A stretch of DNA of 64,000 nucleotides from Nitrosomonas eutropha (GTDB taxonomy: Bacteria > Pseudomonadota > Gammaproteobacteria > Burkholderiales > Nitrosomonadaceae), in the NCBI RefSeq assembly GCF_900116685.1, contig NZ_FPBL01000006.1:62001-126000 (forward strand), in the 5' to 3' direction. The first letter of the stretch is position 1; every line of letters starts with the position of its first letter. Under the pieces are notes generated by a model. That model was given only the letters and a program-made list of their open reading frames with translations, made no database searches and was not told where the DNA came from. Of this stretch, positions 1-64,000 are shown in pieces. A program made the position numbers and the translations under genes.

Positions 1-1014
1 CAGTTGATTGAGCTTGGTGGTAAGCGATCTGCCCGGGTGAATGTGGCAACACTGGGGCAGGAGCTAGCCGATCAGGCTTATGCCGCCAAACGGTTGGAAG
101 TTGTTGCCCGTACTGCTAATACTTTTATTGATGTGCTGGAAAATCAGGTGCATGTAAGAGTGATGGACGACACTTTGCGTCTGATGCAAAAGGCAATGAA
201 AACAGTTGTTAAACGGGTCGAAGCGGGGAAAGCGCCGCCTATTGAAGCTACTCGTTCAAAGGTGGCATTATCCGCTGCGAGTATTGAACTGGAACAGGGT
301 AGACGCAATTTGTCAGCGGCGCGGGCAAAGTTGGCCCTTCTCTGGGGAGAGGCGGAGCCGCGCTTTGGCCAGGCTCTGGGAGAGCTGGAATCATTTGTTG
401 AGATACCGGAATTTGATCAGCTGATAAAACGTCTTGAAGAAAACCCAATCATGCTGCAAAGCCTTAAAAATATCGCGCAGCGTGAGGCGATAGTCGAGTT
501 GCAAAAAGCGAATAAAATTCCGGATGTAACAGTTGGTGCAGGTATTCAGCGCTATTTCAGTCTAGACAAGACTACTGCTGTGCTGGATATATCTATTCCT
601 ATTCCAATTTTCGATCGTAATCAGGGAAATGAACTGGAAGCCCGCCAACGCCTGAATAAAGCAATGGATGAACGCGCCTCAGTTGAATTGCAACTTAGAA
701 CTGAATTTGCGCGTAACTACGAGAATCTGCTGGCTGCCCGGAATGAAATCCAGGTATTGCATGATGAGGTGTTGCCAGGTGCGCAGAATGCCTTTGAGAT
801 TACCAATCGGGGTTATCAGCTGGGTAAATTCAGTTTTCTGGAAATGCTGGATGCCCAACGTGCCTTTTTTCAAAATCGCATTCTTTATGTGCGGGCACTG
901 GCCAGCTACCAGCGTCTGGTCAATATCATCGAGCAGTTGATTGCAGCGCCGCTTGCTGATTCAGCTGCAGATTATACGAGGCTCAATACTCAAGGGAAGG
1001 AGCGTAATCAATGA
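1..1014 (+). CDS. czcC: Outer-membrane efflux protein, CzcC/TolC family (5' truncated by window edge)
   Basis: The frame is open from base 1, and its first residues (QLIELGGKRSARV) are internal to CzcC-type proteins, so the real start lies upstream. About 337 residues are visible, against roughly 410-430 usual for the family. The product is the trimeric outer-membrane channel of a tripartite RND heavy-metal efflux pump. The sequence shows the long amphipathic helices of outer-membrane efflux proteins and the usual SxPIPIFDRNQG-like stretch (residues near 200). The stop codon overlaps the start of the adaptor gene by 4 nt (ATGA), so the two are probably translationally coupled. Assignment to CzcC rather than another TolC homologue rests on the two genes that follow. 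Confidence 0.88.
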   Translation, partial: QLIELGGKRSARVNVATLGQELADQAYAAKRLEVVARTANTFIDVLENQVHVRVMDDTLRLMQKAMKTVVKRVEAGKAPPIEATRSKVALSAASIELEQGRRNLSAARAKLALLWGEAEPRFGQALGELESFVEIPEFDQLIKRLEENPIMLQSLKNIAQREAIVELQKANKIPDVTVGAGIQRYFSLDKTTAVLDISIPIPIFDRNQGNELEARQRLNKAMDERASVELQLRTEFARNYENLLAARNEIQVLHDEVLPGAQNAFEITNRGYQLGKFSFLEMLDAQRAFFQNRILYVRALASYQRLVNIIEQLIAAPLADSAADYTRLNTQGKERNQ

Positions 1015-2507
1015 ACGTTAGCGGACGATTACCCATTGTGGCGGTTATTCTGGTTGGCATTTTGCTGGGAGCGTTGCTGCTGATCCAGGATAAATCCAGG
1101 CTACCGGATGCCGAGGAATCGCCTCATTCTGTTGGGAGCGTTGCTGAACATCAATCAGTGATCGGGCCGAAGGGCGGGGAGCTGTTCTCGGAAGATGATT
1201 TAAGTCTTGAGTTGACTATTCATGAGAGTGGCACGTTTCCACAATTCAGGCTTTATCCCTATCGACAAAAACAACCATTGGCACCGGCTGAAGTAAAGGT
1301 AACGATTGCATTGTCCCGTCTTGGCAGGCCGGTGCAACTGTTTCACTTCAGGACGGAAAGTGACTATCTGGTTAGTGATCAGGAAGTGGAAGAACCTCAT
1401 TCTTTCGAGATGGTAATTGTCGCTGAGTATCAGGACAAAACCTATCGTTGGCATCACAGCGAGGTTGAAGCGCGTGTGGAAATGTCCGATACGGCGATGC
1501 AAAGCAACGGTATTGAACTGGCCACGGCTGGTCCCGCCATCATTCACTCTAAAATTACTCTGCCGGGTGAAATCATTTTCAATGAACATCATATCGTGCA
1601 TGTTGTGCCGCGTTTACCCGGCATGGTGGTGTCGATTAAACGCCATCACGGACAAAGAGTGAAAAAGGGAGAGGTGCTTGCGATCATGGAAAGTGCCATG
1701 CTGGCCGATTTGCGCAGTCAATACCTGCTTACCCGCAAGCGCCTGGTGCTGGCACAAACAATCTATGATCGGGAAGAGCAATTGTGGAGGGAAAAAATTA
1801 CAGCAAAACAGGATTATCTTGTAGCACAACAGCAACGGGAAGAAGCCAGCATAGCAACCCAGCTGGCAGCTGAGCGCTTGCGGGCGCTGGGCGTACAGCC
1901 AGAATCCGGATTATCTTGGGAAAATATTGCGCATTATGAAATCCGTTCTCCTATTTCCGGAATTGTCATTGATGAAGCAATCGTTACAGGAGAGGTCGTC
2001 AAGGAAGATAAGACTGCGTATATCGTTGCTGACATTTCCACAGTCTGGGCGGCTGTCAGGGTATTCCCCCGGAATCTGCACCAGGTTCATACAGGCCAGC
2101 GTGCTGTTATCCGCGCGAATACCTATGATTTGACGCAGGAAGGTAAGGTGATTTATGTGACGACATTGCTTGATGAACAGACACGCACAGCCATTGCCCG
2201 AGTACAGCTCGATAATCGGGATGAACAATGGCGTCCTGGTATGTTCGTCAAGGCCGATTTGCAGATCGAAGCAGTCGAAGTCCCGGTAGCTGTATCGCTG
2301 GAAGCAATACAGACACTGGATAACCAGTCGGTGGTGTTTGGTCGCTATGGTGATTTCTTTGAAATGCGCCCGCTAAAACTGGGGCGCAGCGATAGCCAAA
2401 TGGTCGAAGTGATTGAAGGCTTGTTTGCTGGAGAGCACTACGCTGCGGGCAACAGCTTCATCATCAAATCGGAGCTGGGCAAGACAGGGGCCACTCATGA
2501 ACACTGA
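1011..2507 (+). CDS. czcB: RND efflux periplasmic adaptor, CzcB type
   Basis: Membrane-fusion protein that links the inner-membrane pump to the outer-membrane channel and may hand over periplasmic metal ions. An N-terminal membrane anchor (residues about 8-26) is followed by the extra domain typical of the CzcB branch (GGELF, then a beta-rich stretch ending EEPHSFEM, near residues 45-145). Next come the barrel-sandwich/lipoyl halves around a helical hairpin (about 190-310) and a beta-barrel. The 498-aa length fits the CzcB branch. A C-terminal THEH may add metal ligands. The start overlaps the czcC stop (ATGA). About 110 nt separate it from czcA, still consistent with one operon. Substrate metal cannot be read directly; Co/Zn/Cd is inferred from czcA. 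Confidence 0.9.
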   Translation: MNVSGRLPIVAVILVGILLGALLLIQDKSRLPDAEESPHSVGSVAEHQSVIGPKGGELFSEDDLSLELTIHESGTFPQFRLYPYRQKQPLAPAEVKVTIALSRLGRPVQLFHFRTESDYLVSDQEVEEPHSFEMVIVAEYQDKTYRWHHSEVEARVEMSDTAMQSNGIELATAGPAIIHSKITLPGEIIFNEHHIVHVVPRLPGMVVSIKRHHGQRVKKGEVLAIMESAMLADLRSQYLLTRKRLVLAQTIYDREEQLWREKITAKQDYLVAQQQREEASIATQLAAERLRALGVQPESGLSWENIAHYEIRSPISGIVIDEAIVTGEVVKEDKTAYIVADISTVWAAVRVFPRNLHQVHTGQRAVIRANTYDLTQEGKVIYVTTLLDEQTRTAIARVQLDNRDEQWRPGMFVKADLQIEAVEVPVAVSLEAIQTLDNQSVVFGRYGDFFEMRPLKLGRSDSQMVEVIEGLFAGEHYAAGNSFIIKSELGKTGATHEH

Positions 2508-2605
2508 GAAGGTGTCAGTTAATTGTTTATGTCACCTGGCTATTTTTTTTGATGCCTTGATTGCTGCATATATATTTTCTATTTTCAGAAATAGTCGCAG
2601 GTTGA

Positions 2606-5830
<3,225 letters not shown>

Positions 5831-5880
5831 GGTTATTTCCAACTGATCTATTGTTGAGACAAGTTGCTATTTTTTGAAAC

Positions 5881-5901
5881 ATTCGAGTGTCGAATTTTTT
5901 T
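5881..5901 (+). terminator. Factor-independent terminator after czcCBA
   Basis: A perfect 6-bp stem (ATTCGA / TCGAAT) with a GTG loop runs directly into seven T residues, 51 nt after the czcA stop. No gene on the opposite strand ends here, so it most likely ends the czc transcript. Confidence 0.65.
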
Positions 5902-6053
5902 ACATTCCAGTGAGCCAGGAATTTTTTAGATGGGTAAGTAAAGCTATCTTTTTGTTTTCCCTGATATAAAAAATACTATTTGGATATGGCATGAGATATG
6001 CTTGTTAATAGAATTAAGGACATATTAAGAACCTATTTTTTGCTGGCTATTGT

Positions 6054-6059
6054 TATACT
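6054..6059 (+). promoter_or_regulatory. Candidate -10 element for the HPr-rel-A cassette
   Basis: TATACT lies 44 nt upstream of the first cassette gene in an AT-rich stretch after the czc terminator. I find no convincing -35 box at 16-18 nt. GAGGTG at 6091-6096, 7 nt before ATG 6104, is a good ribosome binding site. Confidence 0.35.
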
Positions 6060-6103
6060 GGCAACTGATCTTTCCTGAAATTTTGCATGAGAGGTGACTG
6101 AAC

Positions 6104-6541
6104 ATGTCGGAAAAAAATATACCGGAACAATTGAAACAGGATGCAGTTGGTGAACAGACGACGGCTGTTTCTCCTCCTCAACCGACCCGCAGACGGTTAC
6201 TCAAAAGTACCGTTACCATTCCAGTCATCATGACCTTACATAGTGGGGCGGCACTGGCACGGACGAGTAATCTGGTAGGCGCGGTTACAGATCTGGATTC
6301 GGCGGCCAAGAAGATGAATGATCTGGAACAAGCACGAATCGTGTGCGTCAATCCCGGAGATGGTCTTATTGAAGAAAGTAGCTCCACTTATGATTTAGGC
6401 ATGAATCCGACAGCAGTCTTGGGTGAAGCATCGCAAGATTTGGAAACACAGGCACAGAATTGTCAAGCAGGCGGCGGCATTTTGATTTCAGCGACTGCAT
6501 TTACTTCCCTTCAAGGCAGAGGATTTTTCACCGATCTATAA
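6104..6541 (+). CDS. Tat-leader small protein, candidate substrate of the HPr-rel-A cassette
   Basis: A 145-aa protein with no enzyme domain that I recognise. Residues 28-34 (TRRRLLK) match the twin-arginine consensus with Leu in place of Phe. A weakly hydrophobic segment follows (35-49) and an AxA cleavage site (ALA at 50-52), so the mature protein would be about 93 residues (53-145). That part holds two cysteines (81 and 120), a short acidic helix, and a Gly-rich hydrophobic end. The roughly 27-residue region before the twin arginines is long and hydrophilic and could act as a recognition leader for the PqqD-like protein encoded 24 nt downstream. It is first in a tight four-gene cluster with a kinase-like and a nucleotidyltransferase gene. 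A role as their modified, exported substrate is inference. Confidence 0.8.
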   Translation: MSEKNIPEQLKQDAVGEQTTAVSPPQPTRRRLLKSTVTIPVIMTLHSGAALARTSNLVGAVTDLDSAAKKMNDLEQARIVCVNPGDGLIEESSSTYDLGMNPTAVLGEASQDLETQAQNCQAGGGILISATAFTSLQGRGFFTDL

Positions 6542-6565
6542 TAATTGGCGGTGATGGTAGACTGA

Positions 6566-6853
6566 ATGAATAGCTGGTATTCATCTCGTTTTTCACTACT
6601 GCGTATAGAAAGTTGGGAGAGTGAATTTACCGTGTTCCAACCGGAATCCGAGAAAACCCATTTTCTGAATGAAATGGGGTTGCAGATTCTTGTAATGCTT
6701 GATCAATCCCCTACCTCGCTTGAGGTACTTTGCCGGAAACTGTCGGAATATTTTACATTACAGCCTGATGCGCAATTTCTCAGGCAAGTTGCCCAGATCT
6801 TACAGCGTTATGAGGCGCTGGGGCTAATCGAAAGAGTAAAAGAAAGCGAGTGA
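6566..6853 (+). CDS. PqqD-like peptide-binding protein, HPr-rel-A system
   Basis: A 95-aa protein with the winged-helix, PqqD-like layout: an N-terminal beta part containing HFLNEMGLQILVMLDQ, then two helices with ALGLIERV at the end. PqqD-type proteins (RiPP recognition elements) bind the leader of a precursor peptide and present it to a modifying enzyme. The stop overlaps the GTG start of the kinase-like gene by 4 nt (GTGA), which points to coupled synthesis. Known HMM families place this type of PqqD homologue beside HprK-related kinase A. The binding partner here is not known; the upstream Tat-leader protein is the obvious candidate. Confidence 0.8.
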   Translation: MNSWYSSRFSLLRIESWESEFTVFQPESEKTHFLNEMGLQILVMLDQSPTSLEVLCRKLSEYFTLQPDAQFLRQVAQILQRYEALGLIERVKESE

Positions 6854-7758
6854 AAGTCGGGCAGCTGTCGCTGGATGAATTTCATGCATTGCTTATTGGA
6901 CAAGGTCTGCGGGTAAAGATGGGCCCGTTCAATCTGTCTGTTCAAACCCGGTTACCATTACTTATTCGTCAGCTTCACCAGATGTATTCTCACTATTCGC
7001 TGGCGGAAGAGGACGAGATTGTTGAATTTCATGTCCGAGTCATTCCCAAACATTCGATCAGACAGCCATTGGCGCGATTGATCCGATTCGAAGTTGATGG
7101 CCGCTCCCCATTTCCGCCTGTGCCCGTGGAGCAGGCGCTGGCGACCCTGGAATGGGGGGTGAATCTTGTCATTGCCATGCGCATCAATCATTTGTTGCTG
7201 TTTCATTCCGCCACAGTGGAACGTAATGGCCATGTGCTGCTGCTGCCAGCCTGGCCGGGCAGCGGCAAGACAACCTTGAGCGCTATGCTCATGCACCGTG
7301 GTTATCGTCTGTTTTCTGATGAATTCGGATTGATGGCTCCTGAAACCGGTGATTTTTTCCCACTTCCCCGGCTGATGCCACTCAAAAATCAATCTATTGA
7401 AATTATTCGTCATTATCTGCCGGAAGCTGTGCTGGGGCCGGAAATACCTGGCACGCTGAAGGGCACGGTTGCGCATATACGCCCACCGCAAGCAAGTATT
7501 GAGCGGGCAGATGAGGCTGCCCAACCCCGCTGGATTGTTTTCCCAAAATGGGTAGCTGGTGCTGCCTTGCGGCTGGAGTCTTTGCCACAATCCGAGGCGT
7601 TTCTGTTGCTTGCAACAAATGCATTTAACTACGAAGTGCTGGGAGAAGCTGCATTTGATGCGGTGACGCGCCTGGTTCGGGGTTGCGAGTGTCGCAAACT
7701 GGTGTATTCCGATTTTGACAGTGCATTGGTTGCACTGGATGAACTGACCGATGGCTGA
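6850..7758 (+). CDS. HprK-related kinase A
   Basis: A 302-aa homologue of the HPr kinase/phosphorylase C-terminal domain. It shows a P-loop AWPGSGKTT at residues 134-142, a preceding LLFHSATVERNG with a conserved-looking His (119), and LFSDEFG at 154-160 where HPr kinases carry acidic Mg2+ ligands. No PTS genes are in view, and there is no HPr kinase N-terminal domain, so HPr itself is an unlikely target. Relatives beside lasso-peptide genes phosphorylate a serine of the precursor peptide, a useful precedent, though no lasso cyclase or protease is encoded here. The GTG start lies in the PqqD stop overlap, and its own stop overlaps the next gene by 8 nt. Confidence 0.82.
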   Translation: MKVGQLSLDEFHALLIGQGLRVKMGPFNLSVQTRLPLLIRQLHQMYSHYSLAEEDEIVEFHVRVIPKHSIRQPLARLIRFEVDGRSPFPPVPVEQALATLEWGVNLVIAMRINHLLLFHSATVERNGHVLLLPAWPGSGKTTLSAMLMHRGYRLFSDEFGLMAPETGDFFPLPRLMPLKNQSIEIIRHYLPEAVLGPEIPGTLKGTVAHIRPPQASIERADEAAQPRWIVFPKWVAGAALRLESLPQSEAFLLLATNAFNYEVLGEAAFDAVTRLVRGCECRKLVYSDFDSALVALDELTDG

Positions 7759-8878
7759 GTTTAAGGTTGATGTCAGGCTAGATCATCACCAGTTACTGCT
7801 GGAAGCAATTATCCGGCCTGCTACCCTGGTTAATTACAGTCATTTGCAATGGGAGTTGCTGTTGCGCGTGGCAAGACGCGCAAGGTTACTTGGTTACCTT
7901 GCTGCCCGGCTGGAAAAAAATGGATCACTGGATAAAATTCCGCAGCGGGCTGCCAACTTGTTGCGCTCCAGTTTGATTCAGGCTAAAAAACAGCAGCAAT
8001 CGGTAAATTGGGAGTTGAATCGAGTGCTGTGGGCGCTGGATGGCCGAGAGATCCGGATCATTGTACTTAAAGGCATGGCGTATCAGCTGCAAGATTTTCC
8101 GAACGCGGCCGGGCGCATCTTTGCTGATCTGGATTTATTGGTATCGAAGGAGGCTCTCGGTCAGATTGAATCCATGCTGTCGAAAAAAGGCTGGCAGCGC
8201 CACGTGCTCACCGATTATGACGAACGCTATTACCGTGAGTGGAGCCATGAAATTCCTGCGTTGGTGCATCCTGAGCGCGGGGTTGAGGTAGATGTGCATC
8301 ACACGCTTTCCTCGCCGCTGGGCAATCTGAAAATTGATCCACTGCCGTTTCGGGAAGCGGCAATCAAAGTGAAGGATAAAGGTGTTTATGTTCTGAGCCC
8401 GGAAGACATGCTGCTACATTGCGCAGTCAATCTGTTTCAGAACAACGAATTGGCTGATGATCTGCGCCATTTGCTGGATTTTCATGAAATTCTGCAATTT
8501 TTCAGCCAGCAACAGTTGTCTTTCCGGGAGAAGCTGATCGACCGTGCCAACCGGCTTGGACTGGGTAGGCCACTTTTTTACAGCCTCTATTTCAGTCGTT
8601 TATTACTGCACTCATCGGCTCCGGAGCAGCTGGAAAAACAGTTAAATCATCAACCTGGCTGGCTGACATTGCGCATCATGCATGATTGTGTGCCGCTGGC
8701 GCTGCTGCCGCAACATCCTGATCAACCATCAAAATGGGTAGAACTCGCACGTTTGTTGCTCTACTTGCGCAGCCACTGGCTGCGCATGCCGTTGTATCGC
8801 CTGTTGCCACATCTGGCCTACAAGTTTTATCTGTCAGTATTTCCGGGCAAGAGCGCTCGTGCTAAGCAGAACGGGTGA
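7751..8878 (+). CDS. Nucleotidyltransferase-fold protein (PF14907-like), HPr-rel-A system
   Basis: A 375-aa protein of the uncharacterised nucleotidyltransferase family that accompanies PqqD-like and HprK-like genes. The core shows VLKGMAYQL (residues 105-113) followed by GRIFADLDLLV (121-131), where D126 and D128 form the metal-binding DxD of the polymerase-beta fold. EVDVHHTL, further on, supplies a third acidic position. The C-terminal half is helical and rich in Leu. It probably transfers a nucleotide or a similar group to a protein or small molecule; the acceptor is unknown. It is the last gene of the cassette and converges on mgtE with only 10 nt between the two stops. Confidence 0.8.
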   Translation: MAEFKVDVRLDHHQLLLEAIIRPATLVNYSHLQWELLLRVARRARLLGYLAARLEKNGSLDKIPQRAANLLRSSLIQAKKQQQSVNWELNRVLWALDGREIRIIVLKGMAYQLQDFPNAAGRIFADLDLLVSKEALGQIESMLSKKGWQRHVLTDYDERYYREWSHEIPALVHPERGVEVDVHHTLSSPLGNLKIDPLPFREAAIKVKDKGVYVLSPEDMLLHCAVNLFQNNELADDLRHLLDFHEILQFFSQQQLSFREKLIDRANRLGLGRPLFYSLYFSRLLLHSSAPEQLEKQLNHQPGWLTLRIMHDCVPLALLPQHPDQPSKWVELARLLLYLRSHWLRMPLYRLLPHLAYKFYLSVFPGKSARAKQNG

Positions 8879-8888
8879 TTCTGGAAAA

Positions 8889-10331
8889 TTACAGCAAAAA
8901 AAGTGTTGCCAGCCCCAGAAAAATGAAAAATCCTCCACTATCGGTGACGGCAGTAATCATGACGCTGGAACCAAGCGCCGGATCGCGTCCGAACTTCCGG
9001 CGTGTTAACGGGATGAGTACCCCGACAAATGCAGCGAGAAGAAGGTTTAGCAGCATGGCAAGCGACATTACCAGGCCAAGCTGTATATTCTGATAGATGG
9101 CATAGGTAAATAACCCCACGAGCCCTCCCCAGACAATGCCATTGACGATACTGACGCTGATTTCCTTGGTAATCAGTTTGAGGGTGCTGTCCTGGCTGAC
9201 TTGCCCCAGCGCGAGGGCGCGCACAATCATGGTAATGGTCTGGTTGCCGGAGTTACCGCCAACACCGGCAACGATAGGCATGAGCGCAGCGAGTGCTACC
9301 AGCTTCTCGATTGAGTTTTCAAAAAGTCCGATCACGCGCGAAGCAATAAATGCCGTCACCAGATTAATCGCCAGCCAGGCCCAACGGTTGCGGACACTCT
9401 TCCAGACGGGTGCGAATAAATCTTCCTCTTCACTTAATCCAGCCTGATTGCGCGTTTCAAGATCAGCTTTTTCGCGCATGAAATCAATGACCGCATTGAC
9501 AGTTACCCTGCCCAACAGTTTTCCTTCCGGAGAAACAACTGCTGCTGTTACCAGATCGTAACGTTCAAATGCATGTGTAGCCTGCTCAGCCTTGTCGTCC
9601 GGTAGAAATTTGACTGTTTTGCGTGTCATGACTTCCGTTACCGTAGTGTCCGGATCGCTAACCAGCAATCGGTTCAACAACAGAGTCCCTTGCAGGTGTT
9701 CATTGCGATCCACTACAAACAGCTGATCGGTGTGATCCGGTAATTCACCCAACCGGCGCAAGTAGCGCAGAACAACTTCGATGCGCACATCTCCGCGCAC
9801 GGTAATAACATCAAAATCCATCAGCGCGCCCACTGCATCTTCGGAGTAGGACATGGCTGCGCGTAGTTGTTCACGCTCTTCCATGGGTAGTGCCCGGAAA
9901 ACATCATCCATGACATCGCTGGGCAAATCTGGCGCCAGATCGGCAATTTCGTTTGCATCCAGCTGTTCTGCCGCAGCAACCAGCTCCTCGCTGTCCATAT
10001 CCTCAATCAGCGTCTGGCGAACAGCATCAGAGACTTCAAGCAGCACTTCACCATCATGCTCAGCCTTGACCAATCCCCAGATAATCAGGCGATCTTCAAG
10101 TGGAAGCATCTCCAGAATACGGGCGATATCTGCCGGGTGCAGCTTATCCAGTGCCTCCCGCAGATTGGCGAGATTCTGTTTTTGTATGATCGATTCAATC
10201 AACTCCGGCTCTGGAGTATCCTGCAGCCGAACAAAACCTTCTACCAGTTTGTATTTCTGCAGTAGGTAGATAATTTTCTGCAGTTTGCTTTCCAGGTTTT
10301 CATCCTGATTTTCGTGGTGTTCTTCCGTCAT
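8889..10331 (-). CDS. mgtE: Magnesium transporter MgtE
   Basis: A 480-aa Mg2+ channel/transporter of the inner membrane. The order is standard: a helical MgtE_N domain (about residues 30-140), two CBS domains (about 140-270, including LFVVDRNEHLQGTLLL), a connecting helix, then five membrane segments from about 310 on, with the pore motif GGNSGNQT near 370. The N and CBS domains close the pore when cytoplasmic Mg2+ is high, which is known for the family. It is monocistronic as far as can be seen. A -10 element and a palindrome lie upstream. Confidence 0.95.
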   Translation of the reverse strand: MTEEHHENQDENLESKLQKIIYLLQKYKLVEGFVRLQDTPEPELIESIIQKQNLANLREALDKLHPADIARILEMLPLEDRLIIWGLVKAEHDGEVLLEVSDAVRQTLIEDMDSEELVAAAEQLDANEIADLAPDLPSDVMDDVFRALPMEEREQLRAAMSYSEDAVGALMDFDVITVRGDVRIEVVLRYLRRLGELPDHTDQLFVVDRNEHLQGTLLLNRLLVSDPDTTVTEVMTRKTVKFLPDDKAEQATHAFERYDLVTAAVVSPEGKLLGRVTVNAVIDFMREKADLETRNQAGLSEEEDLFAPVWKSVRNRWAWLAINLVTAFIASRVIGLFENSIEKLVALAALMPIVAGVGGNSGNQTITMIVRALALGQVSQDSTLKLITKEISVSIVNGIVWGGLVGLFTYAIYQNIQLGLVMSLAMLLNLLLAAFVGVLIPLTRRKFGRDPALGSSVMITAVTDSGGFFIFLGLATLFLL

Positions 10332-10367
10332 GGCTGAATCAGTAGTCGTGTTTGTTGGCTGGAAGCC

Positions 10368-10373
10368 ATTATA
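10368..10373 (-). promoter_or_regulatory. Candidate -10 element of mgtE
   Basis: Read on the minus strand this is a perfect TATAAT, 37 nt before the mgtE ATG. No good -35 box is seen at the usual distance, which would fit an activator-dependent or weak promoter. Confidence 0.4.
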
Positions 10374-10410
10374 AGAATCAGTGAAGTACGTGCATCCGCT
10401 GCATGATTAT

Positions 10411-10429
10411 CTGATATCGGAAATATCAG
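10411..10429. repeat. Perfect inverted repeat upstream of the mgtE promoter
   Basis: CTGATAT and ATATCAG form 7-bp arms around CGGAA. The centre lies about 50 bp upstream of the -10 element on the mgtE side, a usual place for an activator site. There is no T tract, so a terminator is unlikely. Confidence 0.35.
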
Positions 10430-10833
10430 TTGAGAAATGGGCAGGGAAAAATGACTCCGTGAAATTTTTCGGGATGTTCGGAATGCTATCGGCAGTAAAG
10501 ATAAACAATCCCTGTTTCTACCCTCATTATTGTTGCAGTCAGGTACCAGTGGCAAAAATACCGGGTTTTCTCGTGAATGCAATAACTATTGCAGCGCAAA
10601 ACACATAAGCTGCGAGGTGCGGAGAAGACAGGGAAGCTGGCATTATTCGGGCCCGATAGCACGCCCGTAACTGCTTTTTATTTTAGCATGGAATTTTTAC
10701 GGGATCGTTACACAACAGGCAGCGTGATTTGTTACTGCTGTATTTTTTCTTGAGCTTGCCTCAAATGACAATTCAATAAATTGCGGCTGCCGGCAAGCAG
10801 TCTTGCAGGAGCGGATGATTTTCTCACTTTTGA

Positions 10834-12093
10834 TTATTTGGCAATGGTGATACCGGGAACGCTGGTGTGTGGCAGGTCGGTAACTGTCATCTGAAATAGC
10901 AGATACAGCATCTGGAAAGCATCGCGATTCCAGCGAGTATGGGGTTGCTGATTATTCACTGCGTAATATTTACCATACGAACGGATTGAGAGATCAGCGT
11001 TTGGTGGTGGGGCGTTTGTCACGAGAAGAGCCATCGTGGCATCTGGATTTTCGTCACGGAGGATGGGGGGGGTGCGTGGATCTTTTTCCACATGACGCTC
11101 CGGTTCATCACCCAGCGAACGTCCGAGCGCACTGATGATTGCATGGAAGCTTCGCAGCCGGAAGATACCTCTCATTGGCCATTTCTCGCCTGTTCCACCA
11201 GGGCGAATATCGAATGCAACATCATTGGGATCCCATTTCATTGCTTCTTCACTTAATTGTTCGCGTTCTTCCTCAGATAATCTGCCGGGATCGTAGTTGG
11301 TAATGAGGATCGGTCCCTGCTTTTTCTGACGAAGAATAAATAGTCCCTTTTTTTGATCATGATGGATAGAAAACTTCTTTTCCAGCGTATGAAATCCTTC
11401 GGCAGATACGGATGCTACAGGCAACGTCCAATCATGTTCCAGACTGAGAGGCTCAGCCTGGAGTTGATTTTGATCCTGAATCGCTGATAGGTGCAGTACC
11501 GCTTTGCGAAACATCTCATAGCCTGTCGTGTCGGATGGATCATTACGATAGATTGTTGGTGACGGATAATCATGGATACGCACTTCCTGTGCCATCAGCC
11601 GCAGCAACAAGTCGATATCGAAACGCTGACGCAAGAGAAGCATGAATTTACTCTGCTGGAAAGGGGTCAGTAATCGCCGGGTGAATTCTTCACCTTCGAT
11701 CGGGACAATGCTGATAGTGGGGTTTTCTGCCACACTACCGCCAAATATCGGCATCAGTGTGTTTCCAGATAGTCCGCCCAGCGCAGGAGTGACACCGGCA
11801 CTGAAGCGAAAATCGAAGGTGGCTGCTACGTTTGAGACGCCGGTAAAGTGTATTGGCTGATGGTGGTGTGCACGAGCGATGTTCGTCAATAGTTGTCTGG
11901 AAATCGCATTGGTAGTGGCCTCGTCGTAGGTGCTGACTGCGTGTTGCAGTGTGATCGGTGACAGGCAGCCTTGCAGTATGGGGAGCAAGCATGGAAGCAG
12001 CAACCATAGCGGGTATCGGTGTGTGTGTTTCGTATCAGGCGAGGTTGTTCGTTCAGCCTGGTTCGTGATGGCTGGCAGTATTGCGTGTGTCAT
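10834..12093 (-). CDS. Unknown lipoprotein, about 419 aa
   Basis: No family recognised. After a long polar N-terminus a hydrophobic stretch (about residues 30-41) ends in ILQGC, a plausible lipobox with Cys near 43, so a membrane-anchored lipoprotein is likely. The mature part begins with a helical segment (TYDEATTNAISRQLLTNIAR), then a beta-rich region with many Thr/Pro/Gly. AGGAAC 8 nt before the ATG supports the start. The neighbours (mtgA, aroE) give no firm clue. A run of eight C (coding strand) in the second half encodes Thr-Pro-Pro and could be slippery. Composition resembles its neighbours, so there is no sign of recent transfer. Confidence 0.7.
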   Translation of the reverse strand: MTHAILPAITNQAERTTSPDTKHTHRYPLWLLLPCLLPILQGCLSPITLQHAVSTYDEATTNAISRQLLTNIARAHHHQPIHFTGVSNVAATFDFRFSAGVTPALGGLSGNTLMPIFGGSVAENPTISIVPIEGEEFTRRLLTPFQQSKFMLLLRQRFDIDLLLRLMAQEVRIHDYPSPTIYRNDPSDTTGYEMFRKAVLHLSAIQDQNQLQAEPLSLEHDWTLPVASVSAEGFHTLEKKFSIHHDQKKGLFILRQKKQGPILITNYDPGRLSEEEREQLSEEAMKWDPNDVAFDIRPGGTGEKWPMRGIFRLRSFHAIISALGRSLGDEPERHVEKDPRTPPILRDENPDATMALLVTNAPPPNADLSIRSYGKYYAVNNQQPHTRWNRDAFQMLYLLFQMTVTDLPHTSVPGITIAK

Positions 12094-12111
12094 AACTTTG
12101 TTCCTGTTTTT

Positions 12112-12846
12112 TTACGGGATTTTTGCTGTCGGCAGGCGTGACAGAATGATCCGGGCTTTTTTGAGCAATCTGGGTGATTGGCGATGCATATCATAAAAAC
12201 GCGGGTTGGAGATGATTGACGCCAGCCAGGCGGATTGTTCAGGTGCAAGAGATGATGCAGGCATTCCAAAGTAGTGGTGCGCTGCAGCTTCGATACCGAA
12301 TACACCTTCTCCCCATTCAATGACATTCAGGTAGATTTCCAGAATACGCCGTTTGTTCAGAAATTCTTCCAGCATCAGTGTGATAAGGGTCTCCTGCAAT
12401 TTACGCCATACGGTTTTTTCACTCGATAAAAACAGATTTTTAGCAAGTTGCTGGCTGATGGTTGAGCCGCCAGCAGCCAGTTTGCGTTGCTTCAGGTTCT
12501 TTTTCCAGGCTACTTCAATTGCCTTGTAGTCAAATCCCTGGTGTTGCATAAAACGAGCATCTTCAGTGGCGATGACTGCTCGTTTGAGATGATTGGAAAT
12601 CTGCTCGTAATCTATCCAGCGATGCTGTAATTTTGCAGCCGGGTTTTGCCGGCGCATGGTTTCCAGGCGATCTTGCATGAATGCGCTGGTGGTTGGGTGG
12701 TATGTGCGCCAGTAGACGATGTGCAGCAGAAACCAGGATTGATACAGTAACGCAATTGTCAGGAGCAGCAGCAGCGGGCGTAATAGCCAGGTGCTGATTA
12801 ACCCTGGTTTAGGTGTGGCCGGCCGGGATGCTTTGGTCAGTTTCAC
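12112..12846 (-). CDS. mtgA: Monofunctional peptidoglycan transglycosylase
   Basis: A GT51 glycosyltransferase that polymerises lipid II into glycan strands in the periplasm, without a transpeptidase domain. One N-terminal membrane anchor (residues about 21-45) is followed by the catalytic domain: ATEDARF with catalytic Glu 95, KLAAGGSTISQQLAKNLFLS, a second Glu in LMLEEFLNKRRILEIYLN, and EWGEGVFGIEAAA. The 244-aa length is usual for MtgA. The gene starts inside the end of aroE (4-nt overlap), so the two are probably co-transcribed. Confidence 0.93.
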   Translation of the reverse strand: MKLTKASRPATPKPGLISTWLLRPLLLLLTIALLYQSWFLLHIVYWRTYHPTTSAFMQDRLETMRRQNPAAKLQHRWIDYEQISNHLKRAVIATEDARFMQHQGFDYKAIEVAWKKNLKQRKLAAGGSTISQQLAKNLFLSSEKTVWRKLQETLITLMLEEFLNKRRILEIYLNVIEWGEGVFGIEAAAHHYFGMPASSLAPEQSAWLASIISNPRFYDMHRQSPRLLKKARIILSRLPTAKIP

Positions 12847-13676
12847 GAGGCATGGGGGTGCAATTCATCTCTGAGTTGTCGGATGACGATCTGTGTTTCA
12901 GGGCGGATGCCGTGCCAAAGCAGAAAGGATTCGGCAGCTTGTTCGACCAGCATACCGGTGCCATCAGCCAGATTAGTAACCCCCTGCGTGCTGGCAAATT
13001 CCAGAAATGGTGTCAACTTGCTGCTGTACAGCATATCGTAGGCAAGCGCAGTGCCATGGAACAGATCTGCGGGGATGGGAGGGAGTGCGTTGTGCAGACT
13101 GGCTGAAGTGGCGTTGATAATGAGATCAAATTGTTGCCCGATAAAATCCTGATAATGTCCACCAGTAATATTTCCATGATTCACAAATTGCTGTTGCAAT
13201 GCGATTGCTTTGTTAGGTGTGCGATTGGCGATAGCCAGCAGGCCGGGTTCTTGTTGCAGCAGTGGCAGAATGACACCACTGGCAGCGCCACCGGCGCCCA
13301 TCAGCAGAACATGTTTACCCGCCAAAGCAAAATCCAGGTTGATTTCAATATCACGCACCAAACCGACACCATCGGTATTGTCCCCGAGTATTTCATTCTT
13401 CCGTCCGAATCTGAAAGTATTAACTGCATGCGCGGCCCGGGCGCGATCCGTCAGCCGGGTAGCCAGTGCATAAGCCTCAAACTTGAAGGGAACAGTGATG
13501 TTTAAGCCCTTGCCACCATTTTCTCGGAAAGTGGTGACAGTGCGTTCAAATTCATCCAATGGTGCCAGCAGGGTGGTATAGCGCATGCTGCGTCCAGTCT
13601 GCTGCGCAAACTGGGTATGAATAAACGGTGATTTGCTGTGTGCGATCGGGTTGCCTATGACTGCGTAAGTATCCAT
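12843..13676 (-). CDS. aroE: Shikimate 5-dehydrogenase
   Basis: NADPH-dependent reduction of 3-dehydroshikimate to shikimate in aromatic amino acid synthesis. Substrate-binding residues are visible: PIAHSKSPFIH (10-20), NITVPFK with the catalytic Lys 65, and GDNTDGVG with Asp 102. The Rossmann part carries GAGGAASGV and a NRTPNKA dinucleotide-binding segment typical of the NADP form. Length 277 aa is normal. It lies between the TonB-like gene and mtgA on the same strand. The ribosome binding site is weak. Confidence 0.95.
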   Translation of the reverse strand: MDTYAVIGNPIAHSKSPFIHTQFAQQTGRSMRYTTLLAPLDEFERTVTTFRENGGKGLNITVPFKFEAYALATRLTDRARAAHAVNTFRFGRKNEILGDNTDGVGLVRDIEINLDFALAGKHVLLMGAGGAASGVILPLLQQEPGLLAIANRTPNKAIALQQQFVNHGNITGGHYQDFIGQQFDLIINATSASLHNALPPIPADLFHGTALAYDMLYSSKLTPFLEFASTQGVTNLADGTGMLVEQAAESFLLWHGIRPETQIVIRQLRDELHPHAS

Positions 13677-13709
13677 TGCGACTGATTTTAAGTATTTCTG
13701 AGAATTTTG

Positions 13710-14624
13710 CTATTCACTTAGCAGCTTATCCGAGCGGGAAAATACCCAGGTACGGGTGATATGCAGGATATCGGTATCCCGGCTGATATCAGGCGGGAAG
13801 GGAGAAAATCCGTTACGTGCGGCCAGTCGGACAATCCGAATGGCGGCATCATCCAGTATCTGGGTGCCGGAAGAGCGATCAATCCCGATTGATTCCAGGC
13901 TGCCATCAGAGCGTACACCTACGGTCAGCTGCAGGCTGCCGTACAGTTTTTTTCTTCTGGCTTCTTCCGGGTAATTCAGGTTGCCAATGCGTTCCACCTT
14001 GAGTCTCCAGTCTTCCAGGTAGCGGGCAAAACGATATTCGCGTGTACGTGCGCCGATAAACCTGCGTTTCGGGCGTTTCTGATAGGCTTCGTGGTCTTTT
14101 GCGATCTGTGCTTCCAGGCGGGCGATCTCCAGGCTGCGCTGCAGTAAATCGCTATAGTTATCTGGATTGGTGGTGGCAGGTTGACTCTGCTTGGGTTTAT
14201 CCGGTTCCGGTTTTGCCTGCGGAAGCGGTTGTGTGACATGGGCTTTGCTTTCGGCAACGGTCAGCAGTTTTTTGACTTTGCTTTCCAGTTGTTTTGTTTT
14301 TTGAGTGGCTGCGGTGAGATCCGTCATCGGCTTTACTCCAGGCAAAACTGGCAGAGGGGTTTTGGCCTGGCGATCTTCCGCTACATTGCCGCCACCATCC
14401 AGATTGGTCTGGGCGAATACCTTGGTATCTATGGGTTTGGTTGGGGATTTGCTGTTGACCAGCACCACATCTATTGATTTGGTGATCTTGGTCTGCTTTT
14501 GCGCAGGCGGATTGAGTGATATGCCGGCAACAATTGCCATATGCAGCAGCAGCGAAATCAGTAGTGCCAGGGAAATTTTGCGATCGGGTTGCATGGAGAA
14601 ACCGGGAACTACCGTGTGCTGCAT
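13710..14624 (-). CDS. TonB-like energy transducer (TonB C-terminal domain)
   Basis: An inner-membrane protein with a periplasmic arm. One membrane helix (about residues 16-37) is followed by a long polar and Pro/Lys-rich linker with a coiled-coil-like stretch (LLQRSLEIARLEAQIAKDHEAY). A TonB C-terminal fold closes the protein (about 215-300, with YPEEARRKKLYGSLQLTV and a late FSPFP). TonB-type proteins pass proton-motive energy to outer-membrane receptors. No ExbB/ExbD genes are adjacent. The first ATG (14624) lies 6 nt after the upstream stop; an internal ATG at 14591 (MQPDRK) is the alternative start. Which receptor it serves is unknown. Confidence 0.82.
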   Translation of the reverse strand: MQHTVVPGFSMQPDRKISLALLISLLLHMAIVAGISLNPPAQKQTKITKSIDVVLVNSKSPTKPIDTKVFAQTNLDGGGNVAEDRQAKTPLPVLPGVKPMTDLTAATQKTKQLESKVKKLLTVAESKAHVTQPLPQAKPEPDKPKQSQPATTNPDNYSDLLQRSLEIARLEAQIAKDHEAYQKRPKRRFIGARTREYRFARYLEDWRLKVERIGNLNYPEEARRKKLYGSLQLTVGVRSDGSLESIGIDRSSGTQILDDAAIRIVRLAARNGFSPFPPDISRDTDILHITRTWVFSRSDKLLSE

Positions 14625-14630
14625 TGATTA

Positions 14631-16490
14631 TCAGTCTTCACGCTTGCCAAGAAAGCTGGCATTGAGCGTGCGATCCAGCAGATCAATCTGCGAAATGCCG
14701 ACGGTAACGAATGTGCCCGGGGAGAGATCGGGCAGTGAAGGTACCCGGGCTATCAGTGGCAGGCGATCCAGTTTAATCAGATTTTCCTTCACAACGACCG
14801 CACCGGTTGTATGGATGTTTTCCTGCAATAGCCAGCGCAGGCACCAATAGCGTTCCATTCCGCGCTGAAATTCTGCGTAGGTTGCATAGGCCATTTCAAA
14901 ATCCCGCATGGTGATCAGCAACGCATCATCTTCCCGGGTATAGGCGGGTGGATTACCCGATACCAGCGCAATCAACTGACGCTGGTTGATAAGATCCACG
15001 TAACGTCGCATGGGGGAGCTGCTCCAGGTGTATTGTGATACCCCCAGTCCCTGATGCGGCGCGGGAGAAAGGCTCATCTTCACCTTGCCATTTCCCTGGC
15101 TGCGATAAATCCCGGCGAAGCCGGCATCTGCAAGTTGCTTGCCCCATTCGGCATTGGCAAAAATCATCAGTTCTGACACGACTTTATCGATGGGTGCGCC
15201 TCGGCGCCGTTCAGAAATTGAAACACGATCTTGTTCAATAGCAAAACTGTAATCCACTTTTTCACTATTTATATCCTGATCCTTGCCGCGTAATTTCTCC
15301 ATTTTGCTGGAAAAATCCCAGAGCACTCTTAATTCGTGAGCGAAAGGATAATTTGCCTGATTTTCACGCAGGGTAGTTTCGTTAAACTGTTGTTCCAGTA
15401 CATCGAGGCGTAAGTTGGTAGAAACTTCGATGGTTTCTATCCGGCTGAATGTGCTGGTGACAGTAAAGTCATCCGCCACGTCCAGATATAACGAGAGTAC
15501 CGGGCGACGGCGCGTTTCGCTCAGTGTGAAATGTTGAATCACACTTTCCGGAAGCATGGTGATTTTGCGGCCAGGCAGATAAACTGTTGACAGGCGTTTT
15601 GCTGCAAATTTATCAAGAAGTGAGTCCGGTGCAACACCCAGCGCGGGCGTGGCAATATGTATTCCAATGCGGAAACTACCAAATGTCAGCGGCGTTACAG
15701 AAAAGGCATCATCGATTTCTGTTGTGGCAGCATCATCAATACTGAACGCTGTGACTGCAGCCAGCGGAAAATCTTCCGGATCCGCGCGGTGGAAATCAGG
15801 CAGGAGGGAATCCGTGCCGGTTCCTTCCGGGAAGTGTTCGTATAAAAACTGGTTGAAATGGTAATCATGCGTTGAAGGAATGGCGCCGCATTGCTCCAGC
15901 AATCTGGGGACACTCAGCCTGGTGGCTGCACAGGCTGCTTCCAGTGCTTTCCATTCAATTGTGTTTTTATCCGGTTTGTACAATAGATCATCCAGCAATG
16001 GCCTGAATGTATCAGGTAACTCGAATGCCACCAGTTGCTGCACATAACCAGCCTGTTTTTCCTCGGCTAATCGTTTTTTTTCGCGGCTGGCCAGTGCGGC
16101 TCGCAAAATTTCGGGGGGGGCGGCCTTGTAGCGGCCGGTTCCTTTTTTATGGAAATAGATTGGATTCTGGCTCAGCAAGATTGTGATAGCAGCGATTTCA
16201 ACAGAGTTGGGCGTATGGCCAAAATAATCGTTCGCCAGTTCCTGCCCGGTGAATTCATTGTTCTCTTCGCAGCATTCCCATAAAAAATTCACATCAATGT
16301 CAGCAGCCATTTCCTGTGCCTGCTGCATGAATTCGTGTATGGGTGGATTTTCAAAGCGCAGCAGAACCGATCCAGTCTTGATCTTGGAGCGTTTTCCATG
16401 GATGGATTCAATTTGCAGCGAGGTGGTGTTGTCAGCCAGGATATTGCCGACTTTGAGAGTCCCTGCTTCCTCGTAAAAAACGTTTACCAA
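14631..16490 (-). CDS. RNB-domain exoribonuclease (RNase II/R family)
   Basis: Predicted 3'-to-5' exoribonuclease for RNA turnover. The catalytic signature is SIDDAATTEIDDAFSV, with the metal-binding Asp residues of the RNB domain, and later SSPMRRYVDLINQRQL carries the conserved Arg/Tyr/Asp. The frame is open from ATG 16577, but the first 29 residues look non-coding. I prefer TTG 16490, because GAGG lies 6 nt upstream and the protein then begins VNVFYEEAGTLKVG, as a first beta strand should. This gives 619 aa. An eight-C run (coding strand) at 16113-16120 encodes Ala-Pro-Pro. It is smaller than E. coli RNase R and lacks an evident C-terminal basic tail. Confidence 0.85.
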   Translation of the reverse strand: MVNVFYEEAGTLKVGNILADNTTSLQIESIHGKRSKIKTGSVLLRFENPPIHEFMQQAQEMAADIDVNFLWECCEENNEFTGQELANDYFGHTPNSVEIAAITILLSQNPIYFHKKGTGRYKAAPPEILRAALASREKKRLAEEKQAGYVQQLVAFELPDTFRPLLDDLLYKPDKNTIEWKALEAACAATRLSVPRLLEQCGAIPSTHDYHFNQFLYEHFPEGTGTDSLLPDFHRADPEDFPLAAVTAFSIDDAATTEIDDAFSVTPLTFGSFRIGIHIATPALGVAPDSLLDKFAAKRLSTVYLPGRKITMLPESVIQHFTLSETRRRPVLSLYLDVADDFTVTSTFSRIETIEVSTNLRLDVLEQQFNETTLRENQANYPFAHELRVLWDFSSKMEKLRGKDQDINSEKVDYSFAIEQDRVSISERRRGAPIDKVVSELMIFANAEWGKQLADAGFAGIYRSQGNGKVKMSLSPAPHQGLGVSQYTWSSSPMRRYVDLINQRQLIALVSGNPPAYTREDDALLITMRDFEMAYATYAEFQRGMERYWCLRWLLQENIHTTGAVVVKENLIKLDRLPLIARVPSLPDLSPGTFVTVGISQIDLLDRTLNASFLGKRED

Positions 16491-16846
16491 ATCAATCCTC
16501 AGCTCAACCCAGAAAGCGTGCGAAAAAAAACATTTTCTAATGTTATCCGATTCAACGGGTGACGAATAATGAAGCAAATAAGCGGATTACACCTGCAGGA
16601 TTGATGGTCGAAGTTAGTAGATGCCAGGATAATCGAACCATCCGGAGAGACAGGGAAATGCGCCGTTCATGGTAACATAATGGCATCGTTATCAAAAAAA
16701 CAAAGGCTGCGGGAAAGAGCATTTTGTTACCAGTCTTCTTGCGCTCCAGCTCAAAAAAATATTTCAACCAGAGAAATTGGCAAGGATTTCCGGGTATGGA
16801 AACAGCCGCGTAAACGGTTGTGTATACAACTTCTAATTTTAGTCAG

Positions 16847-18238
16847 ATGGTAAAAACACGTTTTGCTCCCAGTCCAACCGGTTATCTGCATATTGGCGGT
16901 GCGCGCACTGCACTTTTTTCCTGGGCGTTTGCCCGGAAACAAGGTGGAAAATTTATTCTGAGAATCGAGGATACTGATCTTGAGCGTTCTACCCAGCAAT
17001 CCGTGCAGGCGATTCTCGATGGAATGGCCTGGCTGGGGCTTGATTATGATGAGGGGCCGTACTACCAGATGCAACGGTTGAGCCGCTACCAGGAAGTTGC
17101 GGAGCTATTGCTCAAGCAGGGACTTGCTTATCGCTGTTATGCCAGCAAGGAAGAGCTGGATGTGTTGCGTGAGCAGCAGCGTTTGGCTGGGCTGAAGCCG
17201 CGTTATGACGGCCGCTGGCGCGATAGCAAGCAGACTCCACCAGCTGGTGTCACGCCGGTAGTACGCTTTAAAACACCGCGTGAGGGGTATGCGGTATTTG
17301 ATGATCTGGTTAAGGGTCGGATCGCGGTAGCCAATCATGAGCTGGATGATCTGGTGTTAATGCGAAGTGACGGCACGCCTACCTACAATTTTGGAGTAGT
17401 GCTGGATGATCTCGATATGGGTGTTACACACGTTATCCGTGGGGATGATCATGTCAACAATACTCCTCGTCAAATCAATATCCTCAAGTCACTGGGTGCG
17501 ACTATTCCACAATACGCACATGTGCCGATGATTCTTGGTGCAGATGGTGAGCGTTTATCCAAACGGCATGGCGCGGTATCCGTGATGCATTACCGGGATC
17601 AGGGATATCTGCCGGAAGCCTTGATCAACTATCTGGCGCGACTCGGGTGGTCACACGGGGATGAGGAAATTTTTAGCCAGGAACAATTAGTTGAATGGTT
17701 TGATCTGGCAGCAATCAATCGTTCACCGGCGAAATTCAATCCGGAAAAATTGACCTGGCTGAACCAGCATTACCTGAAAGTTGCCGATGATGTCCGGTTG
17801 ATGGAACTGGTTACACCCTTTTTGCTGGGAAGAAAATACAGCCTGCCGGGAGAAGAGAATCTGTTTAAGATTATCAGCCTGCTGAAGGAGCGTGTTAGCA
17901 CGATAGAAGAGCTGGCCGACGCATCTGCTTATTTTTTTCAAACCATCGAACCTGCCGAAACGCTCAGAATACAGTATTTTACCGCTGAAATTCGTCCGGT
18001 TCTGGAATACCTGATTGATCGTCTGGCGCGGATTGAATGGAAGCGGGAAGCGATTCATCAAGAAATCAAGCAGACCGTTTCTTCACATAAGCTGAAGTTT
18101 CCCCATTTGGCGATGCCGCTGCGTGTCATGGTCACGGGTGAAGCACAAACTCCGGCGATTGATGCAGTGCTGGAGCTGATTGGTAAAGAAGAAACCCTGC
18201 ACCGTTTGCGTAACCGACTGGACGCATTTCCGCAGTGA
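16847..18238 (+). CDS. gltX: Glutamyl-tRNA synthetase
   Basis: Class I aminoacyl-tRNA synthetase charging tRNA-Glu. The frame extends back to GTG 16820, but ATG 16847 gives the family N-terminus MVKTRFAPSPTGYLHIGG. HIGH-type residues are at 15-18 (HIGG, as in other GluRS), the KMSKS counterpart is RLSKRHG near 236-242, and the anticodon-binding helical domain follows. The 463-aa length is standard. The catalytic and C-terminal parts show no deletions. A GTTGTGTATACAAC palindrome just upstream (16817-16830) could be a regulatory site, with no further support. Confidence 0.95.
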   Translation: MVKTRFAPSPTGYLHIGGARTALFSWAFARKQGGKFILRIEDTDLERSTQQSVQAILDGMAWLGLDYDEGPYYQMQRLSRYQEVAELLLKQGLAYRCYASKEELDVLREQQRLAGLKPRYDGRWRDSKQTPPAGVTPVVRFKTPREGYAVFDDLVKGRIAVANHELDDLVLMRSDGTPTYNFGVVLDDLDMGVTHVIRGDDHVNNTPRQINILKSLGATIPQYAHVPMILGADGERLSKRHGAVSVMHYRDQGYLPEALINYLARLGWSHGDEEIFSQEQLVEWFDLAAINRSPAKFNPEKLTWLNQHYLKVADDVRLMELVTPFLLGRKYSLPGEENLFKIISLLKERVSTIEELADASAYFFQTIEPAETLRIQYFTAEIRPVLEYLIDRLARIEWKREAIHQEIKQTVSSHKLKFPHLAMPLRVMVTGEAQTPAIDAVLELIGKEETLHRLRNRLDAFPQ

Positions 18239-18293
18239 GCACGCACAGCTGCCGTGTTTATTTTGACTAAAAATTCCTGTTTAAAGAGCTGTT

Positions 18294-21200
18294 ATGACAA
18301 TGCCTGATCGTGCTGATTTGCTGAAGCAATTACTTGCCGAACGTATCCTGATGCTGGATGGTGCCATGGGTACGATGATCCAGAGTTACAAGCTGAGTGA
18401 GTCGGATTACCGGGGTGAGCGTTTTGCTGATTTTCCGCATGACCTCAAAGGCAATAACGATCTGCTTTGCCTGACCAAACCGGAAGTGATCCGTGCTATT
18501 CATCGCGCTTATCTTGAAGCTGGATCCGATATTATCGAAACCAACACGTTCAACTCGAATGCACCGTCGATGGCGGATTACCACATGCAGGATCTGGTGT
18601 ATGAGTTGAATGTGGCAGGTGCGCGTCTGGCGTGTGAAGAAGCGCGTGCTATGGAAGCAAAACAGCCCGACAAACCTCGCTTTGTTGCTGGTGTGATTGG
18701 ACCTACGACTAAAACAGCCTCGCTCTCGCCGGATGTCAATGATCCTGGTTTTCGTGCCATCACATTTGATGATTTAGTTGAAAGTTACACCGAATCGGTG
18801 AGCGGACTGGTTGACGGGGGGGCCGATATCCTGCTGGTCGAAACCATCTTCGATACCCTGAACGCCAAGGCTGCACTGTTTGCCATTGAACAGTATTTTG
18901 AGACGCACGGATTGCGTCTGCCGGTAATGATATCGGTCACAATTACCGATGCGTCGGGACGTAATCTTTCCGGGCAGACTCCGGAAGCCTTCTGGAATTC
19001 GGTGCGACATGCACGCCCGCTGTCAGTGGGAATCAACTGCGCGCTGGGAGCAGAACTGATGCGCCCTTATGTGCAAGAGTTGTCGAATGTCTCCGAGGTT
19101 TATACCAGCGCTCATCCCAATGCTGGCCTGCCCAACCCACTGGCTGAAACCGGTTATGACGAAACCCCGGAATATACCGCCCGGTTGATCAAGGATTTTG
19201 CACAATCAGGGTTTGTCAATATTGTCGGCGGGTGTTGTGGTACGACACCGGAACATATTGCCGCTATCGTAGAAGCAGTGCAGAACATCCCGCCACGTAA
19301 GCTGCCTGATATTCCCAAGAAGTTGAGGCTCTCCGGCCTTGAGCCACTCAGCATTGATGAGAGCTCTTTGTTTGTAAACGTGGGAGAACGTACCAATGTC
19401 ACTGGTTCCAAAGCGTTTGCCCGACTGGTGCTTAGTGGCAATTATGCAGAAGGACTGGTGGTCGCACGCAACCAGGTGGAGAACGGTGCGCAAATCATCG
19501 ATATCAACATGGATGAAGGCATGCTGGATTCGCAAAAGGCGATGGTGACTTTTCTGAATCTGGTCGCATCCGAACCGGATATCAGTCGCTTACCGATCAT
19601 GGTTGATTCCAGCAGGTGGTCAGTGATTGAAGCTGGCCTGAAATGTATTCAGGGTAAGGCAATCATTAATTCCATCAGTCTTAAGGAAGGTGAAGAGGAA
19701 TTTCTGCTGCATGCCAAGCTGGCGCGCCGCTACGGGGCGGCGGTGATTGTCATGGCGTTTGATGAAAGTGGCCAGGCGGATACCTTGCAGCGTAAGGTGG
19801 ATATTTGCACCCGCAGTTACCATACCCTGATTGAACAGGCCGATTTTCCACCTGAGGATATCATTTTCGATCCGAATATTTTTGCCATTGCCACAGGTAT
19901 CGAGGAACACAGCAACTACGCAGTTGATTTTATCGAAGCCACCCGCCTCATCCGGGAAGCGCTGCCCTACGCCAAGATCAGTGGTGGTGTGTCCAATGTT
20001 TCATTCTCGTTTCGTGGTAACGAACCTATCCGCGAGGCCATTCATACTGCATTTTTGTATCACGCGGTCAAGGCCGGCATGACCATGGGGATCGTCAATG
20101 CTGGCCAGTTAGGGGTTTATTCGGATATCTCCCCTGATCTGCTGGAGCATGTTGAAGATGTGCTGCTCAACCGGCGACCTGATGCAACCGAACGCCTGGT
20201 AGAGTTCGCAGAAAATTTCAAGGGTCAGAAAAAAGAGCAGGTTGAAGATCTTGCCTGGCGGGATGAACCGGTACGACAACGCCTGATTCATGCACTGGTC
20301 AGAGGGATCAATACCTATATCGTTGAGGATACGGAGCTGATCCGGCAGGAGATTGACAGTCAGGGCGGCAAGCCGATCGAGGTGATCGAAGGCCCGCTCA
20401 TGGATGGCATGAATGTAGTGGGTGACCTGTTTGGTGCAGGAAAAATGTTTTTGCCGCAGGTAGTCAAGTCAGCACGGGTGATGAAGCAGGCGGTTGCCTA
20501 TCTGTTGCCGTACATTGAGGCAGAGAAAAAGATTTCCGGCGACAATAAACCCAAGGGCAAACTGGTGATTGCCACCGTCAAGGGAGATGTACACGACATC
20601 GGCAAGAATATTGTTTCAGTAGTGCTGCAGTGCAATAACTTTGAGGTTGTTAATCTGGGTGTCATGGTTCCCAGTGCGCAAATTCTGGAAACAGCACGTC
20701 GTGAGCAGGCCGATATGATCGGTGTATCCGGTTTAATCACACCTTCGCTGGAGGAAATGGCGCATGTCGCCAGAGAAATGGAGCGCGAGCAGTTCACCAT
20801 TCCCTTATTGATAGGAGGTGCCACTACTTCACGTGTGCATACAGCAGTCAAGATAGCGCCCCATTACAGCGGGGTGACTGTATGGGTACCCGATGCCAGC
20901 CGGGCGGTCGGCGTATGCAGTAATCTGATGTCACAGGATATGCGTGATGGCTACATCCAACAGGTCAAAGCCGAGCAGGAAAAGAACCGGGAGCAGCACA
21001 AAAATAAGAAAGGGCCTTCCAAATTGCTGATTTTCGAGGAAGCTCGGGCCAATGCATTCAAAACCGACTGGAACCGTTATACACCGCCTGCTCCGGGTTT
21101 TCTCGGATTGCGCACACTTAACAACTATCCGCTGGAAACACTGGTTCCGTACATTGACTGGACGCCTTTTTTCCAGGCATGGGAATTGCATGGGCGCTAT

Positions 21201-22007
21201 CCGGCAATCCTGCAGGATAAGGTCGTCGGAGAAGCAGCCAGCAACCTGTTCCGGGATGCACAGGTGATGCTCAGAAAAATTATCGAGCAGAAATGGCTTG
21301 CAGCCAACGCTGTTATCGGTCTGTTTCCAGCCAATACCGTCAACGGGGATGATATCGAGATTTATGCCGACCGCAGTCGCAACAAAGTGATCATGACCTG
21401 GCATTCCTTGCGGCAACAGACGGCAAAACCCTCGGGGCGTCCCAATCTGGCACTGGCCGATTTTATTGCGCCACGAGAGACCGGGATAGATGACACCATC
21501 GGTTTGTTTGCTGTCAGCTCCGGTTTCGGTATTGATGAGCGCGTACGTGCTTTTGAAGCTGAGAATGATGACTACAGCGCGATTATATTGAAAGCATTGG
21601 CTGATCGTCTGGCTGAAGCGTTTGCGGAACATATGCATGCACGGGTACGACGGGAATTCTGGGGATATATGAAAGATGAAAGCCTCGACAATGAACAGTT
21701 GATCGACGAGCAATATCTGGGAATCCGTCCGGCACCGGGCTATCCTGCCTGTCCTGATCATACCGAGAAGGGACCGTTGTTTGCTGTGCTTGAAGCGGAA
21801 AAACGGAGTGGGATTATCGTGACGGAATCCTTTGCCATGGTACCGACTGCTGCTGTGTCTGGTTTTTACATTTCCCATCCCGAATCCAAGTATTTTGCGG
21901 TTGGCAAAATCGGCAAGGATCAGGTTGAAGATTACGCAAGACGCAAGGGGTGGACGCTGGAAAAAGCAGAGCGATGGCTGGCGCCTGCTCTGGCGTATGA
22001 ACGCTGA
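18294..22007 (+). CDS. metH: Cobalamin-dependent methionine synthase
   Basis: Transfers the methyl group of methyltetrahydrofolate to homocysteine via B12. All four modules are present. The homocysteine domain (1-330) has Zn ligands in GINCALG and GGCCGTTP (Cys near 249, 313, 314). The pterin domain spans about 350-620 ([15 protein letters not shown]). The B12 module (about 650-890) has DVHDIGKNI, whose His (about 767) is the lower ligand of cobalt. The reactivation domain (about 905-1237) carries RRxFWGY-like and [15 protein letters not shown] motifs for AdoMet. The 1237-aa length is usual. No B12 riboswitch fits in the 55-nt gap from gltX. The product needs cobalamin, so the cell must import or make it. 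Confidence 0.97.
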
Positions 22008-22180
22008 TTACTGTCTGTAGCAACACATTTTTACCCTTCCAGGATTATTTCAGAAATGGTGTGTAATCTTTCCCTAAATCTGTGAAATTTTGCGATGATT
22101 ATCGGTGCAATGCAGGGGATGTGGTGGCCGATTTTTTTTGTGCGATTGCCTGGGATATTATTTACTGAGGGGAATGGAAA

Positions 22181-23524
22181 ATGAAATACAGCAGTATCGA
22201 GGAATTCAAGAATTATGTTTCTGAAAGGAATCCGGGGCAGCCGGAATTCCTGCAGGCTGTTTCAGAAGTCATTGAAAGTTTGTGGCCTTTTATCGTTGAT
22301 CATTCCCGCTACGCTGAGCAGGGGTTGCTGGACCGGCTGATCGAACCGGAACGCATGATTGTATTTCGTGTAGCGTGGGTGGATGACCGGGGCGAAGTCA
22401 GAGTCAATCGGGGATATCGCATTCAATATAACTCCGCAATCGGGCCATACAAAGGGGGCACGCGGTTTCACCCGTCAGTTAATCTTTCCATTCTCAAGTT
22501 TCTTGCTTTTGAGCAGACCTTTAAAAACGCATTGACAACTTTACCCATGGGTGGAGGTAAAGGTGGATCGGATTTTGATCCCAAGGGTAAAAGTCCCGGA
22601 GAAATCATGCGCTTCTGTCAGGCATATGCAACTGAACTGTTCCGGCATGTCGGGGCGGATACAGATGTGCCCGCCGGGGATATTGGCGTGGGTGGCAGGG
22701 AAGTTGGTTATATGGCCGGCATGGTCAAGAAACTGACTAACCGGGCGGATTGCGTGTTTACCGGCAAAGGATTGAGTTTTGGTGGATCCTTGCTGCGGCC
22801 GGAAGCAACTGGGTATGGGCTGGTCTATTTTGCTGAAGAGATGCTAAATCATGTCGGCCGTTCATTGAAGGACATGCGCGTGGCCGTGTCCGGTTCCGGA
22901 AATGTAGCACAGTTTGCCATTGACAAAGCGATGTCGCTGGGAGCCAAGGTGATCACTGTTTCCGACTCAAGTGGCACGGTGGTGGATGAAGCCGGCTTTA
23001 CGCCGGAGAAACTGGCGATTCTGGCTGAAGTCAAGAATCGCTTTTACGGGCGTGTAAACGAGTATGCCGAAAGAGTGGGCGCGCAATTCCTTTCATGCGA
23101 AAAACCGTGGAATGTACCGGTGGATGTCGCTTTGCCATGTGCGACGCAGAACGAGTTGAATGATAATGATGCTGCGATACTGGTCAAGAATGGGGTGAGT
23201 TGTGTGGCTGAGGGTGCAAATATGCCTTGTACTGCAGGGGCGATAGAACGATTCCAATATGCAAAAATACTGTTTGCACCCGGTAAGGCAAGCAATGCCG
23301 GAGGGGTAGCCACTTCAGGTCTGGAGATGAGCCAACAGGCCATGCGGCTTTCCTGGACAAGTGGCGAGGTGGATATGCGCCTGCATGAAATTATGCGCGC
23401 CATTCACCGTTCTTGTATCGGGTACGGCAAGAAGAATGACGGCGTGGTTAATTATGTGGATGGCGCGAATATAGCCGGATTTTTGAAAGTGGCGGAAGCA
23501 ATGCTGGCACAAGGCGTTATCTGA
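22181..23524 (+). CDS. gdhA: NADP-specific glutamate dehydrogenase
   Basis: Reductive amination of 2-oxoglutarate with ammonium to glutamate, the likely main ammonium-assimilation step if the host is an ammonia oxidiser. The 447-aa length fits the small hexameric class. Visible motifs are GPYKGGTRFHPSVN, LPMGGGKGGSDFDPKG (with the active-site Lys), PAGDIGVGGREVGYM and the nucleotide-binding SGSGNVAQFA. AGGGGAA 5-10 nt before the ATG is a good ribosome binding site. The gene stands alone between metH and slt, with gaps of 173 and 194 nt. Confidence 0.96.
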   Translation: MKYSSIEEFKNYVSERNPGQPEFLQAVSEVIESLWPFIVDHSRYAEQGLLDRLIEPERMIVFRVAWVDDRGEVRVNRGYRIQYNSAIGPYKGGTRFHPSVNLSILKFLAFEQTFKNALTTLPMGGGKGGSDFDPKGKSPGEIMRFCQAYATELFRHVGADTDVPAGDIGVGGREVGYMAGMVKKLTNRADCVFTGKGLSFGGSLLRPEATGYGLVYFAEEMLNHVGRSLKDMRVAVSGSGNVAQFAIDKAMSLGAKVITVSDSSGTVVDEAGFTPEKLAILAEVKNRFYGRVNEYAERVGAQFLSCEKPWNVPVDVALPCATQNELNDNDAAILVKNGVSCVAEGANMPCTAGAIERFQYAKILFAPGKASNAGGVATSGLEMSQQAMRLSWTSGEVDMRLHEIMRAIHRSCIGYGKKNDGVVNYVDGANIAGFLKVAEAMLAQGVI

Positions 23525-23718
23525 TCACGAAAAGTACTGCGCATCTTTTTGAGTGGATTGGTTCTGGCAATAATAGATGAACGATGCTCCTTCTTATTGT
23601 GACATGAATGTGTTGTTTCCTCTGTAGGCTGGGTTGGCTGCAATCGGTTTGTAAATAGATCGGCTGATTGCACTATCGGATTCAATCTTGATCATGGTTT
23701 TAAATGGATGGGTAGGTC

Positions 23719-25626
23719 ATGAGTAAAGTGCTTGCCGGGTTATTGCTGGTGTTCTGGACGCAACTGCTTATTGCAGGAGGGGATGAGGATTACCTGAAAA
23801 TACGGGAAGCATTCCGGATGGGTAATGCGGCGCGGGTTGCCGAATATGCCGAGCATATGAAGCGCCATGTGTTGTCACCTTATGCCGAATATTTCCAGCT
23901 GCGACTATCATTGACTACAGTGGATACAGGCACAATCAGGGCTTTTCTTGCTCGTTACGATGGCAGTTTTGTGGCAGACAGATTGCGGGGAGACTGGCTG
24001 CAGATTCTCGGCAAACGTCAGCAGTGGACGACGTTTGCCGAGGAATACCCAAAGCTGGTCAACCGGGAAGACAGTTTGCAATGTTATGCATTGCAACACC
24101 GGCTCGCCACGGGAGATAAAACAGCGAGCACAGAGGTTCGCTCACTCTGGTTTACCGGGCGCGATATGCCAGCCAGTTGCGTGACTGTATTCGATTCATT
24201 AATTGGAGCCGGCGCAATCTCGGCGGAGGATGTCTGGACTCGGATCAGGTTGGCTTTCGAAGCCGGCAATACCGGCGTGGCCAAAAGCATAAACAAATAC
24301 CTGCCACGTCAGCAGGCGCTTGATTTACAGAAACTGGGTGCTGCTGCCAAAGATGCCAGACGTTTCCTTGATCGACAGGCAACGTTTAAATCCCGCGCGG
24401 ATCGGGAAATCGTATTGTTCGCATTGTTACGCCTGCTGCGCAGCGAGACCAATCAGGCATTTGCCCGCTGGCATAAAATTCGCGGACAGTTTCCTGAAGC
24501 AGATCAATCTTACTTCATGGGAAATCTTGCCTACTGGGCTGCAATCAGGCAGGATGCGCGCGCTCTGAACTGGTTCATGGAGGCCGCCCGGGGCAGGCAT
24601 GCCTATCCACTGTCTGAAACCCGACATGCATGGAAAGCACGGATAGCACTGCGTGAAGGAAACTGGAAGATCTTACTGAACAGCATCAGCCAAATGCCTG
24701 CCGCCATGCAGCAGGAAGATGTCTGGCGTTACTGGCGTGCGCGTGCGCTGAAAATCAGCAAAAAGAATGTGGAAGCCAATGCTTTGCTGATTCCCTTGAG
24801 TCATGAACACAGTTTCTATGGACAGATGGCTAGGGAAGAGTTGGGTGAGATGCTCAGCGTCCCGGCCACCGAATATCAGGTCAAGCCTCGGGAAATTCAT
24901 CGCATGGAACAAAATCCAGGGATCCGTCGAGCTTTGGCACTGTATCGGATGAACCAGCGAGTGGAGGCGAACCGCGAGTGGATCTGGACAGTGCAGCATT
25001 TCAGTGATGCGCAGCTGCTGGCAGCGGCCAAAGTGGCCCAGCGTTATGGTATTTATGACCGTGCAATCAATACTGCAATCAAAACGGTTAGCCATCATGA
25101 TTTCAACTTGCGCTATCTGGCGCCTTATCGTGAGCAGATGCGCCCTGTTCTGCAACAGCAGCAACTGGATGAGGCGTTTGTATACGGGCTGATACGACAG
25201 GAGAGCCGCTTTATCGCGGATATTAAATCCGGCGCTGGTGCAATCGGCCTGATGCAGCTGATGCCGGCCACTGCCAAGTGGGTAGCCGGCAAACTGGGGG
25301 TGCGTGATTTTCATACCAGTCTGGTCACGGACATCAATACCAACCTCCAGTTAGGCACCTATTATCTGAAGCATGTGCTGGATCAGCTGGATGATCAACC
25401 ACTGCTGGCTGCAGCTGCCTATAACGCCGGACCTGGCCGGGCAAAGCAATGGAAGGATACGCACCCTCTGGAAGGGGCAATTTATGCCGAAACCATTCCG
25501 TTCAATGAAACACGCGACTATGTCAAAGTGGTATTGAGCAATTCGATGTACTATGCCAGTAATTTTGAACAACTTGATCGGCCAACTCTGAAACAACGGC
25601 TCGGGATCGTTGCACCGAAGCGCTGA
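23719..25626 (+). CDS. slt: Soluble lytic murein transglycosylase (Slt70 type)
   Basis: Periplasmic enzyme that cleaves peptidoglycan glycan strands with formation of 1,6-anhydromuramic ends. It has a signal peptide (about residues 1-20), a long alpha-helical superhelix (20-450) and a C-terminal SLT catalytic domain: RQESRFIADIKSGAGAIGLM with catalytic Glu 495, then LMPATAKWVA, NLQLGTYYL and AYNAGPGRAKQW. The 635-aa length matches Slt70. It ends 10 nt before the cca start. Confidence 0.93.
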   Translation: MSKVLAGLLLVFWTQLLIAGGDEDYLKIREAFRMGNAARVAEYAEHMKRHVLSPYAEYFQLRLSLTTVDTGTIRAFLARYDGSFVADRLRGDWLQILGKRQQWTTFAEEYPKLVNREDSLQCYALQHRLATGDKTASTEVRSLWFTGRDMPASCVTVFDSLIGAGAISAEDVWTRIRLAFEAGNTGVAKSINKYLPRQQALDLQKLGAAAKDARRFLDRQATFKSRADREIVLFALLRLLRSETNQAFARWHKIRGQFPEADQSYFMGNLAYWAAIRQDARALNWFMEAARGRHAYPLSETRHAWKARIALREGNWKILLNSISQMPAAMQQEDVWRYWRARALKISKKNVEANALLIPLSHEHSFYGQMAREELGEMLSVPATEYQVKPREIHRMEQNPGIRRALALYRMNQRVEANREWIWTVQHFSDAQLLAAAKVAQRYGIYDRAINTAIKTVSHHDFNLRYLAPYREQMRPVLQQQQLDEAFVYGLIRQESRFIADIKSGAGAIGLMQLMPATAKWVAGKLGVRDFHTSLVTDINTNLQLGTYYLKHVLDQLDDQPLLAAAAYNAGPGRAKQWKDTHPLEGAIYAETIPFNETRDYVKVVLSNSMYYASNFEQLDRPTLKQRLGIVAPKR

Positions 25627-25636
25627 TGTATCGGAC

Positions 25637-26875
25637 ATGAAGATTTATCGGGTAGGAGGCTCAGTACGTGATGAACTGCTGGGCTTACCTGTCAAGGATC
25701 AGGATTATGTGGTGGTGGGTGCTACGCCGGAAGATATGACCCGCCTGGGCTATCGTCCGGTAGGTAAGGATTTCCCGGTATTCCTGCATCCTGAAACACA
25801 CGAACAGTACGCGCTGGCGCGGACTGAACGAAAAATCGCCCGAGGGTACAAGGGTTTTGCGATTTACGCCACGCCCGAAGTGACGCTGCAGGAAGACCTG
25901 GCCCGGCGCGATTTAACAATCAATGCCATAGCAAAAGATGAAGCCGGCAATATTATTGATCCGTTTGGCGGGATTGCCGATTTGCAGGCAGGTATCCTGC
26001 GTCATATTGGTCCGGCATTTGTTGAAGATCCCGTGAGAGTGCTACGGGTTGCTCGGTTTGCTGCCCGCTTTGGTTTTCAGGTCGCACCGGAAACGTTTGA
26101 ACTGATGAAAGAGATTGTTCATACCGGTGAGACGGAGGCGCTGGTCGCGGAGCGGGTTTGGCAGGAAATAGCCAATGGCCTGATGGAGCAGCATCCTTCG
26201 CGTATGTTCCACGTTTTGCGGGAATGTCGTGCCCTTGCCCGTATTTTGCCCGAGATAGATGCGTTATTCGGCGTGCCGCAGCCCGCACATGCGCATCCTG
26301 AAATTGATACTAGCATTCACGTCATGATGGTTATTGATTATGCCGCATCGCAGCAATACCCCCTTGAGGTGCGTTTTGCCGGATTAACCCATGATCTGGG
26401 GAAAGGCACGACACCTCCTGATGAATGGCCGCGTCATATCGGCCACGAAGCGCGCAGTGTGGAACTGGTCATGGACTTGTGTGAGCGTGTCCGGGTGCCG
26501 CGAGAATCCAGGGATCTGGCGCTACTGGTGGCACGTTTTCATGGCGACGTTCATCGGGCACTGGAATTACGCCCCGGCACCATTGCCGATATGTTGCAGG
26601 CAACCGATGCCTATCGCAAAAAAGCGCGCTTCAAGGCTTTTCTGCAGGCATGTGCCAGCGATTTTCACGGCCGATCAGGTTTTGCTGATCAACCCTATCC
26701 GCAGGCGGAGCATTTAAGCAAGGCACTACAGGCTGCAAATAGCGTCGATGCAGGTGCTATTGCCATGCAGCTCAGTCAATCACATGCTGGAGATACGGAT
26801 TTGCCGATGCGGATCAAGCGTCAGGTCTATGCTATACGAGTTGATCGGATCAAATCCCTTCTTTCAAATCCGTAA
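25637..26875 (+). CDS. cca: CCA-adding tRNA nucleotidyltransferase (multifunctional)
   Basis: Adds or repairs the 3'-CCA of tRNA. The frame opens at 25610, but ATG 25637 gives MKIYRVGGSVRDELLG, the family start. The polymerase-beta core shows GGSVRD (7-12), catalytic DQD (21-23), the nucleotide-selecting stretch EDLARRDLTINAIA, and RVLRVARFAARFGF. A C-terminal HD domain (THDLGKGTTP near 250-260) marks the gammaproteobacterial/betaproteobacterial type with phosphohydrolase activities. The 412-aa length is normal. Its last 26 nt overlap the end of the convergent ABC exporter gene. Confidence 0.95.
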   Translation: MKIYRVGGSVRDELLGLPVKDQDYVVVGATPEDMTRLGYRPVGKDFPVFLHPETHEQYALARTERKIARGYKGFAIYATPEVTLQEDLARRDLTINAIAKDEAGNIIDPFGGIADLQAGILRHIGPAFVEDPVRVLRVARFAARFGFQVAPETFELMKEIVHTGETEALVAERVWQEIANGLMEQHPSRMFHVLRECRALARILPEIDALFGVPQPAHAHPEIDTSIHVMMVIDYAASQQYPLEVRFAGLTHDLGKGTTPPDEWPRHIGHEARSVELVMDLCERVRVPRESRDLALLVARFHGDVHRALELRPGTIADMLQATDAYRKKARFKAFLQACASDFHGRSGFADQPYPQAEHLSKALQAANSVDAGAIAMQLSQSHAGDTDLPMRIKRQVYAIRVDRIKSLLSNP

Positions 26876-28574
26876 CAGCGGGCAGGCCGCTGTCCGACAA
26901 TAATTCTGCTTTGCCATTCGAGACAATGAATACCCGGCTTGCTGCGTTAATCACAGCAGGCTGATGGGAAACAGCGATGATCGTGAATTCATTTGATAGA
27001 TTTTGCAGTGTTGTGCAGATAATACGTTCGCTTTCCGGGTCCAGTGCACTGGTGGGCTCATCCAGCAATAACAGTTTCGGTTGATGCGCCAGTGCCCTGG
27101 CAATGGCAATGCGTTGTCGTTGTCCTCCGGACAGCATGCCGCCGCGTTCTCCGACAATAGTATGAATCCCATCGGGAAGTGAATTGACGAAATCCCACGC
27201 ACCAGCCTGTCTGAGCGCGCGTTCCGCATCCTCAGTGCTGATAGCGGAATCACCCACGAGAATATTGCTCAGGATAGTGTCATGTAGCAATACCGTATCC
27301 TGGGAAACATAGCCGATCATATGCCGCCAACGACGCAGATCAATGTTGTGCAAGGATACGCCATCAATCAGGATTTCACCGGATTCCGGTTCTGCCAGTC
27401 CGCAGAGCAGATCAAGCAATGTGCTTTTGCCTGCACCTGAAGAACCAATGAGAGCGGTGAACGAATGAACCGGGATTTCTATATTCAAATCACTGAATAT
27501 GGTTTTTCGTTCATAGCTGAAGGCAATATGTCGCAGATACAGACCCTGTTCCAGGGTCGGTATCAATGTACCAGTTGATCTTTCTGCCTCCATGCGCGCT
27601 TCTTCAGCAGCACTGCGCAAGGCCCAGTAGGCACTTTCCTGTGCCACAAGCTGCTGATAGCGGCGCTGGGTTTTATTCAGTAATCCCAGCACCCGGGTCA
27701 GCAGAAATACCATGACCATGACTTCCGGCAGGGACAATTTCCAGATGACCAGTGCGAGGTAGAGGCCACTTGCGGTCAGAGCTGCCAGAATGGGTTCCTG
27801 CAAGGCTAGCAGAGCTGCACGGTTGGTCACTTCTTTACGCGTGGCTTTTTCCAGCAACCGGGTTTGTTCGCGGAGAATAACGTCGGCCACATTATCACGT
27901 GCCATTGCTTTCAGAGATTTCACCGAGCCGAGCACATCAGATAGATAGGTCAGCAAATGACGCAGTAGATGAGTCTGCTTATTACCGGCGCGTTTGGTTG
28001 CCCTGACCAGCCGGTGCAATACCACAAACAGGATTGCTCCGATGATCAGCGATCCCAGCGTCGCCTCCCAGGAAATGAACAAGGCCACGATGCTGTATAC
28101 CAGTGCCTCAATTGCCAGCGCCAGTACATTAACACTGTGCTCAAAACCGTTGGCGGCACGATAGGCTTCGGTAGCAATTGAATTTGCCAGTGCCCCGGCG
28201 GGCTGGCGCAGATAGTATTGCCAGCGGCTGGCAAGCAGCGCTTTGATCAGATCCAGTCGTAGCGCGGTAGCAACATGGGCGACGGTATGACCGACCTGCT
28301 GGTTGGTCAGCAGCAGAATGGCACCCTTGAGGAACATGCCACCAACGATAACCAGCAGAATGGTTTCCAGCGTAGGTTCCAGCCTGATCTCATGTAGCAT
28401 ATTGACAACCAGCTGCCCCATTTTGGAATCAATCGATTCTCCTACTGCGATGGATAGCAGGGGAAGCAGCGCAGTCAGGCTGAGGGCTTCAGCGGCACCC
28501 GCCAGCAGCAGCGCAACCAGCACGAATGCACTGCGCCTTGGAAAGACCATGATGTAGGTGATCAGTGTGCGCAT
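26850..28574 (-). CDS. ABC exporter half-transporter (permease-ATPase fusion)
   Basis: A 574-aa MsbA/DPL-like exporter, expected to act as a dimer in the inner membrane. Six membrane segments fill residues 1-310. The ATPase domain carries Walker A GSSGAGKST (near 385), the signature LSGGQRQR (near 490), Walker B LLLLDEPTSALD and a switch His in AVSHQP. The substrate is not evident; lipids, glycans, peptides or drugs are all possible. It is followed closely by dapF upstream on the same strand (18 nt). The 3' end overlaps cca tail to tail by 26 nt. Confidence 0.85.
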   Translation of the reverse strand: MRTLITYIMVFPRRSAFVLVALLLAGAAEALSLTALLPLLSIAVGESIDSKMGQLVVNMLHEIRLEPTLETILLVIVGGMFLKGAILLLTNQQVGHTVAHVATALRLDLIKALLASRWQYYLRQPAGALANSIATEAYRAANGFEHSVNVLALAIEALVYSIVALFISWEATLGSLIIGAILFVVLHRLVRATKRAGNKQTHLLRHLLTYLSDVLGSVKSLKAMARDNVADVILREQTRLLEKATRKEVTNRAALLALQEPILAALTASGLYLALVIWKLSLPEVMVMVFLLTRVLGLLNKTQRRYQQLVAQESAYWALRSAAEEARMEAERSTGTLIPTLEQGLYLRHIAFSYERKTIFSDLNIEIPVHSFTALIGSSGAGKSTLLDLLCGLAEPESGEILIDGVSLHNIDLRRWRHMIGYVSQDTVLLHDTILSNILVGDSAISTEDAERALRQAGAWDFVNSLPDGIHTIVGERGGMLSGGQRQRIAIARALAHQPKLLLLDEPTSALDPESERIICTTLQNLSNEFTIIAVSHQPAVINAASRVFIVSNGKAELLSDSGLPAVTDLKEGI

Positions 28575-28592
28575 GATAGAACAAGGAGGTGT

Positions 28593-29429
28593 TTACAGAT
28601 CAATTGTGCCTTCAAATACGGTAACAGCCGACCCGGTCATCCAGACCGGGTGATTTTCTCCTTCCCAGCAGATACGAAGATAGCCGCCACGCATGGCTAC
28701 CTGCACCTCGGGATCCAGTAAACCGCGTGCAATACCGCAAACTACTGCAGCACAGGCGCCTGTTCCACAAGCCAGGGTCTCTCCGACTCCTCTTTCAAAA
28801 ACGCGCAACCGGATATGTGTGCGATCCACAATTTGCATATAGCCAGCATTAACCTTTTCAGGAAAAAGTGGATGTGATTCGATGAAAGGACCTTCGCTTG
28901 TAACTGGCGCCGAATCGATGTCGGATACGATCTGTACAGCATGCGGATTGCCCATTGAAACGACAGAAATTTTGATTTCCCTGTCATTGATGTGCAACGG
29001 ATAGGTGAGGGCACGCTGCTGCGTAATAAAAGGAATTTGCGCCGGATCGAACCGGGGAATCCCCATATTGACGGAAACTTCACCATTATTTTCGATCGTC
29101 GGCGTGATAATGCCGCGTGCGGTTTCCACGCGAATTGTATTTTTGTCAGTCAGGCTGTAGTCACGCACAAAACGGGCAAAGCAGCGGGCGCCATTGCCAC
29201 ATTGTTCAACTTCTCCACCATCGGCATTGAAGATACGATAGCGAAAATCTCCTCCTTCCCTGGCCTGCTCCACAATCAGCAGTTGATCGAATCCAATGCC
29301 GAAATGACGATCCGCCAGCCGGCGGATCGTGGTGGGATCCAGGGAAGTGAGGGAGGTTGGCTGGCTGATTGCATCAATGACAATGAAATCATTTCCCAGC
29401 CCGTGCATTTTCGTAAACTGTAATTTCAT
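28593..29429 (-). CDS. dapF: Diaminopimelate epimerase
   Basis: Converts LL- to meso-diaminopimelate for lysine and peptidoglycan synthesis. The paired catalytic cysteines are visible as Cys 77 ([10 protein letters not shown]) and Cys 221 ([12 protein letters not shown]). The N-terminus [19 protein letters not shown] is classical. Length 278 aa is normal. It lies upstream of the ABC exporter gene with an 18-nt gap, likely one transcript. Confidence 0.96.
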
Positions 29430-29830
29430 CTGTAGAGTCTTTCAGGTTTATCGGAAAGTGTGTAGACGTTCCGAGTGAGCTGATGGATGTAATTTAATCC
29501 CGGGAACAAATGTCATATTTTCCTGCTTGACCATGATGGAACGCAACTCTACTATATTAAGCACAAAAATGTCAGAACCTGGCTGTGATAATGGGGGGTG
29601 CGCTTCCATTCCCGATTGTCATTAAATGCGGGGATGAGAAAGGTTGCAAGGATAGTATTATGCTACTGTCATCGCTTTACATCATGCAACTTCCGGTTTT
29701 GTGTTGGTAACCCGTTAAATTTGCTGGTATCCCCGATTTTCAGATCACGTTTCTTTTGCTTGTCTGTGTGCTTGTTTACGCTCTTCCGGAGAGTTTTCCG
29801 GAAAAATCCAAATTCAAGGATCATCGAAAT
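29430..29830. other. Intergenic region between dapF and the secretion operon (401 bp)
   Basis: The divergent control region of dapF and the gsp-like operon. It contains one good sigma70-like promoter (29527-29555) and two copies of TTCCGGA 12 bp apart near 29784-29802. A 78-codon plus-strand frame here lacks a ribosome binding site and looks non-coding. No RNA gene seen. Confidence 0.5.
29527..29555 (+). promoter_or_regulatory. Candidate sigma70 promoter of the gsp-like operon
   Basis: TTGACC (-35, 5 of 6 consensus) and TACTAT (-10, 4 of 6) with a 17-bp spacer. It would start a leader of about 270 nt before gspG, long enough to hold further control. Confidence 0.4.
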
Positions 29831-30268
29831 ATGAAGCATGTATCAAACATCCGGTTGCGTGTGGTTTATGAACGCGGATTCACCTTGCTCGAATTGCTGG
29901 TTGTCATGGTGATTATTGGCCTGCTGGCGGCTTATGTTGGCCCCAAGTATTTTTCACAGGTGGGTAAATCTGAAGTCAAAATGGCCCAGGCACAGATAGA
30001 TTCTCTGGAAAAGGCACTGCATCAGTATCGGCTGGATGTCGGAACATATCCCACCACCGAGCAGGGGTTAAACGCACTACTCGCTGCGCCCGCCAACGAA
30101 CCGAAATGGCAGGGGCCCTATTTGAGTAAACGTTTGCCACCAGATCCATGGGGCAAGCCTTATCAGTATAAATATCCGGGTACACAGAGTGATTTTGATT
30201 TGTTCTCGTTTGGTAAGGATGGTCAGCCAGGTGGTAGCGGTGAAGATGCGGATATCACCAACTGGTAG
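29831..30268 (+). CDS. gspG: Type II secretion major pseudopilin GspG
   Basis: Main subunit of the periplasmic pseudopilus. From ATG 29831 the protein has 145 aa with a 16-residue prepilin leader cut at G16/F17 (ERG-FTLLELLVVMVIIG) and Glu at mature position 5. The globular part shows the GspG signature: YRLDVGTYPTTEQGLNALL, LPPDPWGKPYQY and a calcium-site-like region near the end (SFGKDGQPGGSGEDADI). An upstream ATG at 29756 would add 25 implausible residues. First gene of the secretion operon. A prepilin peptidase is not encoded in this window. Confidence 0.94.
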   Translation: MKHVSNIRLRVVYERGFTLLELLVVMVIIGLLAAYVGPKYFSQVGKSEVKMAQAQIDSLEKALHQYRLDVGTYPTTEQGLNALLAAPANEPKWQGPYLSKRLPPDPWGKPYQYKYPGTQSDFDLFSFGKDGQPGGSGEDADITNW

Positions 30269-30286
30269 CCGTATTCAATCCCGTTG

Positions 30287-31471
30287 ATGCGCTACACGGT
30301 AAAAGCTTTACTGGCTGGAAAGGGCGCTGTGTTGCTTGAGCTTGAGGCAGCCAGCGAAGCTGATGTTCGCAATCAGATCAGCGCTCAGGGTGGCGTAGTA
30401 CTGAATATCCGGCGGAATTTCTCAGGTTTGCTTTCCAGGCCGCGTTCGCGGTTTCCATTATCCAATTTCTCCCAGGAACTGCTTGCCTTGCTGACAGCCG
30501 GCCTGAATCTGGTAGAAGGAATTGAAACCCTGGTTGAAAAAGAAGAAGACAGTACGGTGCGCGAATTGCAGCAGCAGATATTGGTGCGATTGCATGAAGG
30601 GATGACACTCTCACGTGCGCTGGAATCTCATCCGCAAGCATTTCCGCCGCTGTACGTCGCCACGATTCGCGCCAGCGAGCAAACGGGAGATCTGGCAGAA
30701 GCATTGACACGTTATCTCATTTACCAGTCGCAAATGGATCTGGTTCGCAAGAAGCTGGTGGGTGCATCCATCTATCCGGTTTTGCTGTTGGTGCTGGGGG
30801 GGCTGGTGGCCATTTTTCTGTTGGTGTTTGTCGTGCCAAAATTCAGTGCCATCTATGAAGATATGGGTACGGATCTACCCTGGATGTCCATGCTGTTAAT
30901 CGAATGGGGGCATCTGGTGCAAAAGAATGGCTGGATGTTAGCAGGCGCTGTAACGGTTATGCTGACCGCAGTGCTTTACACACTTTCGCAACCGCAGGTT
31001 CGAGCACACCTGCTGCAAGCGCTATGGCGCATTCCGGCAATTGGCGAGCGGATGCGGGTTTACCAGCTTGCCCGTTTCTATAAAACATTGGGCATGCTGC
31101 TGCGTGGTGGGATTCCCGTGACACAGGCGCTGGAAATGGTCAGTGATCTGTTGCAACCGCATTTTCGTCCCCGTGTAAAAATTGCTGCAACACTGATTCG
31201 TGAAGGTAGCACGATTTCCAGTGCGATGCAGCGTGCAGAACTGACTACTGCAGTGGGCAGCCGTATGTTGCGGGTGGGTGAGCGTACCGGCATGATGGGC
31301 GACATGATGGAGCGTATCGGCAATTTTCACGATGAGGAAATTGGGCGCTGGGTTGAGTGGACCACCAAGTTGATCGAGCCGCTGTTGATGGCAGTAATCG
31401 GAACCGTCATCGGCGGCATCATCATTCTCATGTATCTGCCGATTTTTGAGCTGGCCGGGAGTATCAATTGA
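30287..31471 (+). CDS. gspF: Type II secretion inner-membrane protein GspF
   Basis: Polytopic platform protein that couples the ATPase to pseudopilus assembly. Two T2SSF domains are seen (about residues 60-185 and 265-385), each starting with a helical cytoplasmic part (FSQELLALLTAGLNLVEGIE and YKTLGMLLRGGIPVTQALEM), with three membrane segments. ATG 30287 is chosen over the adjacent TTG 30284. The stop overlaps the TTG start of gspE (TTGA). Confidence 0.93.
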   Translation: MRYTVKALLAGKGAVLLELEAASEADVRNQISAQGGVVLNIRRNFSGLLSRPRSRFPLSNFSQELLALLTAGLNLVEGIETLVEKEEDSTVRELQQQILVRLHEGMTLSRALESHPQAFPPLYVATIRASEQTGDLAEALTRYLIYQSQMDLVRKKLVGASIYPVLLLVLGGLVAIFLLVFVVPKFSAIYEDMGTDLPWMSMLLIEWGHLVQKNGWMLAGAVTVMLTAVLYTLSQPQVRAHLLQALWRIPAIGERMRVYQLARFYKTLGMLLRGGIPVTQALEMVSDLLQPHFRPRVKIAATLIREGSTISSAMQRAELTTAVGSRMLRVGERTGMMGDMMERIGNFHDEEIGRWVEWTTKLIEPLLMAVIGTVIGGIIILMYLPIFELAGSIN

Positions 31472-33162
31472 CGCAGACGCAGGTCGCCCTGCCAGATCAA
31501 CTGGTAATTGATACAACCCAACTCCGCCAGGCACAGGAACAGGCTGTCATCCATGGCACGTCGCTGATCAAGGTGCTGGAAGAAACCTGGCAGAGCACAC
31601 CGGATGAACTGATAGCTGCACTAAGTAGAGCGCTGCGTATGCCGGTGCTCTCCATGAGCGATTTGCATGCGTTATACCCGGCTTTTGACAAGTTGCCTTT
31701 TGCTCAGGCGGTCAAGCATGAGTGTGTATTGTTGCAAAAACCGGATCAATTATATCTGCTTGCCGTCAGTGATCCGTTTCGGCCGGGTCTGCGTGACTGG
31801 GTGGAAGAATATGTGCCGGTCAATGCGCTGTGGTATCTGGTACATCCGGCAGATCTGGCTGCCTTTTTCGCTCAGCAGGAGCAGAACATGCGGGCGATGG
31901 ACAATGTTCTGTCTTCTACCCGGGAAAACCTGATTCAAACCGGGATTGAGGAGTTGTCGCTCAAAACGATACATGAAGGTACCAGCCAGGTGGTGCGCCT
32001 GGTGCATTCAACCCTGTACGATGCACATAAATCGCAGGCCAGTGACATTCATCTTGAAACCACACCGGGTGCGCTGTCTATCAAATACCGGATTGATGGT
32101 GTATTGACCAGCATCGGTACGATGCAGGGGGCGGATCTGGCTGAACAGGTGATTTCCCGCATCAAGGTAATGTCGGATCTGGATATTGCCGAACGCCGCA
32201 TTCCTCAGGATGGCCGCTTCAAAGTTTCCATCCAGGGCAGGGAAATTGATTTTCGCGTGTCGATCATGCCCAGCATTTTTGGGGAAGATGCGGTGCTGCG
32301 AATTCTGGATCGTCAGGCACTGACCGATCATGTTGAAGGGCTGACACTGAATCAGCTGGGATTCAATGCCACTGCTATTGCCAGCATACGCCGCCTCAGC
32401 GCGGAACCGTATGGCATGCTGCTGGTAACCGGGCCGACCGGCAGCGGCAAAACAACTTCGCTCTATGCTGCCATTTCAGAAGTTAACCACGGCCAGGACA
32501 AAATCATCACCATCGAAGATCCGATTGAATATCAGTTACCTGGTGTGCTGCAGATACCGGTTAACGAAAAAAAAGGGTTAACGTTTGCCCGAGGGCTGCG
32601 TTCAATTTTGCGGCATGACCCCGACAAGATCATGGTGGGAGAAATCCGTGATGCTGAAACCGCACAGATTGCCATTCAGGCCGCGTTGACGGGGCACTTG
32701 GTGTTTACCACAGTGCATGCCAACAATGTGTTTGACGTAATTGGCCGGTTTGCGCACATGGGGGTAGATCCCTACAGCTTTGTTTCGGCGCTGAACGGTA
32801 TCGTGGCACAGCGGCTGGTACGTTTGTTATGTCCAAATTGCATGGTTTCTGAGCAGCCGGATCATCAGATGATCGAAGAATCAGGAATTCCCCTGGAACA
32901 GGCAGAGCAGTTTGATTTCAACTCTGCAAAAGGTTGCGGGCACTGCCGGGGGAGCGGTTATCGCGGGCGCAGCGCCATTGCCGAGATCTTGCTGTTGAAC
33001 GATGAAATCCGCGAGCTAATTATCGCGCAGGCACCCATCCGCCGGATCAAGGAAGCTGCCCGGTTGAATGGCACCCATTTTTTGCGTGAAGCAGCGCTGG
33101 ATATGGTGAAATCCGGGCAAACCAGCTTACAGGAGGCTAATCGTGTCACGGTTGTGGCGTAA
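31468..33162 (+). CDS. gspE: Type II secretion ATPase GspE (PulE/PilB family)
   Basis: Cytoplasmic hexameric ATPase that powers secretion. N-terminal GspE-N domain, then the ATPase core: Walker A GPTGSGKTT (322-330), Asp box IIIEDPIEYQ-like, Walker B LRHDPDKIMVGEIRDAET, His box TGHLVFTTVHANN. A zinc-binding tetracysteine (CPNC ... CGHC) lies at about 453-498. The 564-aa length is usual. TTG start in a 4-nt overlap with gspF; the last 20 nt overlap the next gene, whose AGGAGG site lies inside gspE. Confidence 0.94.
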   Translation: MTQTQVALPDQLVIDTTQLRQAQEQAVIHGTSLIKVLEETWQSTPDELIAALSRALRMPVLSMSDLHALYPAFDKLPFAQAVKHECVLLQKPDQLYLLAVSDPFRPGLRDWVEEYVPVNALWYLVHPADLAAFFAQQEQNMRAMDNVLSSTRENLIQTGIEELSLKTIHEGTSQVVRLVHSTLYDAHKSQASDIHLETTPGALSIKYRIDGVLTSIGTMQGADLAEQVISRIKVMSDLDIAERRIPQDGRFKVSIQGREIDFRVSIMPSIFGEDAVLRILDRQALTDHVEGLTLNQLGFNATAIASIRRLSAEPYGMLLVTGPTGSGKTTSLYAAISEVNHGQDKIITIEDPIEYQLPGVLQIPVNEKKGLTFARGLRSILRHDPDKIMVGEIRDAETAQIAIQAALTGHLVFTTVHANNVFDVIGRFAHMGVDPYSFVSALNGIVAQRLVRLLCPNCMVSEQPDHQMIEESGIPLEQAEQFDFNSAKGCGHCRGSGYRGRSAIAEILLLNDEIRELIIAQAPIRRIKEAARLNGTHFLREAALDMVKSGQTSLQEANRVTVVA

Positions 33163-33988
33163 CCGTATGCAGGTTTTCTTGGCACCCGGCCGGGTCAATC
33201 TGGTGGGTTTTGCCCGTGGGATTAAACCCATACAGCGCTTCAGGCAGTCAGGTACCTGTGGTCAGGCGAATGCTGTAAGCCAGTGGCAGGTCCCCTTGCA
33301 AATGCTGGAGCAGATGATCGGGCAGGTGGATGACAGTTTCAGACGAGGTGCTGAACTGCGCATCACGCTATCCAATTACTTTGTTCGTTATGGTGTTATT
33401 GCACCACAGCCTTCACTGGCGAATCCGGATGAGCTGATGGCTTATGCTGGTTTCCAGATGCGTGAAATCTATGGTGAGCATGTTGATAACTGGGCGCTTA
33501 GCCTTGGCACATGGGATCCCCACGGCGGGACATTGTGCGCGGCCATTGCCCGTGATTTGCAAGTAGAACTGGAAACACTGGCACGGCGTCATGAAACGCT
33601 ACTTGTGCACATAGAGCCCTATCTTGCTGCGGCACTGGATCACTGGTCAAAGCAGCTGAATGACAAGCAGATATGGTTTGTTCTGGTGGAATCGGGGCGT
33701 TTCTGCCTGGTTTCATCGCTTGATGGCGTGTGGCGCGGTGTACGCAATCAGAGAATAGTGGAGAATCTGGAGGAAGAACTGTTATCGGCACTGGCACAGG
33801 AGTCGATCATGTCCGGTTCAGGTCAACTGACAGAGCAGGTTTATGTGTTTGCTCCCGAACTGGTCGGGCCACTTCCTGATGGGCATGGTTCTCGCTGGCA
33901 ATTTGTGCACTTGCCGGATGAAAGCTATCCTGCACCTGCACATTTCCCGTGGATAAAAAGGGTGGATGACAGGCAGCATCATGCGTAG
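33143..33988 (+). CDS. PilM/GspL-like cytoplasmic component of the secretion system
   Basis: A 281-aa protein without a membrane segment, in the place where GspL or PilM sits. Its predicted alternating alpha/beta pattern and stretches such as WALSLGTWDPHGGTLCAAI and IWFVLVESGRFCLVSSLDG are compatible with an actin-like fold, but phosphate-binding motifs are weak, so I rate family membership as tentative. GTG start with a strong AGGAGG 6 nt upstream. It overlaps the following gene by 23 nt, which points to stoichiometric synthesis with its PilN-like partner. Confidence 0.65.
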   Translation: MSRLWRNRMQVFLAPGRVNLVGFARGIKPIQRFRQSGTCGQANAVSQWQVPLQMLEQMIGQVDDSFRRGAELRITLSNYFVRYGVIAPQPSLANPDELMAYAGFQMREIYGEHVDNWALSLGTWDPHGGTLCAAIARDLQVELETLARRHETLLVHIEPYLAAALDHWSKQLNDKQIWFVLVESGRFCLVSSLDGVWRGVRNQRIVENLEEELLSALAQESIMSGSGQLTEQVYVFAPELVGPLPDGHGSRWQFVHLPDESYPAPAHFPWIKRVDDRQHHA

Positions 33989-34517
33989 TCTGAAGCTGAA
34001 TTTCCCCTATCACGGACAGCGGTTCCCGGTGGTCGGTTATATATTGCTGTTGTTAGGCGTTGCATTGCTGCTGAGCGCGGTTTATCAGCTTAAGCAAACC
34101 ATGTCGAAGATCACTTACTGGGAAGCGCGTGAGGTACGTATTACCCAGCAGCAGAAGCATACCAGGCAACCCAGAACGCCAATAGCGCGTATCAACAAAG
34201 CTACACAGCAGGAACTCAAACAGGTAAATGATATTCTGCGTCAGCTCAATTTTCCCTGGGAAGCGTTGTTTGATTCACTGGAGCTGGCCGCCAGTAAGGA
34301 AGTTGCACTGCTGTCGCTGCAGCCCAATGTATCCGGGCGTGCTATCCGTATTTCAGGCGAAGCGAGAAATCTTGCTGGCCTGGTGGAATATGTTCAGGCA
34401 CTGGAACAGGAGCCGGTATTTAGGAATACGTATCTGGCCAGTTATAAAACCAGGCAGGATGATCCGTATCACCCTATTGTTTTTTCAATCATGGCAACGT
34501 GGTACGAATTATTTTAG
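33966..34517 (+). CDS. PilN-like inner-membrane component
   Basis: A 183-aa bitopic protein with a short basic N-terminus, one membrane helix (about residues 22-42: YILLLLGVALLLSAVY), a coiled-coil-like stretch (KATQQELKQVNDILRQLNFPWEALFDSLE) and a ferredoxin-like periplasmic end. This is the PilN (or GspL C-terminal half) layout. ATG 33981 (MRSLKLNF) is an alternative start. It overlaps both neighbours, so expression is tightly coupled. Confidence 0.7.
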   Translation: MTGSIMRSLKLNFPYHGQRFPVVGYILLLLGVALLLSAVYQLKQTMSKITYWEAREVRITQQQKHTRQPRTPIARINKATQQELKQVNDILRQLNFPWEALFDSLELAASKEVALLSLQPNVSGRAIRISGEARNLAGLVEYVQALEQEPVFRNTYLASYKTRQDDPYHPIVFSIMATWYELF

Positions 34518-35056
34518 AAAACTGGCTGATCAGGATACGCTGGCACGTTACCTGTCTGGGTGCTGTCGGCAAGACAGGAGCGGGACTGCTTGTGCTGACG
34601 CTGGTGTTTTTTATGGCGGCCGTATTGCCACAACAGCAGACCTTGAGGGAACTGAAAAACAGGGTGCAAACGGTACAACAACAGGAGCGACCTGATTCTG
34701 TGAAGCAGGCAGGGTTGAGTGATAGCCAAGCCTTGCAGGTTTTTTATGATTTTCTTCCGCGCAGTGATTCCTCCCCGTACTGGATCAGTGAACTTGACAG
34801 GATTGCGCGAGACGGTGGGGTGGAATTGAACAGCAGCGATTACCGGCTGACAATGGAAAAAGAATCCAAACTGATCCGTTATGAGATTCAGTTACCATTG
34901 CGCGGAACTTACCCTGGGATTCGTGCGTTTATTGCGGAAGCGTTGCAGGTGATACCAACACTGGCGCTGGCGGATATCACGATTAAACGTGAAACCGTAC
35001 AGACTGGCCGCGTGGAGGCACGCTTGAATATGTACCTTTATCTGAATGACTATTAG
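34499..35056 (+). CDS. PilO/GspM-like inner-membrane component
   Basis: A 185-aa bitopic protein with one membrane helix (about residues 27-46), a short helical linker (QQQTLRELKNRVQTVQQQ) and a periplasmic domain with a ferredoxin-like pattern (LPLRGTYPGIRAFIAEALQVIPTLAL), as in PilO and GspM. The GTG start lies in the end of the PilN-like gene. Together with the two preceding genes it rebuilds a PilM-N-O platform instead of the usual GspL-GspM. Confidence 0.7.
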   Translation: MVRIILENWLIRIRWHVTCLGAVGKTGAGLLVLTLVFFMAAVLPQQQTLRELKNRVQTVQQQERPDSVKQAGLSDSQALQVFYDFLPRSDSSPYWISELDRIARDGGVELNSSDYRLTMEKESKLIRYEIQLPLRGTYPGIRAFIAEALQVIPTLALADITIKRETVQTGRVEARLNMYLYLNDY

Positions 35057-35171
35057 GAAGGCGCTGATTAAATGGCTGCTTGGATGAGCTGCAGCATTGT
35101 GCGGTGCTTACAGCCTCGCTTATCTACAGGATGTATCTTGTCAGTTGCTGAATCTGATTGTGGGATCTGAT

Positions 35172-35717
35172 ATGGCCAGCACGGCTTATCGGAAATGGAT
35201 GCTCTGGGGTGCTCTGGCGGCTACTGTACTAGCAGCATTGCTGGTTGATGATGAGAGTGAGCAGGTTGTGAATGATGTCGCACAGGCAGTACAGCCGGTA
35301 TCTGGTTCTTCAGGCGACAAGCGCACTGTTGGGCAAACCCGTGAAACACTGCCGGTCGATCAATTGGGGAAACGAAAATTTAGTGCCAGGGCAGATGATA
35401 TATTTGCTGTGACATCTTGGGCGCCGAAACGTACTGCTACAGATAGCATTTTTACCCCGCAAATTCTCCAATCCAGGCAGGAAGAAATCAGGCGGCAGCC
35501 ACCGGCGCCCTCTGCGCCACCATTACAGTTTGAATATCTGGGTCGAGTGGTTGCGGAAGGAAAAACCCGAGTATTTTTGGCCCAGGCAGATCAAAATTAT
35601 GTTGCCGGTGTGGGGGAAAGGATCAATGCGGAATACCGGGTTGACCGGATTCAGGAAGATGCAGTTGAACTGATTTATCTTCCTTTGGGTGTCAGGCAAA
35701 CACTGCTTATCAATTAG
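35172..35717 (+). CDS. PilP/GspC-like periplasmic linker protein
   Basis: A 181-aa protein from ATG 35172 (the frame is open from 35097, but the signal-like N-terminus MASTAYRKWMLWGALAATVL begins here). A membrane anchor (about 8-24) is followed by a disordered linker and a small beta domain at 115-180 (LQFEYLGRVVAEGKTRVFLA, then YRVDRIQEDAVELIYLPLG), the homology-region fold shared by GspC and PilP that docks to the secretin. No PDZ domain follows, so it is a short GspC. It ends 20 nt before the secretin gene. Confidence 0.7.
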   Translation: MASTAYRKWMLWGALAATVLAALLVDDESEQVVNDVAQAVQPVSGSSGDKRTVGQTRETLPVDQLGKRKFSARADDIFAVTSWAPKRTATDSIFTPQILQSRQEEIRRQPPAPSAPPLQFEYLGRVVAEGKTRVFLAQADQNYVAGVGERINAEYRVDRIQEDAVELIYLPLGVRQTLLIN

Positions 35718-35737
35718 AGCTGTCCATAAAGGGTGTC

Positions 35738-38035
35738 ATGAATAGAGGGAGAAATTTTTTTGTGCTGCTGTTGTTTGCATTGATCACTGGTTGTGCAACA
35801 CAAATGACACGAAATCTCTCCTTTCTGGAAGGAAAACAACTGATCGCAGAAGGTCGGCTGGAAGCAGGACTGAGCAAGCTGGAGCAAGCTGCACGTGAGG
35901 AACCAGATAACAGGGAAGTGGGCGCGACTCTGGCTAGAGAACGTGATTCCATCATTGGCCAGATTTTATTCGAGGCAGATAGCTTCCGGCTGGCAGGCAA
36001 TCTGGAGCAGGCGGAACTGGATTATCAACGAGTCCTGGGTGTCAGTGTCAATAATGAACGTGCCCGGGAAGGATTGGAAGCAGTTGAGCTGGAGCGCCGT
36101 CATATTGTGCTGGTGAATCAGGCAAAAGAAGCGCTTGCGCATCATGACGTGGAAGGTGCGGAAAAAATTGTAAGGGGGGTGCTGGCAAATAATCCCATGC
36201 AATCCGAAGCCAGGCAGCTGATCAAGGCGCTCAGTGAACGGATTGCACGGGCCGAGACGTCCGAGTTATCCCTGATCTCCGAGTTCAGCAAGCCGATTAC
36301 CATGGAGTTTCGTGACACACCACTGAAAGCCATATTTGAACTTATTTCCCGCACGGCCGGTATCAATTTTGTGTTTGATCGCAATGTTCAGCAGGAAGCA
36401 ACGGCTTCGATGTTTGTACGGGACAATTCCATTGAAGATGTGCTGAAATTGTTGCTCCTGACCAACCAGCTCGCCTACAAGGTGTTAAACAGCAATACGC
36501 TGTTAATTTATCCGGATACGCCGGCCAAACAAAAGGACTATCAGGAGCTGGTAGTGCGCAGCTTCCACGTTGCCAATACTGATGTCAAACAGATGGTGGC
36601 TATGATCCGTGGGCTGGTCAAGGCGCGTGATATCTACGTTAACGAAAAACTCAACCTGTTTGTGATCAGAGATACGCTGGAGATGATCCGGTTAGTGGAA
36701 CGCCTGGTTGCAATCAATGATTTCCCTGATCCCGAGGTGATGCTGGATGTGGTTGTATTGGAAGTGAAGCGTGACAACACACTGGAGCTGGGGCCGAATA
36801 TGCCTACTTCAGTGACATTTAGCGCCATCCCCGGAGCGGGTGCACCTGCCCAGGTGGCCGCTGATTCAGTGGTGAAAATGAGCATGATCAAGAATGCGGG
36901 ATTCGAAGGTCTGCGGAGTTTCACCATCAGTAACCAGGCAAAAATTGATTTTGGCAGGACACTGACTAATGCAGATGTGCTGGCCAACCCCCGCATTCGC
37001 GTTAAAAGTCGGGAAAAAGCAAAAATCCATATCGGCAACAAGGAGCCGGTGTTCACCGTGACCAATACTGCTAATGTCGGGTCAGCTGCTTCAGCGACTT
37101 ATATTGATGTCGGATTGAAGTTTGAGGTTGAACCAGTTGTCAGGACTAACAATGAGGTAACGCTGAAAGCATTACTGGAGGTCAGCAGTAATCTGGGCGA
37201 GAAGAGATCCGGAGGGGGAGATAATGCGGCCACAGCTATTGTCATCGGTACGCGCACTGCAGAAACGGTGCTGGAACTGCGCGATGGGGAAACACAGGTA
37301 CTTGCCGGATTAATTCAGGACGATCTGAGTCGGGTAAAATCGGGTATTGCCGGATTGACCGAGATCCCGATACTGGGGGATATTTTTTCCAAACAGGTCA
37401 GAAAACATAATAAAACCGAAATAATTTTGCTGATCACGCCGCATATTATCCGTAATGTCGTCCAGCCCAACCATTTTGAGAGTGAATTTTATTCCGGCAC
37501 AGCCAGTGCTGCCGGAAAACTTCCCGTTACTATCCGGAAAACAGCTCCGCAATCACTGGCCATGGAATCCTCGGGCAGTGCATCAGCTGGTGGCTATGCT
37601 GCGTTTGGCCAAGCAGTACGATCTGCCGGATTACCTGGAACGGAATCTGATCCGTTTGAAGAAGCTATCGCCCAGGCAGGAAGTGTTGCGTCACCTTCAC
37701 TGACATTACGGGCACCGGAAAGCGTGGCAATGGGGCGGGAATTTACCGCCACTGTCAGGCTGGTGACATTGAATTCCATGCTATCTGGTGAGTTGAACCT
37801 GATCTATGATCCGGAGGCGCTGGAGCTGATAGATGGCGGAGAAAAATCCGGCATGCGCAACCTGAAATTTGGACGGGATCAACCTACTGGAATGACAGCA
37901 GTATTACGTTTCAAGGTGATCAGTACAAATCCGGGTTCAACTGAAATCACGTTACAGAATCTGCAGGTGCGAGATGAAACCGGGCATGCGGTTGAAGTAG
38001 ATGTGCCACCGACAGCAACCATCCGGATTCAATAA
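35738..38035 (+). CDS. gspD: Secretin with TPR-like N-terminus and cohesin-like C-terminus (GspD)
   Basis: Outer-membrane pore of the secretion system. A lipoprotein signal (ITGC, Cys 19) is followed by helical TPR-like repeats (about 25-175), an STN/N0-like domain (about 190-250, PITMEFRDTPLKAIFELISR), an N1/NolW-like domain (260-330), the secretin barrel (about 375-590, with AGLIQDD and GLTEIPILGDIF), a Ser/Gly-rich linker, and a beta-sandwich at about 655-765 that resembles a cohesin domain (SLTLRAPESVAMGREFTATV ... LIYDPEALEL). The 765-aa protein therefore differs from classical GspD, which lacks both end modules. A built-in lipid anchor would make a separate pilotin unnecessary. Confidence 0.9.
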   Translation: MNRGRNFFVLLLFALITGCATQMTRNLSFLEGKQLIAEGRLEAGLSKLEQAAREEPDNREVGATLARERDSIIGQILFEADSFRLAGNLEQAELDYQRVLGVSVNNERAREGLEAVELERRHIVLVNQAKEALAHHDVEGAEKIVRGVLANNPMQSEARQLIKALSERIARAETSELSLISEFSKPITMEFRDTPLKAIFELISRTAGINFVFDRNVQQEATASMFVRDNSIEDVLKLLLLTNQLAYKVLNSNTLLIYPDTPAKQKDYQELVVRSFHVANTDVKQMVAMIRGLVKARDIYVNEKLNLFVIRDTLEMIRLVERLVAINDFPDPEVMLDVVVLEVKRDNTLELGPNMPTSVTFSAIPGAGAPAQVAADSVVKMSMIKNAGFEGLRSFTISNQAKIDFGRTLTNADVLANPRIRVKSREKAKIHIGNKEPVFTVTNTANVGSAASATYIDVGLKFEVEPVVRTNNEVTLKALLEVSSNLGEKRSGGGDNAATAIVIGTRTAETVLELRDGETQVLAGLIQDDLSRVKSGIAGLTEIPILGDIFSKQVRKHNKTEIILLITPHIIRNVVQPNHFESEFYSGTASAAGKLPVTIRKTAPQSLAMESSGSASAGGYAAFGQAVRSAGLPGTESDPFEEAIAQAGSVASPSLTLRAPESVAMGREFTATVRLVTLNSMLSGELNLIYDPEALELIDGGEKSGMRNLKFGRDQPTGMTAVLRFKVISTNPGSTEITLQNLQVRDETGHAVEVDVPPTATIRIQ

Positions 38036-38043
38036 AGATATCG

Positions 38044-38559
38044 TTGAAAACGATCGTGCAAAAAATATTTCTGGGAAGTCGTCATTTTTGGGTTTGTCGA
38101 GGTTTTACGCTGATCGAAATGATGGTCGTGGTGGCGATCATGGGAATCCTGGCTTCTGCTGCAATGCCGCTAGGTGAAATGGTCGCTAAGCGGGAAAAGG
38201 AGCAGGCGCTGCGTACCGCGTTGCGCCAGATTCGTACAGCGATTGATGTCTACAAGCAGGCGGCGGATGAAGGGCGGGTGGAGAAGAAAGCTGATGAAAC
38301 CGGTTATCCCCGCAAACTGGAAGATCTGGAGATAGGAGTAGACGATACCAAGGACCCGGACAAGAAAAAAATCTTTTTTATGCGCCGGCTGCCGCGTGAT
38401 CCCCTGTTTCCTGATTCTGATGTAATGGCTGCTGAAACCTGGGGTAAGCGCAGTTACGCCAGCTCACCCGATCATCCCGAAGAAGGAGACGATGTTTACG
38501 ATATTTATTCATTGTCGGAAAAGGTGGGGTTGAACGGGATTCCTTATAACCAATGGTAA
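38044..38559 (+). CDS. Pseudopilin, type II secretion (minor)
   Basis: A 171-aa prepilin with leader cut G19/F20 (CRG-FTLIEMMVVVAIMG) and Glu at mature position 5. The globular part has the GspG-like pattern, with TGYPRKLEDLEIG and MRRLPRDPLFP, and ends YNQW, echoing the NW end of GspG. TTG start, 9 nt after the secretin stop. Its place next to two more pseudopilins suggests the minor tip complex, but assignment to GspH, I or J is not possible by eye. Confidence 0.8.
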   Translation: MKTIVQKIFLGSRHFWVCRGFTLIEMMVVVAIMGILASAAMPLGEMVAKREKEQALRTALRQIRTAIDVYKQAADEGRVEKKADETGYPRKLEDLEIGVDDTKDPDKKKIFFMRRLPRDPLFPDSDVMAAETWGKRSYASSPDHPEEGDDVYDIYSLSEKVGLNGIPYNQW

Positions 38560-38648
38560 AATTTTCCGATGAGTTTGTCATAAATCGTTCAAAGCTGTTT
38601 TTTAGTGGTCATAATCTGGTTTATACAGATCAGCCTGACGGACATTTT

Positions 38649-39023
38649 ATGCGGTTGCGTGAGCGTGGGTTTACACTGATTGAGCTGCTGGTTGTCATGA
38701 CAATTATTGCCATTTTGCTCACCATTGTGTCGCCACGTTACTTTACATCCGTTGATCGGGCGAAGGAAACGGTGCTCAGACAGAATCTCGGTATTTTGCG
38801 TGATGCTATCGATAAATATTATGCCGATACTGGCAAATATCCGGCTGATTTGAATCAGCTGGTTGAGGATCGCTATATTCGTGCGGTACCGGTTGACCCG
38901 ATTACTGAGGAAAATGTCTGGGCGGAAATACCGCCTCCTGATCCTGAAATGGAAGGCGTATTTGATGTACATACCATTTCTGACAAGCAGGCGCTGGACG
39001 GGACGTTTTATGAAAAATGGTGA
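38649..39023 (+). CDS. Pseudopilin, type II secretion (minor, short leader)
   Basis: Read from ATG 38649 this gives 124 aa with a 7-residue leader cut at G7/F8 (MRLRERG-FTLIELLVVMTIIA) and Glu at mature position 5. The frame is open from ATG 38553, which would overlap the previous gene by 7 nt and give a 39-residue leader; the short form looks more natural, though the ribosome binding site is weak for both. YYADTGKYPADLNQLV and VPVDPITEENVW are GspG-like. The stop and next ATG overlap as TGATG. Confidence 0.78.
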   Translation: MRLRERGFTLIELLVVMTIIAILLTIVSPRYFTSVDRAKETVLRQNLGILRDAIDKYYADTGKYPADLNQLVEDRYIRAVPVDPITEENVWAEIPPPDPEMEGVFDVHTISDKQALDGTFYEKW

Positions 39024-39559
39024 TGAAACAGACCAGAGAAGAGCAGGGATATATTTATATCTGGATGTTGTTTGCTGTTATGCTGGCGGGCGTGATGCTG
39101 GCTGCAGCCGGATTGGTCTGGCAAACAGAGGCCAGGCGGGAGAAGGAGCAGGAATTACTGTTTGTGGGAGGTCAGTTTAGGCGGGCGATTGAATCTTATT
39201 ACAACGATTCCCAAACTACCGGGGGAGGTGCCGGGCGCTACCCGGAATCGTTGGAACAATTACTTAAAGATGAGCGCTCTCCGGTTGTTAAACGACATCT
39301 TAGAAAAATTTACTATGATCCGATGACCGGCAGCCACAACTGGGGTCTGATCAGGCAGGAGGGCGGAGGAATCATCGGTATTTACAGTTTTTCGACAGAT
39401 GTACCAATCAAGCGGGCCGGTTTCCCGGCGGATTATGCTGCGTTTGAAAATGCCGAGAGTTATCAGAGCTGGAAATTTACCCTGGCTGCCAGTGGCACCG
39501 GAGGACAGGGAGCGCAACAGACCGGTGATCTAAAAAATGTGCCGGGCAGTATGCCTTGA
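39023..39559 (+). CDS. Pseudopilin-like protein lacking the Glu-5 residue
   Basis: A 178-aa protein from ATG 39023 (TGATG overlap with the previous stop; ATG 39017 is a 2-residue longer option). It has a prepilin-like N-terminus EEQG-YIYIWMLFAVMLAGVM, but the mature position 5 is Trp instead of Glu. In type II systems absence of this Glu is typical of GspK, the tip subunit, yet this protein is shorter than GspK and its body resembles GspG-like minor pilins (YPESLEQLLKD, YYDPMTGSHNWGLI). Tip function is inference. Confidence 0.7.
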   Translation: MKQTREEQGYIYIWMLFAVMLAGVMLAAAGLVWQTEARREKEQELLFVGGQFRRAIESYYNDSQTTGGGAGRYPESLEQLLKDERSPVVKRHLRKIYYDPMTGSHNWGLIRQEGGGIIGIYSFSTDVPIKRAGFPADYAAFENAESYQSWKFTLAASGTGGQGAQQTGDLKNVPGSMP

Positions 39560-39672
39560 TGCCAGAATTTCCAAGTGTTTCACTTAATCCATTTACGCAC
39601 GATCAGCCTGCTCCGGATATAAACACCCATCCGTCACCGCAAAATTTTGTGGATCAACCGGCTGATCAGTAA
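39559..39672 (+). CDS. Possible 37-aa protein at the end of the secretion operon
   Basis: A 37-codon frame whose ATG overlaps the stop of the last pseudopilin as TGATG, the same junction used two genes upstream. The product is polar and rich in Pro, Asp, His and Asn (seven Pro in 37 residues), with no membrane segment. No family recognised. The coupled start favours translation; composition alone cannot show that it is real. Confidence 0.35.
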   Translation: MPEFPSVSLNPFTHDQPAPDINTHPSPQNFVDQPADQ

Positions 39673-39787
39673 TCATCTTTTTAAGTAAATAATATTGAAA
39701 CCGGCTGAATATGCCGTAATCACAAGAACCAGGCTTGTTGCTTGAAAGTCTTAGTATAGATAAATAGTTGCCGAAGGCCGATACGAG

Positions 39788-41500
39788 ATGAATGTTATTT
39801 TGACGATGTTATTAGCAACGTTGCTGGGCGTGGCGGGATGTACCCAGCTTCCCAAGACAGGAAATAAAGTTGTGGGTGATTCCGGGGTGCCCGAGAATGC
39901 AGCGCCCGCTACTGAACTCACTGCCGATCTTCTTTTTGATTTTCTGCAGGGAGAGATTGCTTTGCAGCGAAATCAGCCAAGCGTTGCGGTGGAAAGTTTT
40001 ATCCGGATGGCAAAGGAAACACGTGACCCGGGAATCGCAGAGCATGCGACTGATATCGCACTGCGAGCGCGACGTTTCGATGAAGCGCGGGAAGCTATCG
40101 ATTTATGGGCAACACTGGAACCAAACTCCATACAGGCGCATCAGGCAGCTGTAGCGCTGTTTGTTGCAACTAACCAACTGAATAAAGTGCGCCCTCATAT
40201 TGAACGGCTGCTTGTGCTTGAGCCGGAAACCGTCGATAAAGCTTTTATGCAGCTTAACAAGCTTCTGTTTCACCATCCAGACAAGGAGGCAGTGCTAAAG
40301 CTCATTCGACAGCTTGCAGCACCGTACCCTGATCTGCCAGAAGCCCATTTTGCTGTTTCACAGGCTGCATGGGTTGCCAATCAGTTCAAATTGGCATCAG
40401 AAGCCATGAACCAGGCGCTCAAGCTGCGACCGGAATGGGAAATGGCCGCCGTACACCAGGGACAGATTCTGCAGAAAATTGATACGGGCAAAGCACAGGC
40501 TTTTTACAACCAGTATCTTGATCGGTTTCCCAGAGCTAATGATATGCGAATTGCTTATATTCGCATGCTGATGGAGAAAAAGGAATTTGATCGGGGGCGT
40601 GAGCAATTTCAGAAACTGGAGCAGGCCAATCCATCCAATCCGGATATCGCGCTGGCAATCGGTCTGTTATCCGCCGAGCTGGATGATCTGGAAAACGCCG
40701 AAAAGTATTTCAAACGCGCCTTGCAACTGGGGTTCGAGGATGCTGATACGATTCATTTCAATCTGGGACGTGTCTATGAGATCTCGCAGCGTGATGCGCA
40801 AGCAATGGATACTTACCGAAAGGTGACAAGTGGAGATCGTTATATTTCGGCGCATGTGCGCTATGCCTATTTGCTGGCAAAACGGGATGGCGTGGCAGCT
40901 GCCAGACGCTATCTGAAGACGATCCAGGTTTCGGATGAGCAGCAACGTACACAGTTGCTGATCTCCGAAGCACAGTTGCTGCGAGACAATAATGATTTCC
41001 GGGGGGCGTATGATTTGCTGGATGCCTATCTCCGGAAATATCCAGAACAGGTCGAGCTGCTTTATGATCGCGCCTTGATGGCAGACAAGATCGGCAAACC
41101 GGATGTGCTGGAACGGGATCTGCGTAAATTAATCCAGCTGAAACCAGATAATGCCCATGCCTACAATGCACTGGGTTACAGCCTGGCTGAGCGAGGAGAG
41201 CAGTTGCCGGAAGCACTGGCGCTGGTCCAGAAGGCAATTGAGCTCTCCCCTGATGATCCTTATATTCTGGATAGCCTGGGCTGGGTGTATTACCGGATGG
41301 GCGATCCGAAAAAAGGGATTAAGTATATAAAACTTGCTTTTGATACACGCTCTGACCCCGAGATTGCAGCACATTACGGAGAATTACTCTGGGTATCTGG
41401 TGCCAAACAGGATGCTGAAAAAATCTGGCAAACAGCACTGGAAGAACACCCTGAAAACGAGTTATTGCTAGATACCGTCAGACGATTAATAGGCCACTGA
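39788..41500 (+). CDS. TPR-repeat lipoprotein
   Basis: A 570-aa protein with a lipoprotein signal (GVAGC, Cys 18) and tetratricopeptide repeats along nearly its full length, for example NAHAYNALGYSLAERGEQLP and DPYILDSLGWVYYRMGDPKK near the end. Such proteins act as scaffolds at the outer membrane. In many betaproteobacteria I recall this gene directly before lolB-ispE; here neither follows, so its right-hand context appears changed. The 228-nt gap from the pseudopilin gene, with only a weak promoter-like TATAGA, leaves open whether it belongs to the secretion operon. Confidence 0.82.
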   Translation: MNVILTMLLATLLGVAGCTQLPKTGNKVVGDSGVPENAAPATELTADLLFDFLQGEIALQRNQPSVAVESFIRMAKETRDPGIAEHATDIALRARRFDEAREAIDLWATLEPNSIQAHQAAVALFVATNQLNKVRPHIERLLVLEPETVDKAFMQLNKLLFHHPDKEAVLKLIRQLAAPYPDLPEAHFAVSQAAWVANQFKLASEAMNQALKLRPEWEMAAVHQGQILQKIDTGKAQAFYNQYLDRFPRANDMRIAYIRMLMEKKEFDRGREQFQKLEQANPSNPDIALAIGLLSAELDDLENAEKYFKRALQLGFEDADTIHFNLGRVYEISQRDAQAMDTYRKVTSGDRYISAHVRYAYLLAKRDGVAAARRYLKTIQVSDEQQRTQLLISEAQLLRDNNDFRGAYDLLDAYLRKYPEQVELLYDRALMADKIGKPDVLERDLRKLIQLKPDNAHAYNALGYSLAERGEQLPEALALVQKAIELSPDDPYILDSLGWVYYRMGDPKKGIKYIKLAFDTRSDPEIAAHYGELLWVSGAKQDAEKIWQTALEEHPENELLLDTVRRLIGH

Positions 41501-41593
41501 GAACTGAGAAGTGTAGCAAAGACGATCAAATGGATAGTACTGATGTGTGGTGACCAGGATACATCAATGAAATAGGCGGGAGAGGCAGAGTAT

Positions 41594-41631
41594 CCTGTGA
41601 CACTTACCCTTGGGTTTTACAGGGGCTTTTC
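41594..41631 (+). terminator. Weak candidate terminator after the TPR lipoprotein gene
   Basis: Nested stems CCTGT/ACAGG and ACCC/GGGT, followed by GGCTTTTC. The stem is interrupted and the T tract is short, so this is only a candidate. Confidence 0.3.
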
Positions 41632-41700
41632 AACAACCAGTTAACCAAACCGCACTTTACGATTACACACAAGATGTTGGTTGATCTGTTACAAAGTTAT

Positions 41701-41741
41701 AAGACATTAGATATAGACAGGGTTACCAGACAAAATGTCTT
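41701..41741. repeat. Perfect 8-bp inverted repeat upstream of the methyltransferase gene
   Basis: AAGACATT (41701-41708) and AATGTCTT (41734-41741) with 25 bp between. No T tract follows. It lies 40-80 bp before the methyltransferase ATG together with a second inverted repeat, and could bind a regulator or fold in the leader. Confidence 0.45.
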
Positions 41742-41744
41742 GTA

Positions 41745-41766
41745 CATTACGTTACACATCGTAATG
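41745..41766. repeat. Perfect 7-bp inverted repeat directly before the methyltransferase gene
   Basis: CATTACG (41745-41751) and CGTAATG (41760-41766) with 8 bp between, ending 14 bp before ATG 41781 and just ahead of the GAGG ribosome binding site. A site here could control translation start or act as an operator. Confidence 0.45.
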
Positions 41767-41780
41767 AACCGAGGATAATC

Positions 41781-42536
41781 ATGCACTTGGCTGAATATCG
41801 CGCTTCTTCTTTGGAACGGCAACGAACTGCAGACCTTCTTCGTCTAATGCCAATGGCAGGAAGAAATGCGTTGGACATAGGGGCCCGAGACGGGCATTTC
41901 TCACTATTGATGGCGGATCGTTTTGAAACGGTCGTTGCACTTGATCTAACTGAACCAAATATTTTCCATCCAAGAGTTCAGTGTATTCAGGGAAACGCAA
42001 CAGAAATACAGTTCTCCGACAATTCATTTGATTTTGTGTTTTGTGCAGAGGTTCTGGAGCACGTGCCGACGCCGGTTCTGCATAAAGTCTGTCAAGAGAT
42101 TGAAAGGGTTGCCAGTCATCAAATACTGATTGGCGTTCCCTACAAACAAGACATCAGAGTAGGGCGAACGACCTGTTACTCTTGTGGGGGGAAAAATCCA
42201 CCTTGGGGTCATGTAAATTCCTTTGATGAGGAGCGGATCACGGAATTGTTCCGAAGTTGCGCAGTTGAAGCCATTTCCTTTTGCGGTGTAACCACTTCGC
42301 AGACAAATTCGCTCTCGACTGCCCTCATGGATTTCGCAGGTAATCCATATGGTACCTATGACCAGGAAGAAGCATGTATCCATTGTGGGCATCGCTTGCT
42401 TCTACCACCGAGGAGAAATGTTGCTCAGCGTATTGCTACAAAGCTTGCATTCTTTTCACACAAGGCAACTGAGTTGTTTGAGAAATCGCGGGGAAACTGG
42501 GTGCACGTAGTCCTTCGCAAGGTCAACGACGTATAA
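41781..42536 (+). CDS. SAM-dependent methyltransferase with two CxxC knuckles
   Basis: A 251-aa class I methyltransferase. Motif I is ALDIGARDGHFS (30-41), followed by the acidic end of strand 2 (VVALDL) and FDFVFCAEVLEHV (83-95), so the AdoMet fold is complete. Two CxxC pairs (132/135 in TCYSCGG, 199/202 in CIHCGH) could form one zinc ribbon inserted in the C-terminal half. The substrate is unknown; similar proteins lie in glycan gene clusters. Codon use looks more AT-rich than its neighbours, it stands alone between unrelated genes, and it has paired inverted repeats upstream, so recent transfer is possible. Confidence 0.78.
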   Translation: MHLAEYRASSLERQRTADLLRLMPMAGRNALDIGARDGHFSLLMADRFETVVALDLTEPNIFHPRVQCIQGNATEIQFSDNSFDFVFCAEVLEHVPTPVLHKVCQEIERVASHQILIGVPYKQDIRVGRTTCYSCGGKNPPWGHVNSFDEERITELFRSCAVEAISFCGVTTSQTNSLSTALMDFAGNPYGTYDQEEACIHCGHRLLLPPRRNVAQRIATKLAFFSHKATELFEKSRGNWVHVVLRKVNDV

Positions 42537-42860
42537 ACTTCTCGTTCCAGCTGGCCACCTACAGCGGCTGAATTCAGGGCGTGTATGCTAGATGTGGCAC
42601 GTTACTTCATGGATACAAATCCCATCATGGCCAAGTATTTCCGAACACCCTGTTTTCAAGCTATGAAAGAAGCATTCGGCAGGTGCATTATGCTAGATTC
42701 TGCCTTCTTGCCTGTCGGCTCATGTTCTGCAACACGTTGATCTGTTGATCCGCTTGCGAGGCTAGATCCAGAATATCGGTGGATGCACAGCTGGTGTAAG
42801 TGAGAATCGATTGCCCGACTGTCTTGCTCATATGTAGCAAACTGTCAAATTGATTTTCTA
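42537..42860. other. Intergenic region between methyltransferase and nat (324 bp)
   Basis: No confident gene. Directly after the methyltransferase stop the same plus-strand frame stays open for another 67 codons to TGA 42738-42740, with protein-like composition from ATG 42585 (MLDVARYFMDTNPIMAKYF), but no ribosome binding site and no family I recognise. It may be a gene remnant. The opposite strand holds the small frame listed separately. ATGCTAGAT occurs twice (42585 and 42690). Confidence 0.4.
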
Positions 42861-42864
42861 TCAT
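42688..42864 (-). CDS. Possible 58-aa protein downstream of nat
   Basis: From ATG 42864, which overlaps the nat stop as ATGA, a 58-codon frame encodes a helical protein (MIENQFDSLLHMSKTVGQSI ... QADQQINVLQNMSRQARRQ). The pattern is weakly like the start of a phasin-type coiled helix, but it is far too short for a phasin. Translational coupling supports it; homology cannot be judged by eye. Confidence 0.3.
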   Translation of the reverse strand: MIENQFDSLLHMSKTVGQSILTYTSCASTDILDLASQADQQINVLQNMSRQARRQNLA

Positions 42865-43649
42865 TCTTCTGGCCAACGTACGGCAAATTGTTCCAGCAGA
42901 ATATTCTTCAATTCATCGGGTGTTACGCGGTGTGCTGTAACGCGGCCATCCGGATAGCGGTGTTTGAATTCTCCATCCAGTAGTGAAAGACGTCCACCGT
43001 CCGGTAAAGCACGCGCTACCATGATCTGCTTCGTAAAACTTGAATCCGGGTATGTGCTGGTGTACCAGTTAGCTACTTTCTGGTCACTGATCGGCATTTG
43101 CTCGCCCCCAAATTCATATATGTCCAGCCAGCGATCATCCACCCAAACCTGATGGAACCAGCGTCCGGATTCATGGATCAGCCGACGACGATCATGTAAT
43201 GTATCCTGCTCCAGATTTTCCTGCCACAGCAGAGCTCGTGTCAGCGAATAACCCCCTACACCGACATCGGTTATCCATTGCTGACCATTCAGATCGATAC
43301 CGATCAACAAGTGGGTACGCGCTGGCATCTCTGAACGATCGGTCACTCGCAGGCGTACCCGTGCCGCCAGTGGGCGTGCATTGAATCCAAGCTGCAACAG
43401 TATCTGTAAGAACAGACCATTTTGCTCGAAACAATACCCACCACGTTTTGCCAGCACTAATTTATTGAACAACGCTCCTGTTTCCAGATGGATCGGTTTT
43501 TTCAGATATACGTCCAGGTTTTCAAACGGGATGGTCTGCGTATGTGCACGGGTCAGTGCATGCAATACTTCCAGTGTATTTTCTGCCACACCCTGATAGC
43601 CAATTCGTTCAAAGTATTGTGATAGGCAGATAGATGATTTTTTAGTCAT
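42861..43649 (-). CDS. nat: Arylamine N-acetyltransferase
   Basis: Transfers acetyl from acetyl-CoA to arylamines or hydrazines; the natural substrate in bacteria is mostly unclear. The Cys-His-Asp triad is visible: Cys 73 (RGGYCFEQNGLF), His 113 (ARTHLLIGID) and Asp 128 (WITDVGVGG). The 262-aa length and PFENLDVYL near residue 41 are typical. Stands behind norD on the same strand with a gap of 112 nt, and is probably independent of it. Confidence 0.92.
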   Translation of the reverse strand: MTKKSSICLSQYFERIGYQGVAENTLEVLHALTRAHTQTIPFENLDVYLKKPIHLETGALFNKLVLAKRGGYCFEQNGLFLQILLQLGFNARPLAARVRLRVTDRSEMPARTHLLIGIDLNGQQWITDVGVGGYSLTRALLWQENLEQDTLHDRRRLIHESGRWFHQVWVDDRWLDIYEFGGEQMPISDQKVANWYTSTYPDSSFTKQIMVARALPDGGRLSLLDGEFKHRYPDGRVTAHRVTPDELKNILLEQFAVRWPEE

Positions 43650-43761
43650 TATTATCCACTAGAAAATTCTTTGTTTGCTGCTTTATCGCCAATCTATCAA
43701 CCTGTGGGAATCGATACAATGATTGCACAGTACGGGAGAGTTTTATTGTGTGAGATACAAG

Positions 43762-45696
43762 CTAACCAGTTAGTTGCCGATAGAGTGCCGGAATAATTTT
43801 GATGAGTCGTTCCGGCCGATTGATGATGGCGTAGCCACCACAGCCGAACAGATAAGGAAAATAAGCTTGTGCTTCATGGTCGATGGTGATACCAAACAGT
43901 TTCAACCCTTGCCGCCGGGCTTCGATAACCGCCTGGCGCGTATCTTCAACGCCGTAGCGACCTTCATAATGATCCAGATCGTTGGGTTTGCCATCAGTCA
44001 GCAATAGAATCAGGCGGTGACGTTCTGGTCGTTGCGCCAGTAACTGGCTGACATGGCGCAATGCTGTGCCCATCCGGGTGTAGTACCCTGGCCGTAATGC
44101 TGCAATGCAGCGCAATGTCCGGCTGCTGAAAGGTTCGTTAAAATCTTTCACAGTCGTTATTTGCACAAAATGGCGCTGGCGTGAGGTAAAGGTATGAATC
44201 GAGAAACGATCCTGACAAGCGGCAATGCCGGTGGCCAGCGCAACCAGTGCTTCTTTCTCGATATCCAGCACCCGCCGTCCGCCAATCCAGCTGTCTGTGG
44301 AGAGAGAAACATCCACCAGCACTGCGACCGCCAGATCCCGTGCTTGTTCACGTGCAGCAAGATAGAGCCGATCTGTACCCATGCCATAAGCGGCCTGATC
44401 CGCCTGGGCGCGTACTAGTGCATCCAAATCCAGTTCTGCGCCATCCGGCTGGCCGCGTAAAATTTCCCTACGGGGGCGTAATGCTTCGAACTGGCGGCGA
44501 ATTCGGCGAAACTGCCGCCGAGCACCATCACTGGGTTCCCATTGCTCTCCGGTTTCACTGGCTATTTGGCACAGCACTCGACAATGGTCAGCGTGATACT
44601 GCTTGCGACGGTAATCCCATTCCGGATAAGTCAGTTCCGCAAGGAGATTGGCCGGATCGGTATCTTCCGGTGCCAAATCGAGATCAAATTTCAACACCGT
44701 GGCAGCACGCTGCCGATGGGAGGTAACGGCCAGTTCTTCCATTGAATCCGCCACCTCCCGTGCAGTCGATTCATCCTCCTCCTCCACCGGTCGGTTGACA
44801 TTCACCATTTCCGACCAGGTGATCAGTTTTTCAAAGCGATTCAGTAACAAGGGATCATCCCGCTCGCTCTGGTCAAATTTTCTCCGTTGGGCTTTTCTGC
44901 TACGATGATCTTCCTGATTGGCAGCATGATCAGCTCGATCTTCATCAGCGGGCAACGTCCGGGCAGTGCTTGATGGTGAGCCCGCTTCTATCGCACCCCA
45001 TAATGGTACCGGCAGGAGCGAGTGATAGCCTTTGTCCGCGCGTAGATCGCTAAAATCCAGTTCAGGTTGCTGGATACGTGTAAGCAAGTTGATTGCTGCC
45101 GGATCAAGACACGGCTGCCCAAGCAGGACAAGTACGATGGATTCTACAACGTGCTCTTGTGCCGGGAGTGAGCGGAGTGGACGTGTTCTCAGTAAATGAG
45201 AACACAATATTTGATAGGTTTTCTTCAGTCCGGGATAGCGTTGGCAGATAGCAAGACTGGTTAACCAGGCACGCTGGAGAAAATAAAGATCCGCTTGGAG
45301 TGGATCATCTTCTGGCATGACAGATTTATCCATCACCGCAAAGAAAGCGACTAACCAGAAGTAGAGTTGCCGGTTGAGTGATGCTTCCGGGAACAAGCCA
45401 ATCTTGTCTGGGAGGTGTAATCGTTCCGGACGAAGTACTGCCAACGGTAATTTTTCCTGATGATGCCCCAGGCGCTGTTTCCAGCTCAAGCGATGGCGTG
45501 CCGTTTGTGGCATTGTGGCGCTCAGTAACAAGCCATGATCACCACCCATACCATGAAAAAATGTGCGCAACGCTGCATGAATGGATTCCAGCGAAACGGC
45601 GGCTGAAGGGTAGTGTGGATAACTACTCTCAGATTGGCCAACCAGTCGGTGCCAGAGACGGCCGATTTGTTCTTCCAGCTCCAGCCATTGCCACAT
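43762..45696 (-). CDS. norD: Nitric oxide reductase activation protein NorD
   Basis: VWA-domain protein needed for assembly or activation of the NorCB nitric oxide reductase, working with the AAA+ ATPase NorQ. The MIDAS motif VLVDVSLSTDSW sits near residues 455-466 and TDGKPNDLDHYEGRYGVEDT near 570-590, as in other NorD proteins. A large, charged middle region includes an acidic stretch (VEEEDESTAREVADSMEE). The 644-aa length is usual. Last gene of norCBQD; 5 nt from norQ. Confidence 0.93.
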   Translation of the reverse strand: MWQWLELEEQIGRLWHRLVGQSESSYPHYPSAAVSLESIHAALRTFFHGMGGDHGLLLSATMPQTARHRLSWKQRLGHHQEKLPLAVLRPERLHLPDKIGLFPEASLNRQLYFWLVAFFAVMDKSVMPEDDPLQADLYFLQRAWLTSLAICQRYPGLKKTYQILCSHLLRTRPLRSLPAQEHVVESIVLVLLGQPCLDPAAINLLTRIQQPELDFSDLRADKGYHSLLPVPLWGAIEAGSPSSTARTLPADEDRADHAANQEDHRSRKAQRRKFDQSERDDPLLLNRFEKLITWSEMVNVNRPVEEEDESTAREVADSMEELAVTSHRQRAATVLKFDLDLAPEDTDPANLLAELTYPEWDYRRKQYHADHCRVLCQIASETGEQWEPSDGARRQFRRIRRQFEALRPRREILRGQPDGAELDLDALVRAQADQAAYGMGTDRLYLAAREQARDLAVAVLVDVSLSTDSWIGGRRVLDIEKEALVALATGIAACQDRFSIHTFTSRQRHFVQITTVKDFNEPFSSRTLRCIAALRPGYYTRMGTALRHVSQLLAQRPERHRLILLLTDGKPNDLDHYEGRYGVEDTRQAVIEARRQGLKLFGITIDHEAQAYFPYLFGCGGYAIINRPERLIKIIPALYRQLTG

Positions 45697-45701
45697 GGCG
45701 C

Positions 45702-46496
45702 TTAACCGAAAGTAGCGTGGATCAGTTCAAACAAACCTTGTTGCACTTCCGGTTCATCACTTAATGGTTCGATCAGTGCAGCTTGTGCTGCCTGCAGAGG
45801 ATCCAGCCCGGCCGCCATCAGCGTGGCGCAGTACACCAGCAACCGGGTGGAAACACTTTCTTCCAGATCAATTTCTTTCAGCCGTCGCAGTTGGGTGGCC
45901 AGATTGACCAGTGCAGTGCAATGTTCTCTGGCGAGGCCGCTCTCACTGGTGATAATTTCCAGTTCGATTTCCGGTGGAGGGAAGTCAAAGGACAGGGCGA
46001 TAAACCGCTGCCGTGTACTGGGTTTGAGTGATTTAAGAATGTTCTGATAGCCGGGATTATAGGAGATGACCAGCATGAAGCTATCTGGTGCCTGCAATAC
46101 TTCATTAGTACGTTCCAACGGCAACATGCGCCGGTCATCTGTCAGGGGGTGCAGTACGACTGTTACATCCTTGCGTGCTTCCACAACTTCATCCAGATAA
46201 CAGATGCCGCCTTCGCGGATGGCGCTGGTCAACGGTCCGTCCACCCAAACTGTTTCTCCGCCCTTGATCAGGAAACGGCCAGTCAGATCAGCTGCGGTCA
46301 GATCATCATGGCAAGAGATCGTAAAAAGCGGCCGCTGTAGCCGGGCAGCCATGTGAGTGACAAAGCGGGTTTTGCCACAGCCGGTTGGCCCTTTCAGTAA
46401 CAGTGGCAAGCGTTGCCGGTAGGCGGTTTCAAACAACTCACATTCATTGCCGATCGGGACATAAAATGGAAAATCTGTTGTCGTAGCAGCTGTCAC
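45702..46496 (-). CDS. norQ: Nitric oxide reductase accessory ATPase NorQ
   Basis: MoxR-type AAA+ ATPase that partners with NorD, probably to insert the non-haem iron into NorB. Walker A GPTGCGKT at 36-43, Walker B ICYLDEVVEA near 94-103, and sensor and Arg-finger regions (STRQRFIALSFDFP). The 264-aa length is normal. Between norB (31-nt gap) and norD. Confidence 0.94.
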   Translation of the reverse strand: MTAATTTDFPFYVPIGNECELFETAYRQRLPLLLKGPTGCGKTRFVTHMAARLQRPLFTISCHDDLTAADLTGRFLIKGGETVWVDGPLTSAIREGGICYLDEVVEARKDVTVVLHPLTDDRRMLPLERTNEVLQAPDSFMLVISYNPGYQNILKSLKPSTRQRFIALSFDFPPPEIELEIITSESGLAREHCTALVNLATQLRRLKEIDLEESVSTRLLVYCATLMAAGLDPLQAAQAALIEPLSDEPEVQQGLFELIHATFG

Positions 46497-46527
46497 AGCT
46501 ATATTCCCGGAGTAGCTAACAACTGTT

Positions 46528-47874
46528 TCATTTGTTGGCTGCCCGCAAGTTTAGGGAGGGTGACACCTGGTTTTTGACAGGCCCCAACGCGGCGTAAATG
46601 TACAGGATTACGCCGATAACGAAGACGATACCGGACAGCAACCGCATCCAGTAGAACAAATCCAGTTGCTGCTGAATTTCCATGAATCCCAGTCCCATAA
46701 CCCGTTGTAAATGCGTTTGCAGTACCCCGGCAAACGTCAGGGTGAAGGTCATGAACGCCATGGAAGCAGTCATCACCCAGAAACTCCACATATTTAAAAT
46801 CTGGTTATATGGTTGCACGTTGCGCAATTGTGGCAGGGCATAGGTGAAGAAAGCCAGGTTAAGCATGACGTAGGCACCATAAAACGCCATGTGTCCGTGA
46901 GCAGCGGTGATTTGCGTACCGTGACTGTAAAAATTTATGAACGAGAAACTGTGCATTAGTCCCCATACCCCTGCACCGAAAAAAGCCATTACTGGACAGC
47001 CCAAGCTCCAGAGCATGGCGGCCTTGTTGGGGTGATTGCGTCCGCTGCGATACACCATGTGGAAACACCATAACACCATGGCGAAGAAGGGTAGTACTTC
47101 CAGAATCGAGAACAGACTGCCGATCCACTGCCAATAACCAGGTGTGCCGATCCAGTAGTAGTGATGGCCAGTACCCAGCAATCCGCTGAACAACGCCAGG
47201 CCGACAATCACATACAGCCATTTTTCAATCACTTCGCGATCCACGCCAGTCATCTTGATCAGCAAAAAAGCAAGCATGGAGGCCATGATCAACTCCCATA
47301 TGCCTTCCACCCAGAGATGCACGACATACCACCAATACATTTTGTCGAGCGCGAGGTTGTCCGGATTATAGAAGGCAAATAGAAATAACAGTGCCGCTCC
47401 CCACATGCCAAGTAGCAGAACTGTGGAGACAACGGTTTTTCGTCCCTTGAGGACTGTCATAGAGACGTTGTACAGAAATAACAGGAACGCAACTACTAAC
47501 AACACCTTGACCCATAAAGGCTGTTCCAGAAACTCCCGGCCTTCATGTATCCCCATCAGATAACTCACCACGGCAGCCAGTGCAGCGAAGACAAAGATAA
47601 ACAATTGCAGCCAGGCAATTTTCGGGCTGTGAATATCGCGTTCACTTTCTTCGGGAATCAGAAAATAAGCTGCCCCGAAGTAACCCAGCAGCAGCCAGAC
47701 CAGCAGGGCATTAGTGTGAATCATGCGAATAATGTGGAATGGCAGACTTTCTGCCATTAAGTTGGGCAAGGTATAAGCGGTACCGGCGAGTACACCAGCT
47801 AATACCTGAACAGCGAACAGTGCCAGTGCGGCGATGAAATATGGATAAGCAAGCTTCTGGGTTGAATATTTCAT
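46528..47874 (-). CDS. norB: Nitric oxide reductase catalytic subunit NorB (cNOR)
   Basis: Membrane haem-copper oxidase relative that reduces 2 NO to N2O with electrons from NorC. Twelve membrane segments. Haem and iron ligands appear in IRMIHTNALLVWLL, HLWVEGIWELIMA (with Glu of the active site), GTGHHYYWIGTPGYW (twin His) and the final HGHMAFYGAYVML. I choose ATG 47874 rather than 47880, because AAGGG then has a proper 8-nt spacing. This gives 448 aa. It lacks the N-terminal extension of quinol-dependent qNOR, so it is the cytochrome-dependent form. Confidence 0.95.
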   Translation of the reverse strand: MKYSTQKLAYPYFIAALALFAVQVLAGVLAGTAYTLPNLMAESLPFHIIRMIHTNALLVWLLLGYFGAAYFLIPEESERDIHSPKIAWLQLFIFVFAALAAVVSYLMGIHEGREFLEQPLWVKVLLVVAFLLFLYNVSMTVLKGRKTVVSTVLLLGMWGAALLFLFAFYNPDNLALDKMYWWYVVHLWVEGIWELIMASMLAFLLIKMTGVDREVIEKWLYVIVGLALFSGLLGTGHHYYWIGTPGYWQWIGSLFSILEVLPFFAMVLWCFHMVYRSGRNHPNKAAMLWSLGCPVMAFFGAGVWGLMHSFSFINFYSHGTQITAAHGHMAFYGAYVMLNLAFFTYALPQLRNVQPYNQILNMWSFWVMTASMAFMTFTLTFAGVLQTHLQRVMGLGFMEIQQQLDLFYWMRLLSGIVFVIGVILYIYAALGPVKNQVSPSLNLRAANK

Positions 47875-47910
47875 GAGCATTTCCCTTCGTGTGATAGTAA
47901 TTCAGGTGGG

Positions 47911-48363
47911 TTAGCCTGCAGTATTTGGAGGCCATCCTTGTGTATCAATACGACTGACCCACTCAAGAAAATCGATCAGATCATCCAGCTCCTGCTCGCT
48001 TAAATTGAATTGCGGCATTTGGCGACGGCCAGGCACACCAGTTGGCTGGGCCCTCATCCAGGCCTTCAATCCCATTCTTGCACCTTCTGGATGTTCACGT
48101 CCGCCATAACGTACCCAGACATTACCCAGTTCTGGCGCAAAATAAGCCCCTTCACCCAGTAGCGAATGGCAATTGATGCAGGCATTGTGCTCCCATACCC
48201 GTTTTCCTTGCGCAACAGAGGGCGTGAGTGTTGCCTGATCAGTCGAACTGTTGACGATATATAGATGGGTGTGGATTGAAAGTGCAATGAAAAGTAGCAG
48301 GAAGAAAGCCGTCCCGCCGTAGAAAATATTACGAGCGGCCGATTTGGTAAGCCTTTCACTCAT
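47911..48363 (-). CDS. norC: Nitric oxide reductase cytochrome c subunit NorC
   Basis: Membrane-anchored monohaem cytochrome c that passes electrons from soluble cytochrome c to NorB. One membrane helix (about residues 14-34), haem site ACINCH (Cys 62, Cys 65, His 66) and axial Met in GRRQMPQFNLSEQELDDL. ATG 48363 has AAGGAG 7 nt upstream, so it is preferred over GTG 48366. 150 aa. Confidence 0.95.
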   Translation of the reverse strand: MSERLTKSAARNIFYGGTAFFLLLFIALSIHTHLYIVNSSTDQATLTPSVAQGKRVWEHNACINCHSLLGEGAYFAPELGNVWVRYGGREHPEGARMGLKAWMRAQPTGVPGRRQMPQFNLSEQELDDLIDFLEWVSRIDTQGWPPNTAG

Positions 48364-48435
48364 CACTATTCTCCTTGTTCAAATATTTCGGGTAATTACA
48401 GTTGTGGCCGGGTTGCTGGTATTTTAGGGCTGCAG

Positions 48436-48464
48436 AGTATAGCCAACCTGTCGGCATTTGTCTG
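48436..48464 (-). promoter_or_regulatory. Candidate promoter of norCBQD
   Basis: On the minus strand CAGACA (48464-48459) and TATACT (48441-48436) are 17 bp apart, giving a transcript start about 66 nt before norC. I see no FNR/DNR-type TTGATnnnnATCAA box and no clear NsrR palindrome, so NO-dependent control is not visible by eye. Confidence 0.42.
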
Positions 48465-48595
48465 ATGACTCAAAACCTGCGTGGAGGCCCTTGTACATCG
48501 CCATATTTGCTTGCCTAGATCATTCCTGCAACTACACCTCAACTACCTGCTGCTTTATCGCCTGGAGCGGATGCATTGCGCTAAATAATACCGTG

Positions 48596-50521
48596 TTACA
48601 GCTCGACCTGTATGCCGAGCTCGATCACGTGCTCTGGCGGCAGATGGTAGAACGCCGTTGGCCAGGCGCTGTTGCGTGACATAAATGCAAACAGGCGATC
48701 TCGCCAGAGCGCCATTCCGGGGCGTTCGTCGGTGGGGATCAACGAGGCACGGCTAAGATAATAGGTCGTGGTGTCGAGATCAATCTTCAATCCCAATGTT
48801 TCACATGCTCGCAGCGCCACCGGAACATTCGGACTTTGCATGAATCCATAGTGCACAATGATGCGGTGAAAACCGGAAGACAGCTCCATGACTTCAAGGC
48901 GCTCTGCTGCCGGCACACGCGGCACCTCCTCGGTAATTACGGTAACCAGGACCACTTGCTCGTGCAAGACTTTGTTGTGAGTCAACTGGTAGAGTAACGC
49001 TGGCGGTGTATCGTGCTGGTGGATAGTGAGGAAAACCGCTGTTCCGGACACACGCAGAGGAGGATCAATCACGATACGCTGGAGAAAATCTTGGAACGAC
49101 TCGGTTTCCTTGTGTATCCGCTGCACGAGAAGCTGGCGTCCCTGCTGCCAGGTGATCATTAGGGTAAATATAAACACGGCTATGACCAGCGGGAACCAGC
49201 CACCATCCGTAATTTTGAGTAGATTTGAACTGAAGAAGGCTAGGTCAATTATCAGGAACCCCACCGTCACTGCTACTGCGGTCAGGATGTTCCAGTGCCA
49301 GCGTTCGCGCATCACAAAAAATGCCAGAATGGTAGTGATCACCATAGTACCTGATACCGCGATACCAAAGGCACCCGCGAGATTATCCGAGGAACGGAAG
49401 TGTAGTACCAGCCATACGGCAGCAATCATCATGAACCAGTTTGCTGCAGGCACGTAGACCTGGCCGATTTCCTCCGAGGAGGTTTGCACCAATGTCAGCC
49501 GTGGACTCTGCCCAAGCTGAATCGCTTGCCGGGTCAGCGAGAATACACCTGAAATGATCGCCTGAGAGGCAATGATAGTGGCGAGCGTTGCCAGGCCCAC
49601 CAGGGAATATAGGAATGATGGCGGCGCTAAGCGAAAAAACGGTTGCGCCTCATGCGGATCGAGCAATAGTAGCGCCCCCTGCCCGAAATAATTAAATAAC
49701 AAGGCTGGCAGTACCAGGGCAAACCACATTAGCCGGATCGGTGCTCGCCCAACATGTCCCATGTCTGCGTAGAGAGCTTCGGCGCCGGTCAGGGCGAGAA
49801 ACACGCCGCCAAGGACTCGGAAAGCGATCCAGCCGTTGTCAATGAAGAAATCCACCCCATAACAGGGGTTGACCGCGATCAACACCTGCGGGTAGCGAAT
49901 GATCCCACTCAATCCGAGCAAGGCGATTACTGCAAACCATACCAGCATGATTGGGCCGAAGACTCTGCCGATGCGTGCGGTACCTCGCTTCTGTACCAAA
50001 AACAGCAGCACCAGAATAACGGTGGTCGCCGGGATTATGTAGGATGTCAGTTGTGGTGCTGCCACTTCCAGCCCTTCCATGGCGCTGAGTACCGAAATCG
50101 CCGGTGTGATCATGCCGTCGCCATAGAGCAGCGCCGCCCCAAACAATCCAAGGACAATCAGTACGTTGCGCTGGTGTTGTGACGATCCGCGCCAGGGGCG
50201 CAACAGTGCCAGCAGAGCCAGAATACCGCCTTCGCCGTGGTTGTCTGCGCGCATGATAATTAGTAGATACTTGATCGAAACGAGAATAATCAATGCCCAG
50301 AAAATCAATGACAGGATACCCAGGATACTTTCAGGCGTTCTTGAGTCGGACGCCATATTGTGCAGCGCTTCGCGAAACGCGTATAGAGGGCTGGTAGCGA
50401 TATCACCGTAGACCACACCCAGGGCAGTTAGGCATAAAGCAGCAGTGAGGCGGGGGGGTGTGTCCTGCTCGTTACGTGATCCTTGCCTGTTACCGGCAGA
50501 TGATTCCGAATCGAGTGTCAT
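48596..50521 (-). CDS. kup: Low-affinity potassium uptake protein Kup
   Basis: Proton-coupled K+ uptake across the inner membrane. Twelve membrane segments in the first 440 residues (ALGVVYGDIATSPLYAFREA is the family start signature), then a cytoplasmic C-terminal domain. The C-terminus HVIELGIQVEL is the usual family end, so the gene is intact. 641 aa. The N-terminal 25 residues are polar and variable. It separates nor from cyo and shares their strand. Confidence 0.95.
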   Translation of the reverse strand: MTLDSESSAGNRQGSRNEQDTPPRLTAALCLTALGVVYGDIATSPLYAFREALHNMASDSRTPESILGILSLIFWALIILVSIKYLLIIMRADNHGEGGILALLALLRPWRGSSQHQRNVLIVLGLFGAALLYGDGMITPAISVLSAMEGLEVAAPQLTSYIIPATTVILVLLFLVQKRGTARIGRVFGPIMLVWFAVIALLGLSGIIRYPQVLIAVNPCYGVDFFIDNGWIAFRVLGGVFLALTGAEALYADMGHVGRAPIRLMWFALVLPALLFNYFGQGALLLLDPHEAQPFFRLAPPSFLYSLVGLATLATIIASQAIISGVFSLTRQAIQLGQSPRLTLVQTSSEEIGQVYVPAANWFMMIAAVWLVLHFRSSDNLAGAFGIAVSGTMVITTILAFFVMRERWHWNILTAVAVTVGFLIIDLAFFSSNLLKITDGGWFPLVIAVFIFTLMITWQQGRQLLVQRIHKETESFQDFLQRIVIDPPLRVSGTAVFLTIHQHDTPPALLYQLTHNKVLHEQVVLVTVITEEVPRVPAAERLEVMELSSGFHRIIVHYGFMQSPNVPVALRACETLGLKIDLDTTTYYLSRASLIPTDERPGMALWRDRLFAFMSRNSAWPTAFYHLPPEHVIELGIQVEL

Positions 50522-50614
50522 GTTTGATCTTCTTTTTCGATGTGGGGAGACTCAGGGAGATTACTGCTTAAACTACCCCTCATGCAAACCCACCTGTAAA
50601 CCGCGAACCGCAGC

Positions 50615-50758
50615 GTATCTGATGAAGCATTGGATTACACACACAAATGTTGGCCCAGCCTGATTCGTTATGCTCACGCCGACTGTCTGCCAGCCGATAA
50701 CAATCCGATGGAAAACGTTATTTATTCCACCGTCATTGGCAAGAAAAACTGATTTTAT
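50615..50758 (+). pseudogene. Remnant of an IS66-family transposase (C-terminal part)
   Basis: One plus-strand frame from 50615 reads VSDEALDYTHKCWPSLIRYAH, then ADCLPADNNPMENVIYSTV and IGKKN. This matches the conserved end of IS66 TnpC transposases (ALDYTLKQWPxLxRY...DGxLPIDNNPxENAIRPxxxGRKNWLF), including the hallmark DNNPxEN. A TGA at 50750-50752 replaces the Trp codon of KNWLF, and the frame has no start and little upstream homology. It is a decayed fragment between kup and cyoD, opposite in strand to both. Confidence 0.75.
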
Positions 50759-50796
50759 CGACATGCAAATGGCAGACCTGGCATGACAGCTGATTG

Positions 50797-51144
50797 CTAT
50801 ATGGGTGTCATGCGCTCGGCAAGATTGGCCATGATCCAGATGGTGCCAGCCACCATGATGATCAGTAATGAAGTAGAAAACAAGACCAATAGCAGATCCT
50901 CACGCTTGCGCTTGCGGCCGAGGTGCAGGAAGAAGCGAAAGTGCACCACGGTCTGCACCATTGCCAGCACTGCGATGATTATTAACAACGAGCCACGTGT
51001 CGTGGCTTGCCACTGCACCAGCGCAAAAGGCACCAGTGTGAGAATAAGCGCCAGGCCAAATCCCCACACATAAGACATGAAATCACGTCGCTTATTAGTC
51101 ATGAGCGCGTTAGTCGCAGGTATCCGGGTAACAGGTTTACTCAT
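50797..51144 (-). CDS. cyoD: Cytochrome o ubiquinol oxidase subunit IV
   Basis: A 115-aa three-helix membrane protein (segments near 28-48, 52-72 and 88-108), with the family pattern YVWGFGLALILTLVPFALV and QTVVHFRFFLHL. Helps assembly of the CuB site in bo3 oxidases. The start overlaps the cyoC stop (ATGA). In most bacteria cyoE (haem O synthase) follows; here the IS66 remnant follows. Confidence 0.92.
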   Translation of the reverse strand: MSKPVTRIPATNALMTNKRRDFMSYVWGFGLALILTLVPFALVQWQATTRGSLLIIIAVLAMVQTVVHFRFFLHLGRKRKREDLLLVLFSTSLLIIMVAGTIWIMANLAERMTPI

Positions 51145-51812
51145 GCCAATCCCCCCAGATAAACTACCGAAAAAATAAAGATCCAGACAATGTCCAGAAA
51201 ATGCCAGAACAGTGCCAGTCTGAGTAGCCCCAGCTTAGTTTCGCTATCCAGGCCATGAACGGCGATTTGCCCCAGCATGCAAACCAGCCAAATGCAGCCT
51301 GCCGTCACATGCAAGCCGTGCAGTGGCACGAGACCAAAGAAACCCGATAAAAAGCCACTTTGCGTGGGCAAGCCGCCAGCAGCAAACATGGTGCGGAAAT
51401 CATCCAGCTCCATCCCCAGAAAAATTACGCCAAGCACCAGTGTGACCAGCAGCCAGCCGACCAGATGCGATGTCGGGTGCTTGTATTTCATGGCGATTGA
51501 CGCCATACCGAACGTAAAGCTGCTCGTCAGTAACAGCAGCGTTTCGATGAAGATGGGGCCCAAGTGGTACAGCTCGCGCGGGCCGGGGCTGCCGGCAGTG
51601 CCTTGCAGCAAGGTAGCGTAGGTGGCAAAAGCCATTCCGAAAATAATGGCGTCACTCATCAGGAACACCCAGAAGCCAAATACAGTTGCTTCGGCCTGGG
51701 TATGCACATTCGAATGTTCAGCTCCGAGGTTCAGACCCGGGTAGATAAAGATCTCCTTGTTCTGACGTGCGTCAAGGTAAAACTCCACGCGCTTGAAAAG
51801 CTCTGAGATCAT
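51141..51812 (-). CDS. cyoC: Cytochrome o ubiquinol oxidase subunit III
   Basis: A 223-aa protein with five membrane segments, typical for subunit III of quinol oxidases (GFWVFLMSDAIIFGMAFATY, GLVPLHGLHVTAGCIWLVCM). It stabilises the complex near proton and oxygen entry. ATGA overlaps at both ends tie it to cyoB and cyoD. Confidence 0.94.
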   Translation of the reverse strand: MISELFKRVEFYLDARQNKEIFIYPGLNLGAEHSNVHTQAEATVFGFWVFLMSDAIIFGMAFATYATLLQGTAGSPGPRELYHLGPIFIETLLLLTSSFTFGMASIAMKYKHPTSHLVGWLLVTLVLGVIFLGMELDDFRTMFAAGGLPTQSGFLSGFFGLVPLHGLHVTAGCIWLVCMLGQIAVHGLDSETKLGLLRLALFWHFLDIVWIFIFSVVYLGGLA

Positions 51813-53920
51813 GTGGACACCTCTACGGTTTCAAGCGCGGCGCGCCCTTTGTTCGCGGCCGTATGCTCTTGGCTGCGCTTGATCGGCTGCGCCGAGCGTG
51901 CGGCCTGAATCCAGTGCCGATGTGCCCGACAGACGGTTTCTGCCGGGATAATTTTCAGGGTGTCACGCTGAAAGCCACGCACCACCAGGGTGCCAATCGT
52001 TACTAACCCTGTCAGGATCACGAGCCACCAGATTTGCCACACCAGCCCGAATGCCAACAAGAAGCTGGTGCCACCAAATACCGGGCCCATTGCGCTGTTT
52101 TGCGGTATTTCGATATTGACGTATGTATCGGGCTCCTGGTAGCCGACGCCAAATTCCTTGGCAGCCGTGAAAGCATCGCGATCATTGATGCTGGGAACAA
52201 CCGGAAAATTGTACTCCGGCGGTGGTGCTGATGTGGCCCATTCAAGGCTGCGACCGTCCCATGGATCGCCTACAAAAACACGGTTTTCTTCACGATGCTT
52301 GATTGAAACCCATAACTGAATGACAAGCGCCATGAGCGCTGCCGCAACCAGCAAAGCGCCCACAAATGCCACGATTTCCAGTGGCACGTAGCTAGCCTGT
52401 TCGTAAGCAACACTGCGGCGCGGTAGCCCCATCAACCCCAGAATGTACAGCGGGAAGAACGCCCCCATCCAGCCAAAAATCCAGCAATACGCTGAAATTC
52501 TCCCCCAGCGCTCGTCCAGGCGGAACCCGAATGCTTTGGGAAACCAGAAGGTATAACCCGCCAGCATGCCAAATAGCACGCCTGGTACGGCCATATTGTG
52601 GAAATGTGCCACCAGAAAAACAGTATTGTGTACCTGATAATCCAGGATGGGATTGGCCAGCATGATGCCGGTGATGCCGCCAATCACGAACAGAAAGATG
52701 AACGCTAACGAATAAATCATGGGGACACTGAAGCGTACGCGACCGCGAAGCATGGTCCACATCCAGTCGTAGATTTTGACTCCGGTAGGAATGCCGATCA
52801 GCATGGAGGCAATTCCGAATACCGCGTTGATGTGGCCCGATTGGCCCATGGTGAAAAAATGGTGCAGCCATACCAAGAATGACAGGAATGCAATCGACAT
52901 GGTTGCCCACACCAATGATTTATAGCCAAACAGAACTTTGCCGGAGAAGGTTGAGAAGATCTCGGAATAGACACCGAAGGCAGGCAAAATCAGGATGTAG
53001 ACTTCAGGGTGGCCAAAGAGCCAGAACATGTTGAGGAAGTTCATCTGATTGCCACCCAGACCATTGGTGAAGAAATGAAAGTCGAGATAGCGATCCAGCG
53101 CCAGCTGTAGCGTCACTACGGTGAGTGGTGGCATGGCAAAAATCATCATGATAGCGGTGCACAGCGCGGTCCAGGTGAAGAGTGGCATGTAATAAAGTTT
53201 CATGCCGGGTGCACGTTTTTTGTAAATCGTGACAGCAATATTGATGCCGGTGAGCGTTGAGCCCAAAGATGCCAGTGTGAGTGACCAGATCCAGTAATCA
53301 ACCCCGACGCCCGGGTTGTACAAGGTTCCGGTATAGGGTGGGTAGCCAAACCAGCCACCGGTAGAAAAAACTCCGACGACAAGTGAAGTCATCACCAGCG
53401 CAGCACCTGCTACGGTTAGCCACAGGCTGATGGAATTGAGTATCGGGAAAGCAACGTCGCGTGCGCCGATTTGTAGCGGTACAACATAGTTGATGAGCCC
53501 CGTGAGAAACGGCATCGCCATGAAGAAGATCATGATCGTGCCGTGCGTGCTGAAAAGCTGGGCGAAGTGATCGGATGAAAGAAAGCCACCATCCAATCCG
53601 ACTGCGCCCTGCGCGCGCATCAAGACCGCCTCGGCAATGGCGCGCACCAGCATCACCAGTGCCAGCACAACATACATGATCCCAATCTTCTTGTGATCAG
53701 CGCTGGTGAGCCAATCGAACCACAAAGTGCGCCAGGCGCGGTAGCGCGTCAGCAATGCTACTACTACCATCACGCTGATGACTACGAGCGCGGCTGCAAA
53801 ACTGCCTAGAAGCCCATTGATAAAAATATCGCTATCATCGCTGCCAAGCATGGCCAGAAACGGAAACGAGTCCGCATCCAGAAGCCCGAGGGGATGATTG
53901 AGAGTGGTAGACCAGCTCAT
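51809..53920 (-). CDS. cyoB: Cytochrome o ubiquinol oxidase subunit I
   Basis: Haem-copper catalytic subunit that reduces O2 and pumps protons. CuB and haem ligands are clear: His 126 (STHGTIM), His 304 with the cross-linked Tyr 308 and the proton-path Glu 306 (GHPEVYIL), twin His 353-354, and HFHNMAVPGV later. The quinone-site residues of E. coli CyoB (R71, D75, H98, Q101) correspond to R93, E97, H118 and Q121, so the site is kept with one Asp-to-Glu change. This supports a quinol rather than a cytochrome c donor. 703 aa, longer than E. coli because of a polar C-terminal tail. Overlaps cyoC by 4 nt. Confidence 0.95.
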   Translation of the reverse strand: MSWSTTLNHPLGLLDADSFPFLAMLGSDDSDIFINGLLGSFAAALVVISVMVVVALLTRYRAWRTLWFDWLTSADHKKIGIMYVVLALVMLVRAIAEAVLMRAQGAVGLDGGFLSSDHFAQLFSTHGTIMIFFMAMPFLTGLINYVVPLQIGARDVAFPILNSISLWLTVAGAALVMTSLVVGVFSTGGWFGYPPYTGTLYNPGVGVDYWIWSLTLASLGSTLTGINIAVTIYKKRAPGMKLYYMPLFTWTALCTAIMMIFAMPPLTVVTLQLALDRYLDFHFFTNGLGGNQMNFLNMFWLFGHPEVYILILPAFGVYSEIFSTFSGKVLFGYKSLVWATMSIAFLSFLVWLHHFFTMGQSGHINAVFGIASMLIGIPTGVKIYDWMWTMLRGRVRFSVPMIYSLAFIFLFVIGGITGIMLANPILDYQVHNTVFLVAHFHNMAVPGVLFGMLAGYTFWFPKAFGFRLDERWGRISAYCWIFGWMGAFFPLYILGLMGLPRRSVAYEQASYVPLEIVAFVGALLVAAALMALVIQLWVSIKHREENRVFVGDPWDGRSLEWATSAPPPEYNFPVVPSINDRDAFTAAKEFGVGYQEPDTYVNIEIPQNSAMGPVFGGTSFLLAFGLVWQIWWLVILTGLVTIGTLVVRGFQRDTLKIIPAETVCRAHRHWIQAARSAQPIKRSQEHTAANKGRAALETVEVST

Positions 53921-53922
53921 AG

Positions 53923-54912
53923 CTATTGACCCTTGGTGATCGCGGGTGCCAGCGCAGTTGATGGCAATGGTTTGTCGTCCATGACTGACATCACTAAATC
54001 GGTGAAAAAATTGGCTTTCGCGCCAGTGAAATAAATATTGCTATCGAAGGCCGGTGCTGCTGGCGCCAGTACCGTGCGCAGCTGTGCCTTGGTTCCTTGC
54101 ATTGCAATGGCGTTCAAGGCGGTCGCATCGAACGGGATTCCGGTAGCGCGTACTTGTTGCACCCAGGCATCAAAATCCGCCTGCGTCATCGCCACTGCAG
54201 CAAATTTTTGCTGGTGGAAGCCATCGCCGCTATACATGGTGTTCTCACCGAGGAAGCGGCCTGGCCGGTCAGCTTGCAGATTAAGCTGCGTCACCATGCC
54301 GCCCATGGCATAAATCTGGCTGCCCAGTGCCGGAATAAAAAATGACTGCATCACCGTGGCTGAAGTCAGCTCCATGGTTAGCGGCTGTCCAGCAGGAAAC
54401 GCCAGCATGCCAACGCTGGCAATGCCTTGCTCGGGATAAACAAACAGCCATTTCCAATCGTAGCCAATTACCTGGACATGGGTTGCTGGTGTGCTGGATG
54501 TAAGGGGGCGATAAGGGTCGAAGCGTTCTGTGTCTTCCCACACTAAGATACTTAAAAAAATAACAATAGTGATTGGGATGCCCCAACTGAAATATTCAAG
54601 TGGCTTGAAGATTTTCCATCGCGGCACATATTTGGATTTGGTGGCGCCGTAGCGGTAGCGCCAGGCAATCCACACTGTACCGATAAATACTGGCAGCGCA
54701 ATCAGAATGAAGAGGATAGCCACGACCAACCAGAAGTGTTCACTTTGAGCTGTCGCAATTGGGCCTTGTGGATTGAGGAAGCTCAAATGCTCAGTGCTGT
54801 TACATCCCGAGAGCAACACGAGCGCAACACATTGAACAGACAAAGTGACAGCTTGTTGCGAGCCACAGCCGTGCATCTGTAGCACTGACACTGACATTAT
54901 GGACTTGGGCAT
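53923..54912 (-). CDS. cyoA: Cytochrome o ubiquinol oxidase subunit II (lipoprotein)
   Basis: Subunit II of the bo3 oxidase. Lipoprotein signal with SGC (VALVLLSGC), two membrane helices (about 55-80 and 100-120), then a periplasmic cupredoxin domain. The CuA ligands CxxxC are absent, as in quinol oxidases; the corresponding part reads FFIPALGSQIYAMGGMVTQL. The frame is open from 55020, but ATG 54912 (MPKSIMSV) has GAG 7 nt upstream in the same context as norC, so 329 aa is preferred. Two nt from cyoB. Confidence 0.9.
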   Translation of the reverse strand: MPKSIMSVSVLQMHGCGSQQAVTLSVQCVALVLLSGCNSTEHLSFLNPQGPIATAQSEHFWLVVAILFILIALPVFIGTVWIAWRYRYGATKSKYVPRWKIFKPLEYFSWGIPITIVIFLSILVWEDTERFDPYRPLTSSTPATHVQVIGYDWKWLFVYPEQGIASVGMLAFPAGQPLTMELTSATVMQSFFIPALGSQIYAMGGMVTQLNLQADRPGRFLGENTMYSGDGFHQQKFAAVAMTQADFDAWVQQVRATGIPFDATALNAIAMQGTKAQLRTVLAPAAPAFDSNIYFTGAKANFFTDLVMSVMDDKPLPSTALAPAITKGQ

Positions 54913-55027
54913 CACTATTCTCATTTGGCTCTGCGTTGGTAATAAATTACATGCAACCAGATCTAATTGGACATTTATGCATATCGGCCAGTTCAAAAAA
55001 CGGCTTGCAGCATGGCTCATCTACCAG

Positions 55028-55041
55028 AGCAATTTATTGCT
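55028..55041. repeat. 14-bp palindrome in the cyoA leader
   Basis: AGCAAT-TT-ATTGCT, a perfect palindrome about 115 bp upstream of the cyoA ATG in the divergent cyoA-galU gap. No T tract is present, so an operator is more likely than a terminator. Confidence 0.3.
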
Positions 55042-55164
55042 TCGTACTGATCGGGATTCAATTTTTTGCATCTATTCATAATACAACTATGCCGGTTTCA
55101 TCATAGGAAAATCAGTGCTGATCGGGTATCCTTGTTTGAATTTAAACAAAAATAGTCTTCTGTC

Positions 55165-56052
55165 ATGAGTGTGGTAAAAAAAGCTGTATTTCCAATTGCG
55201 GGTCTTGGTACTCGTTTTCTACCTGCAACCAAGGCATCTGCCAAAGAAATGCTGCCAGTGGTAGATAAGCCGTTAATTCAATATGCCGTTGAAGAAGCGT
55301 ATGCTGCCGGAATCCGACATATGATTTTTGTGACGGGTCGCACCAAGCGTAGTGTCGAGGATCATTTTGATACAGCTTACGAGCTGGAAAATGAACTGGA
55401 ACTGGCAGGTAAAACTGCGTTGCTGGATGTGGCGCGCAGTATTGCTCCTGATGACATGATTTGTACCTATGTGCGCCAATCTCGTGCGATGGGGCTTGGC
55501 CATGCGGTGTTGTGTTCGAAAGAGCTGGTGGGTAATGAGCCTTTTGCGGTATTGCTCGCAGATGATCTGATGATTGGGAAGCCCGCGATAATAGCGCAGA
55601 TGGTTGAACAATTTGTCGAAAGGCAAGCCAGTATCCTGGCCGTACAGGATGTGCCGCGTGAACATACCAGGCGTTACGGAATTGTCAGTGGGCAGAATGT
55701 GATGCCAGGCCTGGTGGATGTCAGTGGAATTATTGAAAAACCGTCTCCAGATGTTGCACCTACGACGCTTGCTGTTGCTGGCCGCTATGTCCTGACCCCG
55801 GGTATTTTCAGGGAGCTGGAAAATATGCCGCACGGTGTGGGGGGCGAAATCCAGCTCACTGACGGTATTGCCCGGCTCATGCAGCATGAAAAAGTTTTTG
55901 CTTATCGCTACGCAGGGGTTCGTTACGATTGTGGAAGCAAGCTGGGATTTTTACAGGCAACGGTAGATCTGGGCGAACGTCACAGTGAAGTGGGTGATAG
56001 ATTTTCAGCATGGCTGCAGCAACGCGGCACGCACTTGACAACTAACGATTGA
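55165..56052 (+). CDS. galU: UTP-glucose-1-phosphate uridylyltransferase
   Basis: Makes UDP-glucose for envelope glycans. N-terminal [20 protein letters not shown] is the nucleotide-binding signature, with [16 protein letters not shown] and the later VLLADDLM and [16 protein letters not shown]. 295 aa, normal. Divergent from cyoA with a gap of about 250 nt. A TTGTTT-n6-AAACAA repeat (55132-55149) sits just ahead of the start. A terminator overlaps its stop. Confidence 0.95.
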
Positions 56053-56109
56053 TCGTTTGAAGCGGCTGTCCAGACGGGATCTACTTTCAAACGATGCCTG
56101 ATATTTTTT
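56052..56109 (+). terminator. Terminator of galU
   Basis: Perfect 10-bp arms ATCGTTTGAA (56052-56061) and TTCAAACGAT (56086-56095), with a 24-nt loop that can form a smaller inner stem. A tract of six T follows 8 nt later (56104-56109). It begins at the last base of the galU stop. Confidence 0.55.
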
Positions 56110-56225
56110 GTCCCGGTTAAATCCTTGTATTTCATGCTGGCTTTGTAACTTTATGATTTTACGTGTTGTAATATAAATGTAGTGGTTTGTTTCTGAAATT
56201 TAATCTGAACCGTTAAGGGACTCCC

Positions 56226-57335
56226 ATGAACCTGAAATCACTTCTGAATCAGCTTAATCACCATCAAAATGATCTGGCCATCAGCATTTTATTACCTACC
56301 CATCGGACTTTTCCGGATAACAAACAAGATGCGATCACGCTGAAAAATCTGGTCAAAGAAGCTGAGGATCGATTAAACAATCAGCTTGATAAGCGCGAGG
56401 TTGAGGGGATTATTGATGCAATCAATAAAAAGATTGAGACGCTTGATCATAATTACAACCTTGACAGCCTGGGCATTTTTGCCAGCCGTCACAGCGTAAC
56501 GGTTATGCGTTTTCCATTTACAGCTGAAGCACGGGTAATTATTGATGATACTTTCGCCGTACGTGATCTCGTGCGGGAAATTAATGATGCTGTTCATTAT
56601 CATGTACTGGTTATTTCGCGCACATCCGCGCGCCTGATCGAGGCGTTTAATGATCGTCCGATCCATGAGTTTGATTCACAAACTGTATTGCGGACGGGCA
56701 GTTTTCCGATGGAGAGTCCATTTTTATTTGCAGCAAAAGGATTGGATCGCGCCCAAATACCAAATGAAGCCAGTAACCTCAAAGAATTCTTTAACCGCGC
56801 AGATAAAAGCCTGCAGGAGATTCAGAACAATCCTGAAAATGATCGTCTGCCGGTTATTGTTGTGGGTGACGCGCGCAATGTTGCTTTTTTCAAAGAAGTT
56901 TGTGATCAGCCAACCGATATTGTCGGCGCGATCACTTCTGTGCCTGATTTGAAGGTACCTGCTGAAAGAATTATTCTGGAAGTGCAGGCCATACTGGTTG
57001 AATATCGCCTCAACCGGGCAAAAACAGCTCTGCAACATCTTGCCCAGGCGCGGAATGCACATCAATTACTAACTGATTTCTCCACTATTTTCCGGGCTGT
57101 AACTGAAGGTAATGCAGCACGTTTGTTTGTGCGTCAAGGGTATATTCAACCCGGAATCATTGATTTTGACCAGAAAATCGTTACCGTTCACGATGATGCT
57201 ACTGCATTGGATGTGACAGATGATGTGGTGGATACATTTATCGAACTGGTCATGCAACAGGGTGGGGAAATCTGCTTTTTGTCAGCTGAACAACTGGGAG
57301 AGGAAAAGCCGCTTAGCTTGCAGACAAGATATTAA
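56226..57335 (+). CDS. baeRF-like protein (bacterial archaeo-eukaryotic release factor family)
   Basis: A 369-aa cytoplasmic protein with the layout of the bacterial archaeo-eukaryotic release factor families (family 3/7 type): an N-terminal domain (SILLPTHRTFPDNKQDAITL, 19-38, then the LDSLGIFASRHSVTVMRFPF strand pair) followed by two eRF1-like domains (VIVVGDARNVAFFKEV near 216, FRAVTEGNAARLFVRQGYI near 290). No GGQ tripeptide is visible, so hydrolysis of peptidyl-tRNA cannot be claimed. The family is thought to act in ribosome rescue or stress; the actual role is unknown. Ribosome binding site AAGGGACT. Monocistronic or leading the next gene (26-nt gap). Confidence 0.75.
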   Translation: MNLKSLLNQLNHHQNDLAISILLPTHRTFPDNKQDAITLKNLVKEAEDRLNNQLDKREVEGIIDAINKKIETLDHNYNLDSLGIFASRHSVTVMRFPFTAEARVIIDDTFAVRDLVREINDAVHYHVLVISRTSARLIEAFNDRPIHEFDSQTVLRTGSFPMESPFLFAAKGLDRAQIPNEASNLKEFFNRADKSLQEIQNNPENDRLPVIVVGDARNVAFFKEVCDQPTDIVGAITSVPDLKVPAERIILEVQAILVEYRLNRAKTALQHLAQARNAHQLLTDFSTIFRAVTEGNAARLFVRQGYIQPGIIDFDQKIVTVHDDATALDVTDDVVDTFIELVMQQGGEICFLSAEQLGEEKPLSLQTRY

Positions 57336-57361
57336 TTGGTTTGTAGTTTGTAAAGAGAGTC

Positions 57362-58720
57362 ATGATTCTGACAACAAACCCTGCAACCGGAAAAATGCTG
57401 CGAACGTACACGCGCTATTCCGAAACGATGATCTTCAGTGCGCTGGAACATGCGCATGCGGCTCATCTGGCATGGCGGCAGACGCCTCTGTCTGAACGGG
57501 CAGGAGTGCTGCTGAAACTGGCAGAAGTTCTGCGAAAAAAATCCGAACAATATGCCCGACTGATGTCAGAGGAAATGGGCAAAACCATTCGCGCAGCACG
57601 GGCGGAAATCGAAAAATGTGCCTGGTGCTGCGAAGTGTATGCAGCTAACGCTGCAACCTGGCTGGCTGAGGAAGAGGTTGCAGCAGATGGCCGAAAACAT
57701 CGTATCGTTATTGAGCCGCTGGGGGTCATTCTGGCGGTTATGCCCTGGAACTTTCCGTTCTGGCAGGTGATTCGTTTTCTGGTTCCGACACTGCTGACAG
57801 GCAATGGTGCTTTGTTGAAACATGCCGCCAATGTCACGGGATCTGCCCTGAATATTCAGGAGGCAGTAAGTGAAGCCGGGTTTCCACAAGGGCTGTTCAG
57901 TACGATTCTCGCTTCTCATGAACAGGTCGAACAGATTATTGCTCATCCGTTATGTCAGGGTGTTTCACTGACTGGCAGCGCTGAAGCGGGCAAAATTATT
58001 GCTGCCACAGCCGGAAAATACCTGAAGAAAATCGTACTGGAACTGGGGGGTTCTGATCCCCTGGTTGTACTGGCGGATGCAGATATTACCGCTGCGGCAA
58101 AGGCAGCGGTAACTGGGCGGTTTCAGAATAACGGGCAAAGCTGTATTGCTGCGAAACGCATCATTGTTCTGCAGGAGGTGCAGGAAGCATTTACTACAGC
58201 GTTACTGGCTGAAGTTGAAAAACTGGTGGTGGGGGATCCGCTCGATGAAAAAACGGACATTGGCCCGCTGGTAAACGAACAGGCCGCAGAAAAAATGGAA
58301 CAATTCGTGGCGGATGCATTTGCGAAAGGTGCGGTGGTACAAACAGGCGGCAAACGTCAGGGCGCTTATTTTTCCCCGACTGTGTTGACCAATGTAGCTC
58401 CGGATATGGAAGTGCTTGCCGAGGAAGTATTTGGCCCGGTCGCGCCGGTCATCGTCGTTCAAACCGTGGATGAAGTTGTTGCATTGGCTAACAGTACCCG
58501 GTTTGGCTTGGGTGCGAGCGTATGGAGTCGTGATCTGGTGTATGGCGAACAGGTCGCACGCAAACTGGAAGCAGGCGCCGTGTTTGTCAACAGCATCACC
58601 AAATCGGATCCACGTATGCCTTTTGGCGGCATCAAGGAAAGTGGTCTGGGGCGTGAGCTTTCCCGGTGGGGATTGAGAGAATTTGCCAATATCAAGACCA
58701 TTAACGTTTATGATAGCTAA
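57362..58720 (+). CDS. NAD(P)-dependent aldehyde dehydrogenase, succinate-semialdehyde type
   Basis: A 452-aa aldehyde dehydrogenase of the short GabD/Sad branch. The catalytic Cys is 261 (NNGQSCIAAKR), the general base Glu lies in VLELGGSDPL (about 226), and VMPWNFPFWQ and SLTGSAEAGKIIAA bind the cofactor. C-terminal MPFGGIKESGLGRELSRWG is typical for succinate-semialdehyde dehydrogenase. An organism without a standard 2-oxoglutarate dehydrogenase step could use it as a bypass, but no decarboxylase is nearby. Substrate is inferred. Confidence 0.88.
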   Translation: MILTTNPATGKMLRTYTRYSETMIFSALEHAHAAHLAWRQTPLSERAGVLLKLAEVLRKKSEQYARLMSEEMGKTIRAARAEIEKCAWCCEVYAANAATWLAEEEVAADGRKHRIVIEPLGVILAVMPWNFPFWQVIRFLVPTLLTGNGALLKHAANVTGSALNIQEAVSEAGFPQGLFSTILASHEQVEQIIAHPLCQGVSLTGSAEAGKIIAATAGKYLKKIVLELGGSDPLVVLADADITAAAKAAVTGRFQNNGQSCIAAKRIIVLQEVQEAFTTALLAEVEKLVVGDPLDEKTDIGPLVNEQAAEKMEQFVADAFAKGAVVQTGGKRQGAYFSPTVLTNVAPDMEVLAEEVFGPVAPVIVVQTVDEVVALANSTRFGLGASVWSRDLVYGEQVARKLEAGAVFVNSITKSDPRMPFGGIKESGLGRELSRWGLREFANIKTINVYDS

Positions 58721-58748
58721 AGATAAAAACCATACAGGAGAGACTCAC

Positions 58749-60455
58749 ATGCCTATTTCAAAATTCATATTGGTCGGCTGTATGCTGACAGTTGCCGGGA
58801 TTCCCAGTGCATTTGCGCATACCGATCACGAGGTTCCCGCCGGATATGATCAGGGATCTGAAATACCAATAGCGGATCAACCCGTATCCGATAAGCAGCC
58901 TGCTGCCTGGTTGATGAACCTCGGGACACACGTTTTTCCCGTTACGACGCAGAATGAGCGTGCCCAGCTGTTTATTAATCAAGGTGTCAATCTTGCTTAT
59001 GGTTTCAATCACGCCGAGGCCGGCCGTGCATTCCAGGAAGCTGCCCGGCTGGATCCCGCATTGGCGATGGCTTATTGGGGGCAGGCGCTGGTGCTGGGTC
59101 CCAATATCAATGCGGCGATGGATGCAGGTGAAGAACCGTTGGCGGTGAAGCTGATCAATCAGGCCAAATCACTCATGACCACAGCATCGCCGAAAGAGCA
59201 GGCGCTGATACAAGCACTGGAAAAACGCTATTCAGGCATAGCCGAAGCACGTAAAGTCAATGATAAAGCGTATGCAGGTGCCATGCGCGAGGTTCATCAT
59301 CAGTTCCCGGATGATCCGGATATCGCCGTGCTTTATGTGGAATCGACGATGAATCTTCGTCCTTGGGGTTACTGGATGCGGGATGGTTATCCGTATGAAG
59401 GGACGGATGAAATCGTGGCGCTGACTGAAGATGTATTACGCCGCTATCCGGATCATCCTGGTGCGTTGCATATGTACATTCACCTGATGGAGCCCACATC
59501 TGCGCCGGAGCGTGCCGAAAAGGCGGCTGATACGCTACTGAAGCTGATGCCGGAAGCTGGACATATGATCCATATGGCTTCACATATTTTTCAGCGGGTG
59601 GGCCGTTATGCAGACGCCGCAAAAAGCAATCAGATGGCAATCAAGGCTGACGAGGCTTATATCGCGCAATCCAAGGCCCAGGGTTTGTACCCGATTGTGT
59701 ATTACCCGCATAACATTCATTTTCTCTGGTTTGCTGCCTCAGCCAGCGGCCAGTACGCGCTAGCGCTGGAAAGTGCGCGCGAAACTGCCAGTAAAGTAGA
59801 TGATGCGTTACTGAGCCAGATGCCTTTTACTGCGACCTTCCGTGTACTACCCTACTGGACGCTTGCCCGGTTTGGACAATGGCAGGCAGTACTTGCAGAA
59901 CCCGCTCCTCCCGCCACCAGTGCGTTTCTCCGTGGTGGCTGGCATTATGTGCGTGGCCTGGCTTATGTAGCGACTGGGCAATTGCAACAGGCTGAAAAAG
60001 AATTGGCACAGTTACGCAAAACGCTGAAAGACCCATCACTTGACAGCCGGTTAGTTTCCCAGAATACGGCGTACAGTGTATTGCGAATCGCCCCTGAAGT
60101 ACTGGCAGGCGAACTCGCCGCCGCACATGGAAAATTTGATGCTGCCATTGCCCACCTGGAACGGGCAGTCCGACTTGAAGATGGTCTGGTTTATACGGAA
60201 CCATTCGAATGGCATTACCCGCCACGCCTGGCATTGGGAGCGATTCTGCTGGAAGCGGGCCGCCCGGATGAGGCAGAAACCGTGTACTGGGAAGACCTGC
60301 GGCGCAACCGCGACAATGGCTGGGCACTGTTTGGCTTACAGCAGGCTTTACGTGCTCAAAACAAAACAGCAGAAGCGGAGGTGATTGAAGCGCGCTTCAA
60401 AAAAGCATGGGAACATGCAGATATTCCGCTTTCTGCATCACGCATGGGGCGATGA
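58749..60455 (+). CDS. Periplasmic TPR-repeat protein
   Basis: A 568-aa exported protein. The frame is open from 58683, but ATG 58749 follows CAGGAGA and starts a clean signal peptide (MPISKFILVGCMLTVAGIPS, AFA cut site after residue 23). The first Cys is inside the hydrophobic core, not a lipobox. TPR-type repeats run from about 60 to the end (NLAYGFNHAEAGRAFQEAAR, HMIHMASHIFQRVGRYADAA). The mature N-terminus has His/Asp (HTDHE). No enzymatic motif; function unknown. 28 nt after the dehydrogenase gene, probably the same transcript. Confidence 0.82.
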   Translation: MPISKFILVGCMLTVAGIPSAFAHTDHEVPAGYDQGSEIPIADQPVSDKQPAAWLMNLGTHVFPVTTQNERAQLFINQGVNLAYGFNHAEAGRAFQEAARLDPALAMAYWGQALVLGPNINAAMDAGEEPLAVKLINQAKSLMTTASPKEQALIQALEKRYSGIAEARKVNDKAYAGAMREVHHQFPDDPDIAVLYVESTMNLRPWGYWMRDGYPYEGTDEIVALTEDVLRRYPDHPGALHMYIHLMEPTSAPERAEKAADTLLKLMPEAGHMIHMASHIFQRVGRYADAAKSNQMAIKADEAYIAQSKAQGLYPIVYYPHNIHFLWFAASASGQYALALESARETASKVDDALLSQMPFTATFRVLPYWTLARFGQWQAVLAEPAPPATSAFLRGGWHYVRGLAYVATGQLQQAEKELAQLRKTLKDPSLDSRLVSQNTAYSVLRIAPEVLAGELAAAHGKFDAAIAHLERAVRLEDGLVYTEPFEWHYPPRLALGAILLEAGRPDEAETVYWEDLRRNRDNGWALFGLQQALRAQNKTAEAEVIEARFKKAWEHADIPLSASRMGR

Positions 60456-60676
60456 TGCGGGTTGACGATAGTGTGGCGGCATAGCTCACATTGTGAATAG
60501 CGGATAACGAGTTTATTTATATAATCACCCGGGGTGGGACATTGTTTCTATCCCGGTGTTTTCATTCCATTCTTGCTGGTTTCGGCTTTATGCTCCATGC
60601 CCGCACGGGCAGTAGTTATTACTGCCTGATCCCATTCAATAGCCTGCTTTCACGGCGATCGTTATACAAGTGGCGT

Positions 60677-60682
60677 TATAAT
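60677..60682 (+). promoter_or_regulatory. Candidate -10 element of ovoA
   Basis: TATAAT 43 nt before the ovoA ATG. No matching -35 box. A hairpin GGACA/TGTCC (60700-60715) lies between it and the start, overlapping the only purine-rich stretch (AAGAAGGACA), so translation may be restrained. A second TATAAT (60520-60525) lies farther upstream. Confidence 0.35.
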
Positions 60683-60725
60683 CTGCTATTTTTAAAGAAG
60701 GACAGAGCATTGTCCCGAGTAGCTT

Positions 60726-62843
60726 ATGCCTGTTAAACCTGAATTGTTTCAAAGAACACCCGTGCTGGGCGGCGATGATGTCGAAGCCAAGCGTGAGGAA
60801 TTGCGTGCCTATTTTCATACGACGCTGGATTGGTACGAGCAGTTGTTCAAAACCCTGCGCAGTAATGAAGCCTATTACATCAAACCAATTTCTTTGCGCC
60901 ATCCCCTAATTTTTTATTTGGGCCATACCGCCACTTTCTTTATCAACAAACTGATTTTGGCTGGCGTGCTGACGGAGCGTATCAACCCGAGGTTGGAATC
61001 CATTTTTGCCGTGGGCGTGGATGAGATGAGCTGGGATGATCTGGATGCCACGCATTATGACTGGCCGAGTGTTGAGGAAGTGATGGCATATCGTCGCACC
61101 ATGCGTCAGAAGATAGATGCCCTCATCAGCTCATTACCACTAACACTGCCGATTACATGGGAAAGCCCATGGTGGGCGATTGTGATGGGAGTGGAGCATG
61201 AGCGTATTCACCTGGAAACGTCTTCTGTACTGATCCGCCAGCACAAACTTGATTATGTGCAGCCTCATTCTGCCTGGCAGCCTTGCCACGAGAGCGGCAG
61301 TGCGCCAGAAAACGGGATGGTTACGGTTCCGGCCGGGAAAGTGGTGCTAGGCAAGCGCAAGATCGATCTTGTTTACGGGTGGGATAACGAATATGGCCAT
61401 CATGAGGCGGAGCTGCCTGATTTCCAGGCCAGTCGCTATCTGGTCAGCAACCAGGAATTTCTCGTTTTTGTTGAAGCGCAAGGCTACAAAACAGATGATT
61501 ATTGGGAAGAGGAAGGGCTGGCATGGCGAAAATTTAGCGGCGCGGCTCATCCGACGTTCTGGGTGCAGCAGAGGGATCAATGGTTATTGCGCCTGATGAC
61601 GGAAGAGGCACCGATGCCGTGGAACTGGCCGGTAGAGGTCAATTACCATGAAGCTAAGGCATTCTGTAACTGGAAAGCGAAAACAACCGGCCAGCCGGTG
61701 CGTTTACCCACCGAAGATGAATGGTATCGTTTATACGATGTTGCCGGATTGAGCGAAATCCCCCGTACTGAACAGGCACAGGGCAATATCCATCTGGATT
61801 ACTATGCTTCCAGTTGCCCGGTGAATAAATTTCAGCAGGGTGAATTTTTTGATGTGGTCGGCAATGTCTGGCAATGGACAGAAACGCCTATGCATCCATT
61901 TCCCGGCTTTGAAGTCCACCCGCTGTACGATGATTTCACCACACCCACTTTTGATGATCAGCATAATCTCATCAAAGGGGGATCATGGATTGCGTGTGGT
62001 AATGAATCCATCCGCACATCACGCTATGCGTTTCGCAGACATTTTTTTCAGCATGCTGGTTTTCGCTATGTGATTTCTGCTGCCTCTGCTGAACACCACA
62101 GTTCACATTACGAAACAGACAAGCTGCTGTCGGAGTATGCAGAATTTCACTACGGTGATACTTACTTTGATGTGCCTAATTTCCCGACAGCATTGGTAAA
62201 ATTGGCTATTGCTGCAATGGGGAATCGTCCTGCACGTAAAGCGCTTGATCTGGGGTGTGCTTCCGGACGGGCAACATTCGAGCTGGCGCGCCATTTTGAT
62301 CATGTCACCGGCGTTGATTTTTCTGCACGCTTTATTAATCAGGGGGTGATGCTGTCAGAGCATGGCATTCTGCGTTATACCCTGACAGACGAAGGGGAGC
62401 TGGTTTCTTACCGGGAATGCAGCCTTGCCGGGCTTGGCCTGAAAGAGATCAGGCACAAGGTTGAGTTCTTCCAGGGGGATGCCTGTAATCTCAAACCGAT
62501 ATTGACCGGCTACGATCTGATTCTGGCAGCCAACCTGATTGATCGTTTGTACGAACCTGCCAAATTCCTGACCACGGTGCATGAACGGCTTAACCAGGGT
62601 GGGTTGTTATTGTTGGCCTCACCCTATACCTGGCTGGAGGAACACACCAAACGGGAGCACTGGGTGGGCGGTTTTAAACGTGACGGTGAGAATTTCACCA
62701 CGTTGGACGGTCTGAAAGAAGTGCTCGGCAGCCATTTTCGTTTGCTGGGAGAATCGCAGCAAGTGCCGTTTGTGATTCGTGAAACCCGGCACAAATTCCA
62801 GCATACGCTGTCGGAAGTCACCTTCTGGGAGAAGATTGCTTGA
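60726..62843 (+). CDS. ovoA: 5-histidylcysteine sulfoxide synthase with fused methyltransferase (OvoA)
   Basis: First and last steps of ovothiol synthesis: oxidative coupling of cysteine to histidine by a non-haem iron enzyme, and presumably N-methylation by the fused domain. Domain order: DinB-like (1-175) with iron ligands His 67 (LGHTA) and HERIHLE (His 158, His 162; the HX3HXE motif); FGE-sulfatase-like domain (about 195-450, ending GGSWIACGNESIRTSRYAFR); and a class I methyltransferase (about 470-705, ALDLGCASG at 506-514). The methyltransferase fusion and VDEMSWDDLDATHYDWP distinguish OvoA from EgtB. 705 aa. Stop overlaps the next gene (TTGA). Confidence 0.9.
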   Translation: MPVKPELFQRTPVLGGDDVEAKREELRAYFHTTLDWYEQLFKTLRSNEAYYIKPISLRHPLIFYLGHTATFFINKLILAGVLTERINPRLESIFAVGVDEMSWDDLDATHYDWPSVEEVMAYRRTMRQKIDALISSLPLTLPITWESPWWAIVMGVEHERIHLETSSVLIRQHKLDYVQPHSAWQPCHESGSAPENGMVTVPAGKVVLGKRKIDLVYGWDNEYGHHEAELPDFQASRYLVSNQEFLVFVEAQGYKTDDYWEEEGLAWRKFSGAAHPTFWVQQRDQWLLRLMTEEAPMPWNWPVEVNYHEAKAFCNWKAKTTGQPVRLPTEDEWYRLYDVAGLSEIPRTEQAQGNIHLDYYASSCPVNKFQQGEFFDVVGNVWQWTETPMHPFPGFEVHPLYDDFTTPTFDDQHNLIKGGSWIACGNESIRTSRYAFRRHFFQHAGFRYVISAASAEHHSSHYETDKLLSEYAEFHYGDTYFDVPNFPTALVKLAIAAMGNRPARKALDLGCASGRATFELARHFDHVTGVDFSARFINQGVMLSEHGILRYTLTDEGELVSYRECSLAGLGLKEIRHKVEFFQGDACNLKPILTGYDLILAANLIDRLYEPAKFLTTVHERLNQGGLLLLASPYTWLEEHTKREHWVGGFKRDGENFTTLDGLKEVLGSHFRLLGESQQVPFVIRETRHKFQHTLSEVTFWEKIA

Positions 62844-64000
62844 GTAACGATTTTGATCGTGAAATTGACCGGAGCGGAACATTCAGCACCAAATATGATG
62901 GCCGCGAGGTAACGTTCGGTCGTCCGGATGTTATGCCGCTGTGGGTGGCCGATATGGATTTTGCCGCCCCGGCTGCCGTCACCGAGGCGCTGGTTGCGCG
63001 AGCCAGGCATCCTGTTTATGGCTACACACAATTTCCGGACAGCCTGTATGAATCACTGATTCTCTGGCTGAAATTACGCCATGGCTGGCAGATAGCACGC
63101 GAATGGATCGTTTTCTGTCCAGGCGTAGTGCCTTCGCTGAGTGTATTTATTCTTGCGCTGAGCAAACCGGGTGAAGCTGTCATAGTTCAGCCGCCGGTGT
63201 ATTACCCATTTTTCTCGGTAGTCAAAAAAACGGGCAGAACGCTGCTGAACAATGCCTTGCAACAGGAACAGGGGCACTACAGCATGGATTTTGCTGATTT
63301 GGCCCGGCAAGCGGCTGCTGCACGTATGTTGTTATTTTGCTCCCCGCATAATCCGGTTGGTCGGGTATGGAGCAGGCCGGAGCTGGAAAAGCTGCTGGAA
63401 ATAGCTAGACAGCATAACCTGGTTATTGTCTCCGATGAAATCCATGCTGATCTGATTTATCCGGGGAACAAGCATCATATATTGGCTAGCCTGGCAGATT
63501 CCCCGGAAGCAGTTATCACTGCGGTAGCACCGAGCAAAACCTTCAATATTCCCGGCCTCAATCTGTCCGCACTGATTATTCCCGATCCGCAACATCGGGC
63601 AGCCATTCGTCATCAACTGGAGATGATGCATGTCAGTGCCGCCAATCCATTCAGCATCGTGGCGTTTGAAGCAGCCTATCATGCAGGCGGTGAATGGCTG
63701 GATGCACTGATGGCCTATCTGGAAGCTTCGCGCGAGATGGTTCAGCACTATCTGGCCGAGTATCTGCCGTCAATCCGGCTGATTCCTTCACAGGGCACCT
63801 ATCTGTTGTGGCTGGATTGTCGCGCGCTGGGCATGACTGATGATGAACTTAAATATTTTTTCATAGTTGAAGCCGGAATCGGACTGAATGCCGGTATTTC
63901 CTATGGCAGAGAAGGCAGCGGCTTTATGCGTATGAACATCGGTACCCCTCGCCAGCGGATCAAACAGGCACTGGACAGCATTCGCAATGCGCTTGAACAG
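62840..64000 (+). CDS. ovoB: PLP-dependent sulfoxide lyase, MalY/PatB fold (OvoB), 3' cut by window edge
   Basis: Open to the right edge, 387 codons visible, close to the full length of the family. TTG start overlapping the ovoA stop. A fold-type I aminotransferase-like enzyme of the MalY/PatB branch: MPLWVADMDFAAPAAVTEAL near the start, SPHNPVGRVWS, VSDEIHADLIY, and the PLP lysine 233 in APSKTFNIPGLN. MalY-type C-S lyases cleave cystathionine; directly behind ovoA the enzyme is most likely OvoB, which removes pyruvate and ammonia from 5-histidylcysteine sulfoxide to release 5-thiohistidine. That role rests on context. Confidence 0.85.
   Translation, partial: MSNDFDREIDRSGTFSTKYDGREVTFGRPDVMPLWVADMDFAAPAAVTEALVARARHPVYGYTQFPDSLYESLILWLKLRHGWQIAREWIVFCPGVVPSLSVFILALSKPGEAVIVQPPVYYPFFSVVKKTGRTLLNNALQQEQGHYSMDFADLARQAAAARMLLFCSPHNPVGRVWSRPELEKLLEIARQHNLVIVSDEIHADLIYPGNKHHILASLADSPEAVITAVAPSKTFNIPGLNLSALIIPDPQHRAAIRHQLEMMHVSAANPFSIVAFEAAYHAGGEWLDALMAYLEASREMVQHYLAEYLPSIRLIPSQGTYLLWLDCRALGMTDDELKYFFIVEAGIGLNAGISYGREGSGFMRMNIGTPRQRIKQALDSIRNALEQ

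Follow-up and report, generated by a model that had tools for sequence, protein, structure and literature searches.

A conserved four-gene cassette with an HprK-related kinase in Nitrosomonas, a candidate unit for modification and export of a protein with a serine motif near its C-terminus

What is the function of a kinase relative that is encoded together with a PqqD-like protein, a nucleotidyltransferase and an exported protein (EXP)? The question is raised by a cassette of four ORFs on the + strand of a 64,000-nucleotide stretch of DNA (the window) from a Nitrosomonas near N. eutropha. The coordinates and the spacings of 24, -4 and -8 nt given in the original prediction were reproduced from the ORF list of the window. 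Its assignment of an exported partner and PqqD-like, kinase-like and nucleotidyltransferase proteins was borne out for all three families of the enzymatic unit, as TIGR04352, TIGR04353 and PF14907 matched window proteins with 345.9 bits (cut-off 200), 64.5 bits (cut-off 35) and 206.4 bits (cut-off 31.2), respectively. HMM libraries thus name the kinase and PqqD parts, as had been stated. The open-access literature searched contained nothing on HprK-related kinase, HPr-rel-A, TIGR04352, TIGR04353, PF14907, NTP_transf_5 or HprK_rel_A. The features are as follows.

6104..6541, + strand: EXP, exported protein and candidate substrate, 145 aa (ORF; without Pfam or NCBIfam family)
6188..6274, + strand: Tat-type signal/leader motif, EXP residues 29-57 (residue conservation)
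6479..6511, + strand: C-terminal motif ILISATAFTSL, EXP residues 126-136 (conservation in EXP relatives)
6506..6508, + strand: codon of S135, proposed phospho-acceptor (Ser in 28/28 rows of alignment A3)
6566..6853, + strand: predicted PqqD-like (RRE-type) leader-binding protein, 95 aa, TIGR04353 (HMM)
6850..7758, + strand: HprK-related kinase A, 302 aa, TIGR04352, PEPCK/HprK-type fold (HMM and structure model)
7204..7206, + strand: kinase H119 codon
7246..7275, + strand: kinase P-loop PAWPGSGKTT (conservation)
7318..7320, + strand: kinase D157 codon
7751..8878, + strand: NTP_transf_5 nucleotidyltransferase, 375 aa, PF14907 (HMM; polymerase-beta-type fold)
8126..8134, + strand: D126-x-D128 motif of the nucleotidyltransferase (conservation), with the third carboxylate D181 at 8291..8293

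The immediate neighbours of the cassette in the window encode a CusA/CzcA-type transporter and an MgtE-type transporter, the latter being the predicted convergent gene on the right, with its end at 8889. The terminator proposed on the left proved weak: none was found by scanning between 5830 and 6104, and folding was no better than that of shuffled sequences (z -0.96 for 5868-5908 and 0.00 for 5830-5920). A search with PADLOC gave a single row, on the PqqD-like protein (E 0.0054), which is not meaningful, and a role in anti-phage defence was rejected for lack of a meaningful match.

Tabulation of the neighbours of HprK-related kinase A showed that the four genes are co-conserved in most loci. 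Among 95 loci (93 distinct), EXP was present in 93, the PqqD-like protein in 94 and the nucleotidyltransferase in 93, where the counts take in loci that are rearranged, divergent or have long ORFs, and a single EXP recognized by eye. The lack of co-conservation that the original prediction named as refuting it was not observed. Linkage was looser in a wider sample of the phylum, where of 45 loci 40 contained EXP, 36 PqqD and 33 the nucleotidyltransferase. Of 398 genomes sampled from the phylum, 61 have a kinase above the cut-off; in the host genus EXP occurred in all 12 kinase-positive genomes and in 0 of 25 kinase-negative ones. Since the gene order is conserved across many genomes, the cassette is not a chance arrangement. 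Two further loci, L210 and L211, have ORFs with HprK and weaker PqqD matches (E 0.001 and 2.8e-5, respectively). This co-conservation supports the proposed peptide- or protein-modification unit acting on the exported protein, which we keep as a candidate function.

Both enzymes retain their active-site residues. H119, G139, K140, T142, D157 and E158 were found in 127/127 kinases, G137 in 126 and P136 in 118; the kinase alignment A1 comprised 30 of the 40 kinases of loci L024-L064 and the window protein. The predicted structure has a PEPCK/HprK-type kinase fold, and the profile alignment to the HPr(Ser) kinase 3tqf was weak (E 0.21). In the nucleotidyltransferase, D126, D128 and D181 were invariant in the 31 rows of alignment A2 (30 of the 38 nucleotidyltransferases of loci L024-L064 and the window protein), and in 126 relatives they were present in 124, 125 and 124 sequences, respectively. 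A polymerase-beta-type nucleotidyltransferase fold was predicted, while a PDB sequence search with this protein at E ≤ 1 gave no match. Among the structure matches listed (VIA-align) were enzymes that transfer nucleotidyl groups, (p)ppGpp enzymes and relatives of these, but no sugar transferases, so that a nucleotide is more likely than a sugar as the transferred group. The PqqD-like gene overlaps the kinase gene by 4 nt, and its product had no match in a PDB sequence search at E ≤ 1. An RRE paper (PMC12710340) gave no match for kinase, nucleotidyltransferase or HprK.

EXP itself belongs to no Pfam or NCBIfam family, with only weak NCBIfam rows (E 0.016-0.046), and no further EXP-like match was found in the genome at E ≤ 0.1. 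Its relatives were compared in alignment A3, consisting of the window protein and 27 of the 39 EXP from the window-type loci L024-L064, from which 12 EXP were left out owing to over-long ORF starts or divergent appearance. Column identity in these 28 rows averages 22%, yet S135 is invariant, and so are R29, R30, P40, T44, L45, S47, A52 and S55 of the leader. In 89 class C EXP (defined below), the leader residues were kept as R29 in 89, R30 in 88, T44 in 83, P40 in 82, L45 in 80, A52 in 76, S55 in 74 and S47 in 67. The mean majority-residue frequency was 0.67 for residues 27-57, against 0.23, 0.24 and 0.30 for residues 1-26, 58-80 and 81-124, respectively. TatC is encoded in the genome. The Tat profile gave no row for the window EXP at E ≤ 1, and among six other EXP it gave only one, for L133, below the cut-off (E 0.076).

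At the other end of the protein, class C EXP carry the motif [ILV]-[ST]-x-x-[AC]-Φ-x-S-[LFI]. A loose form of this C-terminal pattern was found in 70 of 131 EXP, whereas shuffled sequences gave an expectation of 0.85 (at most 5 in 500 shuffles), and in 3 of 1158 non-EXP ORFs, one of which is the relocated EXP of L139. The motif Ser was present at the S135 position in 88 of the 89 class C EXP, most of which were classed by a pattern demanding this same Ser. It is followed by 1-16 residues (83 rows, L048 and L120 having been dropped from this column tally), and so lies near the end and is not terminal as in lasso peptides. Short EXP also occur, in L120 (74 aa, ending ACISCNASLI) and L176 (82 aa, ending SCLDSFNGL). 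The Ser shared by many EXP near the tail is, judged from sequence, a likely modification site.

Every EXP not classed C was assigned to class N, in which a CxxSGxxSGNxS-like sequence follows the signal; neither Ser pattern of this class is present in 10 of its 42 proteins. As they lack the C-terminal motif, class N EXP must use another site. A single core motif common to both classes, S-[AGC]-Φ-x-S, is too degenerate and is not claimed. On the kinase tree, built without four of the 131 EXP that lack a kinase row (L044b, L047, L123 and L131), there was one change between EXP classes against a shuffled mean of 34.2 (0/500 shuffles), with weak support (41) for the branch that separates them. Joint inheritance of kinase and EXP could by itself produce such co-segregation.

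We give about an even chance to the reading in which the cassette works on its own as a unit for modification and export. The PqqD-like protein would bind the conserved signal/leader of EXP and present EXP to the kinase, a step proposed from conservation. The HprK-type kinase would then phosphorylate the conserved motif Ser near the C-terminus (S135 in the window EXP), and the NTP_transf_5 enzyme would act on the phosphate by adding a sugar or a nucleotide. Finished EXP would be exported through the Tat pathway, which would make an ATP-dependent modification in the cytoplasm possible before export. The pairing of enzyme and residue, the order of the steps, the added group, export through Tat and any biological role are what we infer here, and for the last our guess is a surface- or exopolysaccharide-associated one. 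More generally, and with somewhat less than an even chance, the cassettes may represent a leader-guided class of post-translational modification not yet described, one that phosphorylates entire Tat-exported proteins, as opposed to small peptides, at the Ser of a short and transferable motif, either C-terminal [AC]-Φ-x-S-[LFI] or post-signal CxxSGxxSGNxS, and then caps the phosphate with a sugar or nucleotide. A sister branch of the kinase, which seems to be kinase-only, goes with small Tat-signal peptides.

Holo-ACP synthases of the CitX/MdcG type place a nucleotide-derived cofactor on Ser, and by analogy the nucleotidyltransferase might place a nucleotide or such a cofactor directly on the EXP Ser, with the kinase preparing the donor or a second site and EXP serving as a carrier of a phosphodiester-linked group. 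We consider this unlikely. The divergent kinase loci L202, L203 and L212 encode Tat-signal peptides, yet within 12.5-15 kb nothing matched the nucleotidyltransferase, which points to the kinase as the core enzyme; in L172 a kinase-nucleotidyltransferase fusion ORF suggests consecutive steps.

It was also considered that reversible phosphorylation and nucleotidylation by the two enzymes control EXP or the synthesis of exopolysaccharide, so that EXP would be an ordinary exported protein, regulated and not matured. An exosortase gene lies at another place in the genome, and genes for sugar and glycosyl transferases, sigma-54 regulators, histidine kinases and Trypsin_2 peptidases are found near some cassettes. 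However, such neighbours occur in minorities only, since among families present in at least 4 loci outside the genus none besides the cassette's own exceeded 19 of the 93 distinct loci; the window cassette itself stands between two transporter genes, and a PqqD-like leader binder would have no obvious role in a regulatory scheme, which makes this reading quite improbable. The patchy distribution in the genus (12 of 37 genomes) would suit a horizontally moving block that does not act on EXP, the signal motif being a plain conserved Tat signal. We regard this as very unlikely, because EXP remains linked to the enzymes in loci with a rearranged gene order (L063 and L139), the conservation of P40, T44, L45, S47 and S55 goes beyond the Tat-signal requirement, a long distance separates the C-terminal motif from the signal, and the kinase clade tracks the EXP class. 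The stand-alone modification and export unit is the preferred reading. A candidate substrate family with predicted modified residues, previously the missing piece, comes with the cassette, and thereby a question that had no handle becomes testable.

Among known systems, the window kinase shares its predicted fold with HPr kinase/phosphorylase and PEP carboxykinase but is not a true HprK, as TIGR00679 gave no row for it at E ≤ 1 and a true HprK is encoded separately in the genome (329 bits, cut-off 240). The nucleotidyltransferase has 15 and 14% identity to the polymerase-beta-type enzymes MenT1 and ANT(2'')-Ia, respectively, which are not known to act on exported proteins. With PEP-CTERM/exosortase and other C-terminal sorting systems the cassette has in common a short C-terminal motif on exported proteins and, in some cases, sugar transferases nearby, whereas the EXP tail lacks a hydrophobic segment with basic residues after it; EXP as a PEP-CTERM substrate was rejected, since 51 EXP of all classes matched 0 NCBIfam families at E ≤ 1e-3. 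HPr-rel-A agrees in TIGR04352 and TIGR04353, both above cut-off, with NTP_transf_5 alongside; the difference lies in EXP, the same 51 EXP having no matching family in Pfam either at this threshold.

A close likeness exists to lasso peptides of the pseudomycoidin/paeninodin type. In pseudomycoidin, according to two reviews (PMC8498205, PMC9266682), the C-terminal Ser is acted on first by a kinase and then by a nucleotidyltransferase, and these systems likewise have an RRE-type leader binder, homologues of HPr kinase and nucleotidyltransferase, and a Ser at or near the substrate C-terminus. The likeness to lasso-peptide kinases proposed originally is strengthened by this parallel and by the conserved Ser near the C-terminus of class C EXP. 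The cassette differs in its larger Tat-type exported substrate, in a Ser that is not the last residue and in giving no evidence of a lariat. As had been predicted, the lasso protease is missing (PF13471, 0 matches in the whole genome), and because of this absence membership in a lasso cluster was rejected; EXP, with 145 aa and 10 residues after Ser135, speaks against it as well. If the proposed modification is true, the phospho-capping chemistry of lasso peptides extends to exported proteins in many Pseudomonadota, with a short motif for installing it.

The cassette consists of four genes on the + strand, and their ORFs confirmed the coordinates and spacings (24, -4 and -8 nt) of the original prediction:

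6104-6541, + strand: EXP, a 145-aa exported protein (ORF; no family matched)
6566-6853, + strand: PqqD_rel_X (TIGR04353 above cut-off)
6850-7758, + strand: HprK-related kinase A (TIGR04352 above cut-off)
7751-8878, + strand: NTP_transf_5 nucleotidyltransferase (PF14907 above cut-off)

The proposed check of the window proteins with TIGR04352, TIGR04353 and PF14907 thus gave all three matches above their cut-offs. The convergent gene expected on the right is present, encodes an MgtE-type transporter and has its end at 8889, and the left neighbour is a CusA/CzcA-family transporter gene by family match. The terminator proposed on the left was not recovered: the terminator scan found none, and the sequence there folds as shuffled sequence does. 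The window genome was assigned to Nitrosomonas because of its relatives. Its kinase is 92% identical to that of the closest named locus, N. eutropha Nm 57, whose kinase stretch is identical to that of genome G001 in the same-genus listing. A search of the window's genome for a second EXP copy gave no match at E <= 0.1.

The neighbours of HprK-related kinase A were tabulated in 95 loci (93 distinct). A contig scan, in which 63 stretches matched a pattern, supplied 41 kinase-relative loci, which form an uneven sample because they were picked for their resemblance to the kinase of the window. Two samples, 61 relatives (16 over the TIGR04352 cut-off) and 369 members of the taxonomic class (41 over cut-off), contributed the loci of every further positive genome, 54 in all, with the window itself excluded and one shared genome counted once. 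Iterated HMMs limited to the cassette position detected PqqD in 90/95, EXP in 90/95 and the nucleotidyltransferase in 78/95 loci; counting also those copies in each locus that were rearranged, divergent or part of a long ORF raised these to 94/95, 93/95 (one, L106, by eye) and 93/95, so the predicted partners are co-conserved. PqqD was missing at L135, EXP at L059 and L127, whose contigs both start shortly upstream, and the nucleotidyltransferase at L056 and L128, whose contigs both stop shortly downstream.

In the phylum sample the kinase was over cut-off in 61/398 genomes. Five of these (G000, G006, G055, G167, G407) had been covered before; from the others the analysis took in 45 distinct loci, leaving out 11. 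EXP was found in 40/45 loci (38 by HMM, L182 and L188 by eye), PqqD in 36/45 and the nucleotidyltransferase in 33/45, where 28 of the 45 had first been taken with about 1.5 kb flank per side and some contigs stop there. The short pieces L168, L169 and L175 carried neither EXP nor PqqD. Real exceptions to the four-gene linkage remain in this sample: in L190 and L191 neither the HMM (over 16.8 kb) nor inspection of the vicinity by eye revealed an EXP, PqqD was absent from the long loci L191-L196, and the 16.8 kb of L200, which shares its genome with L178, gave no match to the nucleotidyltransferase.

Within the same-genus set (G000-G036, n = 37), the EXP profile matched 12/12 kinase-positive and 0/25 kinase-negative genomes. 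Among the rest of the 61 relatives it matched kinase-positive G041 and G056 and missed G050 and G055, whose EXP belongs to the other class (see below); kinase-negative G053 gave a weak match (E 0.0016) in a 38-aa frame. The cassette is patchy in the genus, with the kinase over cut-off in 12/37 genomes.

No Pfam or NCBIfam family matched any of 51 EXP scanned at E <= 1e-3. Class C EXP carry a C-terminal Ser motif (S135 in window EXP numbering). An alignment of 28 class C rows (the window EXP and 27 of the 39 available from these loci) had a mean column identity of 22%, with R29, R30, P40, T44, L45, S47, A52, S55, C81 and S135 invariant. The majority residue had a mean frequency of 0.67 across the signal region and 0.53 across the C-terminal motif, versus 0.20-0.30 elsewhere. 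Across all 89 class C EXP, most of which were assigned by a pattern requiring the motif Ser, S135 was present in 88, by tail or whole-protein alignment alike, R29 in 89, R30 in 88, S55 in 74 and S47 in 67. The 28-row alignment is the more independent evidence for S135, because its rows predate the pattern.

The tail pattern occurred in 85/131 EXP, for example ILISATAFTSL (window) and YAITSSCWASF (L159). A loose 9-residue pattern matched 70/131 EXP tails versus an average of 0.85 in 500 shuffles (maximum 5) and 3/1158 other ORFs, one of which is the relocated EXP of L139; a strict pattern matched 55/131 versus 0.13 (maximum 2) and 2/1158, all with patterns derived from the same EXP sequences and with some control ORFs possibly not genes. 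Two short EXP (L120:7287-7508, 74 aa; L176:2688-2933, 82 aa) extend scarcely beyond the signal and the C-terminal Ser motif.

Class N comprises the 42/131 EXP not classed C; each of two CxxSGxxSGNxS-type Ser patterns is found in 28, 10 have neither of them, and 37/42 contain a PGYW-like pattern. Seven EXP were put in class C by hand, three of them already classed C by the tail pattern; L044, hand-set to class C, had been placed in the other class by that pattern. Mapped onto a kinase tree with 127 tips (40 N, 87 C), the EXP class label required one change versus a shuffled mean of 34.2 (0/500 as low), and the branch separating the classes had a support of only 41; joint inheritance would look the same as this tracking. 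The cassette kinase of L060, from a planctomycete MAG (Bythopirellula), groups with Pseudomonadota kinases, by either transfer or misbinning.

Neighbour families were built by single linkage and covered when present in at least 4 loci outside the genus. The largest non-cassette families (19, 17, 14, 14 and 12 of 93 loci), identified from 1-2 members each, were Trypsin_2 peptidase, sigma-54 regulator, glycosyl transferase, epimerase and sugar transferase, followed by histidine kinase and TPR protein. This suggests that some cassettes sit in exopolysaccharide-type loci. The Trypsin_2-domain peptidase genes near the cassette in 19/93 loci (e.g. L097:5214-5984) are of more than one kind, since the L062 member carries PDZ domains. 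The window's genome encodes an exosortase away from the cassette.

Of the 369 class genomes, 25 matched the EXP profile at E <= 1e-5; the kinase exceeds its cut-off in 20 of them, and the other 5 have a kinase match only below it. The pieces examined carry 11 small Tat-signal peptides of 57-87 aa, partly tandem, in all of which Gly-Ser closely follows the signal. A divergent HprK adjoins them in L202, L203, L204 and L212, with PqqD present in L202 and L204. The four pieces gave no nucleotidyltransferase match; L204 ends soon after the kinase. No kinase was seen on the pieces L205, L206 and L213. Three regions with small Tat-signal peptides and divergent HprK are:

L202:6778-9178
L203:4576-6388
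L212:6349-7625

They likely represent a kinase-only sister system. Fused ORFs were also seen: L172 has a 706-aa single ORF matching both kinase and nucleotidyltransferase, in a genome with 8% contamination, and L210:2098-3261 and L211:1562-2803 are single ORFs with an HprK match and a weak PqqD match.

In our best reading, PqqD would bind the EXP leader, the kinase would phosphorylate the Ser, the nucleotidyltransferase would cap the phosphate, and the protein would be exported through Tat after modification; we infer every catalytic step. A literature search, mostly without subscription journals, returned no mention of TIGR04352, TIGR04353, PF14907 or 'HprK-related kinase'. The enzyme families are named in HMM libraries; the proposed substrate family and its candidate sites have no Pfam or NCBIfam model. 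According to two reviews (PMC8498205, PMC9266682), the C-terminal Ser of the lasso peptide pseudomycoidin is phosphorylated by the tailoring kinase PsmK, and one or two hexoses are added by the nucleotidyltransferase homologue PsmN; one of them allows that a host enzyme adds the sugar instead and that PsmN acts as a genuine nucleotidyltransferase. The sister branch resembles the lasso clusters as described there, some of which have the kinase alone and others the kinase with the nucleotidyltransferase.
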